Source: Marinomonas pontica (lineage in GTDB: Bacteria > Pseudomonadota > Gammaproteobacteria > Pseudomonadales > Marinomonadaceae). Taken from it: DNA of 64,000 nt. Made by a program: the position numbers and the translations under genes. The notes under the pieces are model-generated. The model ran no database searches, was not told where the DNA came from, and was given only the letters and a program-made list of their open reading frames with translations. Positions 1 through 64,000 of this stretch are shown piece after piece. Position 1 is the stretch's first letter; every line of letters begins with the position of its first letter. Where the stretch lies: contig NZ_JAODTL010000022.1 of NCBI RefSeq assembly GCF_026191375.1, positions 1 through 64,000 of the forward strand. The letters are read 5' to 3'.

Positions 1-218
1 AATTTCAAACAAAGCTAGTGAGGTCAGGCACTCATTCGTCAGGTATTGCCACGTCTTTTCACGTAATTACGTCATCACGGCGATTTGCCAATGTCTTCCA
101 GGTCCATGAACATCAACACGTTGCAAGACGTTATTGGCAACGTAATTACGGCCTTTTCACCCAGAGACGCATGTCGATCAACCCCACCACCAATGTCGTT
201 TCAATGTCATCAAGGCTT
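1..218. other. Non-LeuA, palindrome-rich segment at the window edge
   Basis: This is where the rest of leuA should be, yet all six frames are broken or unrecognisable. The palindromic 11-mer ACGTAATTACG occurs twice, at 61-71 and 140-150. ACGTTGC at 118-124 faces GCAACGT at 137-143. The motif CTTTTCAC flanks both palindromes on opposite sides. The segment may be the tip of a mobile or palindromic repeat that interrupts leuA, or a chimeric contig end. I do not recognise the element. Confidence 0.4.
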
Positions 219-492
219 GATCTTCTTCGATCAACCAACGCACAAAGTCAAAATCCAATTGTGAGGCAGCCGGGAAGCCGACTTCGATTTCTTTAAATCC
301 AACGTCTACTAGTAGGGCGAAAAATTGTTTCTTTTGATCCACTGTCATTGGCTCAACCAATGCTTGGTTGCCGTCGCGTAGGTCAACGCTAGACCAAATT
401 GGTGCTTTGGTGATGGTTTGATCTGGCCACGTGCGGTTTGTAATGGCGACTGGTTTGAATGGCGTATACTTAGTATGGTCAAAAGATGTCAT
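178..492 (-). pseudogene. leuA: 2-isopropylmalate synthase LeuA, N-terminal fragment only
   Basis: LeuA condenses acetyl-CoA with 2-ketoisovalerate, the first step of leucine synthesis. The first ~91 residues are clearly LeuA: a start MTSFDHTKY, then [16 protein letters not shown] carrying the metal- and substrate-binding R-D-G-N segment, then [15 protein letters not shown] start at 492 rather than 510 because GAAGGGAAAG lies just upstream as a ribosome binding site. Homology ends after the residues EEDQ at about position 219. The frame then runs through unrelated residues to a stop at 178, and no other frame resumes LeuA before the window edge. It is therefore a disrupted gene, a rearrangement or an assembly join. 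It is divergent from an Lrp-type regulator, which fits leucine-responsive control. Confidence 0.8.
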
Positions 493-684
493 GATCTTTC
501 CCTTCTTCATGTCGTTGAGCGGGTAAGCTCTGGTTCTTAATGCGTCACTTGGTTAAGTGATTCTTTATGCTTCTATCATAGCGAATTTTATTGGGTAAAA
601 GATTGCGTTTTTTGTGGAATTTTCAATGTGAATGGCATTATATTGCGTATAACATGAAAAAATTAGCAATTTGGAGTCGCCATA

Positions 685-1158
685 ATGGCTTTTGATAAAA
701 TCGACTTAAATATTTTGCGTGAACTGCAGCAAGATTCTAGCTTAACAAACCAAGAGTTGGCGGATCGAGTAGGGTTGTCAGCGTCTCCTTGTTTGCGTCG
801 TGTAAAAGCACTAGAGGACATTGGCGTAATTGATCGAAAGGTGACCATCTTAAAAAAGTCGAGCTTAGGGTTAAAATTGACGGCCTTTTTGCAAATCAGC
901 ATGGACCGACATACTCCGGATCGATTTAGTGTGTTTGAAGATGAAGTGGACGCGTTTCCTGAAGTAAGGAACTGCAATCTAGTAACAGGTCAAAATTGTG
1001 ATTACTTGTTGGAGGTTGTTGTTGAGGATATGGAGAAATACCACGATTTTCTATTAGGAAAATTAACACGTATTCCTGGCGTGACCGGTGTTCAGTCAAG
1101 CTTTTTGCTACGCAGTGTAAAAGAAAGTACTTCTTTGCCACTGGATCATTTGATTTAA
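685..1158 (+). CDS. Lrp/AsnC family transcriptional regulator
   Basis: A 157-residue DNA-binding regulator of amino-acid metabolism. It has the family layout: an N-terminal winged helix (about 1-60, with LNILRELQQDSSLTNQELA and LSASPCLRRVKALE as the helix-turn-helix) and a C-terminal RAM ligand domain (about 70-145, with the NCNLVTGQNCDYLLEV strand pair). GGAG lies nine bases before the ATG. It is transcribed away from leuA across a 190-base shared spacer, so leucine-linked control of leuA and of itself is likely but inferred. It is a specific family member rather than the global Lrp as far as I can judge, so no symbol is given. Confidence 0.88.
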   Translation: MAFDKIDLNILRELQQDSSLTNQELADRVGLSASPCLRRVKALEDIGVIDRKVTILKKSSLGLKLTAFLQISMDRHTPDRFSVFEDEVDAFPEVRNCNLVTGQNCDYLLEVVVEDMEKYHDFLLGKLTRIPGVTGVQSSFLLRSVKESTSLPLDHLI

Positions 1159-1266
1159 AAGCTTATTTCCTTATTTAGTATTGATATTTTAGCTTTTGAC
1201 CAAATTAATGAGCGTTATACTTGTACTAAGTAGATACAGTAAAAAATCCCTAGTAGAGAAGATGTG

Positions 1267-1875
1267 ATGAGTGATTTGACAATTAAACGTCGAGTAATGA
1301 TCCCCGTGAGGGCGGGCGACGTGATGGCTGAGTTTATTTCCTTTAACGGCGATGACTCAGGCAAAGAACATATAGGGATATTTTTTGAAGGACAAAACAC
1401 ACCGGCAGAATCGAAGGTGCCATTAGTACGTTTGCATTCAGAATGTTTGACGGGGGATGTATTCGGCTCCGGGCGATGTGATTGTGGTGAGCAGCTTGAT
1501 GAAGCAATTGATCGAATAAATGAAGAAGGTGGCTATATCCTTTATTTGCGTCAAGAAGGTCGTGGCATTGGTTTGTACGCAAAGTTAGAAGCGTATGCCT
1601 TGCAAGATAGGGGGTATGATACTTACCAAGCCAATGAGATGCTGCACTTGCCTGATGATGGGCGTGACTTTGGGGTGGCGGCAGAAATGTTGAAAGCATT
1701 GGAGGTTAAAGAGGTGCGTTTATTGACCAATAACCCTGACAAAGCGCAACAATTGGTTGAGCATGGCATTGACGTTGTTGAGTTGGTGCCAACCAAGGTG
1801 CATGTGAATCAGCATAACCGATCGTATTTAGAAACTAAAGCAAAGCGAAAACAACATACCTTGAAGTTTGATTAA
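1267..1875 (+). CDS. ribA: GTP cyclohydrolase II
   Basis: RibA opens GTP to 2,5-diamino-6-ribosylamino-pyrimidinone phosphate, the first step of riboflavin synthesis. The 202-residue stand-alone form shows the zinc site C60, C71 and C73 in [18 protein letters not shown], the GTP-binding [21 protein letters not shown] stretch split over residues ~97-117, and the conserved RLLTNNPDK near residue 155. It carries no DHBP synthase (RibB) domain. I chose ATG at 1267 over the in-frame GTG at 1264 because AGAGAAG sits at the right distance. A strong terminator follows directly, so it is probably transcribed alone or with the regulator upstream. Confidence 0.95.
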
Positions 1876-1894
1876 AGCGATTTAAGAGTGTTGT

Positions 1895-1919
1895 AGCCTC
1901 CTGCATGGGGGCTTTTTTT
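1895..1919 (+). terminator. Rho-independent terminator after ribA
   Basis: AGCCTCC (1895-1901) pairs with GGGGGCT (1907-1913), allowing one G-U pair, around loop TGCAT, followed by seven Ts. Confidence 0.85.
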
Positions 1920-2012
1920 GCTTAAAACTTTGTGTTTGCGTTTTTTTTATTATTCTTGACGTTGTTGTTACATGGTTTGCTTTTCTCAATTCATATCAAT
2001 GTGGGCATAACG

Positions 2013-2828
2013 ATGAAAAAAAGCCTTGTTTTACTCCTACTTGCTTTCTCTTCTTCTGCGTTCTCTGCTGACGCAGTAATTGGTATTTATTGTCAGGAAA
2101 ATACCAATGGCGCTAAGGTTTATCTAAATGACAGTTATAAGTTTGATTGTGAAGATTTTCAGCGGGAGGCATTTTTAGTAGATGAGGGAACGTATCAAAT
2201 TCGAGCGGTGTTAAGCGTAAATAAAGAAAAGGAGAAAATTTTCTCAGCCTCTATAGAGGCTTCTTCTAGTCGCCCACAGCGAGTAAGAGTTATCTTACCA
2301 GCTGCATCACTAACCGCATATGGTGTAGAGATGAAAGTACTTCGTGATCAAGAAGCTGCTCGGCGCTTAGCATTAGAAAAAGAAAGGAAGCTAGCAGCGG
2401 CAGTGAAATCCGATATAGAGAAATCTGAAAAAGGCGACCTTAAGGCGATTCAACGTTTAATTTCCCGCTATCAAACGGGTGACGGCGTAGATCAAGACCC
2501 ACAAAAAGTTAGCTTTTGGACTGATCAATATCAGGCCTTGAAAAAGGAAAAAGATCGTCAAATAAAACTGGCAGCGCTTAATAAAGAGTTGGAAGCGAAT
2601 CCTTATTTTTATTGGTTGGGTTTGTTTCCACGAGCGATAGAAAACTCTAACTCAAGCGCAAGTTCAACGATGGTGACAGGTTTGCCGAGTTTGACCGTTG
2701 TTGATTTACTATCGTCTCCCTCTATTTACTCAACTCGTCGAGGAATACAAAACCGAATAGAAGACTTGGAGGTGCATGCTGTTCGTTGGGCGAACCCTGA
2801 CTCAATGGTCGCGCAAGTCTCCCAGTAA
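2013..2828 (+). CDS. Periplasmic protein with one Sel1-like repeat, unknown function
   Basis: A 271-residue exported protein. A start at 2013 gives a clean signal peptide (MKKSLVLLLLAFSSSAFSA) with a likely cleavage after AFSA; an upstream in-frame start at 1932 would add an odd hydrophobic extension. The mature part begins with a small beta-rich domain with Cys residues at about 26 and 44, then a charged helix (about 110-150), then one Sel1-like repeat (RLISRYQTGDGVDQDPQKV, about 152-175). It is the first gene of a three-gene envelope operon, seven bases before the DUF4105 gene. I do not recognise a specific family; Sel1-like repeats usually mediate protein contacts. Confidence 0.75.
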   Translation: MKKSLVLLLLAFSSSAFSADAVIGIYCQENTNGAKVYLNDSYKFDCEDFQREAFLVDEGTYQIRAVLSVNKEKEKIFSASIEASSSRPQRVRVILPAASLTAYGVEMKVLRDQEAARRLALEKERKLAAAVKSDIEKSEKGDLKAIQRLISRYQTGDGVDQDPQKVSFWTDQYQALKKEKDRQIKLAALNKELEANPYFYWLGLFPRAIENSNSSASSTMVTGLPSLTVVDLLSSPSIYSTRRGIQNRIEDLEVHAVRWANPDSMVAQVSQ

Positions 2829-2834
2829 TATTTT

Positions 2835-4498
2835 ATGAGTTTTTTTGTCGCGTGCCGTCTTGGATGTTTGGTGATCTTGTTAGCACTATCAGGTTGTGCC
2901 TTTCATAGAGCAGACGTATCAAGAGTTGGTTCTTGCAATATTGAGGCAGATGGCGTGTTACAAAAAAAGGCCCCTAAACTGATTGCTCAGGCATCAGCTC
3001 AGCCTGATTTGTGTCATGCAATTTCTGCGTTGTCACGAGAGGAAATAGCACAAGATGATACGACCTCTGCTCTCAATACAGCAGGCATAATAGCCGATCA
3101 ACGTTTTATGTATGTACAATCACTGGTTTCGGATAGGCATAGACAAGATGTGGTGAGCTTCTCTTCGCTTTTGATGGCTTATTTGACTCAAGCCGATTTT
3201 GAGTGCCGACATCCTATTTACGCATCCTATTTTAGAAAGCGCTTCGATGGTCAGTTAAATTACGATCATTGTCTTCAATCCGTGCCTTTTTTCTATTTGA
3301 CACGCATGTTGGTGGGCAGCTTGTTACGGTTGATCCGAGAGCTGTGCGAGAAATACATTTGGTCTTTGCTTCAGAAGGGAAGGGGGTTGCTTCTTCATTT
3401 GGTCATGTTTCTGTACGTTTTTTAGTGTGTCCTGATGTGAGCTCATCGCTTCTGGACTGTCGCAAGAATCTTCTTAATCACATTTTTCTAGGCTATGTCG
3501 CACGGATTGATGGAATGGAGATGGACCTTTTAAAAGGTTTAGTTGGTGGGTATGACGCGCATTTGTTCGGCTCCACGTTCCGGGAAGTTTTTCGCAGTAA
3601 TACCGTATTGGCTGACCGTGATGTCTATTCGCTGCCTTTGAATCTTAGTGAAAATGAAATAATACAGATCGTGCGTGATTTGTCAGAGATTCACTGGGCA
3701 TATCGAGGAAATTATCGATTCATTACCGCCAATTGTGCGACTTTGTTGCAGGATTTGTTAAATCAAGCCCTTGGGTTGGAGGAGGAAGAAGAAACCGAGT
3801 TAGATTTTTTACGTCCTGATTCATTATTTAGCGCTTTGCGTGATAGTAAGTTGGCCCGTGGTGATGTATTTGCATCATTAGCGTTGGCGGAACAGCAAGG
3901 CTATTTTTTTCCGCGTAACCGTATTTATTACCAGCAGGCTTTGGATTATTTGCAGAGCAATATAGCTGACTATCCTTTTTATTCTTTAGATGAATACGGT
4001 CAGACCCGCGCTTCGGCCAGATTAATTGCTTTGCTTTCTGACGATGCTATTTATAAAGCATTTCAGCGAAATGAACGACTTGTTGAAGCACAGCGCTTGC
4101 TTGAGGAAAGATGGTTAATGTTGCTGTGGTTTGAGTCTTTTCAGCAGGTAGTCTCTATCATTGTGGAGCTAAATTTAATTCAGCTTCTTGAAGTAAAAAT
4201 AGCGCAAATGTCAGATGGCGAGGATAAGCAGTTATTGCTGCAGTGTTATATGCAGCCTTTGCGACAAATTAGTAGGGAAGTCGAACGATTCAATGGAATA
4301 CCGAGTGTGTCGCAGTTACCCGAATACATCTTTGATAAACGACGGAGCTGCCATTCCCAAGAAGCTCAACAGCGTGTATTCGACGTTATTAACTCTGCGT
4401 TAGTGTCGGATAATTCATTGATTAAAAAGCTAAAAGGGCTAGAGCATGAATTGGCGCAGGCATTGGACAATATAGAGACATTAGAGAGGTTTTTTTAA
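2835..4498 (+). pseudogene. DUF4105 lipoprotein, frame broken at a T6 run
   Basis: The gene is split between two frames: 2835-3292, then the -1 frame to 4498. The first part has a lipoprotein signal (LVILLALSGCAF). The second carries the DUF4105 core: FASEGKGVASSFGHVSVRF, IFLGYVARIDGMEM and the NYRFITANCATLLQDLL motif with a probable catalytic Cys. Joining the frames after FF at 3287-3293 gives a continuous 554-residue protein of normal domain order. The break needs one extra T in the run of six. The run reads T TTT TTC, a textbook -1 slippery site, so programmed frameshifting is an alternative to base-call error. DUF4105 proteins are outer-envelope proteins of unknown function with an NlpC/P60-like look. 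It overlaps the next gene by one base. Confidence 0.8.
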
Positions 4499-5607
4499 TG
4501 AATCGCTTCATGGTAATTAGCTTTTTAGTAGGGTTGGGCTTTGCGACTCATGTACACGCAGAGTCATCTAAAGACGATGCAATGTCATTGTTGGATCAAC
4601 TGGACCAACTGGATCAATTGGATGAGATTGAGTTTAATGAAGCTGTAGATAAGGCCTATGATTGCGCTGAAAACGAACGTTTTAATTGTGCGGATCGTGA
4701 AATAAAAAGGGCGCGGGCTTTGGTTTTTGATAAAGCTTCAAGCGTTACTCTTGCTGAACTTGTGACGTATCGCAAAAAACAAGAAGACTTTTATAATGAA
4801 CAAAAGCGTCTGGCTGCACAGATGAAACTGGAAGAGCAGTGTGCGTCTAGTTGTCCAAGGTCTGAAGAATATGGCATGTGCGTAGTGGGAGATATGATTC
4901 ATTACTATTGTACTGACGTCCCTGCGCCGAGAAGAAATGATTCATCTTCAAGTAGCTCCAATAGTACTCTTGCGGCATTTAGTGCTGCATTGAATCAAGT
5001 GAATAGCCAATTGCAGGCAGATTTGGCTCGTCAGCAAGCAGACTTTCAGAGGCAGATGCAGCAATATGAAGCCCAACGTCAAGAGCGTGAGCTTCGTAAA
5101 CAAGAACAACAAGCTCAGCAACGACGTTTGCAACAGCAGCAGCAAAATGCCTTGGCGATACAGCAGCAACAGCAAGAGCAAGCTAGACGTCAAGCGGAGC
5201 AAAGGCGTAAAGCTGAAGAGGAAAGGCGCTTAGCTAACGAAGCCCGTAAGCGTGAGCAAGAAGCTCGAAGGTTAGCAAGGCAAAGGGAGAATGAGCAGGA
5301 GGAAGCCAATAAACTGGCCTATCTGGGAAGTCTAAAAGCAGGTACTCGCCTTGCGGCTCGAAATTGTTTTGGGGAAAGTCATGTATACGGTGTATTGCCA
5401 AGCATACAACCTAGACTGGTGAGTTGTGTTAATGTGAGTTTTACTGTGCAATGTCCAGCCAGCAGTGTGGTTCAGTATCGGGGAGTATTGAACAATATGA
5501 TCAGTAATACTGGCGGGTGTTATGGTGACACGGTGCAAGTACCAAACTCTATTTCTTGTCCAGTAGATCAATTTGTCGTCAGAGCGACCAGTGTTGAAGG
5601 TTGCTGA
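4498..5607 (+). CDS. Exported Gln-rich coiled-coil protein with Cys-rich tail
   Basis: A 369-residue exported protein, the last gene of the envelope operon; its ATG overlaps the stop of the DUF4105 gene (TAATG). After the signal peptide (MNRFMVISFLVGLGFATHVHA) come four LDQ/LDE repeats (about 32-43), a short region with paired Cys (EQCASSCPRSEEYGMC, about 112-128), a serine linker, and a long Gln/Arg/Glu-rich helix (about 165-275) that should form a coiled coil. The last ~85 residues are compact and hold six Cys, suggesting disulfides. I do not recognise a family. The context suggests a partner of the DUF4105 and Sel1-like proteins in the periplasm. Confidence 0.75.
   Translation: MNRFMVISFLVGLGFATHVHAESSKDDAMSLLDQLDQLDQLDEIEFNEAVDKAYDCAENERFNCADREIKRARALVFDKASSVTLAELVTYRKKQEDFYNEQKRLAAQMKLEEQCASSCPRSEEYGMCVVGDMIHYYCTDVPAPRRNDSSSSSSNSTLAAFSAALNQVNSQLQADLARQQADFQRQMQQYEAQRQERELRKQEQQAQQRRLQQQQQNALAIQQQQQEQARRQAEQRRKAEEERRLANEARKREQEARRLARQRENEQEEANKLAYLGSLKAGTRLAARNCFGESHVYGVLPSIQPRLVSCVNVSFTVQCPASSVVQYRGVLNNMISNTGGCYGDTVQVPNSISCPVDQFVVRATSVEGC
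4591..4626 (+). repeat. Four tandem 9-base repeats coding Leu-Asp-Gln/Glu
   Basis: The codons TTG GAT CAA, CTG GAC CAA, CTG GAT CAA, TTG GAT GAG follow one another inside the Gln-rich envelope protein. Such a run can change length by replication slippage. Confidence 0.7.
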
Positions 5608-5612
5608 GTATA

Positions 5613-5635
5613 AAAGGGCGCATATTGCGCCCTTT
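5613..5635. terminator. Bidirectional terminator between envelope operon and srmB
   Basis: AAAGGGCGCA (5613-5622) and TGCGCCCTTT (5626-5635) form a perfect 10-bp stem with a three-base loop. The two flanking genes converge on it, and it overlaps the srmB stop codon. Confidence 0.8.
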
Positions 5636-6860
5636 AAGATAATGGTCTTTGGCTATTTTTTGCTTGGGGCAGGCTTCTTCTTGCTTTTTTCTTATTGCTT
5701 GGTGAGCGAGCTTTGGTTTTAGGCTCAAGCCCCTCAATGCGACCAAACTTGATGTTGGCTTGCATAAAACGTTGAATCTTTTCGATCATTGGTAGGTCGT
5801 TAATGTCGATTAACGAGATGCAATCACCCGGTGCGCCTTCACGTGAAGCTCGACCCGCTCGGTGAATGTAGGAGTCTGCTTTGCGTGGTAAACGCAAGTT
5901 AATGACGGTGTTGATTTCTGGTAGATCAATGCCGCGGGACGCAACGTCCGTTGCGACCAAGACCTGTAGGCGGCCGCGTTTCATTTGTTTCATGTGCTCA
6001 CTGCGGTCGCCTTGCTTCATCTCGCCATGCAAGCCGTCACACATTAACCCCATTTTGCGAATTCGTTGAACCCAGACGTCTACGTGTTCGCGGTTGGATA
6101 CGAATAACACGGCTTGTTGCACACGTTCTTGCGTGAGTAGGTGTTTCAAAACGGCTTCTTTGTGTTCTTCACTGTCTACGCGGTAAGCAATTTGACGGAT
6201 TTGGCTCGGTACAGTGCGAGCAGATTCACCCAGACGAATTTGCTGAGTTTCACTGTTCAAAAGTGCACTTGCAAAGCGCCCCATTTTTTCGCCTTCAAGT
6301 GTGGCTGAGAACATCAGAGTTTGGTGTTCTGTTGGTAGCTCTTTAGCAATGTGATTGATGGCGTTTACAAAGCCCATGTCCAACATGCGATCGGCTTCGT
6401 CGATAACAAAGTACGATACATCCGTGAGATCCAGCCATTGTTTTTCATCCAGTTCGACAAGGCGCCCTGGCGTAGCGACTAGGACATCGCACGGTTCGCT
6501 CAGTTGTTGTTGCTGCATGCCATAAGGCGTGCCGCCAATAATGAGCTGCGATTGGATGCGAGTATGTTTTGTGAGTTGTTCTACCACATTAAAAATTTGA
6601 CGGGCTAGCTCACGACTAGGGGCTAAAATAAGGACTTTAGGGGCGGTGGTGGATTGCTCGTCACGGTCAAGGATGTGCTGAATCGCTGGTGCGCAAAATG
6701 CAATGGTTTTTCCTGTGCCAGTCGGTGCGGTGGCCAGAAGATCAGAGCCATCTAAGGCGATAGGAATGGCTTGTTCTTGGATTTCCGTTGGGGATTCAAA
6801 GCCAAGGTCACTAATGGCTTGTTCAATGGTGAAATCCAAATCTAATTCAGCAAATGACAT
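5634..6860 (-). CDS. srmB: DEAD-box RNA helicase SrmB-like
   Basis: An ATP-dependent RNA helicase of 408 residues; SrmB helps early assembly of the 50S ribosomal subunit. The helicase motifs appear in order: Q motif (GFESPTEIQEQAIP, ~20-33), Walker A APTGTGKT (~46), PSRELARQ, TPGRL, VIDEADRML (~154), FSATLEG (~186), TDVASRGID (~305) and HRAGRASREG in place of the usual HRIGRTGR. The tail is basic (NKKKARRSLPQAK). FSATLEG and the LEPKTKARSPS tail opening match SrmB better than RhlB or DeaD from memory. I start at the second Met (MSFAELDLDF), since the 12 residues before it look like untranslated leader. Confidence 0.85.
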   Translation of the reverse strand: MSFAELDLDFTIEQAISDLGFESPTEIQEQAIPIALDGSDLLATAPTGTGKTIAFCAPAIQHILDRDEQSTTAPKVLILAPSRELARQIFNVVEQLTKHTRIQSQLIIGGTPYGMQQQQLSEPCDVLVATPGRLVELDEKQWLDLTDVSYFVIDEADRMLDMGFVNAINHIAKELPTEHQTLMFSATLEGEKMGRFASALLNSETQQIRLGESARTVPSQIRQIAYRVDSEEHKEAVLKHLLTQERVQQAVLFVSNREHVDVWVQRIRKMGLMCDGLHGEMKQGDRSEHMKQMKRGRLQVLVATDVASRGIDLPEINTVINLRLPRKADSYIHRAGRASREGAPGDCISLIDINDLPMIEKIQRFMQANIKFGRIEGLEPKTKARSPSNKKKARRSLPQAKNSQRPLS

Positions 6861-7111
6861 GTAAACTCTCTGTAGCGGGATAAATGGCAAGACCATTTAT
6901 GAAAATCATTGGTTAACCATGACAATCATAAATCTACTATGGTTATCATAATAAATATCGAGGTATGGCCACTATAATGGACTGTATTTGCATTCATGAT
7001 ACCTTGTTTTTTGTGGATTCGAAATCTAAACATCAGTGGATGGCTTGATAAGTTAGACCCTGTGTTGGCTTTGCTCTAAAATACAAACAAATATTGATAA
7101 GAAGACAAGAT

Positions 7112-7672
7112 ATGTTGCTATCGGATGAGTTGGTCACCACCCAAACTATGTCGTGGGTGAAAGAGTTTATTGTGGCGTTGAATGTTTGTCCTTTCGCCAA
7201 GCGAGAAGTAGAACGCGAAACAGTGCGCTGTGTGGTATTGCGTTCAAAAAAAATGGATGTGGCGTTGGAAGAGCTGATGGCGGAAGTGCAGTGGCTTGAT
7301 GAACACCCTGAAACAGAAACGACTTTGTTGATTTTTCCTACGTTGTTTAAAGACTTTCATCGCTATTTGGACTTTGTTGAAACAGCGGAAAATGTCATGT
7401 TTGACCAAGGGTGCGAAGGCGTTTATCAGTTGGCAACGTTCCACCCGGATTATTGTTTTTCTGGCGCCGAACCGGATGATGTGTCCAATTACACGAATCG
7501 ATCGCCTTACCCTATGTTACATCTTTTGAGGGAGGCGAGTGTTGATAAAGCGATTGAGTTTTATGGTGATACGTCTGATATCCCCAATCAAAATATAGAA
7601 AAAATGGAAACGCTTGGAAAGACAAAACTAGACGATATGTTTGCTGGTTGTATGAAAGCCGAGAGTGAATGA
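7112..7672 (+). CDS. DUF1415 family protein
   Basis: A 186-residue cytosolic protein of the DUF1415 family, whose function is unknown. Recognisable family segments are WVKEFIVALNVCPFAKREVE (~13-32, with a conserved Cys), TLLIFPTLFKDFHRYLDFV, and YQLATFHPDYCFSGAEPDD followed by NYTNRSPYPMLHLLRE (~114-150). I start at ATG 7112, preceded by AAGAAG, rather than the TTG at 7094. Length is typical. It lies divergent from srmB across ~250 bases and 79 bases ahead of the S1-domain gene; nothing in the context points to a specific role. Confidence 0.82.
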   Translation: MLLSDELVTTQTMSWVKEFIVALNVCPFAKREVERETVRCVVLRSKKMDVALEELMAEVQWLDEHPETETTLLIFPTLFKDFHRYLDFVETAENVMFDQGCEGVYQLATFHPDYCFSGAEPDDVSNYTNRSPYPMLHLLREASVDKAIEFYGDTSDIPNQNIEKMETLGKTKLDDMFAGCMKAESE

Positions 7673-7751
7673 GCGTTGAAATTAAACTGTCTGTATTGCG
7701 CTTAAAAATGAAGTGCGTATAGTGCGAAAAAAATTGCTTGCCGGAGAACGC

Positions 7752-8585
7752 ATGGCTACTCAAATTGGGCGCTTAAACACATTAAGAGTCGTTAAAGAAA
7801 AAGATTTTGGTGTGTATTTAGACGCCGACCTCCTAGGCGAAATATTGTTGCCTAAACGTTATGTACCAAAAGGCGTTGGTATAGATGATGAAGTCGAGGT
7901 GTTTGTTTACCTTGATTCAGATGATAAATTGATTGCGACAACCGACTTCCCTAAAGCGCAAGTAGGTGAGTTTGCTGCATTGACTTCCATTGCGGTTAAC
8001 CAAGTGGGTGCGTTTTTTGACTGGGGATTGCCAAAAGATTTATTGGTGCCTTTCAGTCAACAGAAGAACCGAGTGGAAGAAGGTGAAACGCACCTTTTGT
8101 TTATTTACTTGGATCAAATAACAAACCGTATTGTTGCTACGACTAAGGTAGATGCTTTATTAAATCGAGAAGAAGCGCCTTACCGAGTGGGTGACAAGGT
8201 TTCTATCATTATTGGAGATAAAACCAACATCGGCTTTAAGTGTGTTATCGATAACCGCTTCTGGGGTGTTTTGTTTTTTGAAGACGCTTTTAGACAATTG
8301 CGTAAAGGCGAAAAAACAGTGGGTTTTATTAAGCAAATGCGAGAAGACGGTAAAATCGACTTAAGTTTGCAAGAAGTCGGCTATAAGAAAGTTCGAAACA
8401 TTTTAGATGATATTTTGGACTACTTAGACGCTCATGGCGGCGAGTCTCCGTTGACGGATAAAGCCTCTCCAGAAGCCATATATGCGGTTTTTAAAGTCAG
8501 TAAAGCGACGTATAAAAAAGCCCTTGGCGCATTGTACAAAGAAAAGAAAATTCTTCTGACAAAAGAAAAAATCACAAAAATTTAG
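7752..8585 (+). CDS. S1-domain RNA-binding protein, CvfB/YitL-like
   Basis: A 277-residue protein of the CvfB type. It starts with an S1-like domain (IGRLNTLRVVKEKDFGVYLD, ~4-23), has a second (LTSIAVNQVGAFFDWGLPKD, ~76-95) and a third (~150-215, with the DGKIDLSLQEVGY ending), then a winged-helix tail (~225-277, KASPEAIYAVFKVSKATYKK). CvfB affects virulence gene expression in Gram-positive bacteria and binds RNA; the role in Gammaproteobacteria is not settled. CGGAGAA precedes ATG 7752, so I drop the 13 residues upstream. A terminator hairpin follows, shared with the convergent panE. Confidence 0.85.
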   Translation: MATQIGRLNTLRVVKEKDFGVYLDADLLGEILLPKRYVPKGVGIDDEVEVFVYLDSDDKLIATTDFPKAQVGEFAALTSIAVNQVGAFFDWGLPKDLLVPFSQQKNRVEEGETHLLFIYLDQITNRIVATTKVDALLNREEAPYRVGDKVSIIIGDKTNIGFKCVIDNRFWGVLFFEDAFRQLRKGEKTVGFIKQMREDGKIDLSLQEVGYKKVRNILDDILDYLDAHGGESPLTDKASPEAIYAVFKVSKATYKKALGALYKEKKILLTKEKITKI

Positions 8586-8604
8586 TCGTCACTGTTGATT
8601 TGCT

Positions 8605-8637
8605 AAAAAGCTGCTAAGGAAGACTTAGCAGCTTTTT
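8605..8637. terminator. Bidirectional terminator between the S1 gene and panE
   Basis: AAAAAGCTGCTAAG (8605-8618) pairs perfectly with CTTAGCAGCTTTTT (8624-8637) around a five-base loop, giving a T tract on both strands. It covers the last codons of panE. Confidence 0.88.
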
Positions 8638-9560
8638 TTGACTTCTTCACGTTGTTCTGCAAAGGCAACACCATCGTATAGTAATCTCTGAACGGGAAGT
8701 TCAATCGGGCTGTTTGCCAACAAGAACCCTGAAATAAAACTGTTTTCCGTTTGTCTGTGTAGGCGAATGTCTTCATGCATCGACGAGCGATTAAGTCGCG
8801 TTAACTGGGCAACGGTATGCACTCTGTTTTTTAAATTTTCCGAAGTGAGATGCTGGCTTTCTTGGGCGTAACTGAATTGTGGGTGAGTAAAAACACTGGA
8901 CAGTTCGGTCAGTGTGGCTTCAACTAAAGGTTTAAATTCGTCATTTAATATGTCGCCATTATGTATGTTGAAAATGGCTGTGATAGGGTTAATGACGGCA
9001 TTTACCGCCAGTTTTTCAATCATTCTTTGGTGAATGTTGGTTACCGTCATGTTGTCAACAGGGAACTCTTTGGGTTCTGATTGCGTACGCCATTGACCGA
9101 AGTAAGTGTCTCCAAGGCCAGTGTGCTTAATATGGTTGCTTTCGATCTTTAGTACGCCTTCGCTGGTGGTTCCAGCCCACAATGTTTGGGTATCTAGCAA
9201 GGTGCTTTGCAGCTCTTCTTGCGCGCCAATGCCGTTACACAAACAAGCGATGTCTGCGTTTTCGGTGACATGATCAGCGATTTGTAAGAAAGCGTCTTTA
9301 AGATCGAAAGACTTAGTGCACAGTAGGACCTTGTCATATTGATCGGTTAGTTCGCTGGCTTTGAAGCTTTTAATTTTATGCTTGGATTCACTGACCTGCT
9401 GTTGTCCTTCTTCATCGGTCAATGATTCTAGGGTGATTTTTTTTCCGGGACTCTCAGATCGATACACAAGATGGACTTTATTGCCGAGCTTTTCTAGCTT
9501 ACAGGCCCAAAAAAGACCAATAGCGCCAGCGCCGATGACTAACCAAGGCGTGTTCTTCAT
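8625..9560 (-). CDS. panE: 2-dehydropantoate 2-reductase (ketopantoate reductase)
   Basis: PanE reduces ketopantoate to pantoate with NADPH on the way to coenzyme A. The 311-residue protein opens with the Rossmann motif VIGAGAIGLFWACKL (GxGxxG, ~8-22) and has the family's VLLCTKSFD (~79-87) and CNGIGAQEEL (~110) segments. The C-terminal helical domain holds KLAVNAVINPITAIF (~184-198), where the Lys and Asn are the catalytic and substrate-binding residues of the family, and a DIRLHRQTENSFISG segment near the end. It is convergent with the S1-domain gene and divergent from yajQ. Confidence 0.88.
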   Translation of the reverse strand: MKNTPWLVIGAGAIGLFWACKLEKLGNKVHLVYRSESPGKKITLESLTDEEGQQQVSESKHKIKSFKASELTDQYDKVLLCTKSFDLKDAFLQIADHVTENADIACLCNGIGAQEELQSTLLDTQTLWAGTTSEGVLKIESNHIKHTGLGDTYFGQWRTQSEPKEFPVDNMTVTNIHQRMIEKLAVNAVINPITAIFNIHNGDILNDEFKPLVEATLTELSSVFTHPQFSYAQESQHLTSENLKNRVHTVAQLTRLNRSSMHEDIRLHRQTENSFISGFLLANSPIELPVQRLLYDGVAFAEQREEVKKSC

Positions 9561-9645
9561 AAATAGGTTTCCATTAGGTGTTTTATTTCAATCCCTGTTA
9601 TTATCGCGCCAAAATACATTATTTGGAAATGCTAAGGAGCAGAAA

Positions 9646-10131
9646 ATGCCATCATTTGACGTAGTATCCGAGTTGAATTGGCACGAAGTCAGCAATGCTG
9701 TCGATCAGGCCAACAGAGAAATTACTACACGTTATGATTTTAAGGGCGTAAAAGCGCATTACGAAATTAAAGATAAATCCAGTGTCGTAATGGAAGCGGA
9801 AGCCGAGCCCCAACTTCGCCAAATGTCTGATATTTTGAATCAAAAGTTGGTAAGTCGTGGGATTGACCTGAAAAGTCTGGAAAAAGAAAGTGTTGTTAAA
9901 GGCAATATGCGCGCTTCTCAAGCCGTTAAAATGAAAGAAGGTTTGGAAACAGACGAAGCGAAAAAGATCGTTAAAATGATCAAAGACAGCAAAGCGAAAG
10001 TGCAAGCTCAGATTCAAGGTGATCAATTGCGCGTAACGGGTAAGAAGCGAGATGACCTTCAGCAGGTAATGGCTTTATTGCGTGGTGCGGATTTGGCTCA
10101 GCCAGTGCAATTTACGAATTTTAGAGATTAG
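9646..10131 (+). CDS. yajQ: YajQ family nucleotide-binding protein
   Basis: A 161-residue YajQ (UPF0234) protein. Members bind nucleotides; in Xanthomonas and Pseudomonas a member was reported as a cyclic-di-GMP effector. The sequence is typical throughout: MPSFDVVSELNWHEVSNAVD at the start, TTRYDFKGVKA (~30-40), SRGIDLKSLE (~70), and a tail DDLQQVMALLRGADL. I start at 9646 because AAGGAG lies seven bases upstream; the open frame before that belongs to panE antisense. It sits between panE (divergent) and an alkyltransferase-like gene (convergent). Confidence 0.92.
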   Translation: MPSFDVVSELNWHEVSNAVDQANREITTRYDFKGVKAHYEIKDKSSVVMEAEAEPQLRQMSDILNQKLVSRGIDLKSLEKESVVKGNMRASQAVKMKEGLETDEAKKIVKMIKDSKAKVQAQIQGDQLRVTGKKRDDLQQVMALLRGADLAQPVQFTNFRD

Positions 10132-10143
10132 TCTTGATTTACG

Positions 10144-10200
10144 AGAGCCAAGTGAAAGAATAATGACCTGTTTTGTTGTTTATTTTGCTTGGCTCTTTTC
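10144..10200 (+). terminator. Possible long-loop terminator after yajQ
   Basis: AGAGCCAAG (10144-10152) is complementary to CTTGGCTCT (10188-10196), followed by TTTTC. The 35-base loop is long and the right arm lies in the convergent gene, so this is only a candidate. Confidence 0.35.
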
Positions 10201-10521
10201 ATTCAGTACGAGTTTTGTTCCCACGATTACCCAGCCTTCTTGTTCCAGCCTTTCTCTCTGCCTGACATAAGCGTCTGAATTTTCTGTAAAGCTGATTCTT
10301 TTTTGTGCGTTTACGACTCTGTGCCAAGGCAGTTTGGTGTCTTTAGGGAGTGTTTTCAACAGGGTGCCAACATGGCGGGCATATCCGGGGAAGCCGGCTT
10401 GCTTGGCCAGTTCCCCATAGGCGATGTATTGTCCGAACGGAACCTCGCTTAATATAAGTAGTACTTGAGATTTAAAATGCAACATTGCTTGATTAGTCAA
10501 AGGTTCGCCCATAGATATCAT
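10180..10521 (-). CDS. Alkyltransferase-like protein (MGMT fold without the active Cys)
   Basis: A 113-residue protein with the DNA-binding domain of O6-alkylguanine methyltransferases: VPFGQYIAYGELAKQAG (~27-43), the arginine-finger region ARHVGTLL (~48-55), and PWHRVVNA (~64-71). In true transferases this last motif is PCHRV; here the acceptor Cys is Trp, as in ATL proteins, which bind alkylated bases and pass them to nucleotide excision repair. The length matches stand-alone ATL proteins. Its start is uncertain (10521, 10512 or 10485; none has a strong ribosome binding site). It is divergent from fxsA. Confidence 0.85.
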   Translation of the reverse strand: MISMGEPLTNQAMLHFKSQVLLILSEVPFGQYIAYGELAKQAGFPGYARHVGTLLKTLPKDTKLPWHRVVNAQKRISFTENSDAYVRQRERLEQEGWVIVGTKLVLNEKSQAK

Positions 10522-10560
10522 GTATTGTTCGAATTTAAGTATGACATAAAGAAGGTGATT

Positions 10561-11031
10561 ATGAGATTTGCACTGTTACTTTTTATTTTGGTGCCCATTG
10601 TCGAGATGACAGTGTTGATTCAAGTCGGCAGCAAAATTGGTGCGCTGGCGACGGTTGGTTTGGTTTTTTTGACGGCCATTATTGGTGTGACTTTGATTCG
10701 TAAACAAGGTCTGGAAACGTCGTTAAAAGCGCAGGAAAAAATGCGTCGTGGAGAGTTACCTGCAGCTGAAGTGGCGGAAGGGGTAATGTTAATCTTCGCT
10801 GGTTTGTGTTTGTTGATTCCAGGCTTTGTAACCGATGCCATAGGGGCGCTGTTATTGGTGCCACCACTAAGAAAGCTTTTTGCGGCGGGTCTCATTGTGA
10901 AATTCATCAGTTCAATGATGGCGCGCGGCACGCAATGGCGTGCGGGACAAGGGACATATTCTTCCCGTGATGGAGACATTATCGAAGGGGAATATGTTCA
11001 GGATGATAATGATTTAATAGATAAAAAATAA
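10561..11031 (+). CDS. fxsA: FxsA family membrane protein
   Basis: A 156-residue inner-membrane protein. FxsA in E. coli relieves exclusion of phage T7 by the F factor when overproduced; its normal job is unknown. Two to three membrane segments are visible: FALLLFILVPIVEMTVLIQV (~3-22), ATVGLVFLTAIIGVTLI (~29-46) and VMLIFAGLCLLIPGFVTDAI (~74-93). The acidic, hydrophilic tail (~130-156) should face the cytoplasm. AAGAAGGTG precedes ATG 10561. It lies immediately upstream of groES, as in many Gammaproteobacteria. Confidence 0.9.
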   Translation: MRFALLLFILVPIVEMTVLIQVGSKIGALATVGLVFLTAIIGVTLIRKQGLETSLKAQEKMRRGELPAAEVAEGVMLIFAGLCLLIPGFVTDAIGALLLVPPLRKLFAAGLIVKFISSMMARGTQWRAGQGTYSSRDGDIIEGEYVQDDNDLIDKK

Positions 11032-11043
11032 TTCACTGCTTGG

Positions 11044-11072
11044 GTTGAAATACGAATTACTAGCCGTATATA
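11044..11072 (+). promoter_or_regulatory. Heat-shock type promoter of groES-groEL
   Basis: GTTGAAA (11044-11050), 13 bases, CCGTATAT (11064-11071) resembles the sigma-32 consensus CTTGAAA-N11-16-CCCCATNT. TTGAAA with TATATA (11067-11072) at 16 bases also makes an overlapping sigma-70 promoter. No CIRCE-type repeat is visible. The leader to groES, about 80 bases, holds a small CCAGG/CCTGG hairpin (11119-11133). Confidence 0.65.
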
Positions 11073-11160
11073 AAACCTCGATAGAGATTCTTGCTTTTAG
11101 AAAGCGAGATAAGTCCTGCCAGGGGCGTCCTGGTATTGTTTTAATTGGAGAAAATGATTG

Positions 11161-11451
11161 ATGAATATTCGTCCTTTGCACGATCGTGTCGTTGTTCGCC
11201 GTAAAGAAGAAGAGACAACAACCGCATCTGGTATCGTTCTGCCTGGATCTGCTACAGAAAAGCCTACACAAGGCGAGGTTTTGGCTGTAGGCACTGGCCG
11301 TATTCAATCTAATGGTGACGTGCAAGCGTTGGCTGTTAGCGTTGGTGACACTGTGTTGTTTGGTCAGTACTCAGGTCAAACAGTGAAAATCAATGGTGAA
11401 GAACTACTTATTATGAAAGAAGACGAAATTTACGGCGTTGTTGAAGCCTAA
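11161..11451 (+). CDS. groS: Co-chaperonin GroES
   Basis: GroES is the heptameric lid of the GroEL chaperonin. The 96-residue protein has the standard start [18 protein letters not shown], the mobile loop [18 protein letters not shown] (~17-34) with the IVL contact to GroEL, the roof loop, and the end [13 protein letters not shown]-like tail. GGAG lies 10 bases before ATG 11161; an in-frame TTG one codon upstream is less likely. It is cotranscribed with groEL 59 bases downstream from the heat-shock type promoter. Confidence 0.97.
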
Positions 11452-11498
11452 TTTGTCCTGGTAGTTCATATTCGATTTGTAACACTTAAAACAGTTAA

Positions 11499-13154
<1,656 letters not shown>

Positions 13155-13182
13155 TCCTTCCCTAACCCATTGAAGTTAAAGG

Positions 13183-13211
13183 AGCCTCGCTGTTTAGCGG
13201 GGCTTTTTTTT
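13183..13211 (+). terminator. Terminator after groEL
   Basis: AGCCTCGC (13183-13190) pairs with GCGGGGCT (13197-13204) with one G-T pair and a six-base loop, followed by eight Ts. Confidence 0.88.
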
Positions 13212-13483
13212 ATACTTCGATTGCACCAGCTATGTTTTTTGATAGGTTGAATTGAGAGTAGGTTTCGATAGCGTCTATACTTGTTTATAACGGCTGCTGA
13301 ATAGCATGATTTGTTGGTGGTTTTGCTCAAGTAGGAGTAAACGATAAATCGTACTTTTGTATTTTTATTCTCTCTGTTGCATTAAGTGCAAACCATTGAT
13401 TCTAAAGCTATTGATAAATAGTCACCTGTGTAAGATACTTGTTCAGATATTTATGTCCATTTTTTGTAAATAAAGGGAAGCTT
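13212..13483 (+). other. Gene-free spacer between groEL and fimV
   Basis: AT-rich spacer, with the terminator part of a 329-base gap. It should hold the fimV promoter; TATACT at 13276-13281 and a ribosome binding site AAAGGGAAG just before ATG 13484 are visible, but I cannot pair a convincing -35 box. No gene, RNA or repeat is seen. Confidence 0.5.
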
Positions 13484-15715
13484 ATGCTCAGAAAAACCCT
13501 CGTTAGTATTGCTGTGTCAGGTGCGCTATATGTGTCCAGCAGTTACGGATTGGAACTGGGTGAGTTAACCTCTCAATCAAATTTGGATGAGCCTTACCGA
13601 GGAAGAATAGAACTTTCCGATGTTGGGGCTTTAACTGATAACGACATTTTGATCCGTTTGGGGAGCGAAAGTGAGTTTCGCCAAGCTGGATTCGCACCAA
13701 CAAGGGTGCTATCGCAACTCAAATTTAATGTGACTCGCGAAAATGGTGAACTTGTTGTCGCCGTTACCTCTGACCAACCTTTGCGAGTGGATCAGTTGCA
13801 TTTTATTTTAGCCGCTCGCTGGCCCAGTGGTCAGGTGGTTCGTGAATACCAAACGCCATTGAACCAATCCGCGCTTGTTGAAAAGTCTCAAAAAGAGGTG
13901 GTTCAATCATCGCCTATTTCTGCCCCGCAAACTTCTGCAAATAATTCTGTATTCCGTCAAGCGGCCTCCACTGCAGAAACTATGACACCAAAGGGGCAGT
14001 TGAATGTAGTAAAAGGCAATACGCTTTGGTCTATCGCTGGGCAAAATAATCCTACTAATCAGTTGACCATCTATCAGACGATGATGGCAATTCAGGCGTT
14101 GAACAAAGACGCTTTTTATTCAGATAACATCAATCTTTTAAAAGAAGGCGTAATCTTGCGTCTGCCAACACAAGAGCAGATCGCTCTGTTTAACAAATCC
14201 ATTTCAAAAGAAGAATTCCAGCGTCAACATGACGCATGGATGGCATTGAAAGGCACTCAAGGAAACGCTTCAGTTGAGCAGGCTCAGTTAAACACACAAG
14301 CAAAAGCTAAGTCTGCCGCTACGTCGCCTTCTGCGGGTGGTGACAAACTCACCTTGGCGTCAGGGCAAAGTTTGTTGCCTGAGGAAATGGCCAGCTCTAA
14401 TGTCGGTGAAGATTCCAATGCGGCCATGAATGCATTGCAAAGTGAGCTGTCTGCTTCAAAGGAATTGTTAGATAAGGAGCAGCGTGAGAAAAGTGAGTTG
14501 TCTAATCAGCTAGGTGACTTGAATAAGCAACTAGAAACACTAGAACAGCTTATAACGCTGAAAGATAAGCAAATGGCCGAGTTGCAACAGCAATTTGCCA
14601 GTGCGCAACAGGCACTTCAAGAGCAAAAAAATACGGTTGACCAGTTATTAGAGGCGGATCAAATTCGTCGTGAAAAAGAACAGGCAGAAGCTGATTCACT
14701 GGTTAATAAAATTTTTGGTAATCCGATAGTTGTGGCGATTGGTGCGGTTGTTCTATTGCTGATGGGGCTGCTGATTGGTTTGGTTATGCGACGTTCAGGG
14801 AAAAAACAGGAGGATCAAGAGTCATTAAAAAAGGATGAATTTGATCTTTCTCCAGCCGCAGTAGCTGCACCTGTCGCTGTTGCCGCAGCGGCAACAGAAT
14901 TCGCTTCAGCGGAAGAGCCTAGCCCTAAAGAAGAGCTTCAAGAAGAGGACCCATTCGCATTTGATTTTGACACGCCGGATGCGGACGAGGATTTAAGTGA
15001 CTTTGGTTCGTTCGGTGAGGAAGAGACACCTGCTGCTCTGTCAGAGCCAGATCTTGTTGATGATATGGATCTTTCTGATGGCCTGGATGACGAATTTGAA
15101 AGCGCTTTGGAAGCGGATTCTGATGATGTTGATGATATGTTCGCTTCTTTTGAGGAGGATTCAGCTCTGTCAGAACCCTCAGATGATGCGGATGAGTTTG
15201 ATGAATTAGAAGCGTTTGTTGAAGATGATGACATTCCAACTGTCTCGCCAGAAGCCGAAGAGTCTGATGTTGATACTATTGCTGAGACAGAAAGTGAAGA
15301 GCTAAGTGAAGCTGAAAGCGAGGAAGCGTCTTTTGTTTCCAGTTTGTTGAATGACGTTGAGCAAGATGATGCAGACGAGTCTGCTATTTTTAGTGGTTCG
15401 CCTAGCGATACATTAGCCAACTCTATTGAGGAGTCATTGGCAGAAACTCAACAAGAAGAGGAGTTTGATGTTCCTGCTTTTGGTGAGGCTGAAGCGGCTG
15501 AAGATGAAGAAATTAGTGATGACGAAGAAGAGTTTGACTTCTTTGATGCAAGTGGTGACGAAGCGGCAACGAAGCTTGATCTTGCACGAGCCTATATGGA
15601 TATGGGGGATGAAGAAGGTGCAAGAGTCATTCTTGAAGATGTTATTGAATCTGGTAATGAGCAGCAGATTGCTGAAGCTCAAAATATGATGGAGCGAATG
15701 TTCCCAAGTGACTAA
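13484..15715 (+). CDS. fimV: FimV/HubP family polar landmark protein
   Basis: FimV-type proteins organise the cell pole and support type IV pili and twitching. The 743-residue protein has the family layout: signal peptide (MLRKTLVSIAVSGALYVSSS), an N-terminal FimV domain (LGELTSQSNLDEPYRGRIEL, ~23-42), a LysM-type peptidoglycan domain (LNVVKGNTLWSIA, ~170-225), a coiled coil (~320-405), one membrane segment (VVAIGAVVLLLMGLLIGLVM, ~415-434), a very acidic repeat-rich linker (~480-690) and the C-terminal FimV domain (KLDLARAYMDMGDEEGARV, ~695-713). AAAGGGAAG precedes the chosen ATG. It overlaps truA by eight bases, the usual arrangement in Pseudomonas relatives. Confidence 0.93.
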   Translation: MLRKTLVSIAVSGALYVSSSYGLELGELTSQSNLDEPYRGRIELSDVGALTDNDILIRLGSESEFRQAGFAPTRVLSQLKFNVTRENGELVVAVTSDQPLRVDQLHFILAARWPSGQVVREYQTPLNQSALVEKSQKEVVQSSPISAPQTSANNSVFRQAASTAETMTPKGQLNVVKGNTLWSIAGQNNPTNQLTIYQTMMAIQALNKDAFYSDNINLLKEGVILRLPTQEQIALFNKSISKEEFQRQHDAWMALKGTQGNASVEQAQLNTQAKAKSAATSPSAGGDKLTLASGQSLLPEEMASSNVGEDSNAAMNALQSELSASKELLDKEQREKSELSNQLGDLNKQLETLEQLITLKDKQMAELQQQFASAQQALQEQKNTVDQLLEADQIRREKEQAEADSLVNKIFGNPIVVAIGAVVLLLMGLLIGLVMRRSGKKQEDQESLKKDEFDLSPAAVAAPVAVAAAATEFASAEEPSPKEELQEEDPFAFDFDTPDADEDLSDFGSFGEEETPAALSEPDLVDDMDLSDGLDDEFESALEADSDDVDDMFASFEEDSALSEPSDDADEFDELEAFVEDDDIPTVSPEAEESDVDTIAETESEELSEAESEEASFVSSLLNDVEQDDADESAIFSGSPSDTLANSIEESLAETQQEEEFDVPAFGEAEAAEDEEISDDEEEFDFFDASGDEAATKLDLARAYMDMGDEEGARVILEDVIESGNEQQIAEAQNMMERMFPSD

Positions 15716-16531
15716 AAAAGTAGTTCTGGTGGTTGAGTATAACGGCTCTGAATATAAGGGCTGGCAGGCACAAAAGTTTGGTGTTCCAAGTGTTCAAGAA
15801 AATCTAGAAAAAGCGTTGGCTGTGATCGCAAATCACCCTGTAAAGGTGGTTTGCGCAGGTCGAACTGACTCTGGTGTTCACGCAAGTGCGCAAGTCGTTC
15901 ATTTTGAAACAGAGGTAGAACGTAATGAGCGCGCGTGGACAATAGGGGTTAATACTTACCTTCCTACAGATATAACCGTAGTGGCTGCGCGTTATGTTGC
16001 TGATGATTTTCATGCTCGTTTTAGTGCATTGAGTCGTCGTTATCGATATGTGATTTATTCCTCCGATTTTTGCCCCGCAATATTATCAAAAGGGGTAACA
16101 TGGACCTATAAAACGTTAAATGTACAGGCCATGAAAAAGGCAGCGTCAGTCTTTTTAGGGACGCATGATTTTTCGTCTTTTCGGGCCATTGGATGCCAAG
16201 CGAATACGCCAATCCGAACCATTCTGCATTTTGATGTTCAGCAACTCGGGCAATACATTGTCTTAGATGTTAGGGCAAACGCGTTTTTGCACCATATGAT
16301 CCGTAACTTCGCTGGTGTGTTGATGGCAATTGGGGCAGGCGAAAAACCGGTTTCGTGGGCTAAGCAAACCTTGGATGCGAAGGATCGAACGAAGGGGGGA
16401 TTACTGCCCCGCCAACGGGTTTGTATTTTGTGGATGCCCAATATCCAGAAGAATTTAATGTGCCTGTTCGTCCGTTGGGGCCTCACTTTTTACCTTTTGT
16501 TGAAGAGCCAAAGTATGAATTGCAAGGTTAA
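15708..16531 (+). pseudogene. truA: tRNA pseudouridine(38-40) synthase TruA, frame broken at a G6 run
   Basis: TruA converts U38-U40 in tRNA anticodon stems to pseudouridine. The catalytic Asp54 is in AGRTDSGVHA, and RRYRYVIY and FHARFSALSR are standard family segments. After AKDRTKGG the frame goes astray at the six Gs 16394-16399. One extra G restores ITAPPTGLYFVDAQYP, PVRPLGPHFLPF and a stop at 16529-16531, giving a typical 274 residues. As read, the frame runs on without a stop into trpF. Since TruA is conserved housekeeping, I treat the break as a probable base-call error. GTG 15708 overlaps the end of fimV. Confidence 0.88.
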
Positions 16532-17131
16532 AATTTGTGGCATAACAAACATGGATGATGCGCTGATGGCGTGTGGTCATGGGGCGGATGCGTTGGGTTT
16601 TGTTTTTTATGAAAAAAGTCCACGCTATATTGCACCCGAAAAAGCCAACGCTATCGTCGCTCAATTGCCCCCGTTTGTAACACCCGTGGCGTTATTTGTT
16701 GATGCTGAAGCGTCCCTAATCGATTCGGTGATTGCGGGAAGTTCTCGTTGGGTCATTCAATTTCATGGAGATGAGTCTGAGCAAGAGTGTCTTTCCTACC
16801 AGCGGCCCTATATTAAAGCCTTGAGGGTGCGGGATGGGGATGATGTTGCCTTTCTTTTTACCCAATACCCAAGTGCCAGTGCAATGTTGTTGGATGCCTT
16901 TAAAGAAGGTGTGCCTGGCGGAACAGGTGAAGTGTTTAATTGGTCGTTAATACCTGATGAATTGTCCAAACCTATTGTGTTGGCAGGTGGGTTAACGCCC
17001 AATAATGTGAATCAAGCGATAGCGCAAGTTTCTCCTTATGCGGTGGATGTAAGTGGGGAGTTGAGTTGTCTAAAGGCCTTAAGAGTGAATCTAAGGTGAA
17101 AGAGTTTATACGTGGAGCAAAACGTGGATAA
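16515..17131 (+). pseudogene. trpF: Phosphoribosylanthranilate isomerase TrpF, frame broken near the C terminus
   Basis: TrpF performs the Amadori rearrangement of phosphoribosylanthranilate in tryptophan synthesis. It begins MNCKVKICGITN with the catalytic Cys8, then ALGFVFYEKSPRYI, FVDA, LQFHGDE-like IQFHGDESEQ, the catalytic Asp in LLDAFKEGVPGGTGE, and LAGGLTPNNV, all as in the family. At the four Gs 17055-17058 the frame is lost; one more G gives VDVSGGVELSKG and a stop at 17129-17131, a 205-residue protein. As read it ends early at 17099. The start lies inside the restored end of truA, and the restored end overlaps trpB, as expected for a tight operon. Confidence 0.87.
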
Positions 17132-18332
17132 AAATATTGATTTCGATTTACCTGACTCCCATGGGCGATTTGGCCAATACGGCGGCATTTTTGTTTCAGA
17201 AACATTGATGTCTGCCTTAGAAGACTTGGCAGAGATGTACGAGCGTTTATCCAAAGACAGTGCTTTTCAGGCCGCTTTTGATCATGACTTGGCGCATTAT
17301 GTTGGTCGCCCATCTCCGCTTTATTTTGCTGAGCGTCTTACTGAAAAAGCGGGTGGAGCAAAAATTTATTTGAAGCGTGAGGATCTGAATCACACTGGCG
17401 CTCATAAAATAAACAATACAATTGGCCAGGCGCTTCTCGCGAAGCACATGGGCAAGCCTAATATCATTGCTGAAACGGGTGCCGGACAGCACGGTGTTGC
17501 TTCGGCAACCGTGGCGGCTCGATTGGGTTTAAAATGTAAGGTATTCATGGGGGCGGAAGACATTCGTCGTCAATCATTGAATGTCTATCGAATGAAATTA
17601 TTGGGTGCAGAAGTGATTCCTGTTGAGTCTGGTACCAAGACGTTAAAAGATGCACTTAATGAGGCAATGCGTTATTGGGTTGGTAATGTCGATGATACTT
17701 TTTATATCATTGGTACGGCCGCAGGTCCTCACCCTTATCCAAAACTCGTTCGAGACTTTCAGGCGGTAATTGGTCGTGAAACCAAAGCGCAATGTTTAGA
17801 GCAAGAAGGTCGTTTGCCTGATGCTGTCGTGGCGTGTGTGGGTGGTGGCTCTAATGCCATCGGAATGTTTCACCCATTTATAAAAGACGAAAGCGTTGCT
17901 ATGTATGGTGTTGAAGCAGGGGGCGATGGTATTGAAACGGGTCGACACGCAGCGCCTCTTAGTGCGGGGCGTCCAGGTGTGCTGCATGGTAACCGTACAT
18001 ATGTAATGGCAGATGATGATGGTCAAATTATTGGCACGCATTCCATTTCAGCCGGTCTTGATTATCCGGGTGTTGGTCCTGAACATGCGTGGCTTAAAGA
18101 CGTTGGTCGCGCGCATTATGTTGCGATTAATGATGATGAAGCAATGGATGGTTTTAGAGACCTGACCCGCTTGGAAGGAATTATGCCCGCGCTTGAGTCA
18201 AGTCATGCAGTTGCTTACGGCATGAAGCTGGCTGCGACAATGGATAAAGATAAGATTGTCGTGATCAATCTTTCTGGTCGAGGTGATAAAGATATCCTTA
18301 CCGTTGCAGAATTGGATGGAATAGAAGTATGA
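17112..18332 (+). CDS. trpB: Tryptophan synthase beta chain
   Basis: TrpB joins indole and serine to make tryptophan, using pyridoxal phosphate, in an alpha2-beta2 complex with TrpA. The 406-residue protein has the PLP lysine at about 99 in [15 protein letters not shown], the KRED loop before it, the phosphate-binding GGGSNAIG (~236-243), and the C-terminal [11 protein letters not shown]. Translation may start at GTG 17112 or at the in-frame GTG 17124; both give the conserved [14 protein letters not shown]. Its stop overlaps the trpA start by four bases (ATGA), which suggests translational coupling. Confidence 0.96.
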
Positions 18333-19135
18333 GTCGCATTAAACAATGTTTTGAAAATTTAGAAAAGTCTGGTAAAAAGGCGCTCATTCCGTATATTACC
18401 GCGGGCGACCCAAGTCCAGACTTTACCGTGACGATGATGAATTCTTTGGTTAATGCTGGCGCTGATGTGATTGAAATCGGCATGCCTTTTTCTGATCCGA
18501 TGGCCGATGGTCCGGTGATACAGTTGGCGTGCGAACGTAGCTTGGCGGCGGGTACTAATATTAAAAAAGTACTGCAAATCATTACGGAGTTTAGGCAGAC
18601 AAATACGCAAACCCCTGTGGTCTTGATGGGATATTTGAACCCTATTGAGTTTTTTGGTTATCAAGCGTTTGCAAATGCCGCAAAAAATGCCGGCGTGGAT
18701 GGTGTTTTATTAGTAGATCTGACTCCAGAAGAGGCGACAGATGTAGTAGAATGCTTCCGAGAAAATGAGATTGATCTTATTTATTTGCTGTCACCGACGA
18801 CAACCCCTGAACGTGCTAAGAAAATTTGTGACTTGGCGACAGGTTATGTGTATTACGTTTCTGTTAAAGGTGTGACCGGATCGGCCGAGTTAGATGTTAA
18901 TAGTGTAAAAAATCACGTTGATTCATTGCGTGCGATTACTTCTTTACCAATTGGCGTAGGTTTTGGTATCCGTGATGCAAAAACGGCGGCAGCCGTAAGC
19001 AAATGCGCGGATGGTGTGATTGTGGGCAGTGTTTTAGTAAACGCTATCGCTGAAAATAAAGATCGTCAAAAAGAATATATAGCTGACGCTTTAGAGGCCA
19101 TTTTATTACCAATGCGTAATGAAATGGACGCTTAA
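18329..19135 (+). CDS. trpA: Tryptophan synthase alpha chain
   Basis: TrpA splits indole-3-glycerol phosphate into indole and glyceraldehyde phosphate and channels indole to TrpB. At 268 residues it is a standard (beta/alpha)8 barrel. The catalytic Glu and Asp lie in [19 protein letters not shown] (~48-66) and [13 protein letters not shown] (~125), and the phosphate site is in [12 protein letters not shown] (~209) and GVIVGSVLV (~229). It overlaps trpB by four bases. No trpR-type operator or leader peptide is evident upstream of the trpFBA group, so control would follow the fimV-truA transcription unit or an internal promoter. Confidence 0.96.
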
Positions 19136-19166
19136 GCGGCAGCAAACGAGAAATATGGAGAAATAA

Positions 19167-20033
19167 ATGAGCAGCTGGTTAGATAAATTTGTCCCTTCAA
19201 TTGTGCGCAGCGAATCAAAGCGCGCTGCATCGGGTTCTGTTCCTGAAGGGCTTTGGAAAAAATGTCCAAAATGTGAAAACGTTTTATATCGTCCAGAGTT
19301 AGAGAAGAATCTAGATGTGTGCCCTAAATGCAATCATCATCTTCGTGTTAGTGCTCGTCGTCGTTTAGACATCTTCTTAGACAAAGAAGGCCGTCATGAA
19401 ATTGGTGCTCATCTTGAGCCAGAAGATAAATTGAAGTTTAAAGACTCAAAACGTTATAAAGACCGAATTGCAGACGCCCAGAAAGCAACTGGTGAAAAAG
19501 ACGCATTAGTCGCTATGCAAGGTGTCTTGAATGGCATGCCAGTGGTTGCTGTGGCGTTTGAATTTAGCTTCTTGGGTGGCTCGATGGGAGCGATTGTTGG
19601 CGAACGTTTTATTCAAGCCGTTAATGTGTGTTTAGAAAAGCGTATTCCATTGATTTGTTTTTCTGCCAGTGGTGGTGCGCGTATGCAAGAAGCATTGATT
19701 TCATTGATGCAGATGGCGAAGACAAGTGCTGGACTTGAGCGTATGAAGCAAGAAGGTATTCCATACATTTCGGTTATGACTGACCCTGTGTTTGGTGGTG
19801 TATCGGCTTCCTTGGCAATGTTGGGAGATTTGAACGTTGCCGAGCCAAACGCGTTGATCGGTTTTGCTGGCCCTCGTGTTATTGAGCAAACAGTGCGTGA
19901 AAAATTACCTGAAGGCTTTCAGCGCAGTGAGTTCTTGCTAGACAAAGGCGCGCTAGACATGATTATTAAGCGCGAAGAAATGCGTGATCGCCTATTTAAT
20001 ATTTTGTCTTTGCTTACCCATAAGGTTGCGTAA
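19167..20033 (+). CDS. accD: Acetyl-CoA carboxylase carboxyltransferase subunit beta
   Basis: AccD, with AccA, moves the carboxyl group from biotin to acetyl-CoA, the first step of fatty acid synthesis. The 288-residue protein has the four-Cys zinc ribbon ([13 protein letters not shown] then CPKCNHH, ~29-53) and the carboxyltransferase fold with [18 protein letters not shown] (~131-148), [11 protein letters not shown] (~165) and [11 protein letters not shown] (~231). It lies 31 bases after trpA and five before folC, a conserved trpBA-accD-folC order. AccD can bind its own mRNA in E. coli; I see no sequence evidence for or against this here. Confidence 0.96.
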
Positions 20034-20037
20034 TTAG

Positions 20038-21294
20038 ATGACGCATACGTCATTAGCGAGCTGGCTTTCGTATATCGAAAGTCAGCACCCCTCTGAAATA
20101 GAGTTAGGTCTAGAAAGAGGGAATACTGTATTAGCTCGACTGAATCTATCTAGGCCTAAACATAAGGTTATTACGGTTGCCGGTACCAATGGTAAAGGCT
20201 CCACATGTGCCATGTTGACCCAATATCTGTGTGCTCAGGGCTATTCTGTCGGCACCTATACTTCCCCACATTTTCTGCATTTCAATGAGCGTATTGCTCT
20301 CAATGATTCGCCTTGTGACGACGATATGTTGTGTCGTGCTTTTGATGCTATAGAAACGGCACGTGAAGGCATTGCGTTAACCTATTTCGAATTCAGTACG
20401 TTGGCAGCTTTGTGGATATTTGATCAATCGAAACTGGATTACTGGGTTCTGGAAGTGGGGTTGGGCGGTCGTTTGGATTCGGTCAATATGGTCGATACGG
20501 ATGTGGCTGTAGTGACTTCAATCGCATTGGATCACATGGATTGGCTCGGTGATAATTTAGACGTTATTGCACGGGAAAAAACAGGCATTGCAAGAAAAGA
20601 CAAACTACTGATTAGCGGCGTCGTGAATCCACCCTCTACTATTGCCAGTACTGCTCAGGAAATTGGGGCTATATTACGACAAAAAGGCGAAGATTTTCAT
20701 TTTAGTCGTAATGGCGGTGTTTGGTCTTGGTTGGGTGAGGATGTTCAATATGACAATTTGCCTGTGCCTGCGTTGCCATTGCAAAACGCTGCAACTGTCG
20801 TTGCCGTTTTAGCTTATATGGGGTTCACGCCAACACAGGCCGATTTGTCTACGTTATTTGCAAACGCACAGTTGACGGGGCGCTTTCAGCAGGTGGCTTC
20901 TTCGCCAGATGTGTATATTGATGTTGCCCATAATCCTGAGGCGGCTGTGGAGTTGTCTTTACGCCTAAGTGAATTGCCAACCAAACCCATCGCCGTGTGC
21001 GGTATGTTGAAAGACAAAGACATAGATGCTGTCATGGATCATCTCTCGGGTAGTTTTTCACGTTGGTTTTGTTGTGACTTACCGGGCCCAAGAGGCGCCA
21101 AAGCCAGTGAATTGATAAAATCTATTTCTCAACAGTCCCATAAATCGTCATTGGAAGAATATTCGTTTCAGTCTGTTCGTGAAGCGTTCGCGGCAGCGCT
21201 TGCTCAGGCGAGAGTAGAACACTGTCCGGTGATTGTGTTTGGGTCCTTTGTAACTGTCTCGGAGTATTTGGCGCTTAGCCAATTGAAAGAGTGA
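20038..21294 (+). CDS. folC: Dihydrofolate synthase / folylpolyglutamate synthase
   Basis: FolC adds glutamate to dihydropteroate and extends the glutamate tail of folates. The 418-residue protein has the Mur-ligase layout: the P-loop VAGTNGKGSTCAML (~46-59), the family YTSPHFLHFNERI segment (~74-86), the catalytic EVGLGGRLDSVN (~138-149), HMDWLG (~166) and the C-terminal domain with DVAHNPEA (~300) and CGMLKDKDID (~320). It starts five bases after accD and ends three bases before the SPOR gene, so the group is one operon. Confidence 0.95.
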   Translation: MTHTSLASWLSYIESQHPSEIELGLERGNTVLARLNLSRPKHKVITVAGTNGKGSTCAMLTQYLCAQGYSVGTYTSPHFLHFNERIALNDSPCDDDMLCRAFDAIETAREGIALTYFEFSTLAALWIFDQSKLDYWVLEVGLGGRLDSVNMVDTDVAVVTSIALDHMDWLGDNLDVIAREKTGIARKDKLLISGVVNPPSTIASTAQEIGAILRQKGEDFHFSRNGGVWSWLGEDVQYDNLPVPALPLQNAATVVAVLAYMGFTPTQADLSTLFANAQLTGRFQQVASSPDVYIDVAHNPEAAVELSLRLSELPTKPIAVCGMLKDKDIDAVMDHLSGSFSRWFCCDLPGPRGAKASELIKSISQQSHKSSLEEYSFQSVREAFAAALAQARVEHCPVIVFGSFVTVSEYLALSQLKE

Positions 21295-21297
21295 TTT

Positions 21298-21873
21298 ATG
21301 ATAGATAGAGCCGTAACGTATAGGCTGATTGGCGCGGGGATTATGGTCTTATCTTCAGCCATTGTGTTGCCACTGATTTTGGATGGTGAACGGCCGGCTG
21401 AGCTGGACATGCAAGTCCAAGTCACTGCGCCTCCGGTTTTTCCAGTGATTGAAATTTCTCCCGTACAGCCTGCGGATAGTGTATCCAATGAGCCCGTTGC
21501 CGAGATTGAGGGCAGTGAAGACGACATTCGTTTGATTCCACTGCCTAAACCGTCACAAGATGTGAAGATCATTAGCAAGCCGGAGCCCGCTGCTAAGGCG
21601 GGGCCCAAGACGCCATCAGAAAAGCTTGCACCGACTGTCGTTGCAGATCGCTGGACTCTTCAAATAGCTACTTTCAAAAGTAAAGACAACGCGAAGCGTC
21701 TGGTCGAAAAACTTAAAAACGCCAATTACGATGCTTACAGTTTAACCACTAACTCACTCTATAAAGTGTATGTGGGACCGGAACTGAAACGAGAAGTGTC
21801 GGATAAAATGCGTGATGACATCAAAAAGGAATTTAGGTTGAACGGTATTGTTGTGAAATATTCGGTGAATTAG
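21298..21873 (+). CDS. SPOR-domain protein, DedD-like
   Basis: A 191-residue inner-membrane protein with one N-terminal membrane segment (RLIGAGIMVLSSAIVLPLIL, ~8-27), a proline-rich periplasmic linker (~35-115) and a C-terminal SPOR domain (WTLQIATFKSKDNAKRLVEK, ~119-138). SPOR domains bind denuded glycan at the division septum. Position between folC and cvpA is where dedD lies in E. coli and Pseudomonas, which supports a DedD role in cell division. Sequence identity to DedD outside the domain is low, so I leave the symbol blank. Confidence 0.88.
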   Translation: MIDRAVTYRLIGAGIMVLSSAIVLPLILDGERPAELDMQVQVTAPPVFPVIEISPVQPADSVSNEPVAEIEGSEDDIRLIPLPKPSQDVKIISKPEPAAKAGPKTPSEKLAPTVVADRWTLQIATFKSKDNAKRLVEKLKNANYDAYSLTTNSLYKVYVGPELKREVSDKMRDDIKKEFRLNGIVVKYSVN

Positions 21874-21948
21874 TTCATTGATGTGTGGCGCAGTATTTGG
21901 AAAAAGTTAGGCATCTGTTAAACTCCGCAGCGATTTTTAGAGGTACTC

Positions 21949-22482
21949 ATGGAGCAGGTAAGTTCAATGTCAACGGTTGACTGGTTAATTATTGCAGTAG
22001 TGGTTCTTTCGACTCTTTTGAGTTTAAAGAGAGGGTTTGTAAAAGAAGTTTTATCGTTACTTACTTGGGTAATCGCTTTTGTGGTTTCGGTAAAGTTTTC
22101 AGATCAGATGCAGTCTCTGTTAATGGATCAAGTACAGAACGACCAGATTCGTTATATCGTTTCTTTTGTGTCTCTTTTCATCGCTTCGTTAGTGGTGGGG
22201 GCGCTGGTAAGTTTTCTACTGGGGTCGCTTATTCAAGTGACGGGCTTGTCGAGTACAGACAGAGTATTAGGGATGTTATTTGGTTTTGCTCGCGGAGGCT
22301 TAGTTGTTGTGGCTTTTGTTTCTTTGTTGAGCTTAAGTCCAGCGGTTGAACAAACTGAATTTTGGAAAACGTCACAATTGATTCCTCAATTAGGGCAATT
22401 GAATGATTGGACGCGTGATATGTTAGGCAAGAGCTCGGATCTTATGGATTCGACTCTCATAGATCGCGCCCTAGGTAATTAG
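21949..22482 (+). CDS. cvpA: CvpA family membrane protein
   Basis: A 177-residue inner-membrane protein with four hydrophobic segments (WLIIAVVVLSTLLSL ~11-25, LLTWVIAFVVSVKF ~36-49, FVSLFIASLVVGALVSFLLG ~72-91 and GLVVVAFVSLLSL ~111-123). The RGFVKEVLSLLTW motif near residue 29 is the family signature. CvpA is needed for colicin V secretion in E. coli and for envelope tolerance to bile salts in several pathogens; its exact function is unknown. The start may be 21949 or the in-frame ATG 21967. It precedes purF, as is usual. Confidence 0.93.
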   Translation: MEQVSSMSTVDWLIIAVVVLSTLLSLKRGFVKEVLSLLTWVIAFVVSVKFSDQMQSLLMDQVQNDQIRYIVSFVSLFIASLVVGALVSFLLGSLIQVTGLSSTDRVLGMLFGFARGGLVVVAFVSLLSLSPAVEQTEFWKTSQLIPQLGQLNDWTRDMLGKSSDLMDSTLIDRALGN

Positions 22483-22559
22483 TTGCTTATATAGCAACCA
22501 AAAATAGATTTAAAAATTTGCGACGTTTGTCGCAATTCCCCAACACGAGGATCTAGAAC

Positions 22560-24068
22560 ATGTGTGGTATCGTTGGTGTCGTAGGCACGTCGGTGGTTAA
22601 CCAAGCAATTTTTGATGCGTTAACGCTTCTTCAGCATCGTGGGCAAGATGCTGCAGGTATGGTGACTAGCCATAATGGACGGTTATGTTTACGTAAAGAC
22701 AATGGTCCGGTGAGTGAGGTGTTTCGTACTCGCCATATGAAAAAACTACACGGTAACATTGGAATAGGGCATGTTCGTTACCCAACAGCAGGTACGTCCA
22801 GTTCTGCAGAAGCTCAACCTTTCTATGTTAATTCTCCATACGGTATTTCGCTTGCTCACAATGGTAATTTAACCAATACCGCTAAGTTGAAGCAGGAAGT
22901 ATTTGAATCTGATTTGCGTCATATAAATACCACGTCGGATTCAGAAGTTTTGGTTAACGTGTTAGCTCACGAACTTCACGAAGAAGGTAAGTTGGTTCCG
23001 ACACCGGAAGATATTTTTAATGCGCTTGAGCGTGTGTATAAACGTATCGAAGGGGGTTACGCGGTGGTTACCCTGATCACTGGTTATGGTATTTTGGCCT
23101 TCCGTGATCCTGATGGTATTCGTCCTTTGATTTACGGTTCTCGTCAAACAGATTCTGGCGTTGAGTACATGGTGGCGTCTGAGAGTGTGGCATTGGATGC
23201 GGCAGGCTTTAAAATCGAGCGTGACATCCAGCCTGGTGAGGCAATCTTTTTTGACCTAAACCATAACGTCCATGTTCGTCAGTGCACGCCGAAAAAAGTG
23301 GCGCGCCCTTGTTTATTTGAATATGTGTACTTTGCTCGTCCAGATACCGTGATTGACAGTATTTCTGTGTACAAAGCGCGTATCAATATGGGTGATCGTC
23401 TTGCTGAGAAAATTCAGCGCGAATGGAAAGATCATGACATTGATGTGGTGATTCCTATTCCTGACACGAGTCGAACGGCAGCTTTGCAAATAGCGCAAGC
23501 TCTGAATATTCCTTTCCGTGAAGGCTTGGTCAAAAACCGTTATATTGGTCGCACCTTTATCATGCCGGGCCAGGCTATTCGTAAGAAGTCTGTTCGTCAG
23601 AAATTGAACCCTGTGCCTTTCGAGTTCAAAGATAAAACGGTATTGCTTGTTGATGACTCCATTGTTCGTGGAACCACGAGTAAAGAAATCATCGAAATGG
23701 CAAGAGAGGCCGGTGCGAAGAAAGTATACATTGCATCAGCGGCGCCAGAAGTTCGATACCCAAATGTTTACGGTATTGATATGCCTGCGGCAAAAGAGTT
23801 GATTGCGCATAATCGAAATGTGGATGAAATTTGTGAGTTAATCGGCGCGGACAAATTAATATTTCAAGATTTACAGGATCTGATCGAAGCGTGTATTGAT
23901 GAGAAACACTCTGATGTTCGTGAATTCGATACGTCTGTGTTTGATGCAAAATACATTGCAGGTAATATTGATGAAGCCTACTTGGCTGGCATTGAAGGCG
24001 CGCGCAATGATATGAATAAAGCGTCAGTTGAAGACATGCAAAGCAGCGATATGATGCACCCAATGTAA
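22560..24068 (+). CDS. purF: Amidophosphoribosyltransferase
   Basis: PurF makes phosphoribosylamine from PRPP and glutamine, the committed step of purine synthesis. The 502-residue protein starts MCGIVGVVG, so removal of Met exposes the N-terminal nucleophile Cys of the glutaminase domain. HNGNLTNT (~101) and [11 protein letters not shown] (~124) belong to this domain. The PRPP motif [16 protein letters not shown] (~361-376) marks the transferase domain. There is no propeptide or Fe-S cysteine set of the Bacillus type. A terminator follows, separating it from metZ. Confidence 0.96.
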
Positions 24069-24095
24069 TATTGGAAACTTGCAGTGACGGATTAC

Positions 24096-24128
24096 ACTAA
24101 GCCAGGTCACACCTGGCTTAGTTGTTTT
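24096..24128 (+). terminator. Terminator-like hairpin between purF and metZ
   Basis: ACTAAGCCAGG (24096-24106) pairs perfectly with CCTGGCTTAGT (24112-24122) around a five-base loop, followed by TGTTTTT. It should end the folC-purF transcription unit. Confidence 0.8.
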
Positions 24129-24164
24129 TAGGGTAGATTTTAGTAACGGGCTTGGAGTGAAGAA

Positions 24165-25340
24165 ATGTCTGATTATAAAGACGCGACGAATGCGATTCGT
24201 GCAGGTATTCGACAAACACAAGAACAAGAAAACAGTGAAGCTATTTTTATGACCTCAAGCTTTGCCTATGGCAGTGCTGAAGAGGCGGCCGGAAAATTTT
24301 CCGGTGAAGAAGACGGTAACGTGTATTCGCGTTTTACCAACCCGACTGTTGAATTATTTGAAAAACGCCTAGCGACTTTAGAAAAAGGCGAAGCGGCTAT
24401 CGCAACAAGTTCCGGAATGGCGGCTTTGATGACGCTGGCGTACAGCTTACTAAGCGCGGGTGATCGTGTTGTTTGTTCTCGTAATATCTTTGGATCAACC
24501 GTGAAATTCTTTAACACCTATACTACGAAGTTTGGTGTTGAGGTGGTGTATGTCGATGCCACCGACTATGCGGCGTGGGAAGAAGCCATTAATGATAAAA
24601 CTCGCCTTTGTTATTTCGAAACACCGTCTAACCCATTGTATGAAGTGGTTGATGTGGCCCGAGTGGCGGAATTAGCGCATGCCAAAGAGGCGTTGTTGTG
24701 TGTGGATACCGTGCTAGCAACCCCCGCTTTGCAAAACCCACTAACGCAAGGTGCAGACATTGTAATGCAATCTGCGACCAAATTTATTGATGGTCAAGGG
24801 CGTTGTTTGGGTGGTGCTTTGATAGCGAGCCAAGATATTGTGAATGTGTTTACCGCCTTTATGCGTAGTGCCGGTCCATGCATGAGCCCATTTAACGCTT
24901 GGGTATTGCTAAATGGCCTTGAGACTTTGTCGCTAAGAATGACCGCGCACTCAGCAAATGCACTTAAGTTGGCTGAGTTTTTAGAGGCACACCCTAAAGT
25001 ATTGAAAGTGAATTACGGCGGATTGCCAAGTCATAAGTACCATGAGCTTGCTAAGCGTCAGCAAAAAGACTTCGGTGGTCTATTGTCGTTTGAAGTGGAA
25101 GGTGGGCGTCAGGCTGCTTGGTCAGTAATCAATGCCGCTAAGTTAATGTCGATTACAGGGAACCTCGGAGATACGAAAACCTTGGTGACGCATCCTGCAA
25201 CAACGACACACGGACGCTTAACCGATGAAGAAAAAGCCAAAGCGGGTATTGCTGAAGGGCTTATTCGTGTGTCAGTTGGTTTAGAAGACATTGAAGACAT
25301 TATTGCTGATGTTGACAGTGCATTGGCTCAGTTGCCTTAA
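24165..25340 (+). CDS. metZ: O-succinylhomoserine sulfhydrylase
   Basis: MetZ makes homocysteine directly from O-succinylhomoserine and sulfide. The 391-residue protein is a Cys/Met-metabolism PLP enzyme: SSGMAALMTLAYSLLSAGD (~85-103), NIFGSTVKFF, the CYFETPSNPLYEVVD segment (~147) and the PLP lysine in MQSATKFIDGQGR (~204). Its place next to purF and the LGGALIAS and GDTKTLVTHPATTTH segments match Pseudomonas MetZ rather than MetB. GGAGTG precedes the ATG. No SAM or cobalamin riboswitch is visible in the short leader; the only hairpin there looks like the purF terminator. Confidence 0.9.
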   Translation: MSDYKDATNAIRAGIRQTQEQENSEAIFMTSSFAYGSAEEAAGKFSGEEDGNVYSRFTNPTVELFEKRLATLEKGEAAIATSSGMAALMTLAYSLLSAGDRVVCSRNIFGSTVKFFNTYTTKFGVEVVYVDATDYAAWEEAINDKTRLCYFETPSNPLYEVVDVARVAELAHAKEALLCVDTVLATPALQNPLTQGADIVMQSATKFIDGQGRCLGGALIASQDIVNVFTAFMRSAGPCMSPFNAWVLLNGLETLSLRMTAHSANALKLAEFLEAHPKVLKVNYGGLPSHKYHELAKRQQKDFGGLLSFEVEGGRQAAWSVINAAKLMSITGNLGDTKTLVTHPATTTHGRLTDEEKAKAGIAEGLIRVSVGLEDIEDIIADVDSALAQLP

Positions 25341-25372
25341 ATTATCGTTCATTGCTAACTGTCATAGAGACT

Positions 25373-25410
25373 AAAAAAGCAGACTTAGAATGCACTAAGT
25401 CTGCTTTTTT
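25373..25410. terminator. Bidirectional terminator after metZ
   Basis: AAAAAAGCAGACTTAG (25373-25388) pairs perfectly with CTAAGTCTGCTTTTTT (25395-25410) around a six-base loop. It lies between the convergent metZ and RND genes. A second copy of GTCTGCTTTTTTT follows at 25412-25424. Confidence 0.9.
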
Positions 25411-25453
25411 TGTCTGCTTTTTTTACGTAAAAGTTGATAAGAAAGGAAGACAA

Positions 25454-28400
25454 TTAGGGTTGCTCTCCTTTGGTGTCTACTGTGCTTTTAGGTGGTTCGT
25501 CCTGAGCTTGGGCTTCGAATGCTTGCGACTCAATAGCTTGAGATTCCAGCGCTTGCAATTGTTTTCGCTCTTTTCGTCGATAACCCAATACTAACAAACA
25601 CGGGGTTAGGATTAGAGTTAATGGCGTAGCGAAGGTTAATCCGCCAGCAATGGCGGTAGACAGTTGAGTCCACCATTGTGCTGACGGAGCACCAATACTA
25701 AATGACTGGTGTACAAGGTCGATGTTTAGCTGAAAAACCATAGGAACCAACCCCAAGATGGTCGTAATAGTAGTCAGCATTACCGGCCTTAAGCGTTGAA
25801 CACCAGTTCTAATGGCGGCTTCACGGACTAACATGCCTTGTTTTCGAAGGCCGTTGAATGTGTCTATCAAGACAATATTGTTGTTGACGACTATCCCTGC
25901 TAGGGCGATTACACCAACCCCACTCATGACGACCCCAAAGGGTTGTCCCTTGGCCATTAGGCCAATTAATACGCCCATGGTAGAGAAAATCACCGCACTT
26001 AGGATCAACAAGCATTGGAAGAAATTATTAAACTGGGTAACCAAAATAATGGCCATAATGAAGAACGCCACGCCAAATGCCTTCATTAAGAACATCATCG
26101 ATTTTTGTTGTTCTTCCGTATTGCCTCGGAATTCATAACTCACCGATTTGTCCATACCAGACGCATCCAGTTTTGCCTTAATCGTCTTGATGACTTCATC
26201 TACCACTAGTCCGTCTTTTACGTCTGCATCAATTTTGATGGTTTTTTTGCCATCTGTTCGATTAATAACGCCTTGCTTCGGTGCGGCATAACGATGAATA
26301 AAGTTACTCGCTGGAATGCTGCCTTGGTTAGTGGGGATTTGCAGTTGATCTAATTGATCCAAGTTACGCTGGTTAACGGGATAACGTAAGACGATATCAA
26401 TCTTATCGTCTGCACCTTCAGGTAGGAAATCACTCAATGTGATGCCTGTGGTAACCAGTTTGATTACATTACCAAGGCTGTTCACATCGACACCATAGCG
26501 GCTCGCTTCTGCGCGATTGATATCAATTCGCCATTCGATACCCGCCAAAGAGCGGTCATCGCTTACGGTAACGATTTCGTCTCTTTGCAGTAGCTGTTTG
26601 GTGATTTCATCGGCAGCCTGATTGAGGGCGGCTGAATAATTTGAACTCAATTGCAACTGTATGTCGGCACCCGATTGTGGGCCGCCTTGTTCTTTTTCAG
26701 CGCTGACTTCGATACCTGGAATTTGTTTGGTTCGCTCACGAATTCTATCCAAAATGACACTGGCCGACTCGCGTTTGTACCAATCGATAAACTCCATACT
26801 GATGGAGCCAATGCTGTCTGGTGCCGCGTTGTTGCTTGGTGTTGCATAAGATGTAGAGACAACGCTTTTTAGCTCTCTTGTGCCAATAACTTGTTGTTCG
26901 ACCAGTTGCACTAAAGCGTCTTTCTCTTCAAGGGATAGGTCGCCACGGGCGCGGATATCCAAATTAGCGGATTCGGGTTCAATATTCGGGAAAAATTCCA
27001 CGCCTTTGCCGAATTTACCATAGCTAATGAAAATGCTGATCAACAGGGTGATGGTAAACAGCAAAACCCAAACAGGTCGTTCGACCAAGCGAGTCAGTAA
27101 TCTCCCGTACATACCTGTTGGGCCAGTTAATTCGCGAAGGTCACCCGTTTCAGTAATGCGCAAGGCGTGCATGGTTTTGTCGCTGTACGCGCCTTTTTTA
27201 CCAATAATGGAGCCGATCGTAGGCAACACGATCAGCGCCATAACTAAGGAAGAAGACAGGGTGGCAATGATGGTGATGGGCATGAATTGCATGAATTCGC
27301 CCACGATGTCAGGCCAAAATAGCAATGGCATGAAAACAGCGAGGGTGGTGGCTGTTGAAGCCGTTATTGGCCATGCCATACGTTTTGCCGCTTCACTGTA
27401 GGCTTGTCGTTTAGACGCGCCTTCCGCTAACTTTCTGTCGGCGTATTCGGTTACGACAATGGCACCATCGACGAGCATGCCCACGCTGAGTATCAGTGCA
27501 AATAGCACCACCATGTTGATGGTGTAGCCTTGTAGGTCAAGGATCAGGATGCCAGAAAGGAACGCGCCAGGAATTGCCAATCCCACTAAGATGGCACTGC
27601 GAACCCCAAGCGCCCAAACAATAACGATCATAACCAATAAGGTAGCCGCTAAGACGTTGTTAAATAGGTCGTTGAGAGATGTTTCAATATCAATGGATTT
27701 GTCGCCAGTGAGATTGTATTCGACACCATTCGGCCATTGTTCGCTTTCGCTCTTAACAACGGCTTTGATGGCTTCAATGGTTTCGATGATGTTTACACCG
27801 ACGCGTTTTGAGGCCGCGAGTGTAATGCTGCGTTTGCCTTCTACACGGGCGTAACTGCTAGGGTCTTCAAAGGTTAACTCTCCCGTTGCAATGTCTCCCA
27901 GCAAAACGACTTGGTCGCCATCGGCTTTGATGGGTAGGTTTAGGATGTCTTCTTTGGTTTTCAGTAGACCGGGAACTTTTAGTGAGAATCGACCTGCGCC
28001 AGTATCTAAGTTGCCTGCGGCAACAAGGCGGTTATTTCCTGATACAAAGTTGGCAACGTCATTTAAAGAAAGGTTATAAGACTCAAGTTGTTCGGGACGA
28101 ATAATGATTTGGGCTTGTTGGTCTCTGTCACCACTTATTTTAGCTTCTAATACACCGTCGATGGCTTCAATGGAGTCTTGTAGATTCTTGGCGGTTCTGC
28201 TGAGTGTACCAAAATCGACATTGCCGGATAAATTGACACGAATGACAGGGAAGGTCGATAAATTGATTTCTGTTACCGTCGGTTCGTCGGCGTCGTCAGG
28301 CAATTCACTTTTAGCGCGGTCGACTTTGTCTTTGGTGTCGCTGATTGCTTGGTCAATATCCACGCCAGATTCAAACTCTAGCATGATGGACGCATGACCT

Positions 28401-28660
28401 TCGGAAGCGGTTGACTTGAGTTCTTTTAATCCCTCAAGGCCTTTGAGTTCTTTTTCTAACGGGTGAGCCAATAAGCTGTCTGCGTCTTCCGGTGAAATGC
28501 CTTCTAAGGATACGGACACATAAGCCATGGGAATGGTAATGTCCGGATCGCTTTCTTTGGCTATTTCGATATAAGAAACCGTTCCCATAATCAGTATGAG
28601 AACAAAAAACATCATGACAGTTCGAGAGCGCGCTAAGGCTGCCTCAATTAACGTTTGCAT
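25454..28660 (-). CDS. RND family efflux transporter, permease subunit
   Basis: A 1068-residue inner-membrane pump of the hydrophobe/amphiphile efflux class. It has the RND plan: one membrane helix (VMMFFVLILIMGTVSYIEIA, ~15-34), a large periplasmic porter loop, a block of helices, a second porter loop and a second block. The proton-relay helix reads LVDGAIVVTEYADR (~395), with Gly where many HAE1 pumps have a second Asp. The second-half helix reads VVNNNIVLIDTFN. The C-terminal ~45 residues are hydrophilic. It is three codons downstream of its adaptor gene, so the two form an operon. There is no outer-membrane channel gene nearby. The substrate cannot be told from sequence. Confidence 0.92.
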   Translation of the reverse strand: MQTLIEAALARSRTVMMFFVLILIMGTVSYIEIAKESDPDITIPMAYVSVSLEGISPEDADSLLAHPLEKELKGLEGLKELKSTASEGHASIMLEFESGVDIDQAISDTKDKVDRAKSELPDDADEPTVTEINLSTFPVIRVNLSGNVDFGTLSRTAKNLQDSIEAIDGVLEAKISGDRDQQAQIIIRPEQLESYNLSLNDVANFVSGNNRLVAAGNLDTGAGRFSLKVPGLLKTKEDILNLPIKADGDQVVLLGDIATGELTFEDPSSYARVEGKRSITLAASKRVGVNIIETIEAIKAVVKSESEQWPNGVEYNLTGDKSIDIETSLNDLFNNVLAATLLVMIVIVWALGVRSAILVGLAIPGAFLSGILILDLQGYTINMVVLFALILSVGMLVDGAIVVTEYADRKLAEGASKRQAYSEAAKRMAWPITASTATTLAVFMPLLFWPDIVGEFMQFMPITIIATLSSSLVMALIVLPTIGSIIGKKGAYSDKTMHALRITETGDLRELTGPTGMYGRLLTRLVERPVWVLLFTITLLISIFISYGKFGKGVEFFPNIEPESANLDIRARGDLSLEEKDALVQLVEQQVIGTRELKSVVSTSYATPSNNAAPDSIGSISMEFIDWYKRESASVILDRIRERTKQIPGIEVSAEKEQGGPQSGADIQLQLSSNYSAALNQAADEITKQLLQRDEIVTVSDDRSLAGIEWRIDINRAEASRYGVDVNSLGNVIKLVTTGITLSDFLPEGADDKIDIVLRYPVNQRNLDQLDQLQIPTNQGSIPASNFIHRYAAPKQGVINRTDGKKTIKIDADVKDGLVVDEVIKTIKAKLDASGMDKSVSYEFRGNTEEQQKSMMFLMKAFGVAFFIMAIILVTQFNNFFQCLLILSAVIFSTMGVLIGLMAKGQPFGVVMSGVGVIALAGIVVNNNIVLIDTFNGLRKQGMLVREAAIRTGVQRLRPVMLTTITTILGLVPMVFQLNIDLVHQSFSIGAPSAQWWTQLSTAIAGGLTFATPLTLILTPCLLVLGYRRKERKQLQALESQAIESQAFEAQAQDEPPKSTVDTKGEQP

Positions 28661-28671
28661 AGTGGGCCCCC

Positions 28672-29766
28672 TTAGTTTTGATAGTGTGCGTCAACAAGAT
28701 CGCCAGCCGACACAAAACCTTGTCCGACGGTGATGATGTTTACATTATCAGGCAGGCCCACCACCCAAACTTGATCCCGTTCAGACTTCACAATTTCCAC
28801 CGGCGTAATCGTCACCGTATTGTCAATACTGATGGTTTTAATGGCGGTTCTGCCGGTGTCGTCTAGCGTTAACAATGCAGGAGACAAAGCATGGGCTTTT
28901 TGTTCATCCACAATGAAATCGACCGCCGCGGTAAGCCCTGCTGAAATTTTGTTATCGGGGTTGTCAATTTGCATCTCAACGCTGATGGTGCGGCTGGATT
29001 CGTTGGCTGTAGTGCTAACATAAGACACAAAGCCTTCCGCTTCGTAGCCGGATTCCAAGCGAATATTGCCGGGCGTGCCAACAGCAATCTGATGGATTTT
29101 ATTTTGCGGGATGTCCACTCGAACTTTAATGGGGTTGAGTGAAACCAGAGTACCAACCGTTGCGCCATTCGACAGAACTTGGCCAGTTTGTACGTCTAAT
29201 GTATTTAAAATGCCGGAAAAAGGCGCTGTTAGCGTAGCGTTTTCTAAATCAACCATTAACGCACTTTGCGTGGCTTTCGCAGACGCTAGATCGGTTTCGG
29301 CCTGAGCCAAGTTCACTTTTGAAGATAGATTAGTGCTATTGAGCTTTTTGATGCCATCTAGCTCAAGCTGTCGTTGTTTGACCAAGAGAGTGGCTTGCTC
29401 AATTTGTAATTTCAGTGTTCGGGTGTCAATTTGTAGAATCGGTTGGCCTTTTTTGACAAAGAGGCCTTTTTCAATGGGGAGCTTGGTGATTCGTCCTTGG
29501 TAGCTGTTGACCAGAGTGAGCGTCTCATCGGCTAAGGTTTTACCGCTCAATGGCAAATGCATTTCAATACGCTTTGGTGTGAGCGTTTTGGCTTGTACAG
29601 AATAGGCCAATTTACTCTCTGTTGAATGCGAAGAAGCGGTGTTTTCTGTAGGTTGGCTTTCTGTTGGACTGACGGTAACGCCATTACCACCGGCAAGCAT
29701 CCAGCCGACCGTTGCGGTTGCTACGACAACGGCTGTGATTGGGCCTAACTTATTTTTTAACGCCAT
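28672..29766 (-). CDS. RND efflux adaptor (membrane fusion protein)
   Basis: A 364-residue periplasmic adaptor that links the RND pump to an outer-membrane channel. It has an N-terminal membrane anchor (ITAVVVATATVGWMLAGGNG, ~8-27), the split lipoyl halves (VNSYQGRITKLPIEKGLFVKKG, positions ~87-108, and ATLTAPFSGIL, ~182) around a helical hairpin (~115-175), a beta-barrel domain (~215-290) and a C-terminal membrane-proximal domain. No lipobox is present, so it is anchored by the helix. It is the first gene of the pump operon and is divergent from uup; no regulator gene lies beside it. Confidence 0.9.
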   Translation of the reverse strand: MALKNKLGPITAVVVATATVGWMLAGGNGVTVSPTESQPTENTASSHSTESKLAYSVQAKTLTPKRIEMHLPLSGKTLADETLTLVNSYQGRITKLPIEKGLFVKKGQPILQIDTRTLKLQIEQATLLVKQRQLELDGIKKLNSTNLSSKVNLAQAETDLASAKATQSALMVDLENATLTAPFSGILNTLDVQTGQVLSNGATVGTLVSLNPIKVRVDIPQNKIHQIAVGTPGNIRLESGYEAEGFVSYVSTTANESSRTISVEMQIDNPDNKISAGLTAAVDFIVDEQKAHALSPALLTLDDTGRTAIKTISIDNTVTITPVEIVKSERDQVWVVGLPDNVNIITVGQGFVSAGDLVDAHYQN

Positions 29767-29901
29767 TTAACGCTCCAAGCTATTGAAAAGTTATTGTTAT
29801 GTAAGCCTTAGTATATTCGCAAATAATAAGGAAGAAAGAGGTATTCTATAATATCTGAACAATTGGTCATGATGTTAATTGTTCGATTCCAGTATTAAAG
29901 A

Positions 29902-29959
29902 AGCAAATACCATTCTGAATAAAATATTCCTTTTCTTTTTATTCAGAATGGTATTTGCT
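29902..29959. repeat. 23-bp perfect inverted repeat with 12-base loop
   Basis: The arm at 29902-29924 (AGCAAATACCATTCTGAATA...) is the exact complement of 29937-29959, around the pyrimidine-rich loop TATTCCTTTTCT. It sits between the divergent RND operon and uup, so it is not at a gene end. It could be a cruciform, a small repeated element, or a leader hairpin of uup. Confidence 0.85.
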
Positions 29960-30021
29960 GAACCTTCGCTTAGAAGAATGATACTATACGGCCACAAAAT
30001 TTTTACTTTATATGGATAGAT

Positions 30022-31950
30022 ATGAGTCTATTGTCGTTAGAACAGATCAGTGTTGCTTTTGGGCATAATCCACTGCTGTCAAAAATCAGTTTTTCAGCAG
30101 AAGCTGGAGAGCGTGTTGCCATTATCGGTCGTAACGGTGCTGGTAAATCTACATTATTAAAAGTCATCTCTGGTGAGCAAGTTGCTGATGAAGGGGTCGT
30201 GCGTTTAGAAGGTGGCATGACCATCGGGCAGTTACCACAAGAATTGCCTGACGCAAATGACAAAACCGTGCGAGAGGTGGTCAGTGAAGGTGCGGGTGAA
30301 GCGCACTCTCTTATGACTCGTTATTTCAAATTATTAGAAGATTTCGAGAATGATCACGCCAACGAGCTGAGTGATATTCAGACTGAATTGGATCGCATTC
30401 AGGGTTGGGATTTAGAGCAACGTGTGAACCACATGATTCAGCGTTTGGCTTTGCCTGCTGATAAGCTGATGTCTGAACTTTCTGGTGGTTGGCGTCGTCG
30501 TGTTATTTTGGCGCAAGCGTTGATTTCTAATCCAGATGTTTTGCTATTAGACGAGCCGACGAACCATTTGGACGTGCCAACCATCGAATGGATGGAGCAA
30601 CAGCTTCAGCAATTCCGTGGTTTGATTTTGTTCATTACCCATGACCGTCGTTTCCTAGAAAAATTGGCTAACCGCATTATTGAACTTGATCGTGGCAATC
30701 TTATTTCCTTCAGCGGCAACATCACGGCTTTCCTTGCTTTTAAAGAGAAAATGCTTGAAGAAGAAGAGCGCGCAAACGCCTTGTTCGATAAACGCCTTGC
30801 TGAAGAAGAAGTGTGGATTCGTCAGGGCATTAAAGCACGTCGGACCCGCAACGAAGGGCGAGTGCGTGCTTTGAAAGCGTTGCGAGAAGAACGATCTCAG
30901 CGTATTAATCGTCAAGGTAATGCCAAAATGGCGATTGAGACCAAAGATAAATCTGGTAAATTGGTTGCCGAATTTACGCAAGTTGGTCACTCTTTTGAAG
31001 ATAAAGTCATCCTACAGCCGATGGACTTTATGGTGAATCGTGGCGATCGTATTGGTCTGATTGGTCCAAATGGTTGTGGTAAAAGTACCTTCCTAAAAAT
31101 TCTATTAGGCGATCTAGAGCCTGAAACCGGCACAGTGCGTCAAGGCACCAAGCTTGATGTCGCCTATTTCGATCAGCTGCGTGAGCAACTTGACCCAGAA
31201 CAAACGGTTGCGGAAAACGTGGGTGAGGGCAAAGACGTTATCGAAATCAATGGTCAGAACAAACATGTTATTGGCTACCTTGGAGACTTCCTTTTCCCAC
31301 CTGAGCGTGCTCGTACGCCTGTAAAAGCCTTGTCTGGTGGTGAGCGAAATCGTGTGTTGCTAGCGAAGTTATTTACTCGCCCAGCCAACCTTTTGATCAT
31401 GGATGAGCCAACCAACGACCTAGATGTTGAAACATTAGAGCTGCTTGAAGAACTTCTGATGAACTACCACGGCACATTGTTGTTGGTTAGCCATGATCGT
31501 GCTTTCCTAGATAACGTGGTTACCAGTGTGATTGCGTTTGAAGGCGAAGGTCGAGTCAAAGAATACGTTGGTGGCTATCAAGATTGGATCCGTCAAGGTG
31601 GTAAATTCCCAACAGAATCCACGTCACAAACGGACGACGCGCCAAGCAAAAAAGAAAAGGCCAAAGCGGAAGCCAAAAAAGTCGAAGAAGAGAAAAAATC
31701 TTCTGTGCAAGCTAAGCCAAAAGCCAAACTCAGTTATAAAATGCAGCGCGAATTTGACACTATGCCTGCGACCATTGCGAAGTTGGAAGAAGAGATCGCC
31801 GCATTGCATGTCACCACGAGCGCGCCAGAATTTTATACCGATGATGCGGATAAGGTTCAGAAAACTTTGGCAAAATTAGCGCATAAAGAAGAAGAGCTTG
31901 AAACAACCATGGAGCGTTGGTTAGAGCTTGAAGAGATGCAAAACGGGTAG
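30022..31950 (+). CDS. uup: ABC-F family ATPase Uup
   Basis: ABC-F proteins have two fused ATPase domains and no membrane part; Uup acts on ribosomes and on branched DNA, and its loss raises transposon excision in E. coli. The 642-residue protein shows both P-loops (GRNGAGKST ~36, GPNGCGKST ~349), both signatures (ELSGGWRRRV ~152, ALSGGERNRV ~440), both Walker B motifs (LLLDEPTNHLD, LIMDEPTNDLD), the interdomain linker (~240-320) and a lysine-rich stretch (~540-570) before the C-terminal coiled-coil domain (~570-642) that marks Uup. It starts the operon with DUF2760 and the two Hsp70 genes (spacing three bases). Confidence 0.9.
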   Translation: MSLLSLEQISVAFGHNPLLSKISFSAEAGERVAIIGRNGAGKSTLLKVISGEQVADEGVVRLEGGMTIGQLPQELPDANDKTVREVVSEGAGEAHSLMTRYFKLLEDFENDHANELSDIQTELDRIQGWDLEQRVNHMIQRLALPADKLMSELSGGWRRRVILAQALISNPDVLLLDEPTNHLDVPTIEWMEQQLQQFRGLILFITHDRRFLEKLANRIIELDRGNLISFSGNITAFLAFKEKMLEEEERANALFDKRLAEEEVWIRQGIKARRTRNEGRVRALKALREERSQRINRQGNAKMAIETKDKSGKLVAEFTQVGHSFEDKVILQPMDFMVNRGDRIGLIGPNGCGKSTFLKILLGDLEPETGTVRQGTKLDVAYFDQLREQLDPEQTVAENVGEGKDVIEINGQNKHVIGYLGDFLFPPERARTPVKALSGGERNRVLLAKLFTRPANLLIMDEPTNDLDVETLELLEELLMNYHGTLLLVSHDRAFLDNVVTSVIAFEGEGRVKEYVGGYQDWIRQGGKFPTESTSQTDDAPSKKEKAKAEAKKVEEEKKSSVQAKPKAKLSYKMQREFDTMPATIAKLEEEIAALHVTTSAPEFYTDDADKVQKTLAKLAHKEEELETTMERWLELEEMQNG

Positions 31951-31953
31951 ATT

Positions 31954-32562
31954 ATGACGAATAAAATTAAACCAGTTTCATTTATACCGCGCTTTTTTGG
32001 CGCTTTCGGTCAGTTCTTTAAATACATGGGGAGCGGCGACTATGCCGCTCGCTGTCAAACGGTGGATCAAGGCGAGCCATTTGCCTTCGAAGTCGAGCCG
32101 AAAGTCATTACAGAAGAAGTGGAAGTTATTCGTGAAATCGAAGTCGCTGCCCCTGTTTTGGACACGGTTAATGCTGACGGTGCGCATCAGTTATTGCAAC
32201 TGTTGCAACAAGAAGCACGTTTTATCGATTTCATACAAGAAAGCATTGATGATTACAGCGATGCAGACGTAGGTGCGGCATCTCGCCAAATTCACGCTGG
32301 TTGTTCTAAAGTGCTCAAGCAACATTTTACCATTGATGTGGTGTCTCTTGACGTATTGAATACCGCGGCGGAAAGCAGCCGTGTTGAAGTGCCAGCCGGC
32401 TATGACGCTAAGCAAATTAAGCTTGAAGGTCGTGTTGAAGGCGATGGTCCTTATGCTGGCTCATTAATTCACCCAGGCTGGAAGGTAACAGAAACACGTT
32501 TACCAAAAGTAACCAATACAGAAAGTCTGAACATTTTGGCGCCAGCTGAAGTCGAGGTATAA
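31954..32562 (+). CDS. DUF2760 family protein
   Basis: A 202-residue protein recognised as DUF2760 from its features: an N-terminal basic/aromatic helix (IPRFFGAFGQFFKYMGSGDY, ~9-28), a middle helical part LLQLLQQEARFIDFIQESID (~75-94) with the family hallmark of an LLQ-rich start, GCSKVLKQHF, and the conserved ending GPYAGSLIHPGWKV (~165-178). Function is unknown. It lies three bases after uup and four before an Hsp70 gene. DUF2760 genes regularly precede such Hsp70 pairs, so a co-chaperone or adaptor role is plausible but unproven. Confidence 0.85.
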   Translation: MTNKIKPVSFIPRFFGAFGQFFKYMGSGDYAARCQTVDQGEPFAFEVEPKVITEEVEVIREIEVAAPVLDTVNADGAHQLLQLLQQEARFIDFIQESIDDYSDADVGAASRQIHAGCSKVLKQHFTIDVVSLDVLNTAAESSRVEVPAGYDAKQIKLEGRVEGDGPYAGSLIHPGWKVTETRLPKVTNTESLNILAPAEVEV

Positions 32563-32566
32563 ATCC

Positions 32567-34333
32567 ATGAGTCAATATTTCATTGGTATCGACTTGGGTA
32601 CCACGCATTCTGCTGTCTATTTTTCTCCATCTAGCCAAACCGCAAGCGAACCTGATCAAGTAGGGCGCATTCAGCAATTGGCAATTCCGCAGTTTATTGC
32701 GGCTGGTCAAGTGGATGTTCGTCCTTTGCTTCCTTCCTTTGTGTATTTTCCTCACCAAAGCGAATTCCTAGAAAGTGATCTACAACTTCCTTGGGGCAAA
32801 GCAGGCGCTATCGTCGGACAGTTGGCTCGTGAGCTAGGAGCGAGATCTTCTGGCCGATTGGTACAAAGTGCTAAAAGCTGGTTATGCCATTCTCGCGTGA
32901 GTGCGGATGAAGCGGTATTACCTGTGGATGCGCTTGAAGAAGTAGAAAAAGTGTCTCCAGCCCAGGTGACAGAAACCTTATTAGCGCATTTGGTCAGTGC
33001 ATGGAGCCATCAATTTCCTGATGCGCCCATTGCTGAGCAAACCCTTGTTATAACTGTGCCTGCGTCATTTGACCCAGCTGCGCGTGCCATTACCGAACAA
33101 GCCGCAGAAAAAGTTGGTTTGCGTGCACGTTTAATCGAAGAACCGTTAGCGGCGTTTTATGCTTGGCTGAGCGATCAGCCAAATTGGGCCGACAGCCTAG
33201 ATGTTAACGAGCATATCTTGGTTGTCGACGTGGGCGGTGGTACAACAGATTTATCGTTAATCCAAGCGGTAGAGCAGGATGGAGCGCTTGGCCTTGAGCG
33301 TGTAGCGGTTGGTCGTCATATCTTGCTTGGCGGTGACAATATGGATTTGACGCTGACTTACCATTTGGCGGCTCAGCTAGCGCAAAACGGCACGAATCTT
33401 GAACCGTGGCAAATTAGCGGATTGACCCAAGCTTGCCGTGAAGCAAAAGAGCGTTTGTTAACCAATGCGGATTTAGAAGACATGAGCGTTGTTGTGCCAA
33501 GTCGAGGTCGCAGTTTATTTAATAACAGTATCAAAGCCACCCTGACACAAAGCGACGTTCAGCAACTTTTGATCGATGGTTTTTTTCCTCAAGTTCAACT
33601 CGGTGAGCAGGCTCAAAAAACGGCCCGCAGTGGTTTTAGTGCGATCAATTTGGATTACGAAGGTGATCCAGCGATCACTCGTCACATCAGCGAGTTCTTA
33701 GCTCAACACGATGTTAAGCCAAGTAAGATTTTGTTAAACGGCGGTGTGTTTAACGCCAATGTCATTCGCAGTACATTGGAAGCGCGATTGGCTAGTATGC
33801 TGGGTGGCCGTGAAATAACGATGCTGACACCATCACATTTGGATCACGCGGTGGCCAAAGGTGCAACGTATTATGCCCAGGTGCAAGCCGAAGGCGGTGT
33901 TAAAGTAAAAAGTGGACTAGCGGCAAACTACTACATTGGTGTTGCCAGCCCCATGCCGGCGATTCCTGGCATGGCTCCACCGGTTGATGCGATTTGTGTC
34001 GCGCCATTTGGTTTGGAGGAAGGTTCAGAAGAGCAAATGCTGCCGAATGAGTTTTCTCTTGTGGTTGGTGAAAGTGTGACATTCCGTTTCTTCCAATCAC
34101 AACACAGTGATGTCGATTCGGTTGGTAAAGTCATTGCGTCATTTTCTGTTCCCCAGCTAAATGAATTGAATCCTTTATCGATTCGACTTGATGCCGGTCA
34201 CTACCAAGCTGGCGACATGGTGCGAGTCTATCTGACGGCCCGTGTTACTGAATTGGGGCTGCTGCTGTTACAAGCACACGACACCCAATCGGATCTAAGT
34301 TGGACGATTGAGTTTCAAGTCAGGGAGTCTTAA
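32567..34333 (+). CDS. Hsp70 family protein (first of pair)
   Basis: A 588-residue Hsp70-type ATPase, distinct from DnaK. The actin-like nucleotide-binding domain is complete: phosphate 1 motif GIDLGTTHSAVYF (~6-18), connect region LVITVPASFDPAARAITEQA (~160-179), phosphate 2 DVGGGTTDLSLI (~222-233) and the adenosine motif LLNGGVFNANVI (~385). A beta-rich C-terminal part (~430-588) may stand for the substrate domain, but the LLDVTPLSLG-type linker of DnaK is not seen and there is no helical lid. It lies between DUF2760 and a second Hsp70 gene, three bases upstream of the latter. Confidence 0.85.
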   Translation: MSQYFIGIDLGTTHSAVYFSPSSQTASEPDQVGRIQQLAIPQFIAAGQVDVRPLLPSFVYFPHQSEFLESDLQLPWGKAGAIVGQLARELGARSSGRLVQSAKSWLCHSRVSADEAVLPVDALEEVEKVSPAQVTETLLAHLVSAWSHQFPDAPIAEQTLVITVPASFDPAARAITEQAAEKVGLRARLIEEPLAAFYAWLSDQPNWADSLDVNEHILVVDVGGGTTDLSLIQAVEQDGALGLERVAVGRHILLGGDNMDLTLTYHLAAQLAQNGTNLEPWQISGLTQACREAKERLLTNADLEDMSVVVPSRGRSLFNNSIKATLTQSDVQQLLIDGFFPQVQLGEQAQKTARSGFSAINLDYEGDPAITRHISEFLAQHDVKPSKILLNGGVFNANVIRSTLEARLASMLGGREITMLTPSHLDHAVAKGATYYAQVQAEGGVKVKSGLAANYYIGVASPMPAIPGMAPPVDAICVAPFGLEEGSEEQMLPNEFSLVVGESVTFRFFQSQHSDVDSVGKVIASFSVPQLNELNPLSIRLDAGHYQAGDMVRVYLTARVTELGLLLLQAHDTQSDLSWTIEFQVRES

Positions 34334-34336
34334 ACC

Positions 34337-37057
34337 ATGGCGCAGACGGCTTTTCCTTCTACTTATCGCGTAGGCATTGATTTGGGGACAACCAACTGTG
34401 TTGTCTCTTATATTCAAGTATCAAATGATTCGAATGTCAATGCGCCAGAATTATTGCCGATTCCGCAAGTGATGGCGGATGGTTCTGTGCAAGAGTTCAC
34501 GCATTTGCCCAGTGCTATTTATGTTTTGGCCTCCGATGAAGTGGGTAAAATCGATCCGGTTTTGCCTTGGCGTCATCATGATAAAGAGCGCATCGTGGGT
34601 GTTGGTGCGTTGGCATTAGGTCAGCGTCGAGCAGGGCAATTGATACAAAGCGCGAAAAGTTGGTTAAGCCATCGTCAGGTCGATAGGCGCTCGGCTATTT
34701 TGCCTTGGGCGAGTGAGTTCCCGAAAAAGCTCAGCCCTCTTGAGGCCAGCAAGGTTCTTTTATTACACATTAAGCAAAGCTGGAATCATCGTTTTGCCGA
34801 TGCACCGCTAGAGTCACAATCCATCGCGTTAACCTTGCCAGCATCTTTTGATGAAGAGGCGCGAGCGTTAACTTTGGAAGCGGCGAAATTGGCGGGGTTG
34901 CAGGATTTATATCTGCTGGAAGAGCCACAGGCAGCTTGTTATCACTACATCAGTGATGACGAAAAACTCGCTGCATTAGCGGACAAAAAAATGCTTTTGG
35001 TTGTCGATATCGGCGGTGGCACCAGTGATTTTAGTTTGGTGGCGATCAAGCCCACGTCAGCTAAAAACAGCAGCGTATCCCTTAAGCGTGTTGCCGTAGG
35101 CGAACATTTATTGCTGGGTGGCGATAACCTAGATCAAGCCTTGGCGTTTCAGTTAGATCCAAAGCAAATTTCTGCTTTATCAGCCACGCGTTTAGCGGCC
35201 TTGGTTCAGCAAACTCGTCAGGCAAAAGAGACGTTGTTGGGAGAAGGCGCGCCAGACTCGTTAAGCATTACAGTACTTGGTGGTGGTAGTCGATTAATTG
35301 GTGGCTCGCAGAAATTTGATGTCTCCAGAGACGCCTTGTTAGAACAAATTCACAATGGCTTTTTCCCTTTGGTGAATCATGATAACAAGGTGCAAAACAG
35401 CGATTACGCTATGCACACCTTGGGCTTACCTTACGAATCAGATCCTGCTTTTACACGCCATTTAGCGGCGTTCCTGCAGCAGCATAAAACGGCAATTGAA
35501 GCAGCAACAGGCTCTCCTATGCCGGATGCGGTGTTGTTTAATGGTGGTCTGTTTAATAGTCCAGTGTTGAAGTCACGTCTGATAGAACAACTTAATGCTT
35601 GGTCTGCTGAACCGATTCTTGCTTGTACTGCGGACGAACCTAACGACGCGGTGGCCAAAGGTGCGGCCATGTATCTAAACGCTTTAGCAGGCGAAAGTGC
35701 GCGTATTGAAAGTGGTGTGGCGCATAGTTTGTATTTGAAACTTGGTGAAGATCAATTCGTTGGCATCTTGCCAAAGGACACCCTGAAAGGCGAAACCATT
35801 CACTTGGAACAAGAGTTCTTTGTGACTTTGGGTCAGCAAGTTCAGTTTCCTTTGTATCGATCCGACGACCATATCGATTGTGTCGTCGGTAAGGTACGCG
35901 ATCAAAATGGGCTGCATTACATTTCCACCTTGATGACAGAACTAGACGGTTCCATCGAGTCGCAAGAAACGGCGGTAAGCCTATCGGTGCAAATGACCGA
36001 AGTGGGTGTGTTGCAAGTGGTGTTAAACGCCAATAATCAGAAAGACCAGTGGCGTTTGGATTTCTCGACCCATGAGGGTTCCTCACAAGAGAGTGAGCAA
36101 GCTGATGAAAGTGGTTTGCTGCATGCCAATATGGGGCAAGCTGAAGAGCATTTAGCTAAGTGTTTTTCCAGTGCGGGTCAAAAACAAAATCCTGACTTGG
36201 TTAAATCGCTTAAACAGGATTTGGACCAGCTGTTGGGCCATCGAGATAATTGGAATCTTGCCACGTCGCGGCGTTTGGTGGATAAACTGTTAAGTGTGAA
36301 ATCAGGTCGAACAAAAAGTGCTCAGCATGAACGGCAATGGTTGCAGCTCATGGGTTATTGTTTGCGCCCAGGCTTTGGTGCTGAGGATGACTTAGCGCGA
36401 GTTCAGCAAGTAGTTAACATTACTAAAGCAGGCGTCCAGTTCGATACGGCACCCGTTTGGGGGCAGTATTGGACTTTGTATCGCCGAATTGCTGGTGGCT
36501 TATCGGTGGAACAACAAACGCATTTGTTTAAACAGTTTAGCCAGTACTATTCGCCAACAGGGCAGCGCTCTCGTGACAAGATGAAAGCGCTGACGACAAA
36601 ATCCAGCGATGATCTGATCCGTCTAGTTGGTGCGTTAGAGAGTCTGTCTAACGAAGATAAAACCACTGCCATAGATTGGTTACTAAAGCGTTTGCAAAAA
36701 ACGTCTGAGCCAGACACGGCTTGGTGGACAATAGGGCGCATCGCTTCTCGTCATCTTTTATCTGGCAAGCAAGCGCAAAGAATTGCTGAGGATCAGCTCT
36801 TTCCGATTCTAGAAACCGTTCTTAAGGAAGATTGGAAGAAGCGCAAACAAGCCGGATTGGCCGCGGTTTTGATGAGCCAAGTCAGCCTTGGTGAATCCGA
36901 AAAACTGGGCTTTTTACGTAAAAAAGTGGCGAACAAACTCAAAAAGGGCAAATGCCCAGCGCAATGGTTGGAACGGTTAGAAAGTCAAATTGAGATTAAC
37001 AGTGATGAACTGAATGCCTTGGTCGGTGAAAGCTTACCTATCGGTTTGCGTTTATAA
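34337..37057 (+). CDS. Large Hsp70 family protein with DUF3731-type C-terminal extension
   Basis: A 906-residue protein with an Hsp70-type N-terminal ATPase domain (GIDLGTTNCVVSY ~13-25, LPASFDEEARALTLEAAK ~167-184, VVDIGGGTSDFSLV ~224-237, LFNGGLFNSPVL ~399-410) and a beta-rich middle region (~460-585). A helical extension (~600-906) follows, with segments such as WLQLMGYCLRPGFGAEDD, DRVRALW-like helices and WWTIGRIASRHLL, which I assign to DUF3731 from memory. The end KCPAQWLERL is typical of the family. It is the last gene of the uup-DUF2760-Hsp70-Hsp70 unit. Function of this subfamily is unknown. Confidence 0.83.
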   Translation: MAQTAFPSTYRVGIDLGTTNCVVSYIQVSNDSNVNAPELLPIPQVMADGSVQEFTHLPSAIYVLASDEVGKIDPVLPWRHHDKERIVGVGALALGQRRAGQLIQSAKSWLSHRQVDRRSAILPWASEFPKKLSPLEASKVLLLHIKQSWNHRFADAPLESQSIALTLPASFDEEARALTLEAAKLAGLQDLYLLEEPQAACYHYISDDEKLAALADKKMLLVVDIGGGTSDFSLVAIKPTSAKNSSVSLKRVAVGEHLLLGGDNLDQALAFQLDPKQISALSATRLAALVQQTRQAKETLLGEGAPDSLSITVLGGGSRLIGGSQKFDVSRDALLEQIHNGFFPLVNHDNKVQNSDYAMHTLGLPYESDPAFTRHLAAFLQQHKTAIEAATGSPMPDAVLFNGGLFNSPVLKSRLIEQLNAWSAEPILACTADEPNDAVAKGAAMYLNALAGESARIESGVAHSLYLKLGEDQFVGILPKDTLKGETIHLEQEFFVTLGQQVQFPLYRSDDHIDCVVGKVRDQNGLHYISTLMTELDGSIESQETAVSLSVQMTEVGVLQVVLNANNQKDQWRLDFSTHEGSSQESEQADESGLLHANMGQAEEHLAKCFSSAGQKQNPDLVKSLKQDLDQLLGHRDNWNLATSRRLVDKLLSVKSGRTKSAQHERQWLQLMGYCLRPGFGAEDDLARVQQVVNITKAGVQFDTAPVWGQYWTLYRRIAGGLSVEQQTHLFKQFSQYYSPTGQRSRDKMKALTTKSSDDLIRLVGALESLSNEDKTTAIDWLLKRLQKTSEPDTAWWTIGRIASRHLLSGKQAQRIAEDQLFPILETVLKEDWKKRKQAGLAAVLMSQVSLGESEKLGFLRKKVANKLKKGKCPAQWLERLESQIEINSDELNALVGESLPIGLRL

Positions 37058-37101
37058 ATTAACGCTTTATCACGGTCACCAAAGCAATGTGTTTGACCCA
37101 A

Positions 37102-38286
37102 TCACTCGTAGTTCTTTTTCGCTTTGGTGACTTTTTCTAAGTACATTTGAGATTCCGATCTTGGGTGATCGTATCTAAGTTTCTTATACACATTGCTTGT
37201 GGATGTCTGGTTAATTTTGCTCATTGCGCGAGTCCGGTCAGTATCAAATGTTTTTAATACATTGCCAGTGCCGCCGTTATAGGCAGAGATCATCGAATAT
37301 TCTTGGCTAGTTTTGTTTGCGACTTTGGAGAGGTAACGCGTTTGTAAAATGTACAGATAGGCGCTGCCGATGTCGATGTTGTTGGCGGGTGAAAAAAGCA
37401 CTTCTTTGGTCGGTTCGCCGGATTTTTTCTTTACTAAATTATAAACGTCCTGACCTGCTGTCGCAGGTACGACTTGCATCAAACCATAGGCGTTCGCTGG
37501 GCTGACGGCGTATGGGTTAAACGAGCTTTCGGTTTCAATTATGCCGTAAATAAGCGCGGGCGATAAGTTATAGCGTTGCGCCGCGGCAATCACGTATTGG
37601 CTGTATTTTTCTTGCCGAAGGTGTTCGTGTTGGGCGACTAAATTAAACTCTACGGCGTAAACCGTTTTGCCATTGGATGTGGACTTTTTTAGTTTATTGG
37701 ACACTAGATAATTAGAGTAGCGTTCCGCTCGCCAGCGATATTGTACCAATTTGCCATCGTGGTCTATGACTTGAGGGTATAAAAAAGGCACACCTTCGGT
37801 ATTGGGTGCATCGCTGGAAAAAATATCGGTTTTTGTTGGGTCCGCCGTGGTCAGTAATGTGGTGGCTACGGCTTGTTTAAGGGTGTTGAGAGGTTGCTCG
37901 GTCGTTAATGTTTCGACACGCACGGTGCCTTTTTCAAAGTCGACAATGGTTCTTGCCTGATAGTCATTTGTGTACTTAACGTACTTTTTCTTTTCAGGAA
38001 GTTCGCTATTACCTTTCCCCCATTTTTTATTTACTTTCTGATCCAATTCGGCGTACAGCGCTTTGATTGCTTTGATGTCTGCTCTTATCGCGTCTCTGGT
38101 GACTTTTGCTTGCTTGGCAATGGCTTTAACGTCATCAATGTCGTCTGCGTTTTTGATTTGCTTTGAAAGTTGATCCACAGAATCAACAGAGTCAAAGGAC
38201 AATGGCAGGGACTGGCAGCCATTTAATGTTAGTAATAAAAAGCCGATGCATGCGGTGGCGGAGTGTCGGGCAATAGTTTCTAACAT
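37102..38286 (-). CDS. mltC: Membrane-bound lytic murein transglycosylase C
   Basis: MltC cleaves glycan strands of peptidoglycan, leaving anhydromuramoyl ends. I start at ATG 38286 (AAGG upstream), which gives a lipoprotein signal with lipobox LNGC at ~24. The DUF3393 N-terminal domain (~30-215) is followed by an SLT domain (~225-394) with the catalytic Glu in YGIIETESSFNPYAVS, then NAYGLMQVVPATAG and YNGGTGNVLK. The 394-residue length is near that of E. coli MltC. As read, the same frame stays open upstream into the OsmC-YcaO gene up to 39066, but that joined frame is an artefact of the broken upstream gene. Confidence 0.88.
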   Translation of the reverse strand: MLETIARHSATACIGFLLLTLNGCQSLPLSFDSVDSVDQLSKQIKNADDIDDVKAIAKQAKVTRDAIRADIKAIKALYAELDQKVNKKWGKGNSELPEKKKYVKYTNDYQARTIVDFEKGTVRVETLTTEQPLNTLKQAVATTLLTTADPTKTDIFSSDAPNTEGVPFLYPQVIDHDGKLVQYRWRAERYSNYLVSNKLKKSTSNGKTVYAVEFNLVAQHEHLRQEKYSQYVIAAAQRYNLSPALIYGIIETESSFNPYAVSPANAYGLMQVVPATAGQDVYNLVKKKSGEPTKEVLFSPANNIDIGSAYLYILQTRYLSKVANKTSQEYSMISAYNGGTGNVLKTFDTDRTRAMSKINQTSTSNVYKKLRYDHPRSESQMYLEKVTKAKKNYE

Positions 38287-38309
38287 TAAATGACCTTGTG
38301 TATTATCGT

Positions 38310-40495
38310 TTATTTCAATGCGTTTGCTTTGCGAGCATGGTGCAGTTCTCTTATAGCTTTCGATTAAACGCAAATGCGGTTCTATTCCTTCGAGTTGCAT
38401 GCTGGTTTTTGTAAGGCCATAGAATCTGACTTCGCTCGTCACAGAACCGACCACGTTATCCATAATGTCTTTACCAAACATTCGATTGAAGTTATGTCGG
38501 AAGTCCTCTAGTTCCAGCTCTTCATCTAACGTGACTTCCAGTACCGCATTCATTGCTTGGTAAAATAGCCCACGTTGAACGGTGTTGTCGTTAAATTGCA
38601 AGTATTCTCCCACCAGTTCGAGGGCGTCTTCATGAGCACCCAGTGCCAAGTAGATGAGGATTTTAAGTTCCATGATGGTTAACTGACCCCAGACTGTGTT
38701 TTCATCAAACACGATGCCTATCAAGGTGGGAATGTCTGTGTAATTATCAAGTTGGCTTTCTTCAAGTCGATTCACCAGGTTTTCCAGTTGTTCATCGCTT
38801 AAAGAGTGAAGGTTTAAAATGTCTTCACGGTAATCTAATGCTTTGTTGGTGTTGTCCCACACCAGATCTTCCACAGGATAGACTTCGGAGTAATCTGGCA
38901 CCAGAATGCGGCAAGCGGAAGCGCCTAAATCGGTCAATTCCGCGACGTAAACCTCTTTCCCCAGATCTTCAAGTATGGCAAAAAGCGTATTGGCTTCTTC
39001 TTCGTTTGTGCCTGAGAAGTCCCACTCACAAAATTCGTAATCGTGTTTGCTGCTAAAAAGCGCCATGAAATTACGCCAGTTGAATCGATAAAATGTTCCA
39101 CAAAATTTTCTGGCTCGCTAACCGCCATGCTATTGAATGTGGGCTTAGGTACGTCGTTTAGGCCTTCAAAACTACGGCCTTGCATTAATTCCGTTAAGCT
39201 GCGTTCAAGCGCTACTTCAAAGCTTGGGTGGGCGCCAAAAGAAGAAAATACGCCACCTGTTTTCGGATTCATAAGCGTGACGTTCATCACTGGAAATTGT
39301 CCACCTAACGAGGCGTCTTTGACGACAATCGGGAAGCCTTGCTCTTCTAAACCTTGGATGCCAGCCAATATGCTGGGAAATTGCTCCAATACCTGCATAG
39401 GGACATCTGGTAATACGATTTCTTCTTCAATGATTTGACGCTTGACCGCGCGCTCGAAAATTTCAGACAAACATTGGACTTGCGCTTCTAGTAAATTATT
39501 GCCTGCGCTCATGCCATTGCTTAAAAATAAATTCTCGATCAAATTGGAGGGAAATAGACGGTTTCGCCATCAGATTGACGCGTATAGGGAATAGCGCAAA
39601 TGCCACGCGCTTTATTGCCAGAGTTTGTATCAATCAGATGTGAGCCGAACAATTCGTCGTCTGGGTTATAAATATCCAAACAATACTCATCCAGTAAGCC
39701 GACAGGTAGGGCGTCATCTTCCTCCAAAGGGAACCATTTTTCGTTTGGGTAATGAACGAACTCGCTGTTCGCAATCTCTGTCCCAAAAAATTGGTCATTG
39801 TAGAAAAAATTGTTGTTTAAGCGCTCGATAAATTCACCAAGAGCAGAGCACAACGCGCTCTCTTTGCTTGCGCCTTTGCCGTTGGTGAAGCACATAGGCG
39901 AGGCCGCATCGCGAATGTGAAGTGACCATACGTTGGGGACGATGTTGCGCCACGATGAAATTTCGATCTTCATCCCAAGGTCCGCTAACATGGCTGTCAT
40001 GTTAGCAATGGTCTGTTCGAGCGGTAAGTCTTTTCCTAAAATCACTGTGCTTGCTGTACCGTCAGGCTGCGCCATCAGCATGGCATTGGCGTCAGCATCT
40101 AGGTTATCTACATGTTCAATTTTGAACTCTGGGCCAGTCTGTACGACTTTTTTAACCGTACAGCGATCGATGGAGCGCAAAATGCCTTCGCGGTCTTTGT
40201 CGGAAAGGTCGTCTGGTAGCTCGACTTGAATTTGAAATATTTGGTTATAGCGATCTTCTGGGTCGACGATATTATTCTGCGACAACCGAATGTTGTCCGT
40301 AGGGATGTCACGCGCCTTGCAATACACCTTAACAAAATACGCAGCGCACAACGCTGAGGACGCTAAGAAATAATCAAATGGACTGGGTGCAGACCCATCA
40401 CCTTTGTAGCGGATCGGTTGATCGGCGGTGATGGTGAAATCATCAAACTTGGCTTCGAGTCTGAGATTGTCGAGAAAATTAACTTTGATTTCCAT
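38310..40495 (-). pseudogene. OsmC-YcaO fusion protein, frame broken at three places
   Basis: The restored protein has ~728 residues. The N-terminal OsmC-like redox domain (~1-140) starts MEIKVNFLDNLRLEAKFDDF and has the Cys in SSALCAAYFVKVYC. The YcaO domain follows (~180-560), with FTNGKGASKESALCSALGEF and the ATP/Mg-binding SNGMSAGNNLLEAQVQCLSE. A helical tail (~580-728) comes last. YcaO enzymes activate amide bonds with ATP; this OsmC-linked type has no known substrate. Breaks lie at 39541-39545 and 39055-39059 (one base missing each) and at 38351-38352 (one base extra). Correcting them yields one open frame ending RELHHARKANALK. The errors look technical, but true decay cannot be excluded. 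Confidence 0.82.
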
Positions 40496-40689
40496 TGGAT
40501 TTGTCCACTTTGTAGGGCGTGTGTGCAGGGGATTTACCAAGCAAGTGCGCTGGTAATGATCAATGCGGCAATTATCTTCGATAAGTGGGGGCAGAGTAAA
40601 ATCAAATTGGCTATTTGGACAACAAATGCTTCCTCTTACCGTGTTTTTAACGCTAAAAAGGCAAAAGAAAGCATTCTGCTGGAAAGACG

Positions 40690-41514
40690 CTAGCCTCTTA
40701 CTCGTTGAATGTTGATTAAGATAGGGCTTCCTGTCATAGGATCGGGAATAAGATCGCAATCAACACCATACAGTTCACGAACAAGTTCTTTGGTCATGAT
40801 GTCTTTAGGGCTGCCTTGGGTGAGTATTTCTCCTGATTTCATGGCAATTATGTGGTCGGAATAACGGCATGCGCTTGGTAAATCATGGACCACCATAGCT
40901 AAGGTTTTACCCTGTTTTGATAAGGTTCGGATCAGCTCAAACACTTCGATCTGATGACCCAAATCCAGAGCTGAGGTTGGCTCGTCTAGCAAAAGCAATG
41001 GCGTTTCTTGTGCTATCGACATCGCAATCCAAGCCCGTTGCCTTTGCCCGCCAGATAAGGTGTCTAGTAGGCGGTCTTTTAGACCAATCAAATCCGCCGC
41101 TTTTAATGCGTAATCAATCGCATCTTGGTCATTCATCGCCCATTGCTTTAAAGCACTTTGATGTGGATGGCGACCAAAGCGGATTAGCTCTTCAATGGTA
41201 ATACCATCAGGTGCCAACGTATCTTGGGGTAATAAGGCTAAACGACGCGCTACCTCTTTCGAAGGAAGAGAATGAATGTCTTTGCCATTAAGTAATACCA
41301 CGCCAGAGCTTGGCGCATGGACGCGAGATAAACCATTGAGCAATGTCGACTTTCCGCACCCATTTGGCCCTACTATCGCGGTTACTTGACCTTCTGGCAG
41401 CGTGACATTGAGTCGTTCAATAATCGTGGTCTTGCCATGTTTAAGGGTAAGCTGCTCTGCTTCTAGGCGAGCATAAGAGGAGGAGTGGGTGTGCTGAAAA
41501 GCAGAGGCCGTCAT
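40690..41514 (-). CDS. Iron-siderophore ABC transporter, ATP-binding protein
   Basis: A 274-residue cytosolic ATPase of the FecE/FepC type. It shows Walker A GPNGCGKST (~50-58), Q-loop LLPQDTLAPDG (~94), signature LSGGQRQRAWIAMSIAQE (~155), Walker B LLLLDEPTSALDLGHQ (~174) and the H-loop VVHDL (~206). The signature with AWIAM rather than ALIAR is typical of siderophore importers. Its start overlaps the upstream permease gene by four bases. It is the last gene of the four-gene importer operon. Confidence 0.92.
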   Translation of the reverse strand: MTASAFQHTHSSSYARLEAEQLTLKHGKTTIIERLNVTLPEGQVTAIVGPNGCGKSTLLNGLSRVHAPSSGVVLLNGKDIHSLPSKEVARRLALLPQDTLAPDGITIEELIRFGRHPHQSALKQWAMNDQDAIDYALKAADLIGLKDRLLDTLSGGQRQRAWIAMSIAQETPLLLLDEPTSALDLGHQIEVFELIRTLSKQGKTLAMVVHDLPSACRYSDHIIAMKSGEILTQGSPKDIMTKELVRELYGVDCDLIPDPMTGSPILINIQRVRG

Positions 41515-42596
41515 AACGAGCTCCTTGAAGAGCGTTTAATAAGAATCCAAATTAGATAAGGTCCACCAACAACTGCCGTTACAATGCCTACGGGCAGCTC
41601 GATGGGGGAAAGAATTGTGCGCCCCACTAAATCAGCAATAACCATCACAAGTGCCCCAGTTAATGCAGAGCTCACTAATGGGATCCCCCGATAGCGTGCC
41701 AATACTCGGGCAATTTCTGGACCTACTAGCGCAACTAAGCCAACAGGCCCGGCCACTGACACAGCAAGTCCTGTCAATGTAATACACAACACCAGCGCAA
41801 TAATGCGGATGTATTTGATGTTTGCTCCCAATCCCGTTATTACCTGATCTGAGAACGGCAATAGGGCAAATTGAGACGCGAATACCAGGCACGCCACAAG
41901 ACAAACGGCAACGCCTGCCCCTAGAATGTGTACCATGAATGGGTCTCGCGCACTCAAACTGCCTACTGTCCACGGGTAAGCGCTGTTGGCCACATCGATA
42001 CTTACTTGGCTTAATAATAGCTGGGTGACAGCGCCAGCGATGGCTCCAATACCAATGCCCGCCACAATAAAGCGATAGCCTCGAGTACCACTGCCGCCGG
42101 CTAAGCCAAAAGCTAACGCAGTTGCGGTTGCAGCGCCCGCTAATGCCATCGCTGACGGCGCAATCGACAACCCCATACCCACAACAGATGAAACAGCAAA
42201 CGCCATCGCCGCGTTATCAATGCCGATAATGCCCGGCGTTGCCAGACGATTACGCGCCATCGTTTGCATTAGACAGCCTGCTAAACTAAAAGCCGCACCA
42301 GTAAAGACAGCGGCAAGTAAGCGTGGTAAGCGCAAGTCTTGAACAATGAATTGGCTCATGGGGGAACCGTGGCCAAATACGACAGCGATGACTTCTTTGG
42401 GGGATATCATCATGGTGCCAATACCCAGAGTCATGACACAAGAAAGAAGCAGAATTAGCACCAACCAAATGTTGCGCACGACGGCTTTTTTCTCGATCAG
42501 AATGCGGACTTTGTGACCCAAGGTTAAGAGTTTATATCCATTGGGTGGCACGGTTTCTTGTGTCGCATTGGGCATAAAAAGACGATTAGGAATCAT
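41511..42596 (-). CDS. Iron-siderophore ABC transporter, permease (FepG/FecD type)
   Basis: A 361-residue inner-membrane permease of the BtuCD/FecCD family, with about nine to ten membrane helices. Family segments include LRLPRLLAAVFTGAAFSLAG (~89-108), the MQTMARNRLATPGIIGIDN motif (~111-129), and GPVGLVALVGPEIARVL (~278-294) containing the cytoplasmic coupling helix. It has a hydrophilic N-terminal extension of about 40 residues. It overlaps both neighbours by four bases, indicating translational coupling with the other permease and the ATPase. Confidence 0.9.
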   Translation of the reverse strand: MIPNRLFMPNATQETVPPNGYKLLTLGHKVRILIEKKAVVRNIWLVLILLLSCVMTLGIGTMMISPKEVIAVVFGHGSPMSQFIVQDLRLPRLLAAVFTGAAFSLAGCLMQTMARNRLATPGIIGIDNAAMAFAVSSVVGMGLSIAPSAMALAGAATATALAFGLAGGSGTRGYRFIVAGIGIGAIAGAVTQLLLSQVSIDVANSAYPWTVGSLSARDPFMVHILGAGVAVCLVACLVFASQFALLPFSDQVITGLGANIKYIRIIALVLCITLTGLAVSVAGPVGLVALVGPEIARVLARYRGIPLVSSALTGALVMVIADLVGRTILSPIELPVGIVTAVVGGPYLIWILIKRSSRSSL

Positions 42597-43612
42597 AATG
42601 TGGGCAGTCTATGTGATCGGACTATGAATAAAAGAACAGGCGCGCCGACAATAGCCGTTAGCACACCCAGTGGCATTTCAGCAGGCTGAGCCACAAGTCG
42701 AGAAATAATGTCTGCTGTGATTACGATAATGGGTCCCAATGGTAGGCAAAGCCATAACGTTCTACGGATATCGGGACCTACTAAAGCCCTAGCAGCGAAA
42801 GGCACGACCAAACCGATAAACGCGACTGGGCCTGCAATCGCAGTCGCAGCACCCACCAATAATGCAACCGCAATAATAACGATGCCTCGAATTCGTCGTG
42901 GCTTATGGCCAAGACCAATAGCCACGCGCTCTCCTAGCGCCAAGGACGCAAGAGGCTTTGCTGTATATAAAATACAAATCAATGCCAATAGCATGGAAGG
43001 CAATACGCTGATGAGTGTGCTGGTATCACGTCCGGCAACACTGCCGGTTACCCAAAAGCGGATTTCATCAGCGGCTCTTTGATCAAACAATAAAATCAGT
43101 GATGTCATGGCGAGCAGTAAACTGGACAGCGCCGCGCCTGCGAGTACGAGGCGTATTGGGTCGTTTCTCTGGCCTTGCATTTTTGCCGTGCCGATGACGC
43201 AGAGACAACCGATTAAGGCACCAATTTGTGCAATACCAACAGTCAGTGTCGCCGTACTTGCACCCAAAACAAGTGCCATGGCAACAGCGAAAGAGCTGCC
43301 TGCGCTGACGCCGAGTAAGCCAGGTTCTGCCAATGGATTGCGTGCAACGGCTTGCATAAGAGCGCCCGCAATACCTAAGGTTAATCCGACAAACAATCCG
43401 ACCAGTGTTCTTGTTAAACGCAAATGAAACACGGTGAATTCCGCATCAGCAGAACCGTGACCCAAAAGGGTTAGGAGTGACGCATGAGGCGCTAGTCCCC
43501 CAGCCCCCAATAATAAACTCAGCACACAGCAAAATGTCAGCACGAAAAGTGCTGACATTAAGACGCTGGGCAGTGGCCGCTGTGCGGGTGTAACAGAAAA
43601 CCATTTCAGCAT
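42593..43612 (-). CDS. Iron-siderophore ABC transporter, permease (FepD/FecC type)
   Basis: A 339-residue inner-membrane permease of the FecCD family, partner of the next permease to form the transport channel. Typical segments are FHLRLTRTLVGLFVGLTLGI (~62-81), MQAVARNPLAEPGLLGVSAG (~88-107), GVSAGSSFAVAMALVLGAS and the coupling segment GPVAFIGLVVPFAARALVGP (~259-278). It begins six bases after the binding-protein gene and overlaps the second permease by four. Two separate permease genes are the rule for Fec/Fep systems. Confidence 0.91.
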   Translation of the reverse strand: MLKWFSVTPAQRPLPSVLMSALFVLTFCCVLSLLLGAGGLAPHASLLTLLGHGSADAEFTVFHLRLTRTLVGLFVGLTLGIAGALMQAVARNPLAEPGLLGVSAGSSFAVAMALVLGASTATLTVGIAQIGALIGCLCVIGTAKMQGQRNDPIRLVLAGAALSSLLLAMTSLILLFDQRAADEIRFWVTGSVAGRDTSTLISVLPSMLLALICILYTAKPLASLALGERVAIGLGHKPRRIRGIVIIAVALLVGAATAIAGPVAFIGLVVPFAARALVGPDIRRTLWLCLPLGPIIVITADIISRLVAQPAEMPLGVLTAIVGAPVLLFIVRSHRLPTL

Positions 43613-43617
43613 CGGGT

Positions 43618-44559
43618 TTATTTCATTTTTGTGTTAATTACGGCTTCTATATCATCCAAGATGGCGTGAGCCGCGAGTGGACCTGCTGCGCTAGTCCATA
43701 GTTGACCATTTACCGTGATAACCTTGTTTTCTTTTACCACATTAAGGCGAGAGAACGACGGTGATGATTTCGCGGCATTTAGAGCATCTTTGCCTTCGCT
43801 ATTTAGCGTTGCAAGAAACAACCAGTCGCTGTCTACTTTTGATAAATTTTCTAAGCTAAGTGGGCTGCTGTGAGGGCGACCTTCTTTTATAACGCCAGCA
43901 TCATTGATAACAAACCCCGTTGATGCCAATACATCGGATGCGAATATCTGAGACGACATGACAATAGGCCCTTGTGGCATCCATCGAGCCAATGCCGCAG
44001 TGCGTTTGCCTTCTGGTACATGGGTGGTGATGGCGGCTTTCAGGTTTTCTTCGCGTTCGGCAATGTTGTTTAAAATAGTGTCCATTTCCGCGCTTTTATT
44101 CAATGCGTTTGCATAAACTCGCGCTAGAGTAATCCAGCCATCCGACACCATTCCCGGAGAAATGGGAACGACTGTTGGCGCAATTTTAGACAAGATATTG
44201 TATTTGTCTTGAGACAAAGACGCTGACGCCAAAATTAAATCAGGACGCTGCGCAGCGATGGCTTCCAAATTATTTTGTCTGGACGTACCGACAATTTTAA
44301 CGCCGTTGGCTCTTTCTTGGATGTATTCTGCTACGGAATCACCGCCTCGTGTAGCGACAGCGCCCAATGGCTTCACGCCAAGCGCAATGGCACTGTCAAG
44401 CGCGTCTTCAGATAAGACGACAACACGACTGACGTTGTCGTTTACTTGTATATTGCCATATTTTGTGGTGACAGTATGTTCGCTTGCCAATGCGCTAAAA
44501 GAGGTAGTAATACAGGCGCAGAGTAATATTTTTTTCAATGAGAGGCGTTTAAGCGTCAT
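43618..44559 (-). CDS. Iron-siderophore ABC transporter, periplasmic binding protein
   Basis: A 313-residue exported binding protein, first gene of the importer operon. The signal peptide runs to about 25 (KILLCACITTSFSALA). The two-lobe TroA-like fold is seen in VVVLSEDALDSAIALGVKP (~45-63), LEAIAAQRPDLILASASLS (~98-116), a long linker helix around TLARVYANALNKSAEMDTIL, and the C-lobe DWLFLATLNSEG. The pattern resembles FecB-type proteins that take ferric citrate or hydroxamate/catecholate siderophores; the ligand is not determinable here. No TonB-dependent receptor is in the window. A Fur-like box lies upstream. Confidence 0.88.
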   Translation of the reverse strand: MTLKRLSLKKILLCACITTSFSALASEHTVTTKYGNIQVNDNVSRVVVLSEDALDSAIALGVKPLGAVATRGGDSVAEYIQERANGVKIVGTSRQNNLEAIAAQRPDLILASASLSQDKYNILSKIAPTVVPISPGMVSDGWITLARVYANALNKSAEMDTILNNIAEREENLKAAITTHVPEGKRTAALARWMPQGPIVMSSQIFASDVLASTGFVINDAGVIKEGRPHSSPLSLENLSKVDSDWLFLATLNSEGKDALNAAKSSPSFSRLNVVKENKVITVNGQLWTSAAGPLAAHAILDDIEAVINTKMK

Positions 44560-44589
44560 AGCACATTCCTTAATGTATGAATCAACTAT

Positions 44590-44608
44590 AGTAATGATAA
44601 CGCTTCTT
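44590..44608 (-). promoter_or_regulatory. Candidate Fur box upstream of the siderophore importer
   Basis: The 19-mer at 44590-44608 matches the consensus GATAATGATAATCATTATC at about 12 of 19 positions, with TAATGATAA intact. It lies 31-49 bases before the binding-protein start, where a repressor would block transcription. The match is moderate but the context fits iron repression. Confidence 0.55.
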
Positions 44609-44716
44609 ATTACAGTTTTTAACTGTTTGCCTTCATAAATTTATCACTTAATGTGCAACGCTGTGTTTTATATCTCGTTATAAATCATGCTAGGCCACGC
44701 TTAATAAAGAGAGTAA

Positions 44717-45577
44717 CTAGTCAAATGAAAAGCCAAAAATACTGATGCCGGTTTTATACGGCACGTTAGTTGCTGTTTGGGTTAACCCATCAATCAGACT
44801 TAGATAAGTGTCCATTTTATGGGCGATGAGATTCTTTTCATTAGGGACAGAGGTGGTGAATTTTGTGGCTCTTAACATCGCTTTGACCCCATTTGTTTGT
44901 GAGAATTTGTTGTCTCCCATCAAAATGACTTCTTCTCCGATGTGCCAAAAAATGTCCAAATCTCGAATTTGCATGGGACTGATTGGAGGGACTAACGGCA
45001 CTATGTCGTTAAGTGTGACGACTCTGATTAACGGCAGTAGATCGTATTTTTTAGCGCCAGTGACATTGGTCACTTTGGGCTGACCAAAAGTGATGATTTG
45101 GGTAACGGCGTAATCCTCTTGCTGTAGATACAAGCCTAATATAACGGCAATTGCGCCACCTAAGCTGTGGCCAGTTATATGAATCGGCAGCTTTTCATTA
45201 AGGTAAGGTTTAACGTCGGTGTAGACTGCTTTGGCTGCGGAACCAAAGCCCTGATGCAGTTTTATGTCGAGTGCCGTGTCGGGTTTTAATTCCAGGTCTA
45301 GGTCTAGCATTACGTTTTCGAGGTTGGCCGTACCTCGTATTGCTATTGTTTGAATACCATTAGTACGACTCAGAAAATAGCTCACTTGAGATTCTGGAAT
45401 GATTGATTGGTGAACCAATGTTTGATTTTGTGTTTTGAGACGAGATTGCAGCTGATTGGCTTCAAGGTATGTGTCATTAGACAATTGAGCTTGGCTCTTA
45501 ATGATAGAAAAATCTGGGGACGCGTGAGCAAGTGATGTGAAAAGAACCAACAATAAAAAACATTTGGACTTGAACAT
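44717..45577 (-). CDS. Exported class 3 lipase-like alpha/beta hydrolase
   Basis: A 286-residue protein with a signal peptide (MFKSKCFLLLVLFTSLAHA) and a lipase class 3 domain. The serine nucleophile is in ITGHSLGGAIAV (near residue 138), preceded by the family's IAIRGTANLENVMLDLDLEL (oxyanion side, ~81-100) and QGFGSAAKAVYTDVKPYL. A likely catalytic Asp is in LNDIVPLVPP (~195) and a His in the IFWHIGEE or AHKMDTYL segment. It may act on lipids or esters in the periplasm or outside. It lies upstream of, and in the same direction as, the siderophore importer but is separated from it by 157 bases with its own Fur-like site. Confidence 0.82.
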   Translation of the reverse strand: MFKSKCFLLLVLFTSLAHASPDFSIIKSQAQLSNDTYLEANQLQSRLKTQNQTLVHQSIIPESQVSYFLSRTNGIQTIAIRGTANLENVMLDLDLELKPDTALDIKLHQGFGSAAKAVYTDVKPYLNEKLPIHITGHSLGGAIAVILGLYLQQEDYAVTQIITFGQPKVTNVTGAKKYDLLPLIRVVTLNDIVPLVPPISPMQIRDLDIFWHIGEEVILMGDNKFSQTNGVKAMLRATKFTTSVPNEKNLIAHKMDTYLSLIDGLTQTATNVPYKTGISIFGFSFD

Positions 45578-45668
45578 AGTGAGATTAAAACCCGATGGCG
45601 ATTAGGGGAGCGCAGGGTACTAAAAAATACTTTTTACGGACAGTGTTTTTATTGGGGGAAGCGGAAAC

Positions 45669-45706
45669 CTAGGTTGGTGAGTCTAGCATTGCGTGTACCA
45701 ACCTAG
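45669..45706. repeat. 10-bp inverted repeat between two minus-strand genes
   Basis: CTAGGTTGGT (45669-45678) and ACCAACCTAG (45697-45706) are perfect complements with an 18-base loop. It lies downstream of the small gene 45730-45882 and could end its transcript, but there is no clear T tract. Confidence 0.5.
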
Positions 45707-45729
45707 TGAAGAAGCGATGATGAGTGTGA

Positions 45730-45882
45730 TCACTCGCAACCACTCCAGTTAATGCGTTGAATGCCTTCTACGTTGAGAGTAGGTAATGCCGTAAAAGTGC
45801 CTTTCATTGTATAAAATGCATAGGCTATACGAAGTGCTTTTGAGATCTTGAACAGTGTGATTTTGGATGTTAATGCGTACAT
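45730..45882 (-). CDS. Small protein of 50 residues, unknown
   Basis: The reading frame MYALTSKITLFKISKALRIA... to NWSGCE is preceded by GAAGAGG eight bases upstream of ATG 45882, a strong ribosome binding site. It is basic and mildly amphipathic in the first half, with no signal peptide and a single Cys near the end. A longer in-frame start at 45957 has no good binding site. I do not recognise a family; overall it recalls the short DUF1127-like proteins but lacks their conserved Leu-Arg-Asp-Ile-Gly ending. It is isolated between the lipase gene and a gene remnant. Confidence 0.45.
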   Translation of the reverse strand: MYALTSKITLFKISKALRIAYAFYTMKGTFTALPTLNVEGIQRINWSGCE

Positions 45883-46125
45883 ATTTTTTCCTCTTCGGGT
45901 GATGTCTGGACGCATAATAAAGAGGCAAATTATTCGCAACAAACGACATGTTTTCATCGAATTGATGAATTATATTCACCTGAATGTATTGTGTTAAGAA
46001 TGTATGAATTGTGGGTTAACTTGCCGAAAATTAAGGAAAATAAACCATTGTATTTACTTAATTAGCGACCCTTTATAGGGGGCGGGATAATGTGGCTGTA
46101 ATGTTTTGACCAAATGGACATGTAA

Positions 46126-46278
46126 GTTGAAACGCATCAAACATTAGAGTGCGGTATTTCTGAGGTAATGACTGAAAACCTAGCGATGCACCCACGCTTG
46201 GGTTATGTAGAAGTGAAACGAAAGCATGAAGATGGCTTTCGGCGTGTATTTTTTCGAAAGCAAATATCACCAAAATGA
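46126..46278 (+). pseudogene. C-terminal remnant of a GNAT acetyltransferase
   Basis: The frame after the TAA at 46123-46125 encodes VMTENLAMHPRLGYVEVKRK and HEDGFRRVFFRKQ before a TGA at 46276-46278. This is the C-terminal strand and loop typical of GNAT N-acetyltransferases (N...A...Y/H..LGY.E, then R.F..K). No acetyl-CoA binding motif or other upstream domain is found in any frame of the preceding ~140 bases, so this is a decayed fragment. The stretch 45883-46350 around it is otherwise gene-free, apart from the likely promoter of the MarC gene (TATAATTAT near 46291). Confidence 0.7.
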
Positions 46279-46350
46279 CTTTGCAATGGGCTATAATTAT
46301 CGGCTTTGAATGGTTCCGCCATTTGTTCCTTTATCTAACTAAGAGTTGTT

Positions 46351-46962
46351 ATGAGCACTGAGTTTTCTATTCTATCCGCCACTTTATTGTTCCTGTTTGT
46401 TATTGACCCATTTGGTAATATTCCAATTTTGTTGTCTGTGATGAAGGGTGTTCCACAGAAGCGTCAATATCAAATCGTGATGCGCGACGGTGTAATCGGT
46501 TTGATTATTTTGGTGAGTTTCTTGTTTTTCGGTGCTGAGTTTTTGGCGCTGTTGCATTTGGAAACGGAATCTATCTCGATTGCTGGCGGTGTCGTCTTAT
46601 TTGTTATTGCCTTGAAGATGATTTTCCCATCACCGTATACGAAAGACGCAGGCCCCGTGATGGAACCATTTATTGTGCCGATATCCATTCCTATGTTAGC
46701 AGGACCGTCGACGCTGGCAACGTTGTTAGTGATGGTGAAGAGTTACCCGAATGATCAGCAAGACTTGCTTATTTCTGTTGGTGCAGCATGGGCGATTTCT
46801 GTGATTATTTTGGCGATGGCGCCATTGTTGAACCGTGTTTTGAGAGAGAAAGGTTTGGCGGCACTTGAGCGTTTGATGGGGATGTTGCTGCTGATGATGT
46901 CAGTGCAGATGCTGGTCAACGGTGTGCGCAGTTTGTTTACTCATACCTTGGCCGCGCTATAA
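46351..46962 (+). CDS. MarC family inner-membrane protein
   Basis: A 203-residue membrane protein of the MarC/YhgN family with six predicted helices: SATLLFLFVIDPFGNIPILL (~9-28), LIILVSFLFFGAEFLALL (~51-68), ISIAGGVVLFVIALKMIF (~76-93), IPMLAGPSTLATLLVM (~112-127), VGAAWAISVIILAMAPLL (~142-159) and LERLMGMLLLMMSVQML (~172-188). The FVIDPFGN motif and the GPS..A motif are family signatures. The name comes from linkage to the mar region of E. coli; no role in multiple drug resistance has held up and the substrate is unknown. Confidence 0.92.
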   Translation: MSTEFSILSATLLFLFVIDPFGNIPILLSVMKGVPQKRQYQIVMRDGVIGLIILVSFLFFGAEFLALLHLETESISIAGGVVLFVIALKMIFPSPYTKDAGPVMEPFIVPISIPMLAGPSTLATLLVMVKSYPNDQQDLLISVGAAWAISVIILAMAPLLNRVLREKGLAALERLMGMLLLMMSVQMLVNGVRSLFTHTLAAL

Positions 46963-46975
46963 TGCTTTCTAAGAG

Positions 46976-47001
46976 ATTAGCCCTTCTACGGAAGGGCTAA
47001 T
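46976..47001. terminator. Hairpin between marC-type gene and rraA
   Basis: ATTAGCCCTTC (46976-46986) pairs perfectly with GAAGGGCTAAT (46991-47001) around the stable TACG loop. It lies between convergent genes and overlaps the rraA stop. Neither strand has a strong T tract, so it may be a 3'-end stabilising hairpin rather than a classic terminator. Confidence 0.65.
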
Positions 47002-47471
47002 GGCTGTTTAGAGACGGCAATGCCATTGAAATCACAATAAATATAATCCCCTTGGGCGATTGTTATACCCGCAAAACGAAGCGTTTTTCCTAGGTCGCCC
47101 AAACCTCGTTTTTCTGTTGGCATCGGGTGAGCGCATAAAGCATGAATGCCAATGTTTAATTGTGATTGCGCCGCAATGTCACGAATAGCCCCGTTTATCA
47201 CAAATCCTTCCCAGCCATTATTAACGGCTTTTTCCGCCAACATATCCCCAAGCAAAGCGCGTCGTTTGCTGCCGCCACCGTCAATCACCATGACTTTACC
47301 TTTGCCATTTTGAGTGACTAGCTCTCGAACTCGGCTGTTGTCTTCAAAGCAGGAAATCGTGACGACTTCGCCATAAAAATGCGTACGCTTTCCGTAAGAG
47401 GTAAAAATAGGGTCGGCAATTTGAAGTTGTTCTGGGTACAGGTCGCAAAGATCGGGGAGAAGGTCTTTCAT
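46986..47471 (-). CDS. rraA: RraA family protein (regulator of RNase E activity)
   Basis: RraA binds RNase E and inhibits it; close relatives are 4-hydroxy-4-methyl-2-oxoglutarate aldolases. The protein of 161 residues begins MKDLLPDLCDLYPEQLQIAD and has KVMVIDGGGSKRRALLGDMLAE (positions ~60-81), GFVINGAIRDI (~90) and the RRAA-like end GDYIYCDFNGIAVSKQPL (~140). The G-G-x-L-G-D and NGxxRD motifs of the metal-binding aldolase site are both present. ATG 47471 is the best start; its binding site AGGTG is buried in the hairpin described separately. Confidence 0.88.
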   Translation of the reverse strand: MKDLLPDLCDLYPEQLQIADPIFTSYGKRTHFYGEVVTISCFEDNSRVRELVTQNGKGKVMVIDGGGSKRRALLGDMLAEKAVNNGWEGFVINGAIRDIAAQSQLNIGIHALCAHPMPTEKRGLGDLGKTLRFAGITIAQGDYIYCDFNGIAVSKQPLALP

Positions 47472-47477
47472 GTTCGG

Positions 47478-47523
47478 CACCTATTTAGAGTGAAAAAAGA
47501 ATGCCTTTGACTCTAAATAGGTG
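47478..47523 (-). promoter_or_regulatory. Leader hairpin that covers the rraA ribosome binding site
   Basis: CACCTATTTAGAGT (47478-47491) and ACTCTAAATAGGTG (47510-47523) form a perfect 14-bp stem with an 18-base loop. On the minus-strand transcript the 3' arm ends in AATAGGTG, six bases before the rraA ATG, so the binding site AGGTG is paired. This would make translation depend on unfolding by heat, a protein, an RNA or RNase cleavage. That use is inferred; the stem is seen directly. Confidence 0.6.
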
Positions 47524-47574
47524 GTTGTAATATAGCCAGTTGTTCTGACCTATAGTCACTATTCAGTGATGTGA

Positions 47575-48090
47575 TTAATCTTCTACGGCGGGAATGTCGT
47601 TTGGATCAATCAAGCCATGTTCCACGGCGATTTGCAGTAACTGAATGACCAGCTCATCTGGTGGTAAAAGATGCAGAGGTGTGGTTTGGCCTTGTTCTGT
47701 AACGGCGTCGTCTAAATTGACATCGCGCTCTTCAAACCAGGAGTGAATGCTTTGCACTTCAAAGCTTGGCTCTAGGCCTTTTATGTCATAGGTTGCTTCC
47801 ACCAAAAGACTAACAGACTCTGGTTCCAGTGCATAAATCACATCAGTATCAAATTCATTGATCCATTCTGCTAAAATGTCACTGGCTTCAAAGCCGAACT
47901 CGTACAGTTGTTGTTCATCCAAATCGAGTGCATTAGGTTCGATGCGATGGTTTTCAAGCCATTCATCATCTGGTATGACTAAGACTTCTTTTACTTGTGC
48001 TTCATGAGTGGACCAGGTGAAAAGGAGTGGAAATGCGGGCTCGTCGGAAGAGTTGGCGACAGCCGTCATGAATATAGGTAAACTTGCCAT
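47575..48090 (-). CDS. Acidic protein, possible catalytically dead DEDDh-exonuclease fold
   Basis: A 171-residue acidic protein, start MASLPIFMTAVANSSDEPAF. I have no firm family. The order of elements, FPLLFTW strand, VKEVLVIPDDEWLENHR, then LDEQQLYEFGFEASDILAEW and a TDVIYALEPES strand, resembles exonuclease-like RNase H folds, in which a P..W segment and a G..P..V..W helix recur. The first catalytic Asp-x-Glu is absent, so any such fold would be inactive. It is divergent from the M14 peptidase gene 37 bases away. No operon partner is evident. Confidence 0.6.
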   Translation of the reverse strand: MASLPIFMTAVANSSDEPAFPLLFTWSTHEAQVKEVLVIPDDEWLENHRIEPNALDLDEQQLYEFGFEASDILAEWINEFDTDVIYALEPESVSLLVEATYDIKGLEPSFEVQSIHSWFEERDVNLDDAVTEQGQTTPLHLLPPDELVIQLLQIAVEHGLIDPNDIPAVED

Positions 48091-48127
48091 AATTTAGAAC
48101 CAATGTTTGATTGTTAAGGAAGAATAA

Positions 48128-49282
48128 ATGACCAGCCGAATCAAGATCAGTAGTGCGTTTGATGGCGGTAACATCTCCGTTATTAATGCCTCGGAGCCGG
48201 ACAATATTAGAGTAAAGATCCCTAATGATACAAACTCTAAATTTTTGCAGTGGTTTTATTTTCGATTGCAGGGTGGAATGGGCGAGCAATGCGTTATTCA
48301 ATTTGAAAACGCCAGCGACGCCGCTTATCCAGACGGTTGGGTGGATTATCAGGCCGTTGCCTCATATGACCGTGAATATTGGTTCCGAGTCCCGACAGAA
48401 TACGTTGACGGCAAATTGGTGATTACCCATCAGCCAGAACAAGACAGTGTGTATTACGCCTATTTTGCGCCATACAGCTATGAGCGCCATTTAGACATGA
48501 TGGCTTGGGCGGCCAGTAATGAAGATTGCATTACCGATCACTTGGGTGAAACGGCAGAAGGTCGTGATATTACTTTGTTAGAGATCAGTAAAACCCAAGG
48601 GCTTGCAAAAAACATCTGGATCATTGCTCGTCAGCATCCTGGTGAAACCATGGCTGAGTGGTTTGTGGAAGGTTTGCTTGAGCGCTTGTTTGATGAATCG
48701 CACCCAATCGCACGTGCGTTATTAAGAAATTGTCGTTTTTATGTGGTGCCAAACATGAACCCAGACGGTGCTGTGCATGGCAATTTGCGCGTGAATTCTA
48801 AAGGGGTAAACCTGAACCGTGAATGGAAGAACCCAACGGCCGAGTTCAGCCCTGAAGTATTGGCTGTGCAAAAGAAAATGGCGGAGACAGGCGTGGATTT
48901 GTTTTTAGACATTCATGGTGATGAAGCTTTGCCTGTTAACTTTGTAGACGGTTGCCAAGGCGTACCATCGTTTGATGCTCGCATGGAAGCAATGGAGACG
49001 TTGTTCAAAGATGTGTTTACCGCAGTCAGTCCAGATTTTCAGACTGAAATTGGCTACACCCCAGATCAATTTGGCGAAGCGAATTTGACGGTGGCAACTA
49101 AGTGGGTGGGGGAAACCTATAAGTGCTTGTCTTTCACTTTGGAAATGCCATTTAAAGACAATAAGAACTTGCCAGATGACGTTGTTGGTTGGTCGCCAGA
49201 ACGCGCTAAGATTTTAGGCGCCGATGTTCTGTACCCAATTTATCAGGTGATCATGAGTTCGCATATGAAAGCAGATGACTGA
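48128..49282 (+). CDS. M14 family zinc carboxypeptidase, cytosolic CCP-like
   Basis: A 384-residue protein with an N-terminal beta-sandwich domain (~1-120, ending YYAYFAPYSYERH) and an M14 peptidase domain (~125-375), the two-domain plan of cytosolic carboxypeptidases. Zinc ligands are seen as H and E in ARQHPGETMAEWFVEG (~170-185) and a second His in LFLDIHGDEALP (~260). NPDGAVHGNLRVNSKGVNLN (~215-234) holds the Arg and Asn that bind the substrate carboxylate, and the catalytic Glu is in SFTLEMPFKD (~342). No signal peptide. Eukaryotic relatives trim polyglutamate tails of tubulin; bacterial substrates are unknown. Confidence 0.87.
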   Translation: MTSRIKISSAFDGGNISVINASEPDNIRVKIPNDTNSKFLQWFYFRLQGGMGEQCVIQFENASDAAYPDGWVDYQAVASYDREYWFRVPTEYVDGKLVITHQPEQDSVYYAYFAPYSYERHLDMMAWAASNEDCITDHLGETAEGRDITLLEISKTQGLAKNIWIIARQHPGETMAEWFVEGLLERLFDESHPIARALLRNCRFYVVPNMNPDGAVHGNLRVNSKGVNLNREWKNPTAEFSPEVLAVQKKMAETGVDLFLDIHGDEALPVNFVDGCQGVPSFDARMEAMETLFKDVFTAVSPDFQTEIGYTPDQFGEANLTVATKWVGETYKCLSFTLEMPFKDNKNLPDDVVGWSPERAKILGADVLYPIYQVIMSSHMKADD

Positions 49283-49444
49283 TTAGAAGAGACTATTTTC
49301 GCTGTTTTGCGTTATTTGAAGGGCAAATCGTGATTTATTATCTAGCGAACTTGGTGAAACTGGATTACGATCTGCCAATTCAAAATTGCAATGAATTTAA
49401 TGCCCTTTTTATTTTTATAGAACGTAATTTTAGGACGAGAAAAA

Positions 49445-50017
49445 ATGCCTAAGGCAAGTGAAATCAAAAAGAACATCGCTATCAGTTATGACAACAAAAC
49501 GTACATCGTAAAAGACATCGAACGTTCTGTTCCTCAAGGACGTGCTGGTGGCAGTCTATATCGTATGCGCATGTACGATGTGGTTACGGGTCGTAAATTG
49601 GACGAAACGTTTAAAGATTCAGACATGATCGATTTGGCTGATCTGGTTCGTCGTCAAGCGATGTTTTCTTATTCCGATGGTGATGAATATGTTTTCATGG
49701 ATAACGAAGACTACACGCCTTACAGCTTGAATAAGAGTGCTATTGAAGAAGAGATTCTGTTTGTTAACGAAGAAACACAGGGTATTCAAGTGGTTTTGGT
49801 TAACGACGTGCCTGTGATTATCGAATTGCCGACCAACGTTGAGTTGGAAGTTGTAGAAACAGACCCATCTATTAAAGGCGCCTCAGCAACATCTCGTAAT
49901 AAGCCTGCAAAATTGTCAACGGGTGCGGTAATTCAAGTGCCTGAGCACATTTCTACAGGTGACCGTATTAAGGTCAACGTAGAAGAGCGTAAGTTTGCCG
50001 GTCGCGCTGAGAAATAA
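49445..50017 (+). CDS. efpL: EF-P-like translation factor EfpL (YeiP)
   Basis: A 190-residue paralogue of elongation factor P that relieves ribosome stalling. Three beta-barrel domains are expected; the start [20 protein letters not shown], VDGxEYVFM-like [19 protein letters not shown] (~79-97), and the end [20 protein letters not shown] and [14 protein letters not shown] are typical of YeiP/EfpL. The tip loop reads [14 protein letters not shown] (~29-42), with an Arg in place of the modified Lys of classical EF-P, so no EpmA/EarP modification is needed. AGGACGAG precedes the ATG. A terminator follows. Confidence 0.9.
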
Positions 50018-50043
50018 TTTCTCTAATACGTTAGCAATGAATG

Positions 50044-50074
50044 AAAAAATGCAGCCAATAGGCTGCATTTTTTT
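50044..50074 (+). terminator. Terminator after efpL
   Basis: AAAAAATGCAGCC (50044-50056) pairs with GGCTGCATTTTTTT (50061-50074) around loop AATA, with a T tract. The A-rich left side also allows it to serve the convergent trmJ. Confidence 0.88.
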
Positions 50075-50104
50075 GTTCTGAATAAAAAGTAAAGATAGCC
50101 AAAT

Positions 50105-50887
50105 TTAGTCTTTCTTAGCCGTTTCTTTTAATGCGTCTTTGACCTTTTTCTCAGGGTGATTGTTGGCCTCTGTTAGACCCGCTTCACGTTGAACAGCAGC
50201 CAGTACGCCTCGTAAAATGCCTAATTCTTGTTTCTCAGGGCGAGAGCGATTAAAGAACCGATGTAACTTATCAAGCACTTTACCCGGATGGCTGCGAATG
50301 ATGAAATTGATGCCATACAGCGTCTCTTCTAAGTGGTCGTAGAAAAGATCCATGTCTTTTTTGTGGGGGTATTCAGGCGTTTCTTTCTTGATGTATTCTT
50401 TGTTCTGGTTTGCCATCCATATTTCGTAAGCAACGATTTGTACCGCTTGGGAAATATTTAGCACGGGGTACTCGTCATTGGCATCGATATACACTTGGCG
50501 ATGGCATTGAGCAATTTCATCGTTCAATAGCCCCGTGGTTTCCCGACCAAACACGATGGCAACATTATGGTTTACCGCTTCGGGGATAACGCTTTCAGCG
50601 CATTCGCGAGCATTCATGATAGGCAGTTGAAACGTGCGATGACGTGCACTGGTGCCAATGACAAGACTGCAATCCGCGATGGCTTCTTCTAATGTCGATA
50701 CGATGGTCGCATTTTCAAGGAGATCAACAGCGCCAGCCGCGCGGCTAGTGGCTTCCTCTGAAGGGTAGTCGTTTGGGTCAACCAAATATAAGTTGGTTAG
50801 TCCCATATTCTTCATGGCACGGGCGATGGCGCCTACGTTGCCGGGGTGGAAGGTGTTGATCAATACAATTCGGATGTTACTTAGCAT
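50105..50887 (-). CDS. trmJ: tRNA (cytidine/uridine-2'-O-)-methyltransferase TrmJ
   Basis: TrmJ methylates the ribose of nucleotide 32 in several tRNAs using S-adenosylmethionine. The 260-residue protein is a SPOUT methyltransferase with the knot motifs INTFHPGNVGAIARAMKNMG (~10-29, with the catalytic Arg), VFGRETTGLLNDEIAQC (~113-129) and LNISQAVQIVAYEIW (~142-156). The C-terminal ~85 residues form the extra helical domain of TrmJ. In many Proteobacteria trmJ lies beside iscR; here it is next to a DnaJ-domain gene instead. Confidence 0.93.
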   Translation of the reverse strand: MLSNIRIVLINTFHPGNVGAIARAMKNMGLTNLYLVDPNDYPSEEATSRAAGAVDLLENATIVSTLEEAIADCSLVIGTSARHRTFQLPIMNARECAESVIPEAVNHNVAIVFGRETTGLLNDEIAQCHRQVYIDANDEYPVLNISQAVQIVAYEIWMANQNKEYIKKETPEYPHKKDMDLFYDHLEETLYGINFIIRSHPGKVLDKLHRFFNRSRPEKQELGILRGVLAAVQREAGLTEANNHPEKKVKDALKETAKKD

Positions 50888-50943
50888 GGGTCGTGAAGCA
50901 CTCAGGGTTGTTTGTCACTTAGACTTATTGTCTTGTCGTCAGA

Positions 50944-52266
50944 TTATGGCTTTAGCGTGAGCGATTGCTCGGTGCTGGCGAAATCGACGTTGTCTAAGAT
51001 GACTTTGGTTGTGTCATTAAAGAGGAACTGATTACAGGCGTGATGATACAGGGAACCTGTCTCTAACACCAATCGGTAGTTGCCTCTTGGAATGTAATTG
51101 GCGGCATACGCTTGTTTTCCATACAAGTAGATGGAAAAGGGCGCTTGACCGTCATAGGATTCGAACGTCAGCATGCTGTGCTCGGGGAGTTGGTTGAGAA
51201 TGCGCAGTCGGCTGCTGCCATCAGCTTTGCCAATTAATTCACCGTGTTGTGGTGCAATCCCTGGCTGGCCAATACAGCCCGTTCTCATGGCTTGTTGCAC
51301 ACTTCCATATCCAATATTTTTTGCTTCTACCCAGCCATTGATCCCTTGGTAACGAACGGTTAACCAGTCGCCCTGCAATTTAATACTTTGTAGATTGGAT
51401 TGCGGTGGAATAGTTTGAATTACTGTTCCACTGGCGTCAGGCTCAGAGAATAAACGGGTCTCGTTAAGGGTGTATCCGGATCCCACTCGAAACTGAGGAT
51501 ACAGCCCGCTAACGTAAGGGCTTTCGTTTGATTCGAATTGGCTCGTTTTGTTAGCTGATTGCCAGTAAAGCGTGCTGTAAATACCCGCTGCAAAACAAGC
51601 GATGTAGGTGGCGGCGCGAAAAGCCGCTTTGGCTGCATCTAATCGAATGGGTTGGCTAACAGGTCTGCTTGCTGGGTGTTCTTTTGGCTCAATTTCGTCT
51701 TCATCAACAAACGATTGGTAAGGTGGAATATCCGATGTATCCGATTGGTAGTGTTTGGTGTCGTCACCAGTGTGGCTAGATGAGTAATCATAGCCTTGGG
51801 CCGTGAAATTTTTAGAAGCCTTGAAGGCTTCTTCATACAGGGCTTTTACGCGCTTTTCATTGAGCGTGTTTCGCGCTGCTTTTATGGCGTCGTCACGGGC
51901 TTTTTCTTGATGCGCGTTATTGCGCTTCATTTCATCGTATGCCCGTTGCCGCTCTTTTATGAAGGCTTCTTGTTCTTTGTCTGTGGCAGTGGAGGCGTGC
52001 GAATATCGATTTTTAGCCCCAGAGCTTTGTGTGTTTTCACTGGTAAAGCTAAAAGGCTTCCAGTCGTTTACTTGCGCGCTTTGGCGAATGGCATTCGATA
52101 CATTTTCATACGCCGCTTGCAGTCGCTGGAACAATTCTGTGGTGTCTGTATCTGGGTTTTTGTCGGGATGGTAACGCCGAGCTAAACGTCTAAACGCGGC
52201 CTTTGCTTCCTGCTCACTGGCACTGGTGGGGATTTCCAGTAGTTGATAGTCGTCTATTAAGCTCAT
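50944..52266 (-). CDS. DnaJ-domain membrane protein with SH3-like domain
   Basis: A 440-residue protein. The N-terminal J domain (~4-60, DDYQLLEIPTSASEQEAKAA) contains the HPD motif in RRYHPDKNPD (~31-40), needed to stimulate an Hsp70. A charged region (~95-200) precedes one likely membrane segment (AAFRAATYIACFAAGIYSTL, ~213-232). The outer part has an SH3-like bacterial domain (~265-320, VGSGYTLNETRLFSEPD and GDWLTVRYQGINGWVEAKN) and a C-terminal beta domain with a Cys pair. This layout, a J domain inside and SH3 outside, is unusual. The Hsp70 genes at 32567-37057 are possible partners, which is speculation. Confidence 0.8.
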   Translation of the reverse strand: MSLIDDYQLLEIPTSASEQEAKAAFRRLARRYHPDKNPDTDTTELFQRLQAAYENVSNAIRQSAQVNDWKPFSFTSENTQSSGAKNRYSHASTATDKEQEAFIKERQRAYDEMKRNNAHQEKARDDAIKAARNTLNEKRVKALYEEAFKASKNFTAQGYDYSSSHTGDDTKHYQSDTSDIPPYQSFVDEDEIEPKEHPASRPVSQPIRLDAAKAAFRAATYIACFAAGIYSTLYWQSANKTSQFESNESPYVSGLYPQFRVGSGYTLNETRLFSEPDASGTVIQTIPPQSNLQSIKLQGDWLTVRYQGINGWVEAKNIGYGSVQQAMRTGCIGQPGIAPQHGELIGKADGSSRLRILNQLPEHSMLTFESYDGQAPFSIYLYGKQAYAANYIPRGNYRLVLETGSLYHHACNQFLFNDTTKVILDNVDFASTEQSLTLKP

Positions 52267-52321
52267 GCTTTTTGGGTTACTAACCGTGTTATACAGTGTG
52301 AATGAATAAGTCTGTTACGCA

Positions 52322-54829
52322 TTATGCACGATTTGTTGGTGCGGACAAAGATGGATCTTTTTCAGCCAAAAGCTCGAGGTAGTGTACGGGAGACATGGGG
52401 CGATAGAGATGGTAACCCTGCCCAACTTGACAGTTCCATTGTAACAAGAGTTGTAAAATGCCTTCGGATTCAATGCCTTCTGCTACACTGGCGATTTCCA
52501 AGGCGTCGCACAAGTCGATCATGCTTCGGCACAAGGTTTGACTTTGTGCATCGTTGAGTAAATTCATGACAAAAAACTGATCAATTTTAAGTTCATCGGT
52601 TTCCAATGCGACTAGATTTTGCATTGAACTGTAGCCCACGCCAAAGTCATCGATGGCCAATTTAAAGCCAGCTTGATGAAGCAGTTTGACGTTGTTATGA
52701 ACGGTCTCGTTATTGTTGAATACGCTGGTCTCGGTGATTTCAATGGTAAACCTATGCGCTGACAATCGGTGTGTCGAAACCGATCCGATGACACGTCTTG
52801 CAAACCCTTCTTGTAATAAATCCAGCGCAGAGATATTAATCGATAGACATTGTGTGGCGAGCACCTGGGGGTGCTCGGAAACCCATTTGAAAACCTTTTC
52901 AATCAGCATGTCTGTTAGCTTGTAAATGAGTCCAGTTTGTTCGGCTAAAGGAATAAATTCCGCCGGTGAAACTGGACCTAATAGATCGTTGTTCCAACGT
53001 ATCAAAACTTCGCCACCAATGATGTCTCTGTTTACTAGATGGACTTGAGGTTGAATGTCAAAGTAGAGCTTTTCATGCTCAATATCATTGGTAAGTAGGG
53101 TGATAAGGTTAAGTTGATGCGCGTGGTTGCTTTTGAGGTTGTCGTTGAAGGCCGCCCAATTTCCAGATGAATAAGTCACTGAATGTGTCGCAATTAAGGC
53201 GTTTTTATAGAGCTTATCCAAATCTGACCCTTGCGATGGGTACATAGCGCTCCCAATTTTATATTGGTGCCTAAAAGGGGTTTTATCGATCAGCGTTGGA
53301 TTGTCTAAAATGGCCTGAATGGCCTTTATTTGCTGATGCAGCGTTTCGGGCGATACGCTGATTAGTACCATGCTTGTGGTGGTTAATCTAATCAACTTTT
53401 TGGTGTTTTGATCGGGTAAAGGGAAAGACATTAATCCTTTTAGGTCGAGGGTTTGTTGGTGAATTCCTTGAATGACATCGCATATCGCGGCATCCGCTTT
53501 GGCTGGCCCTAATGCTTGACTTAATGTCTGATAGTTACTGATATCAATGATGATGAGAGCAAGTGTTGACGTTTCATCATGACTTTTTAGTAACTGAGGC
53601 AATGTGTCGAAATAGTACGTCCTATTTGGCAACCCGGTGGGCAAATCAGTGATGGCTTGCCGTTGTCGATTGTATTCAATCTGTTTGGCTTTATCGGCAA
53701 AGGCAAAGGAAAATCCCAGCAGCTGTAAAATGCTTGAAACAGGAAATATAGACTCAGTAAAGACATTAATAGGCAGCATTTTCCAAAAAATCATTGTGTT
53801 GAGGATGCTGCCGGTGAGCAAAAAGAACCATGAAAATAAGTAGAAGCGAACGGCAACGAATCCTTTTAGATAGGCTTTAATCCCCCAATAACAGCAAATG
53901 ATGAACATAAAAACTTCGAGCGTTGCAAAAAGCTGTGCGGAGGTTTTAACGGAAGTTAGTTGTGTGGACATTAAAAAGGCGATGAAAATAACATCACCAT
54001 ATTTACGCAGAATGGATTTACTGGAAGGAACCTTCACTTCTTTGAGAAAGTGCAACGTGAAGCGGAAGAGTATCCATGCCGCCACGCCAAATAAAACAAA
54101 CAAGTTTCGAATAATCCATTGGCTAATTTCTTCCGAAAAAAGCCAGCGGTTAAAGCCCGTTATCACCCCCAGCGCGACCAAAATAACAATGTTTAAACCT
54201 AGATAATAAATAAACCCAGGCTGTCTAAGCAGAATAAAAACAAAGATATTGTGCGCCAACAAAATGCTTAGACTACTGATGATAAATGTCCAAAACAGCA
54301 ATTTTTGCTCTTTTTGTTTAATGGAGTCTTGCTCGTCGAAAATCATAAATGGCGTAAGCAGTGGGCTGTTTCCCTGTTTACGGATCAATAAGGTTGTGTC
54401 TTCCTGAGTGGACAGAGTGATTGGCACCCAGATACCATCATAATGTTCAATATCACCTTGCCAGTTATCCAGCGCGCCTTTCTTCCATTGCTCTTGTAGG
54501 GTGTCGCCATAGAAAAGGTAAAAGTCCAAATGTTCGATAACATAGTAATTTAAGTTAAGGTAAAGCGTCTTTTCGAGAGCATTCGGTGCTAGTTTTGGGA
54601 AAGAGAGCTTGTGCCAGTAAGCACTTTTAGCGAAATCTTGCGATTCAGCGTAGGTGCTTGTCTTAAACTTTGTTGAGCGCAGCGCTTCTTCGACAGATAA
54701 GTTTGTTGTGTCTTGCAAAGTGGGGAGAGCGCCAATCAGTCGCGCGTTGTCCGTTGTTGAGGCTATGACGGAATGGACACATAATTGCATTGTCAGTAGA
54801 AAGAAGTAAAAAATTCGTCTAGATACCAT
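52322..54829 (-). CDS. 7TM-DISM sensor with degenerate GGDEF and EAL domains
   Basis: An 835-residue inner-membrane protein, probably a cyclic-di-GMP phosphodiesterase. It has a signal segment (RRIFYFFLLTMQLCVHSVIA), a periplasmic 7TMR-DISMED2-type domain (~25-170), seven membrane helices (~185-385), a GGDEF-like domain without the GGDEF motif (~405-560), and an EAL domain (~570-825). The EAL motif reads GGEVLIRW (EVL), and DDFGVGYSSMQNL (~737), ELKIDQFFV and SVAEGIES (~785) keep the metal and catalytic residues. I start at ATG 54829, preceded by AGGA, rather than 54892. Sensory input is unknown; DISM domains often bind carbohydrates. Confidence 0.88.
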   Translation of the reverse strand: MVSRRIFYFFLLTMQLCVHSVIASTTDNARLIGALPTLQDTTNLSVEEALRSTKFKTSTYAESQDFAKSAYWHKLSFPKLAPNALEKTLYLNLNYYVIEHLDFYLFYGDTLQEQWKKGALDNWQGDIEHYDGIWVPITLSTQEDTTLLIRKQGNSPLLTPFMIFDEQDSIKQKEQKLLFWTFIISSLSILLAHNIFVFILLRQPGFIYYLGLNIVILVALGVITGFNRWLFSEEISQWIIRNLFVLFGVAAWILFRFTLHFLKEVKVPSSKSILRKYGDVIFIAFLMSTQLTSVKTSAQLFATLEVFMFIICCYWGIKAYLKGFVAVRFYLFSWFFLLTGSILNTMIFWKMLPINVFTESIFPVSSILQLLGFSFAFADKAKQIEYNRQRQAITDLPTGLPNRTYYFDTLPQLLKSHDETSTLALIIIDISNYQTLSQALGPAKADAAICDVIQGIHQQTLDLKGLMSFPLPDQNTKKLIRLTTTSMVLISVSPETLHQQIKAIQAILDNPTLIDKTPFRHQYKIGSAMYPSQGSDLDKLYKNALIATHSVTYSSGNWAAFNDNLKSNHAHQLNLITLLTNDIEHEKLYFDIQPQVHLVNRDIIGGEVLIRWNNDLLGPVSPAEFIPLAEQTGLIYKLTDMLIEKVFKWVSEHPQVLATQCLSINISALDLLQEGFARRVIGSVSTHRLSAHRFTIEITETSVFNNNETVHNNVKLLHQAGFKLAIDDFGVGYSSMQNLVALETDELKIDQFFVMNLLNDAQSQTLCRSMIDLCDALEIASVAEGIESEGILQLLLQWNCQVGQGYHLYRPMSPVHYLELLAEKDPSLSAPTNRA

Positions 54830-54990
54830 TCCATTTGATCCTATATAACAAAGACGATTATGAACAAAGATGTAGTTATGATTGCTGATCATTTTGTCGT
54901 GACAACATCGACAATCTTTGCTTGCAATCAGGTTGGCTTTCTTAAAATATAGGCGACATTTTTAATATATGTACACTGTTTAGGATTTTT

Positions 54991-55473
54991 ATGAGTGATA
55001 AATTGACCCATTTGGACCACCAAGGCCATGCTCACATGGTGGATGTTTCAGATAAAGACATCACTAAGCGCACCGCCACGGCGCAAGCTATTTTAGTGAT
55101 GAGACCTGAAACATTAACCAAAGTGATTGAAGGCGGCTTGCCCAAAGGGGATGTGTTAGCAACAGCACGCATTGCCGGTATTCAGGGGGCTAAAAAAACC
55201 GCCGACCTTATTCCTTTGTGTCATCCTTTAATGCTAACGAAAGTCACTGTCGATATTTCGGTATTGGATGAGTGTCGATTAGAGGTGCTGTGTACTTGTT
55301 CTTTGTCCGGTAAAACGGGGGTTGAAATGGAAGCGTTAACGGGTGCGAGCATTGCAGCGTTAACACTTTATGATATGTGCAAAGCAGTTGATAAAGGCAT
55401 AGTCATTCAGAATGTGTCTTTATTGGAAAAGAAAGGTGGCAAAAGTGGAGATTGGAGTAAGCAAAATGACTAG
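54991..55473 (+). CDS. moaC: Cyclic pyranopterin monophosphate synthase
   Basis: MoaC converts the MoaA product to cyclic pyranopterin monophosphate in molybdenum cofactor synthesis. The 160-residue protein starts [19 protein letters not shown] and has TRIAGI-like [20 protein letters not shown] (~63-82) and the [20 protein letters not shown] signature (~118-137), including the catalytic Lys and Asp. It overlaps moaD by eight bases. MoaA and MoaB are not in the window. Confidence 0.96.
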
Positions 55474-55719
55474 CATCAAGGTGGTCTTTTTTGCCTCTCT
55501 TAAAGACGGTGTTGGAATGAGTGATTGCATTATCGATGCTGATTTACCCATTAGTATCGCAGAGCTTAAAGCGGTGCTGGCTGATCATTTAGACAATGGG
55601 CAGATCTTGCTGAAAGATGGTGTGCAATCCTCGGTGGACTTTGAATTCACTAGAGACTCAGATTTGGTAACGGCTGGGGTTCGTGAAGTCGCTTTTTTCC
55701 ACCTGTGACGGGAGGCTAA
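55466..55719 (+). pseudogene. moaD: Molybdopterin synthase sulfur carrier MoaD, frame broken before the Gly-Gly end
   Basis: MoaD carries the thiocarboxylate sulfur for molybdopterin on its C-terminal Gly-Gly. The frame [20 protein letters not shown]... is typical, but as read it ends in VREVAFFHL at 55708 without the essential Gly-Gly. One extra T in the run 55693-55698 gives VAFFPPVTGG and a stop at 55717-55719, an 84-residue normal MoaD. The site T TTT TTC would also allow -1 frameshifting, but an under-called T run is more likely. It lies between moaC (eight-base overlap) and moaE (start directly at the restored stop). Confidence 0.9.
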
Positions 55720-56169
55720 ATGATTCTTGTGCAGGAAGAGGATTTTGACGTAGACGTTTTGTATAAACGTTTATTACACGCCAATAAAACGGGCGCCGTC
55801 GCAATGTTTGTTGGTTTGGTTCGACAGTTTTCGGATTTACCGAACGATGAATGTAGTTTCGAACTTGAGCACTACCCGGGCATGACGGAGCGAAATCTAC
55901 AAGCCATTGTAGATGAAGCAAACCAGCGCTGGGCGCTTATTGACGTTTGCGTGGTGCACCGAGTCGGACGATTATCGGTGGATGACCAAATCGTTTTTGT
56001 AGGAGTGAGTGCATCGCATCGTGCAGAAGCCTTTCAGGCGTGTGACTTCATCATGGACTATTTGAAGAGCCGTGCCGCCTTCTGGAAAAAAGAGACCCAA
56101 GGCGCGAAAAGCCATTGGGTAGAAGCGAATGAAAAAGATCAACACAGTTTAGCGCGTTGGTCTAAATAG
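55720..56169 (+). CDS. moaE: Molybdopterin synthase catalytic subunit
   Basis: MoaE inserts two sulfurs from MoaD into cyclic pyranopterin monophosphate. The 149-residue protein has the family segments TGAVAMFVGLVRQF (~26-39), LEHYPGMTERNLQAIVDEA (~52-70), VVHRVGRLSVDDQIVFVGV (~82-100) and the active-site region LKSRAAFWKKETQGAKSHWV (~118-137) with the catalytic Lys. It completes the moaCDE operon. No gene of the molybdate transporter is nearby. Confidence 0.96.
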   Translation: MILVQEEDFDVDVLYKRLLHANKTGAVAMFVGLVRQFSDLPNDECSFELEHYPGMTERNLQAIVDEANQRWALIDVCVVHRVGRLSVDDQIVFVGVSASHRAEAFQACDFIMDYLKSRAAFWKKETQGAKSHWVEANEKDQHSLARWSK

Positions 56170-56190
56170 TTGAATGCTATACCGGAATAA

Positions 56191-57444
56191 TCAATGCGGA
56201 CGAAGCGCCTTCTTACGCCCACTCGCGTGGCGCTCTCGGTATTCTGTGTCTATGTACTTGTCTGTGGTTGCCATACTGGCGTGTCCGGCGTCTTCTCTGA
56301 CGTGCTCTTTGGGGCGAGTTTTTACATCTTCTGAAATGCCAGTATGTCGTAACCAGTGGACGGTGGCCACACGCAAGTCATCGGCGTCTGTTCTCATGCC
56401 GTCTTCGCACATACGCTCGTAAGCCTTGTCGAAACAATATTGCACGATGTTTCGCACCTGTCTTGAACTTGTCATTGCGCCTTGTCCTCTGTTTTTGGGC
56501 ACAAGGGGCGTGTTTTCGGCAATGGTGGGCAACAACGGCAGGTCTCTAAAACGTCTGTATCGGATCAGGGCGTTTAACATTTCATCTGATACAGCAACGA
56601 GTCGCTCTTTGTTTCCTTTAGACAATACTTTAAACCACCAGTGACCGTCCGAATCTTTAATAAAGTCCCCCATCACGGGCGCTGATCGCTCATCCGCAAC
56701 AAGTTCAGAAATACGCAAATACATGCCAAGTAGAGCATTCATTATGAAAAGAGTGCGTTCGTGATTGGCTGGGTCTTCCTCGGCCAGCATTTCGGCTGTT
56801 TCAATGACGTAATCCCATTGAAGGTTGGAAATACGTCTTACTTGCTTTCGAGTCACTTCTTTTTTTACAAATTTACTTTTTTGTCGAATAAGTGCCACAG
56901 GGTTTTGATGGGCGGCGTCTTCTTGCATTAGGAAGCCATAATATGAAGACAAAATTGAAAAGGTGGCGCGAATGGCGGCTTGAGACAGTGAGTGTTGTTT
57001 GGCTTGTGGCGTTTCGCCATTTTTAAATTCAAGTTTACTGACGTGGGCGACAAAAGGGCGCCAGTCTGCATTTGCTGTTCTTTGTCCCATGTGCAACTTA
57101 AAACGCGCAACGTTCTTGGTACCAATCCAACTTTCTGGAGGGGTAATGCAAAAGTGGATGAACTCTTCAATTTGATCTCTTCTGAGTTCTGTGGATGGGC
57201 AATGTGCAATGTTCCAAGACCATAACAACAGCCTTTCTACTTCTCGGCGATATGAGTTGAAGGTTGCTTGCGAACCGTTGTAACTGTAAATAAAACACAG
57301 CGCCAGCTGAAGGTCTCTACGGTACTCTGCTTTATTTAGCTGAGGTATGTTTTTGCTGAGTTGCGACACAATGCCTTCAAATTGGGTGAAAGGGTTAGGC
57401 AGGTGTTCTAAGTTATCGATCAAAGCAAGTGGGGTCATCATCAT
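56191..57444 (-). CDS. Solitary tyrosine recombinase
   Basis: A 417-residue phage-integrase family protein. The catalytic C-terminal domain (~205-410) shows the first Arg in MYLRISELVADERS (~243), the beta-turn Lys in VLSKGNKERLV, the HxxR box as HWLRHTGIS (~363), the second His in EDAGHASMATTDKYIDTEY (~385) and the nucleophile Tyr in KYID (~396). The N-terminal SAM-like core-binding domain (~60-190) is of ordinary length. There is no phage, excisionase, tRNA att site or integron cassette nearby. It may be an XerD-like house recombinase or a relic of an integrated element. It is convergent with moaE. Confidence 0.82.
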   Translation of the reverse strand: MMMTPLALIDNLEHLPNPFTQFEGIVSQLSKNIPQLNKAEYRRDLQLALCFIYSYNGSQATFNSYRREVERLLLWSWNIAHCPSTELRRDQIEEFIHFCITPPESWIGTKNVARFKLHMGQRTANADWRPFVAHVSKLEFKNGETPQAKQHSLSQAAIRATFSILSSYYGFLMQEDAAHQNPVALIRQKSKFVKKEVTRKQVRRISNLQWDYVIETAEMLAEEDPANHERTLFIMNALLGMYLRISELVADERSAPVMGDFIKDSDGHWWFKVLSKGNKERLVAVSDEMLNALIRYRRFRDLPLLPTIAENTPLVPKNRGQGAMTSSRQVRNIVQYCFDKAYERMCEDGMRTDADDLRVATVHWLRHTGISEDVKTRPKEHVREDAGHASMATTDKYIDTEYRERHASGRKKALRPH

Positions 57445-57770
57445 TCTTATCCAAATAGTCGCATTAGATTAACAAATTTTTTGATATATCCCTATCGGTT
57501 TTGCCTCAAAACGCCTATCTCGCACTCTTATGACGCAATATCGTGTTTATTTATTCCTCATTCTTAGTGCTCTTAGTCTTATTTATTTGATTCATACGAA
57601 ATTGATGTGATTTTTGTTCAAACTAACGTGCATTTGTTCGTATTTGGAACAAAGGTGGAAGCGTTCTCATCCCTCTTTTATCTTTTTATGAAAGGACTAT
57701 TATAAATACATCGAAACGATAAACGATTTAGTTTTTAAATATTAATGAATGATCTCACAAGGAGATAAAT
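57445..57770 (+). other. AT-rich spacer with TTTGTTC repeats before the small secreted proteins
   Basis: A 326-base gap between the recombinase and the secreted proteins holds no gene. TTTGTTC occurs at 57613-57619 and 57633-57639, exactly 20 bases apart. The second copy forms an inverted repeat with GAACAAA at 57647-57653, seven bases away. TATAAA at 57703-57708 or so could be a -10 box. The repeats look like an operator for a dimeric regulator acting on the two downstream genes. Confidence 0.45.
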
Positions 57771-58043
57771 ATGAAAACGTTCACTAAAACAACTTTGGCT
57801 CTATTAACTGCAGCAGTAATGACTACGTCAGCATTTGCTGAAACTGGAACAGAGCGTCTTCAAAGTGCAAAAGGCAGTGTTGAAGCATTGGCGACAACAT
57901 TAGAAAACATGGGTGCAGCTGTTAATACAGATGTTAACTTGAATGGTGCATATACATTTGATCAAAAAGTAGCGGTTTATAATGAAAAACACGCTGAATT
58001 ACAGGATCAATTTGACGCTCTTCACGCCCAAACAGCTGAATAA
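57771..58043 (+). CDS. Small secreted protein, first of tandem pair
   Basis: A 90-residue protein with a signal peptide (KTTLALLTAAVMTTSAFA, cleavage at AFA) and a mature part of ~67 residues. It is mostly helical, has no Cys, and contains ERLQSAKGSVEALATTLENM (~28-47) and QKVAVYNEKHAELQDQFDAL (~65-84). AAGGAG precedes the ATG. It is about two-thirds identical in the mature part to the gene 51 bases downstream, so they arose by tandem duplication. I do not recognise the family; the helix-turn-helix-like layout recalls small periplasmic helical proteins. Confidence 0.8.
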   Translation: MKTFTKTTLALLTAAVMTTSAFAETGTERLQSAKGSVEALATTLENMGAAVNTDVNLNGAYTFDQKVAVYNEKHAELQDQFDALHAQTAE

Positions 58044-58094
58044 TTCATCCCATTATCATTGTCTTAGAATTAAATATTATTAAGGAATACAATT

Positions 58095-58373
58095 ATGAAT
58101 AACCTAAATAAAGCAATGCTTGCCTTCGTTACAGCTTCTGCAATGTCAACTTCTGTTTTTGCAGCGAGTGAATCTGCTTCAGAGCGTATCCAAAGCGCAA
58201 AAGGCAGCGTTGAAGCTTTGTCTGTGACTCTAGAAAACATGGGTGCTGATGTTGATTCAAGTGTTAACCTTAAAGGTGCTTACACAGCGGATCAGAAAGT
58301 GTCTGTATACAATGCAAAACACGCTGAGCTTCAAGCGCAATTTGATGAGCTTCACGCGCAATCTGCAGAATAA
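58095..58373 (+). CDS. Small secreted protein, second of tandem pair
   Basis: A 92-residue paralogue of the preceding protein. It has a signal peptide (MLAFVTASAMSTSVFA) and a mature part with IQSAKGSVEALSVTLENMGA (~31-50), VNLKGAYTADQKVSVYNAKH (~55-74) and the end FDELHAQSAE. Insertion of two residues near the cleavage site is the only length difference. AAGGA precedes the ATG. The strong terminator after it closes the two-gene operon. Its function is unknown; the good ribosome sites suggest high expression. Confidence 0.8.
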   Translation: MNNLNKAMLAFVTASAMSTSVFAASESASERIQSAKGSVEALSVTLENMGADVDSSVNLKGAYTADQKVSVYNAKHAELQAQFDELHAQSAE

Positions 58374-58391
58374 TGCGATGTTCTAAGTTCT

Positions 58392-58420
58392 AAAAAGCCA
58401 AACGTTTGTTTGGCTTTTTT
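58392..58420 (+). terminator. Terminator after the small secreted proteins
   Basis: AAAAAGCCAAAC (58392-58403) pairs perfectly with GTTTGGCTTTTT (58408-58419) around loop GTTT, with a T tract. Confidence 0.9.
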
Positions 58421-58448
58421 GTTGCTTTTCTATTACTTTTTATTTTTA

Positions 58449-59855
58449 TTATTTGTCTTCCTCTAAATCCTCTTTTTTCTCTGCCTCTGCGATTAATTTA
58501 AATTCCTCTTCGGTATATATTATTGTGTTTTTTTCGCTACTAGCTGCGTCTCTTTTTGCTCTTTGAATCAAATATTGTGCGGATTTACCTTTTCCCTGAC
58601 TAAAATCCAACATGGCTCGATAATACAGTGCCATTGGAATGTTGTTTGATGATTTATAATATTGAATATTTGCTCGCCACACTAGGCGGCGCTCATAAAG
58701 AAAATTTGAGCGAACGTAGATGGGTTTGCTCTGGGTTAATTGAGAATAAAGCATAGAAAACATAACGTTGTTAGGATCAATGTCTAATCTCTTTTGGACA
58801 ATGTCGAGTCCTTTTTCATTATTGCTGGTGGCGCTCAAACTAAGTGCTTGAAGGTAATCCGTAAAGTTATTGTGGTTTTCAAGCTTGTCTAAGAAATCAA
58901 CGGACCGTTCAGGGGATTGGATCAGGTAAGAGAACAACGCTTTGGCAAAATTTTTTGCATCATTGTCACGAATCTCTTGATCTAAATAGGCATAGGGTTT
59001 GTCTTCAATTCCGGCTCTATAAGCCAAAAGGCTGGCGCGGAAGAATTCAAAATCAGTGTGTTCTTTTTTACTTAAAATGGTGTTTTTTTTGTCCGTCGAA
59101 AAAGAATCCGACATTCGAGAGTTTGGGGAGGGGTGTGTTGACAAGAATTCTAGCTTGGGGCGACCTAAAGCTTCTTTAAAGAACGCTTGGAATAGTTTTC
59201 TCATTCCTTCCGGTGCCAATCCTGCATCATGTAAATACTCTTGTCCCTGTCTATCGGCTTCTTGTTCTTGATTGCGGCTATACGTTAGGGTGTTTTCTGC
59301 TTGATTGGCGATTCCGCCTAGCCATAACGCGCTAGTGGCATCGGATCCTGCTCCTGCAAGCGCGACTGCAATCCCTGCTCCTAACATCATCAATGTTTTT
59401 TGCAGCTCTTCACCTGAATGCTGTTGCTGTCTTTCATAGTGCCTTAAATCAAGGTGGGCAATTTCATGAGCCAGTAAACCAAACAGCATGTCTTCTTCGC
59501 TGATCATTTCCATGATGTCAGAGTAGATAAATAAATGATTCCCCGGAATGACAAAAGCATTGCTTTGTGAACTGTTTAAAAGGGTCATTTCCACCGTTGT
59601 GTTGTACAAGTTGGTTTGCGGAAGAATGCGTGAAATGGTGTCCTTGAGGTAATCGTAAGCTGGAGGAAAGTCGATCAAAGCCCGACTACCATTTAGTTTG
59701 CGAAACCAGTATTGTCCTAGGATGTATGAAGGATTAGATAAGGCTCTTTCGTCTTGATTGGCTTCTAGATCTGGTATGCTAGCGTTTGTAAAAGTAGTTG
59801 TAAAAACAAGGGTTAAGAGCGCGAACCCTGTTGTAACGTTTCGAAATAGTCTCAT
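58449..59855 (-). CDS. Periplasmic M48 family metalloprotease, BepA-like
   Basis: A 468-residue exported protease; BepA acts in quality control of outer-membrane proteins such as LptD. It has a signal peptide (FALLTLVFTTTFTNA), the zinc motif HEIAHLDLRH (HExxH, ~129-138), the third ligand Glu in NQEQEADRQGQEYLHDAG (~195-212), and a C-terminal helical part (~270-440) suited to TPR repeats. The tail is rich in Glu and Lys. The length and the plan (protease then TPR) match BepA/YfgC. It is divergent from a TusA-like gene, also the arrangement near bepA in several Gammaproteobacteria. Confidence 0.9.
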   Translation of the reverse strand: MRLFRNVTTGFALLTLVFTTTFTNASIPDLEANQDERALSNPSYILGQYWFRKLNGSRALIDFPPAYDYLKDTISRILPQTNLYNTTVEMTLLNSSQSNAFVIPGNHLFIYSDIMEMISEEDMLFGLLAHEIAHLDLRHYERQQQHSGEELQKTLMMLGAGIAVALAGAGSDATSALWLGGIANQAENTLTYSRNQEQEADRQGQEYLHDAGLAPEGMRKLFQAFFKEALGRPKLEFLSTHPSPNSRMSDSFSTDKKNTILSKKEHTDFEFFRASLLAYRAGIEDKPYAYLDQEIRDNDAKNFAKALFSYLIQSPERSVDFLDKLENHNNFTDYLQALSLSATSNNEKGLDIVQKRLDIDPNNVMFSMLYSQLTQSKPIYVRSNFLYERRLVWRANIQYYKSSNNIPMALYYRAMLDFSQGKGKSAQYLIQRAKRDAASSEKNTIIYTEEEFKLIAEAEKKEDLEEDK

Positions 59856-59878
59856 AATACGGCAAATGCATTGGGTGG

Positions 59879-60136
59879 ATGAATAATAAAATGACGGTCA
59901 ATTTAGAGAATCAGTATGACGTAATCTTGGATGCAAGAGAAGATCGTTGCCCAATGCCCTTGCTAAAAGCCAAAATGGCTTTAAACAGAATGTCAGCAGG
60001 TGAGTGTCTGTGTCTTAGGGCAGGGGACGCGGGTTCTTTGAAAGATATCCCGCAATACGTGGCGTTGGTTGGTTTTTCTTTGCTGGAAATGCGCGAAGAA
60101 GAGAGTGAATATACCTTCGTGATTCAAAAACACTGA
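59879..60136 (+). CDS. TusA family sulfurtransferase-like protein
   Basis: An 85-residue cytosolic protein of the TusA/SirA family. The signature is DAREDRCPMPLLKAKMAL (~17-34), in which the Cys of the CPxP motif carries the persulfide. An alternative start at Met5 (59891) is possible. It is a paralogue outside the tus operon, so its partner is unclear; members beside bepA and perM-type genes are common, and the gene lies 11 bases ahead of the AI-2E family gene. Confidence 0.88.
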   Translation: MNNKMTVNLENQYDVILDAREDRCPMPLLKAKMALNRMSAGECLCLRAGDAGSLKDIPQYVALVGFSLLEMREEESEYTFVIQKH

Positions 60137-60147
60137 ACGAGTCTAGT

Positions 60148-61209
60148 ATGTTTAAAATTGTAGATACGTTGATTAAACGATATTTTTCTAATGAAGAAGT
60201 GGTGGTCTTTCTACTTTTGCTGATGGCAACGGTTTGTGTTTTGGCGTTTTGGGGTGGGATTTTAGCGCCTATCTTGATTGCAATCGTGTTGGCTTTTTTG
60301 CTGCAAGGTGTGGTGGATCGTTTACAGCGGCTTGGTCTTGGTCATTTGACTTCGGTACTGATTGTATTTTCCAGCTTTATCACAGCCTGTACCGTGTTTA
60401 TTGGGGTGATGGTGCCGATACTGTGGCGACAAGCTGTGCGTTTTGTGCAAGATGCCCCCAGAATGTTTACAGTGATTCGTGATGAAATACAGCAATTTGC
60501 AGAAGGGCATAGCGACCTTGTGAGTCAGTCTGCGATTGATGAATTGATCAATTCATTGGCAAACGAATCGACCAATCTAGGGCAATGGCTGGTGTCCTTT
60601 TCTTTGTCGAGTATTCCGTCTTTATTTTCTGTGGTGATTTATGTGGTTTTGGTGCCTTTAGTGATGTTTTTCTTGCTAAAGGACCAAGAGCGTATATTGA
60701 GTTATTTAACCTCATGGTTGCCAAAAGAAAGAAAAATGATGCGAAACATTGCTCACGAAATGAACGATCAAATTGCCAATTACATACGTGGTAAGTTCAT
60801 TGAAATGATTGTTGTTGGGGCAGTTACCTACGTTGTATTTTTGATCTTTGGCTTAAAGTACGCGGAGTTGTTGGCGTTGCTTGTTGGCCTATCTGTGCTG
60901 ATTCCATACATAGGGGCGGCTGCGGTCACGATTCCAGTGGTGTTGGTGGCGTTTTATCAATACGGTACGCAAAATGATTTTATATATGTAGTGGTTGCGT
61001 ATTTGGTGGTTCAGGCCTTAGACGGCAATGTGCTTGTGCCGTTGCTGTTTTCTGAAGCGGTTAATTTACATCCACTGGCGATCATTGTTGCTGTGTTGTT
61101 TTTTGGTGGTATTTGGGGTTTTTGGGGAATATTTTTCGCCATTCCACTAGCTACATTGGTCAAAGCAATTATTAATGCGTGGCCGAACCAAGAGCAGTTA
61201 ACGTATTAA
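60148..61209 (+). CDS. AI-2E family transporter, PerM-like
   Basis: A 353-residue inner-membrane protein of the AI-2E transporter family. There are about seven to eight membrane helices: VFLLLLMATVCVLAFWGGIL (~19-38), the paired ILIAIVLAFLLQGVVDRL (~42-59), VLIVFSSFITACTVFIGVMV, SIPSLFSVVIYVVLVPLVMF (~155-174), and a C-terminal block (~215-340) with LVGLSVLIPYIGAAAVTIPV and GGIWGFWGIFFAIPLATLVK. LIPYIGA and FGGIWG are family signatures. It forms an operon with the TusA-like gene; PerM is linked to BepA by gene neighbourhood in other bacteria. The substrate is not known. Confidence 0.9.
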   Translation: MFKIVDTLIKRYFSNEEVVVFLLLLMATVCVLAFWGGILAPILIAIVLAFLLQGVVDRLQRLGLGHLTSVLIVFSSFITACTVFIGVMVPILWRQAVRFVQDAPRMFTVIRDEIQQFAEGHSDLVSQSAIDELINSLANESTNLGQWLVSFSLSSIPSLFSVVIYVVLVPLVMFFLLKDQERILSYLTSWLPKERKMMRNIAHEMNDQIANYIRGKFIEMIVVGAVTYVVFLIFGLKYAELLALLVGLSVLIPYIGAAAVTIPVVLVAFYQYGTQNDFIYVVVAYLVVQALDGNVLVPLLFSEAVNLHPLAIIVAVLFFGGIWGFWGIFFAIPLATLVKAIINAWPNQEQLTY

Positions 61210-61250
61210 GCTTTTTACGCCTTTAGACTTTGGTTTTTGCGGTTAAAAAC

Positions 61251-61280
61251 ATGCCCGTTCAGTGTAGAACGGGCATTTTT
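61251..61280. terminator. Terminator between the PerM-like and GH13 genes
   Basis: ATGCCCGTTC (61251-61260) pairs perfectly with GAACGGGCAT (61267-61276) around loop AGTGTA, then TTTT; AAAAAC on the left side gives a T tract for the convergent gene as well. Confidence 0.85.
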
Positions 61281-61281
61281 A

Positions 61282-62910
61282 TTATGTGTTTACTGTTGCA
61301 AGTAAAACACTGTATGGCGGTAAGACGACGGTATTGTGATGGTCCACATAGCCACTTGGAATGGCTTCTGGAAGCGTTAAAACCGTCAATGTTTGTTCAA
61401 CAGGCAGAATTTTGTCTTGGTGTGACGTGTTGATCGCGACATACAAACGTTTGCCTTGGAAACTGCGCAAGAAAGTAAGGGTGGTGTCATCGTTGTACAA
61501 AAACTCTATGTCACCGAATCGCAGTTCTGGATGGCCACGTCTAACATGCAGAAAATCACGGTAGGCATGCAAAACAGAATCGCGATTGCCATCTTGCACA
61601 TCAACCGCCAGAGCACGTTGTGATTCAGCTATGGGTAACCAGGGTTGATTGTTTTGAGTAAAGCCGCCTAATGTTTCATTTTTCCATGGAAGAGGCGTTC
61701 TGCAACCGTCTCTTCCTTTAAATTCTGGCCAAAAAGCGATCCCAAATGGATCCACCAATTGATCAAATTCAAGTTCTGCTTCGGGTAAGCCCAGTTCTTC
61801 TCCTTGGTATAAGCACACACTTCCTCTTAGCGTTAAGAGCATCGCCATGTAAATTTTACTTTTTGCGATTGGGTCGTGATTGTTCCCCCAGCGAGTCGCT
61901 ACTCGTTCCACATCATGGTTGCCGATTGACCAGCATGGCCAGCCATCGCCCAGTCCGGCTTCTATAGTCTGCATTGTGTTGCGAATGTGTGTCATCGAGG
62001 AGTCGTGGGTGAGTAAGTCAAAGGAGTAGCACATGTGTAATTTGTCTCCTCCTTGAGTGTAGGCCGCCATCGTTTCGAGAGCAAAATCACAGCCGACTTC
62101 ACCCACTGTCGTGGTATTGGGGTAATGATCCAGTAAGCCTCGTAAACGTTGCAAAAAGCCGATATTTTCAGGTCTAGATTTATCGTAAAGGTGAAGTTGG
62201 TAAGCGTATGGATTGTCGAGACGAACGCCAATACTGCCTTCGACTACATCTTCTTTTGGTGGGTTGTTGCGAAGTTCGACATCATGATAATAGTAATTGG
62301 CAGTATCTAAACGAAATCCATCTACGCCGCGCTTGAGCCAGAATTCAACGGTTTCTAATAGCGCGTCTACAACGTCAGGGTTATGGAAATTCAAATCAGG
62401 CTGACTGTCTAAAAAATTATGCAGATAATATTGTTTGCGGCGACTGTCCCAGTGCCAAGCTGGTCCACCAAACACTGAGAGCCAATTATTCGGGACAGTG
62501 CCATCCGAATTCGCGTCTGCCCAAATGTACCAATCGGCTTTAGCGTTAGCATGATTGCTACGAGATTCAACAAACCAAGGGTGTTGGTCTGAGCTGTGAT
62601 TCAGCACCTGATCAATCATGACCTTTAATCCATGTTGGTGGGCTGACTCTATTAGTGCATCGAAATCACTCATGTCGCCAAAAATAGGGTCTACGTCACA
62701 ATAATCAGACACATCGTAACCAAAGTCTTTCATTGGAGAGGTGAAAAAAGGCGAGAGCCAAATCGCATCAACGCCCAATGAGGCAATATAGTCCATTTTT
62801 GCGGTGACACCGGGTAGGTCGCCAATGCCATCGTTATTCGAATCAAAAAAACTTCTGGGATAAACCTGATAAATGACTGCGCCACGCCACCACTCTTGAT
62901 TATTAGTCAT
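61282..62910 (-). CDS. GH13 alpha-glucosidase
   Basis: A 542-residue cytosolic glycoside hydrolase of family 13, oligo-1,6-glucosidase/alpha-glucosidase type. The family opening WWRGAVIYQVYPRSFFDSNN (~7-26) is followed by DGIGDLPGVTAKMDYIASLG. The catalytic residues lie in GFRLDTANYYY (Asp, ~200), TVGEVG (Glu, ~270) and SIGNHDVER (Asp, ~332). The metal loop DSNNDGIGD near residue 23 is present. It should release glucose from short alpha-glucosides such as maltose or isomaltose; exact linkage preference is uncertain. It is divergent from an MFS transporter gene, which may bring in its sugar. Confidence 0.9.
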   Translation of the reverse strand: MTNNQEWWRGAVIYQVYPRSFFDSNNDGIGDLPGVTAKMDYIASLGVDAIWLSPFFTSPMKDFGYDVSDYCDVDPIFGDMSDFDALIESAHQHGLKVMIDQVLNHSSDQHPWFVESRSNHANAKADWYIWADANSDGTVPNNWLSVFGGPAWHWDSRRKQYYLHNFLDSQPDLNFHNPDVVDALLETVEFWLKRGVDGFRLDTANYYYHDVELRNNPPKEDVVEGSIGVRLDNPYAYQLHLYDKSRPENIGFLQRLRGLLDHYPNTTTVGEVGCDFALETMAAYTQGGDKLHMCYSFDLLTHDSSMTHIRNTMQTIEAGLGDGWPCWSIGNHDVERVATRWGNNHDPIAKSKIYMAMLLTLRGSVCLYQGEELGLPEAELEFDQLVDPFGIAFWPEFKGRDGCRTPLPWKNETLGGFTQNNQPWLPIAESQRALAVDVQDGNRDSVLHAYRDFLHVRRGHPELRFGDIEFLYNDDTTLTFLRSFQGKRLYVAINTSHQDKILPVEQTLTVLTLPEAIPSGYVDHHNTVVLPPYSVLLATVNT

Positions 62911-62940
62911 GATTTTTCTCTCTTAAAATAGGGAAGTTTT

Positions 62941-62957
62941 GGTATAAGCGCTAACAG
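62941..62957. promoter_or_regulatory. Candidate LacI-family operator
   Basis: GGTATAAGCGCTAACAG lies between the divergent glucosidase and MFS genes, about 30 bases before the glucosidase start. Its core AAGCGCT and the near-palindrome TAAGCGCTAA resemble LacI-family sites. No LacI-family gene is within the window. Confidence 0.35.
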
Positions 62958-63097
62958 AATTAGTTAGATTTATAGAGGATAGGTTCCATTCTCTGTCGTG
63001 CTTTTTGTTGCTGTTTCCAGCATACTCAATGATTCCTATTAATGCATACTTATTTGCCGTTATAACCTACCAAATTTCTGGTTTTTCTGGAGCTCTG

Positions 63098-64000
63098 ATG
63101 TTTTCTGAAAATGCTCGTCCTGTGGCATGGCCCCTTGTTCTTTTTTTACTTTTTTTCTGTGCCTTGGTAGGCGTCATGATGCCTTATATTTCGATGTATT
63201 ATAAATCGATTGGTTTAAGTGCCTCTGAAATTGGCCGTTTAATGTCGACGTTTACTTTGTCGGGTATTGTCATTCCGCATTTTTGGGGGTGGTTGACGGC
63301 AAAAGTAGGGCTGCCAAAGCGCATACTCAGCTTGGGATATTGGGCTGCTTTGTTGCCGTGATTCCTTTTAACTGGAGTAATGAATTCGAAACTTTGTGGT
63401 TATTAACGTGCACTATGGCGCTGTTTTACTCGGCGTTGATCCCTATGACTGACTCTCTGGCTGTGAGAAGCATAAGACACTTAGACGTACCGTACACTCG
63501 ATTGCGAGTTGGTGGTTCGATAGGGTATGTGTTTGCAGTGACGGGTGCGGGTTTCTTGATTGGACAATTTGGTACCGTTGTTGTCATTCCGACCATGTGT
63601 ACTTTTCTTGCTTTAGCGGTGGTGACGTCGTTTTTTCTGAAAGAACAAGCGTATGAAGTTAATACGCAAAAAGCGACCACCTCCTTTATGGCTCTAGTGA
63701 AGACCCCAGAGTCAATGTTGTTCTTTACGCTGGCTTTTTTGGCTTTTATGTCCCACGCGCCATTCAATGTCTTTTTTGCGGTGCATTTATCAAACCTCGG
63801 ATACAGCGGTCAGTCTATTGGTCTATTAATGGCGCTTGGCGTCGTGATTGAGATTTTTTTGTTTTTGTTTTTGGCAACACCATTAAAAAATTCGATGTTG
63901 TGCACATTATCATGTTGTGTTTCGTTTGTGGTGTTGTTCGTTGGGTATTGGTTGGGTGGTTCGCTTCTATTGTTTGGGTATTGGTGCTTACCCAGTTGCT
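63098..64000 (+). pseudogene. MFS transporter, partial at window edge, frame broken twice
   Basis: A major facilitator transporter resembling the HcaT/phenylpropionate-type group. It starts MFSENARPVAWPLVLFLLFF (GGAG upstream of 63098), and LSASEIGRLMSTFTLSGIVI and WGWLTAKVGLPKR form the loop between helices 2 and 3. The frame breaks at GGG 63342-63344 and at A6 63885-63890; one extra base at each restores LGYWGCFVAVIPFNW, then DSLAVRSIRHLDVPYTRLRV and, at the end, KKFDVVHIIMLCFVCGVVRW and FASIVWVLVLTQL. The gene continues past 64000. It may import substrates for the divergent glucosidase, but the family more often takes aromatic acids, so substrate is open. Confidence 0.78.

What the first reader, a model, noticed from the sequence alone, without database searches (positions are those of the whole stretch)
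31954..37057. DUF2760 plus two non-DnaK Hsp70 proteins behind uup
Four genes spaced three to four bases apart: an ABC-F ATPase, DUF2760, an Hsp70-like ATPase without DnaK's helical lid, and a 906-residue Hsp70-like protein with a long helical C-terminal part. Two different Hsp70-like ATPases side by side with a small partner suggest a dedicated chaperone machine of unknown client. To my knowledge it has no described function.
Basis: partly seen in the sequence, partly recalled or inferred. Interest (0 to 1): 0.6.

Follow-up and report, generated by a model that had tools for sequence, protein, structure and literature searches.

The report
Undescribed three-gene Hsp70 chaperone cassette
Three neighbouring genes, two unusual Hsp70-type chaperones and a small, probably membrane-bound partner, are inherited together across many bacteria and look like one uncharacterised protein-handling machine.

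Summary
DUF2760, a lidless Hsp70 (here HspA) and a 906-residue Hsp70 whose lid is replaced by a helical array (HspB, DUF3731) lie 3-4 bases apart. They behave as one evolutionary unit. In 398 genomes of the window's phylum, DUF2760 occurs in 28, HspA/B-type Hsp70s in the same 28 and no other, and DUF3731 in 27 of those 28 and no other. In another phylum 22 of 140 genomes have DUF2760, and all 22 have DUF3731, in six of them not close by. DUF2760, the unit's marker, is core in the window's genus, Marinomonas (46 of 48), and in a genus that is most likely Vibrio (143 of 148). Catalytic ATPase residues are invariant in both Hsp70s. The uup link is Marinomonas-only. DUF2760 has an N-terminal transmembrane segment in some lineages and a weaker segment elsewhere, so I propose a membrane-tethered two-Hsp70 machine. 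Its client is unknown; nothing biochemical is shown. No paper in the held library names DUF2760 or DUF3731. In V. cholerae the operon is probably VC1375-VC1373; HapR activates the VC1375 promoter (PMC10328515).

The parts
31954..32562 (+). DUF2760 protein (202 aa), small partner and proposed membrane tether/adaptor
   Evidence: PF10816 E=9e-46; of 28 DUF2760-positive genomes, 28 have HspA/B-type Hsp70s and 27 have DUF3731
31981..32067 (+). N-terminal aromatic/amphipathic helix-turn-helix of DUF2760 (residues 10-38), proposed membrane-binding segment; its place is taken by transmembrane-grade segments in other lineages
   Evidence: model helices 10-26 and 28-38; hydropathy across 87 sequences; membrane binding is inference
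32533..32559 (+). C-terminal tail of DUF2760 (ILAPAEVEV), proposed docking peptide
   Evidence: A198 and E201 invariant, A196, E199 and V200 at least 90% in 88 sequences, yet pLDDT below 50
32567..34333 (+). HspA: Hsp70-type ATPase with beta domain and no helical lid (588 aa)
   Evidence: PF00012 72.9 bits; homologous to HspB residues 1-585 over 592 columns; catalytic residues invariant in 63 sequences
34337..37057 (+). HspB: Hsp70-type ATPase plus beta domain plus long helical C-terminal array (906 aa)
34358..36076 (+). HspB nucleotide-binding plus SBD-beta-like region (residues 8-580), DnaK-like
   Evidence: VIA-align Z 32.6, 469 aligned, rmsd 3.9 to ATP-bound DnaK 4b9q_A, model residues 9-578
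36131..37024 (+). HspB helical array (19 helices, residues 599-896) in place of the DnaK lid; overlaps DUF3731/PF12531 (residues 661-906)

Best explanation
The three genes encode one ATP-driven protein-remodelling machine that works at the cytoplasmic face of the inner membrane. DUF2760 is the tether and adaptor: its N-terminal segment sits in or on the membrane, its conserved domain faces the cytoplasm, and its conserved C-terminal tail docks on one of the Hsp70s. HspA is a lidless Hsp70 that binds client segments briefly under ATP control. HspB is its paralogous partner, an Hsp70 with a helical array in place of the lid. By analogy with the eukaryotic Hsp70-Hsp110 pair, HspB would hold clients and/or drive nucleotide exchange on HspA. 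SHOWN here by sequence: gene identities, the unit's co-inheritance, intact ATPase residues, and transmembrane-grade segments of DUF2760 in some lineages. INFERRED: topology, membrane binding in Marinomonas, complex formation, division of labour, and chaperone action. The client is unknown; a membrane or envelope protein is my guess from the tether.
For: Co-occurrence and synteny. HspB is kept when moved away: in Comamonas-type genomes and the Deltaproteobacterium of L137 and in six genomes of the second phylum, five of them with over 8 kb of downstream sequence free of HspB. Parallel divergence of the three proteins: Mantel r 0.91-0.96 over 50 loci, 0.84-0.90 within 32, which shows common inheritance rather than contact. 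Catalytic residues invariant. HspB model superposes on DnaK NBD+SBD-beta. 16 of 87 DUF2760 N-termini have transmembrane-grade hydropathy (at least 1.9 over 19 residues): 9 of 9 Vibrio-like, 6 of 6 of family f43, and one Methylococcus MAG. The C-terminal tail is conserved though not folded in the model.
Against: No biochemical evidence. The other 71 of 87 DUF2760 N-termini peak at 0.69-1.72; Marinomonas is lowest (0.69-0.97), and its peak is not always in the helix I propose. In 78 of 87 sequences the hydropathy peak is not above shuffles of the same N-terminus at p<=0.05. The DUF2760 model is mediocre (pLDDT 73, pTM 0.49) with no fold match. No complex was modelled, and HspA was not modelled. 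The J-domain contact residue of DnaK (R167) is not kept (R in 8 of 63 HspA, 38 of 68 HspB), so a normal DnaK-type cycle is not assured. The unit is dispensable: 370 of 398 genomes lack it, as do near-complete members of both core genera (G435; G486 and G527).
Confidence: 0.45

Rival explanations
1. A soluble, general stress chaperone pair that backs up DnaK; DUF2760 is a co-chaperone whose N-terminus matters little.
For: Hsp70 fold and ATPase residues. A conserved element upstream of DUF2760 in the Vibrio-like genus fits a sigma-32 heat-shock promoter (CTTGAA-N13/14-CCCCAT-like) in 8 of 9 loci, against a chance of about 0.03 per 350-base upstream stretch; the loci are related, so they are not nine independent cases.
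Against: The same element also contains an extended -10 sigma-70 motif (TGnTAnnAT in 7 of the 8), and the VC1375 promoter works with housekeeping polymerase in vitro (PMC10328515). In Marinomonas, f43 and the other lineages only 4 of 98 upstream stretches reach p<=0.05 against shuffles, about chance; upstream of uup nothing convincing either. Transmembrane-grade segments recur in DUF2760.
Confidence: 0.25
2. A reactivase or assembly factor: Hsp70-like ATPases that remodel one enzyme or membrane complex, like diol dehydratase reactivases or HscA, not a general chaperone.
For: A small partner plus Hsp70-fold ATPases; HscA is the best-scoring named Hsp70 model for both (88 and 85 bits). DnaK J-domain contact R167 not conserved.
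Against: Scores are about a seventh of the lower HscA cut-off, 620 bits. No enzyme gene recurs as a neighbour across lineages.
Confidence: 0.2
3. An anti-phage defence or mobile-element cassette.
For: DUF2760-HspA beside anti-phage genes on a Thiodictyon plasmid and the trio beside conjugation genes on a Bradyrhizobium plasmid; weak PADLOC candidate match, 27 and 33 bits.
Against: DUF2760 is core in two genera, 46 of 48 and 143 of 148 genomes. No hit in 50,697 phage records; in viral contigs 26 stretches matched a pattern but none encodes a relative.
Confidence: 0.04
4. A ribosome- or translation-linked module with Uup.
For: Three-base spacing to uup in the window and adjacency in 14 of 14 other Marinomonas loci.
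Against: No Uup-sized gene adjoins the trio in the non-Marinomonas loci read (26 stretches, 68; some are cut short upstream).
Confidence: 0.04

Closest known systems
DnaK (bacterial Hsp70)
   Same: NBD and SBD-beta fold and order, for HspB by model, for HspA by homology to HspB; catalytic residues
   Different: Far below DnaK model cut-offs (55-67 bits against 648-823); HspA has no lid, HspB has a 300-residue helical array instead; J-contact R167 not kept
Eukaryotic Hsp70-Hsp110 (Sse1) pair
   Same: Two paralogous Hsp70-fold ATPases, one with an enlarged C-terminal part; Sse1 is among HspB's Foldseek matches (2qxl_A, E 5e-20)
   Different: Matched within the general Hsp70 list, behind DnaK; heterodimer not shown; DUF2760 has no counterpart
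Ssz1 of the ribosome-associated complex (lidless Hsp70)
   Same: Lidless Hsp70 with a dedicated partner (recalled); 6sr6 is among HspB's Foldseek matches
   Different: HspA keeps its catalytic residues; DUF2760 shows no J-domain match in Pfam; no ribosome-linked gene neighbours outside Marinomonas were seen
HscA and YegD (specialised bacterial Hsp70s); HscC not compared
   Same: Specialised Hsp70s outside DnaK; HscA is the best-scoring named relative
   Different: About a seventh of the lower HscA cut-off (88 and 85 bits against 620) and under a sixth of PRK11678 (33 and 52 against 331; the name YegD is recalled); the window's genome has a separate YegD-like 454-aa protein (name by recall)
Pfam DUF2760 (PF10816) and DUF3731 (PF12531)
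   Same: Members by sequence
   Different: Both are names without a function

Membership tests
Hsp70 superfamily (PF00012) | score over Pfam gathering cut-off | tested here: met
   72.9 and 59.1 bits against 20.6
Hsp70 superfamily (PF00012) | catalytic ATPase residues (DnaK D8, T11, K70, E171, D194, T199, D201; roles recalled) | tested here: met
   identical in 63 of 63 HspA and 68 of 68 HspB
DnaK | DnaK model cut-offs (NCBIfam) | tested here: not met
   67 and 58 bits against 648 (NF001413); 66 and 55 against 823 (TIGR02350)
DnaK | helical SBD-alpha lid | tested here: not met
   HspA ends after the beta domain by alignment; HspB has a 300-residue helical array with DUF3731 there
DnaK | J-domain contact R167 | tested here: not met
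   R in 8 of 63 HspA and 38 of 68 HspB
DnaK | allosteric linker VLLLD with D393 | tested here: inconclusive
   alignment gapped or unreliable there
HscA | HscA model cut-offs | tested here: not met
   88 and 85 bits against 620 (NF003520); 83 and 84 against 709 (TIGR01991)
Hsp110 / Sse1 type | Hsp110-specific structure and nucleotide-exchange contact with Hsp70 | not testable with these tools
   only general Hsp70-fold matches were seen; complexes could not be modelled
DUF2760 (PF10816) | score over gathering cut-off | tested here: met
   155.2 bits against 25; 88 of 88 aligned sequences match the family (E up to 1)
DUF3731 (PF12531) | score over gathering cut-off | tested here: met
   246.4 bits against 25; 34 of 34 aligned C-termini match the family (E up to 1)
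anti-phage defence | match to a described defence family with sporadic distribution | tested here: not met
   only 27 and 33 bits to one candidate model; DUF2760 core in two genera

The most novel reading that the evidence does not exclude
A bacterial Hsp70-Hsp110-like heterodimer held at the inner membrane by a new class of Hsp70 regulator (DUF2760), which replaces J-domain protein and exchange factor and acts on membrane or secreted clients.
Probability: 0.2. Interest if true: 0.82.

Novelty: new variant of a known kind. Interest (0 to 1): 0.57.

Why it matters
Hsp70s are among the best studied chaperones, yet I found no paper on this three-gene Hsp70 unit, whose marker DUF2760 is core in Marinomonas and in a genus that is most likely Vibrio, frequent among Burkholderiales in the 80 best named loci and present in what I take to be a second phylum. 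In the genomes sampled, each of the two Hsp70s is kept wherever the other is, with two exceptions at contig ends, which makes the question 'why two different Hsp70s together?' testable in bacteria. If DUF2760 proves to be a membrane tether or a J-domain substitute, it would be a new way to place and control an Hsp70.

Tried and rejected
Uup as part of the system: rejected, Marinomonas only.

Other conserved neighbours: I clustered the ORFs of 108 loci and listed families found in at least 6 of the 94 non-Marinomonas loci. Apart from the trio and a reverse-strand shadow ORF (49 loci), the commonest were in 21 and 19 loci (LysR-like and GGDEF-like by recall): large families or confined to some groups. 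Their position was not compared.

HapR site of VC1375 (PMC10328515): not found in the Vibrio-like loci read; best matches have 8 or more mismatches of 22. One search took 30 loci, but my script did not turn those lying on the minus strand; only 13 of 30 gave a valid start. One search scanned both strands of 27 additional loci (whole stretch, not only upstream) and found CTTGAW-N2/3-TGnTA in 15 of 27.

Sigma-32 promoter: suggestive in the Vibrio-like genus (8 of 9; shuffle p 0 to 0.083), ambiguous with an extended -10 sigma-70 promoter, not seen elsewhere.

Known fold of DUF2760: 0 of 96 Foldseek matches at E<=0.001; best VIA Z 4.3. PDB sequence searches with the DUF2760 and DUF3731 profiles gave only weak hits, E 1.7 and 0.33 at best. 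HEAT repeats in DUF3731: 1 of 34 members at E 0.048, not accepted. The helical part of HspB was not folded or searched alone (both prediction jobs used).

Linker comparison with DnaK: alignment unreliable, dropped. J-domain genes elsewhere in the genomes were not searched for.

Rows left out: DUF2760 hydropathy, one of 88 sequences (L070) missed by my pattern. Alignments hold the window plus 87 of 107 usable DUF2760, 67 of 92 HspB and 62 of 105 HspA sequences, thinned by hand. Mantel test: the 50 loci present in all three alignments.

Papers seen only as listings or passages: PMC6413534 (a 'DnaK-related protein' in a table; not tied to this trio), PMC9608740 (VC1374 is a strain name there), and term searches in PMC8265645 and PMC11019930, in which the passages shown do not mention this family.

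Not tested by name or sequence: that genus g27 is Vibrio (it rests on genomes in two or three large contigs, a divergent CHASE-GGDEF neighbour and the VC1375<>VC1376 arrangement in PMC10328515); that VC1373-VC1375 is this trio; and that the genomes are of another phylum (locus L137 is titled Deltaproteobacteria).

Full report
WHAT IS THERE. HspA and HspB are my labels. DUF2760 matches PF10816 (155 bits); HspA matches Hsp70 (72.9 bits) without DUF3731; HspB matches Hsp70 (59.1 bits) plus DUF3731 over its last 246 residues. The upstream gene is Uup-like, 879 bits against a 900-bit cut-off. The 12 closest named loci are all Marinomonas, so the window is most likely from that genus. Its genome gives 7 Hsp70-profile matches in 6 proteins, one of them DnaK.

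ONE UNIT. In a sample of 398 genomes of the window's phylum (Pseudomonadota, by inference), DUF2760 was found in 28, DUF3731 in 27 of these 28 and in no other, and HspA/B-type Hsp70s (E<=1e-60) in the same 28 and no other, twice in 26 of the 28. The case without DUF3731 (G026) has its HspA ending 81 bases from a contig end. I read the loci of the 27 genomes other than the window's: in 25 of 27 the order DUF2760-HspA-HspB is on one strand of one contig; in G053 HspB lies on another contig, probably split in two frames; in G026 the contig ends. Of 80 named loci, DUF2760 is followed by HspA in 80, and HspB was recognised in the stretch in 70. Of the ten others, three show a cut-off second Hsp70 (L118 and L134 at contig ends, L137 at the end of my stretch). 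I then searched nine of these ten genomes (L133 is not held) plus that of L125 and one plasmid: DUF3731 is present in 9 of 11; the misses are a MAG with a truncated locus (L104) and the plasmid record alone.

SECOND PHYLUM. In the phylum of the Deltaproteobacterium locus L137, 22 of 140 genomes have DUF2760 and 23 of 140 have DUF3731, including all 22; the extra one lies 318 bases from a contig start. Of 21 regions read there, HspA adjoins or overlaps DUF2760 in 21 and HspB is in the stretch in 15. In the other six genomes HspB is elsewhere but present; in five of the six more than 8 kb of downstream sequence holds no HspB, while in G662 the contig ends. So DUF2760-HspA is the tightest pair, and HspB is kept even when unlinked, which operon hitch-hiking does not explain. 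Fisher tests give 5e-41, 1e-43 and 9e-25; counted by genus, 1e-18. Divergence of the three proteins runs in parallel (Mantel r 0.91-0.96 over 50 loci; 0.84-0.90 within 32), as expected of genes inherited together.

HOW COMMON. With DUF2760 as the marker, the unit is core in the window's genus, 46 of 48 genomes, one of the two misses being 77% complete, and in genus g27, 143 of 148, two of the five misses being genomes of about 1 Mb and one 79% complete. Against indispensability: 370 of 398 genomes of the phylum lack it, as do 0 of 14 control genomes' worth of hits, E. coli included, and three near-complete, full-sized genomes within the two core genera (G435, G486, G527).

UUP IS A NEIGHBOUR, NOT A MEMBER. 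uup adjoins the trio in the window and in 14 of 14 other Marinomonas loci. No Uup-sized homologue adjoins it in the other stretches read (26, 68, some cut short upstream); the weaker, more distant hits are other ABC ATPases by length. In the one g27 locus tested, the divergent neighbour is a CHASE-GGDEF protein.

THE TWO HSP70S. They are paralogues: 592 aligned columns, 33% identity, E 1e-166. Positions equivalent to DnaK D8, T11, K70, P143, E171, D194, G196-198, T199, D201 and G228-229 are identical in 63 of 63 HspA and 68 of 68 HspB (roles recalled), so both should hydrolyse ATP. The J-domain contact R167 is not kept (8 of 63; 38 of 68), and N170 is E in all. The HspB model (pLDDT 82.6, pTM 0.61) superposes residues 9-578 on ATP-bound DnaK (4b9q_A, Z 32.6, 469 aligned, rmsd 3.9). 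Residues 599-896 are 19 helices in the place of the lid; that part was not searched alone. HspA was not modelled; it lacks a lid by alignment. Neither belongs to DnaK, HscA or PRK11678 (YegD, recalled) by curated cut-offs.

THE SMALL PARTNER. DUF2760 has a variable N-terminus and a conserved C-terminal domain. In 9 of 9 Vibrio-like sequences the N-terminus is one transmembrane-grade segment followed by positive residues and a V-E-K-rich spacer; 6 of 6 f43 sequences and one Methylococcus MAG also have transmembrane-grade segments; the other 71 of 87 have weaker ones (0.69-1.72), Marinomonas the weakest. Against this, the peak hydropathy exceeds shuffles at p<=0.05 in only 9 of 87. The last residues (APAEVEL) are nearly invariant although the model leaves them unfolded, which suggests a docking peptide. 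No known fold was matched.

REGULATION AND LITERATURE. 'DUF2760' and 'DUF3731' occur in 0 papers of the held library. V. cholerae VC1373 and VC1374 are called DnaK-related proteins (PMC5816637 and PMC9201469, passages), the latter in an operon VC1373-1375. The intergenic region VC1375<>VC1376 is listed as a HapR target, and HapR activates the VC1375 promoter in vivo and, with housekeeping polymerase, in vitro (PMC10328515, passages and section 6). VC1374 is listed among in-biofilm repressed genes (PMC9201469, passages) and, with log2 fold change -2.68, in a table on wild type and vc1639 mutant of a polymyxin B study (PMC5636140, one passage). That these loci are this trio is inference. Upstream of the trio in the Vibrio-like genus a conserved element reads as a sigma-32 promoter in 8 of 9 loci, but 7 of these 8 also hold an extended -10 motif.

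MECHANISM. I commit to a membrane-tethered two-Hsp70 machine (0.45 overall): the unit is near certain (about 0.95), ATP cycling by both likely (0.8), chaperone-type action likely (0.75), membrane tethering likely (0.65). An Hsp110-like role of HspB is analogy. Rivals: soluble stress chaperone, specific reactivase, defence, ribosome module.

NOVELTY. The fold is Hsp70 and both DUF names exist; the three-part system and its conservation appear undescribed in the library searched, so it is a new variant of a known kind.

Noticed in passing
window 37102-40759, - strand: The OsmC-YcaO gene is split over three overlapping frames (40759-39539, 39542-38934, 39066-37102) and the last runs on into an MltC-type lytic transglycosylase lipoprotein; in a Marinomonas relative (L066) YcaO is one 728-aa ORF and MltC a separate 395-aa ORF. 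Probably assembly indels or gene decay.
   Followed up: partly
L144 (Bradyrhizobium barranii plasmid pCC829_3), 11719-17128: The trio (DUF2760 and two Hsp70 genes as annotated) sits about 2 kb downstream of the trb conjugation genes of a plasmid typed as conjugative, so it can probably move horizontally.
   Followed up: no
L146 (Thiodictyon plasmid pTs485), 1-12234: DUF2760-HspA without an adjoining HspB lies next to anti-phage genes (DUF499, DUF3780, DUF1156, PLD); no DUF3731 on that plasmid, chromosome not searched.
   Followed up: partly
window about 29950-30021, upstream of uup: In several Marinomonas species the uup promoter region holds a conserved inverted repeat (CCTTC-N5-GAAGG or close) just before a TGATACTATA-like -10 element; it may control the whole uup-trio operon.
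   Followed up: no
L045 10553-13473, and genomes of L083 and L099 (Comamonas): In Comamonas-type genomes HspB is separated from HspA by inserted genes (a porin and a transporter-like protein in L045; both labels by recall), yet is retained.
   Followed up: partly
C-terminus of HspB, window 37025-37054: The last residues of HspB (GESLPxGLxL type) are also strongly conserved (G897, P901, G903, L904 invariant in 68 sequences) and unfolded in the model, like the DUF2760 tail.
   Followed up: no
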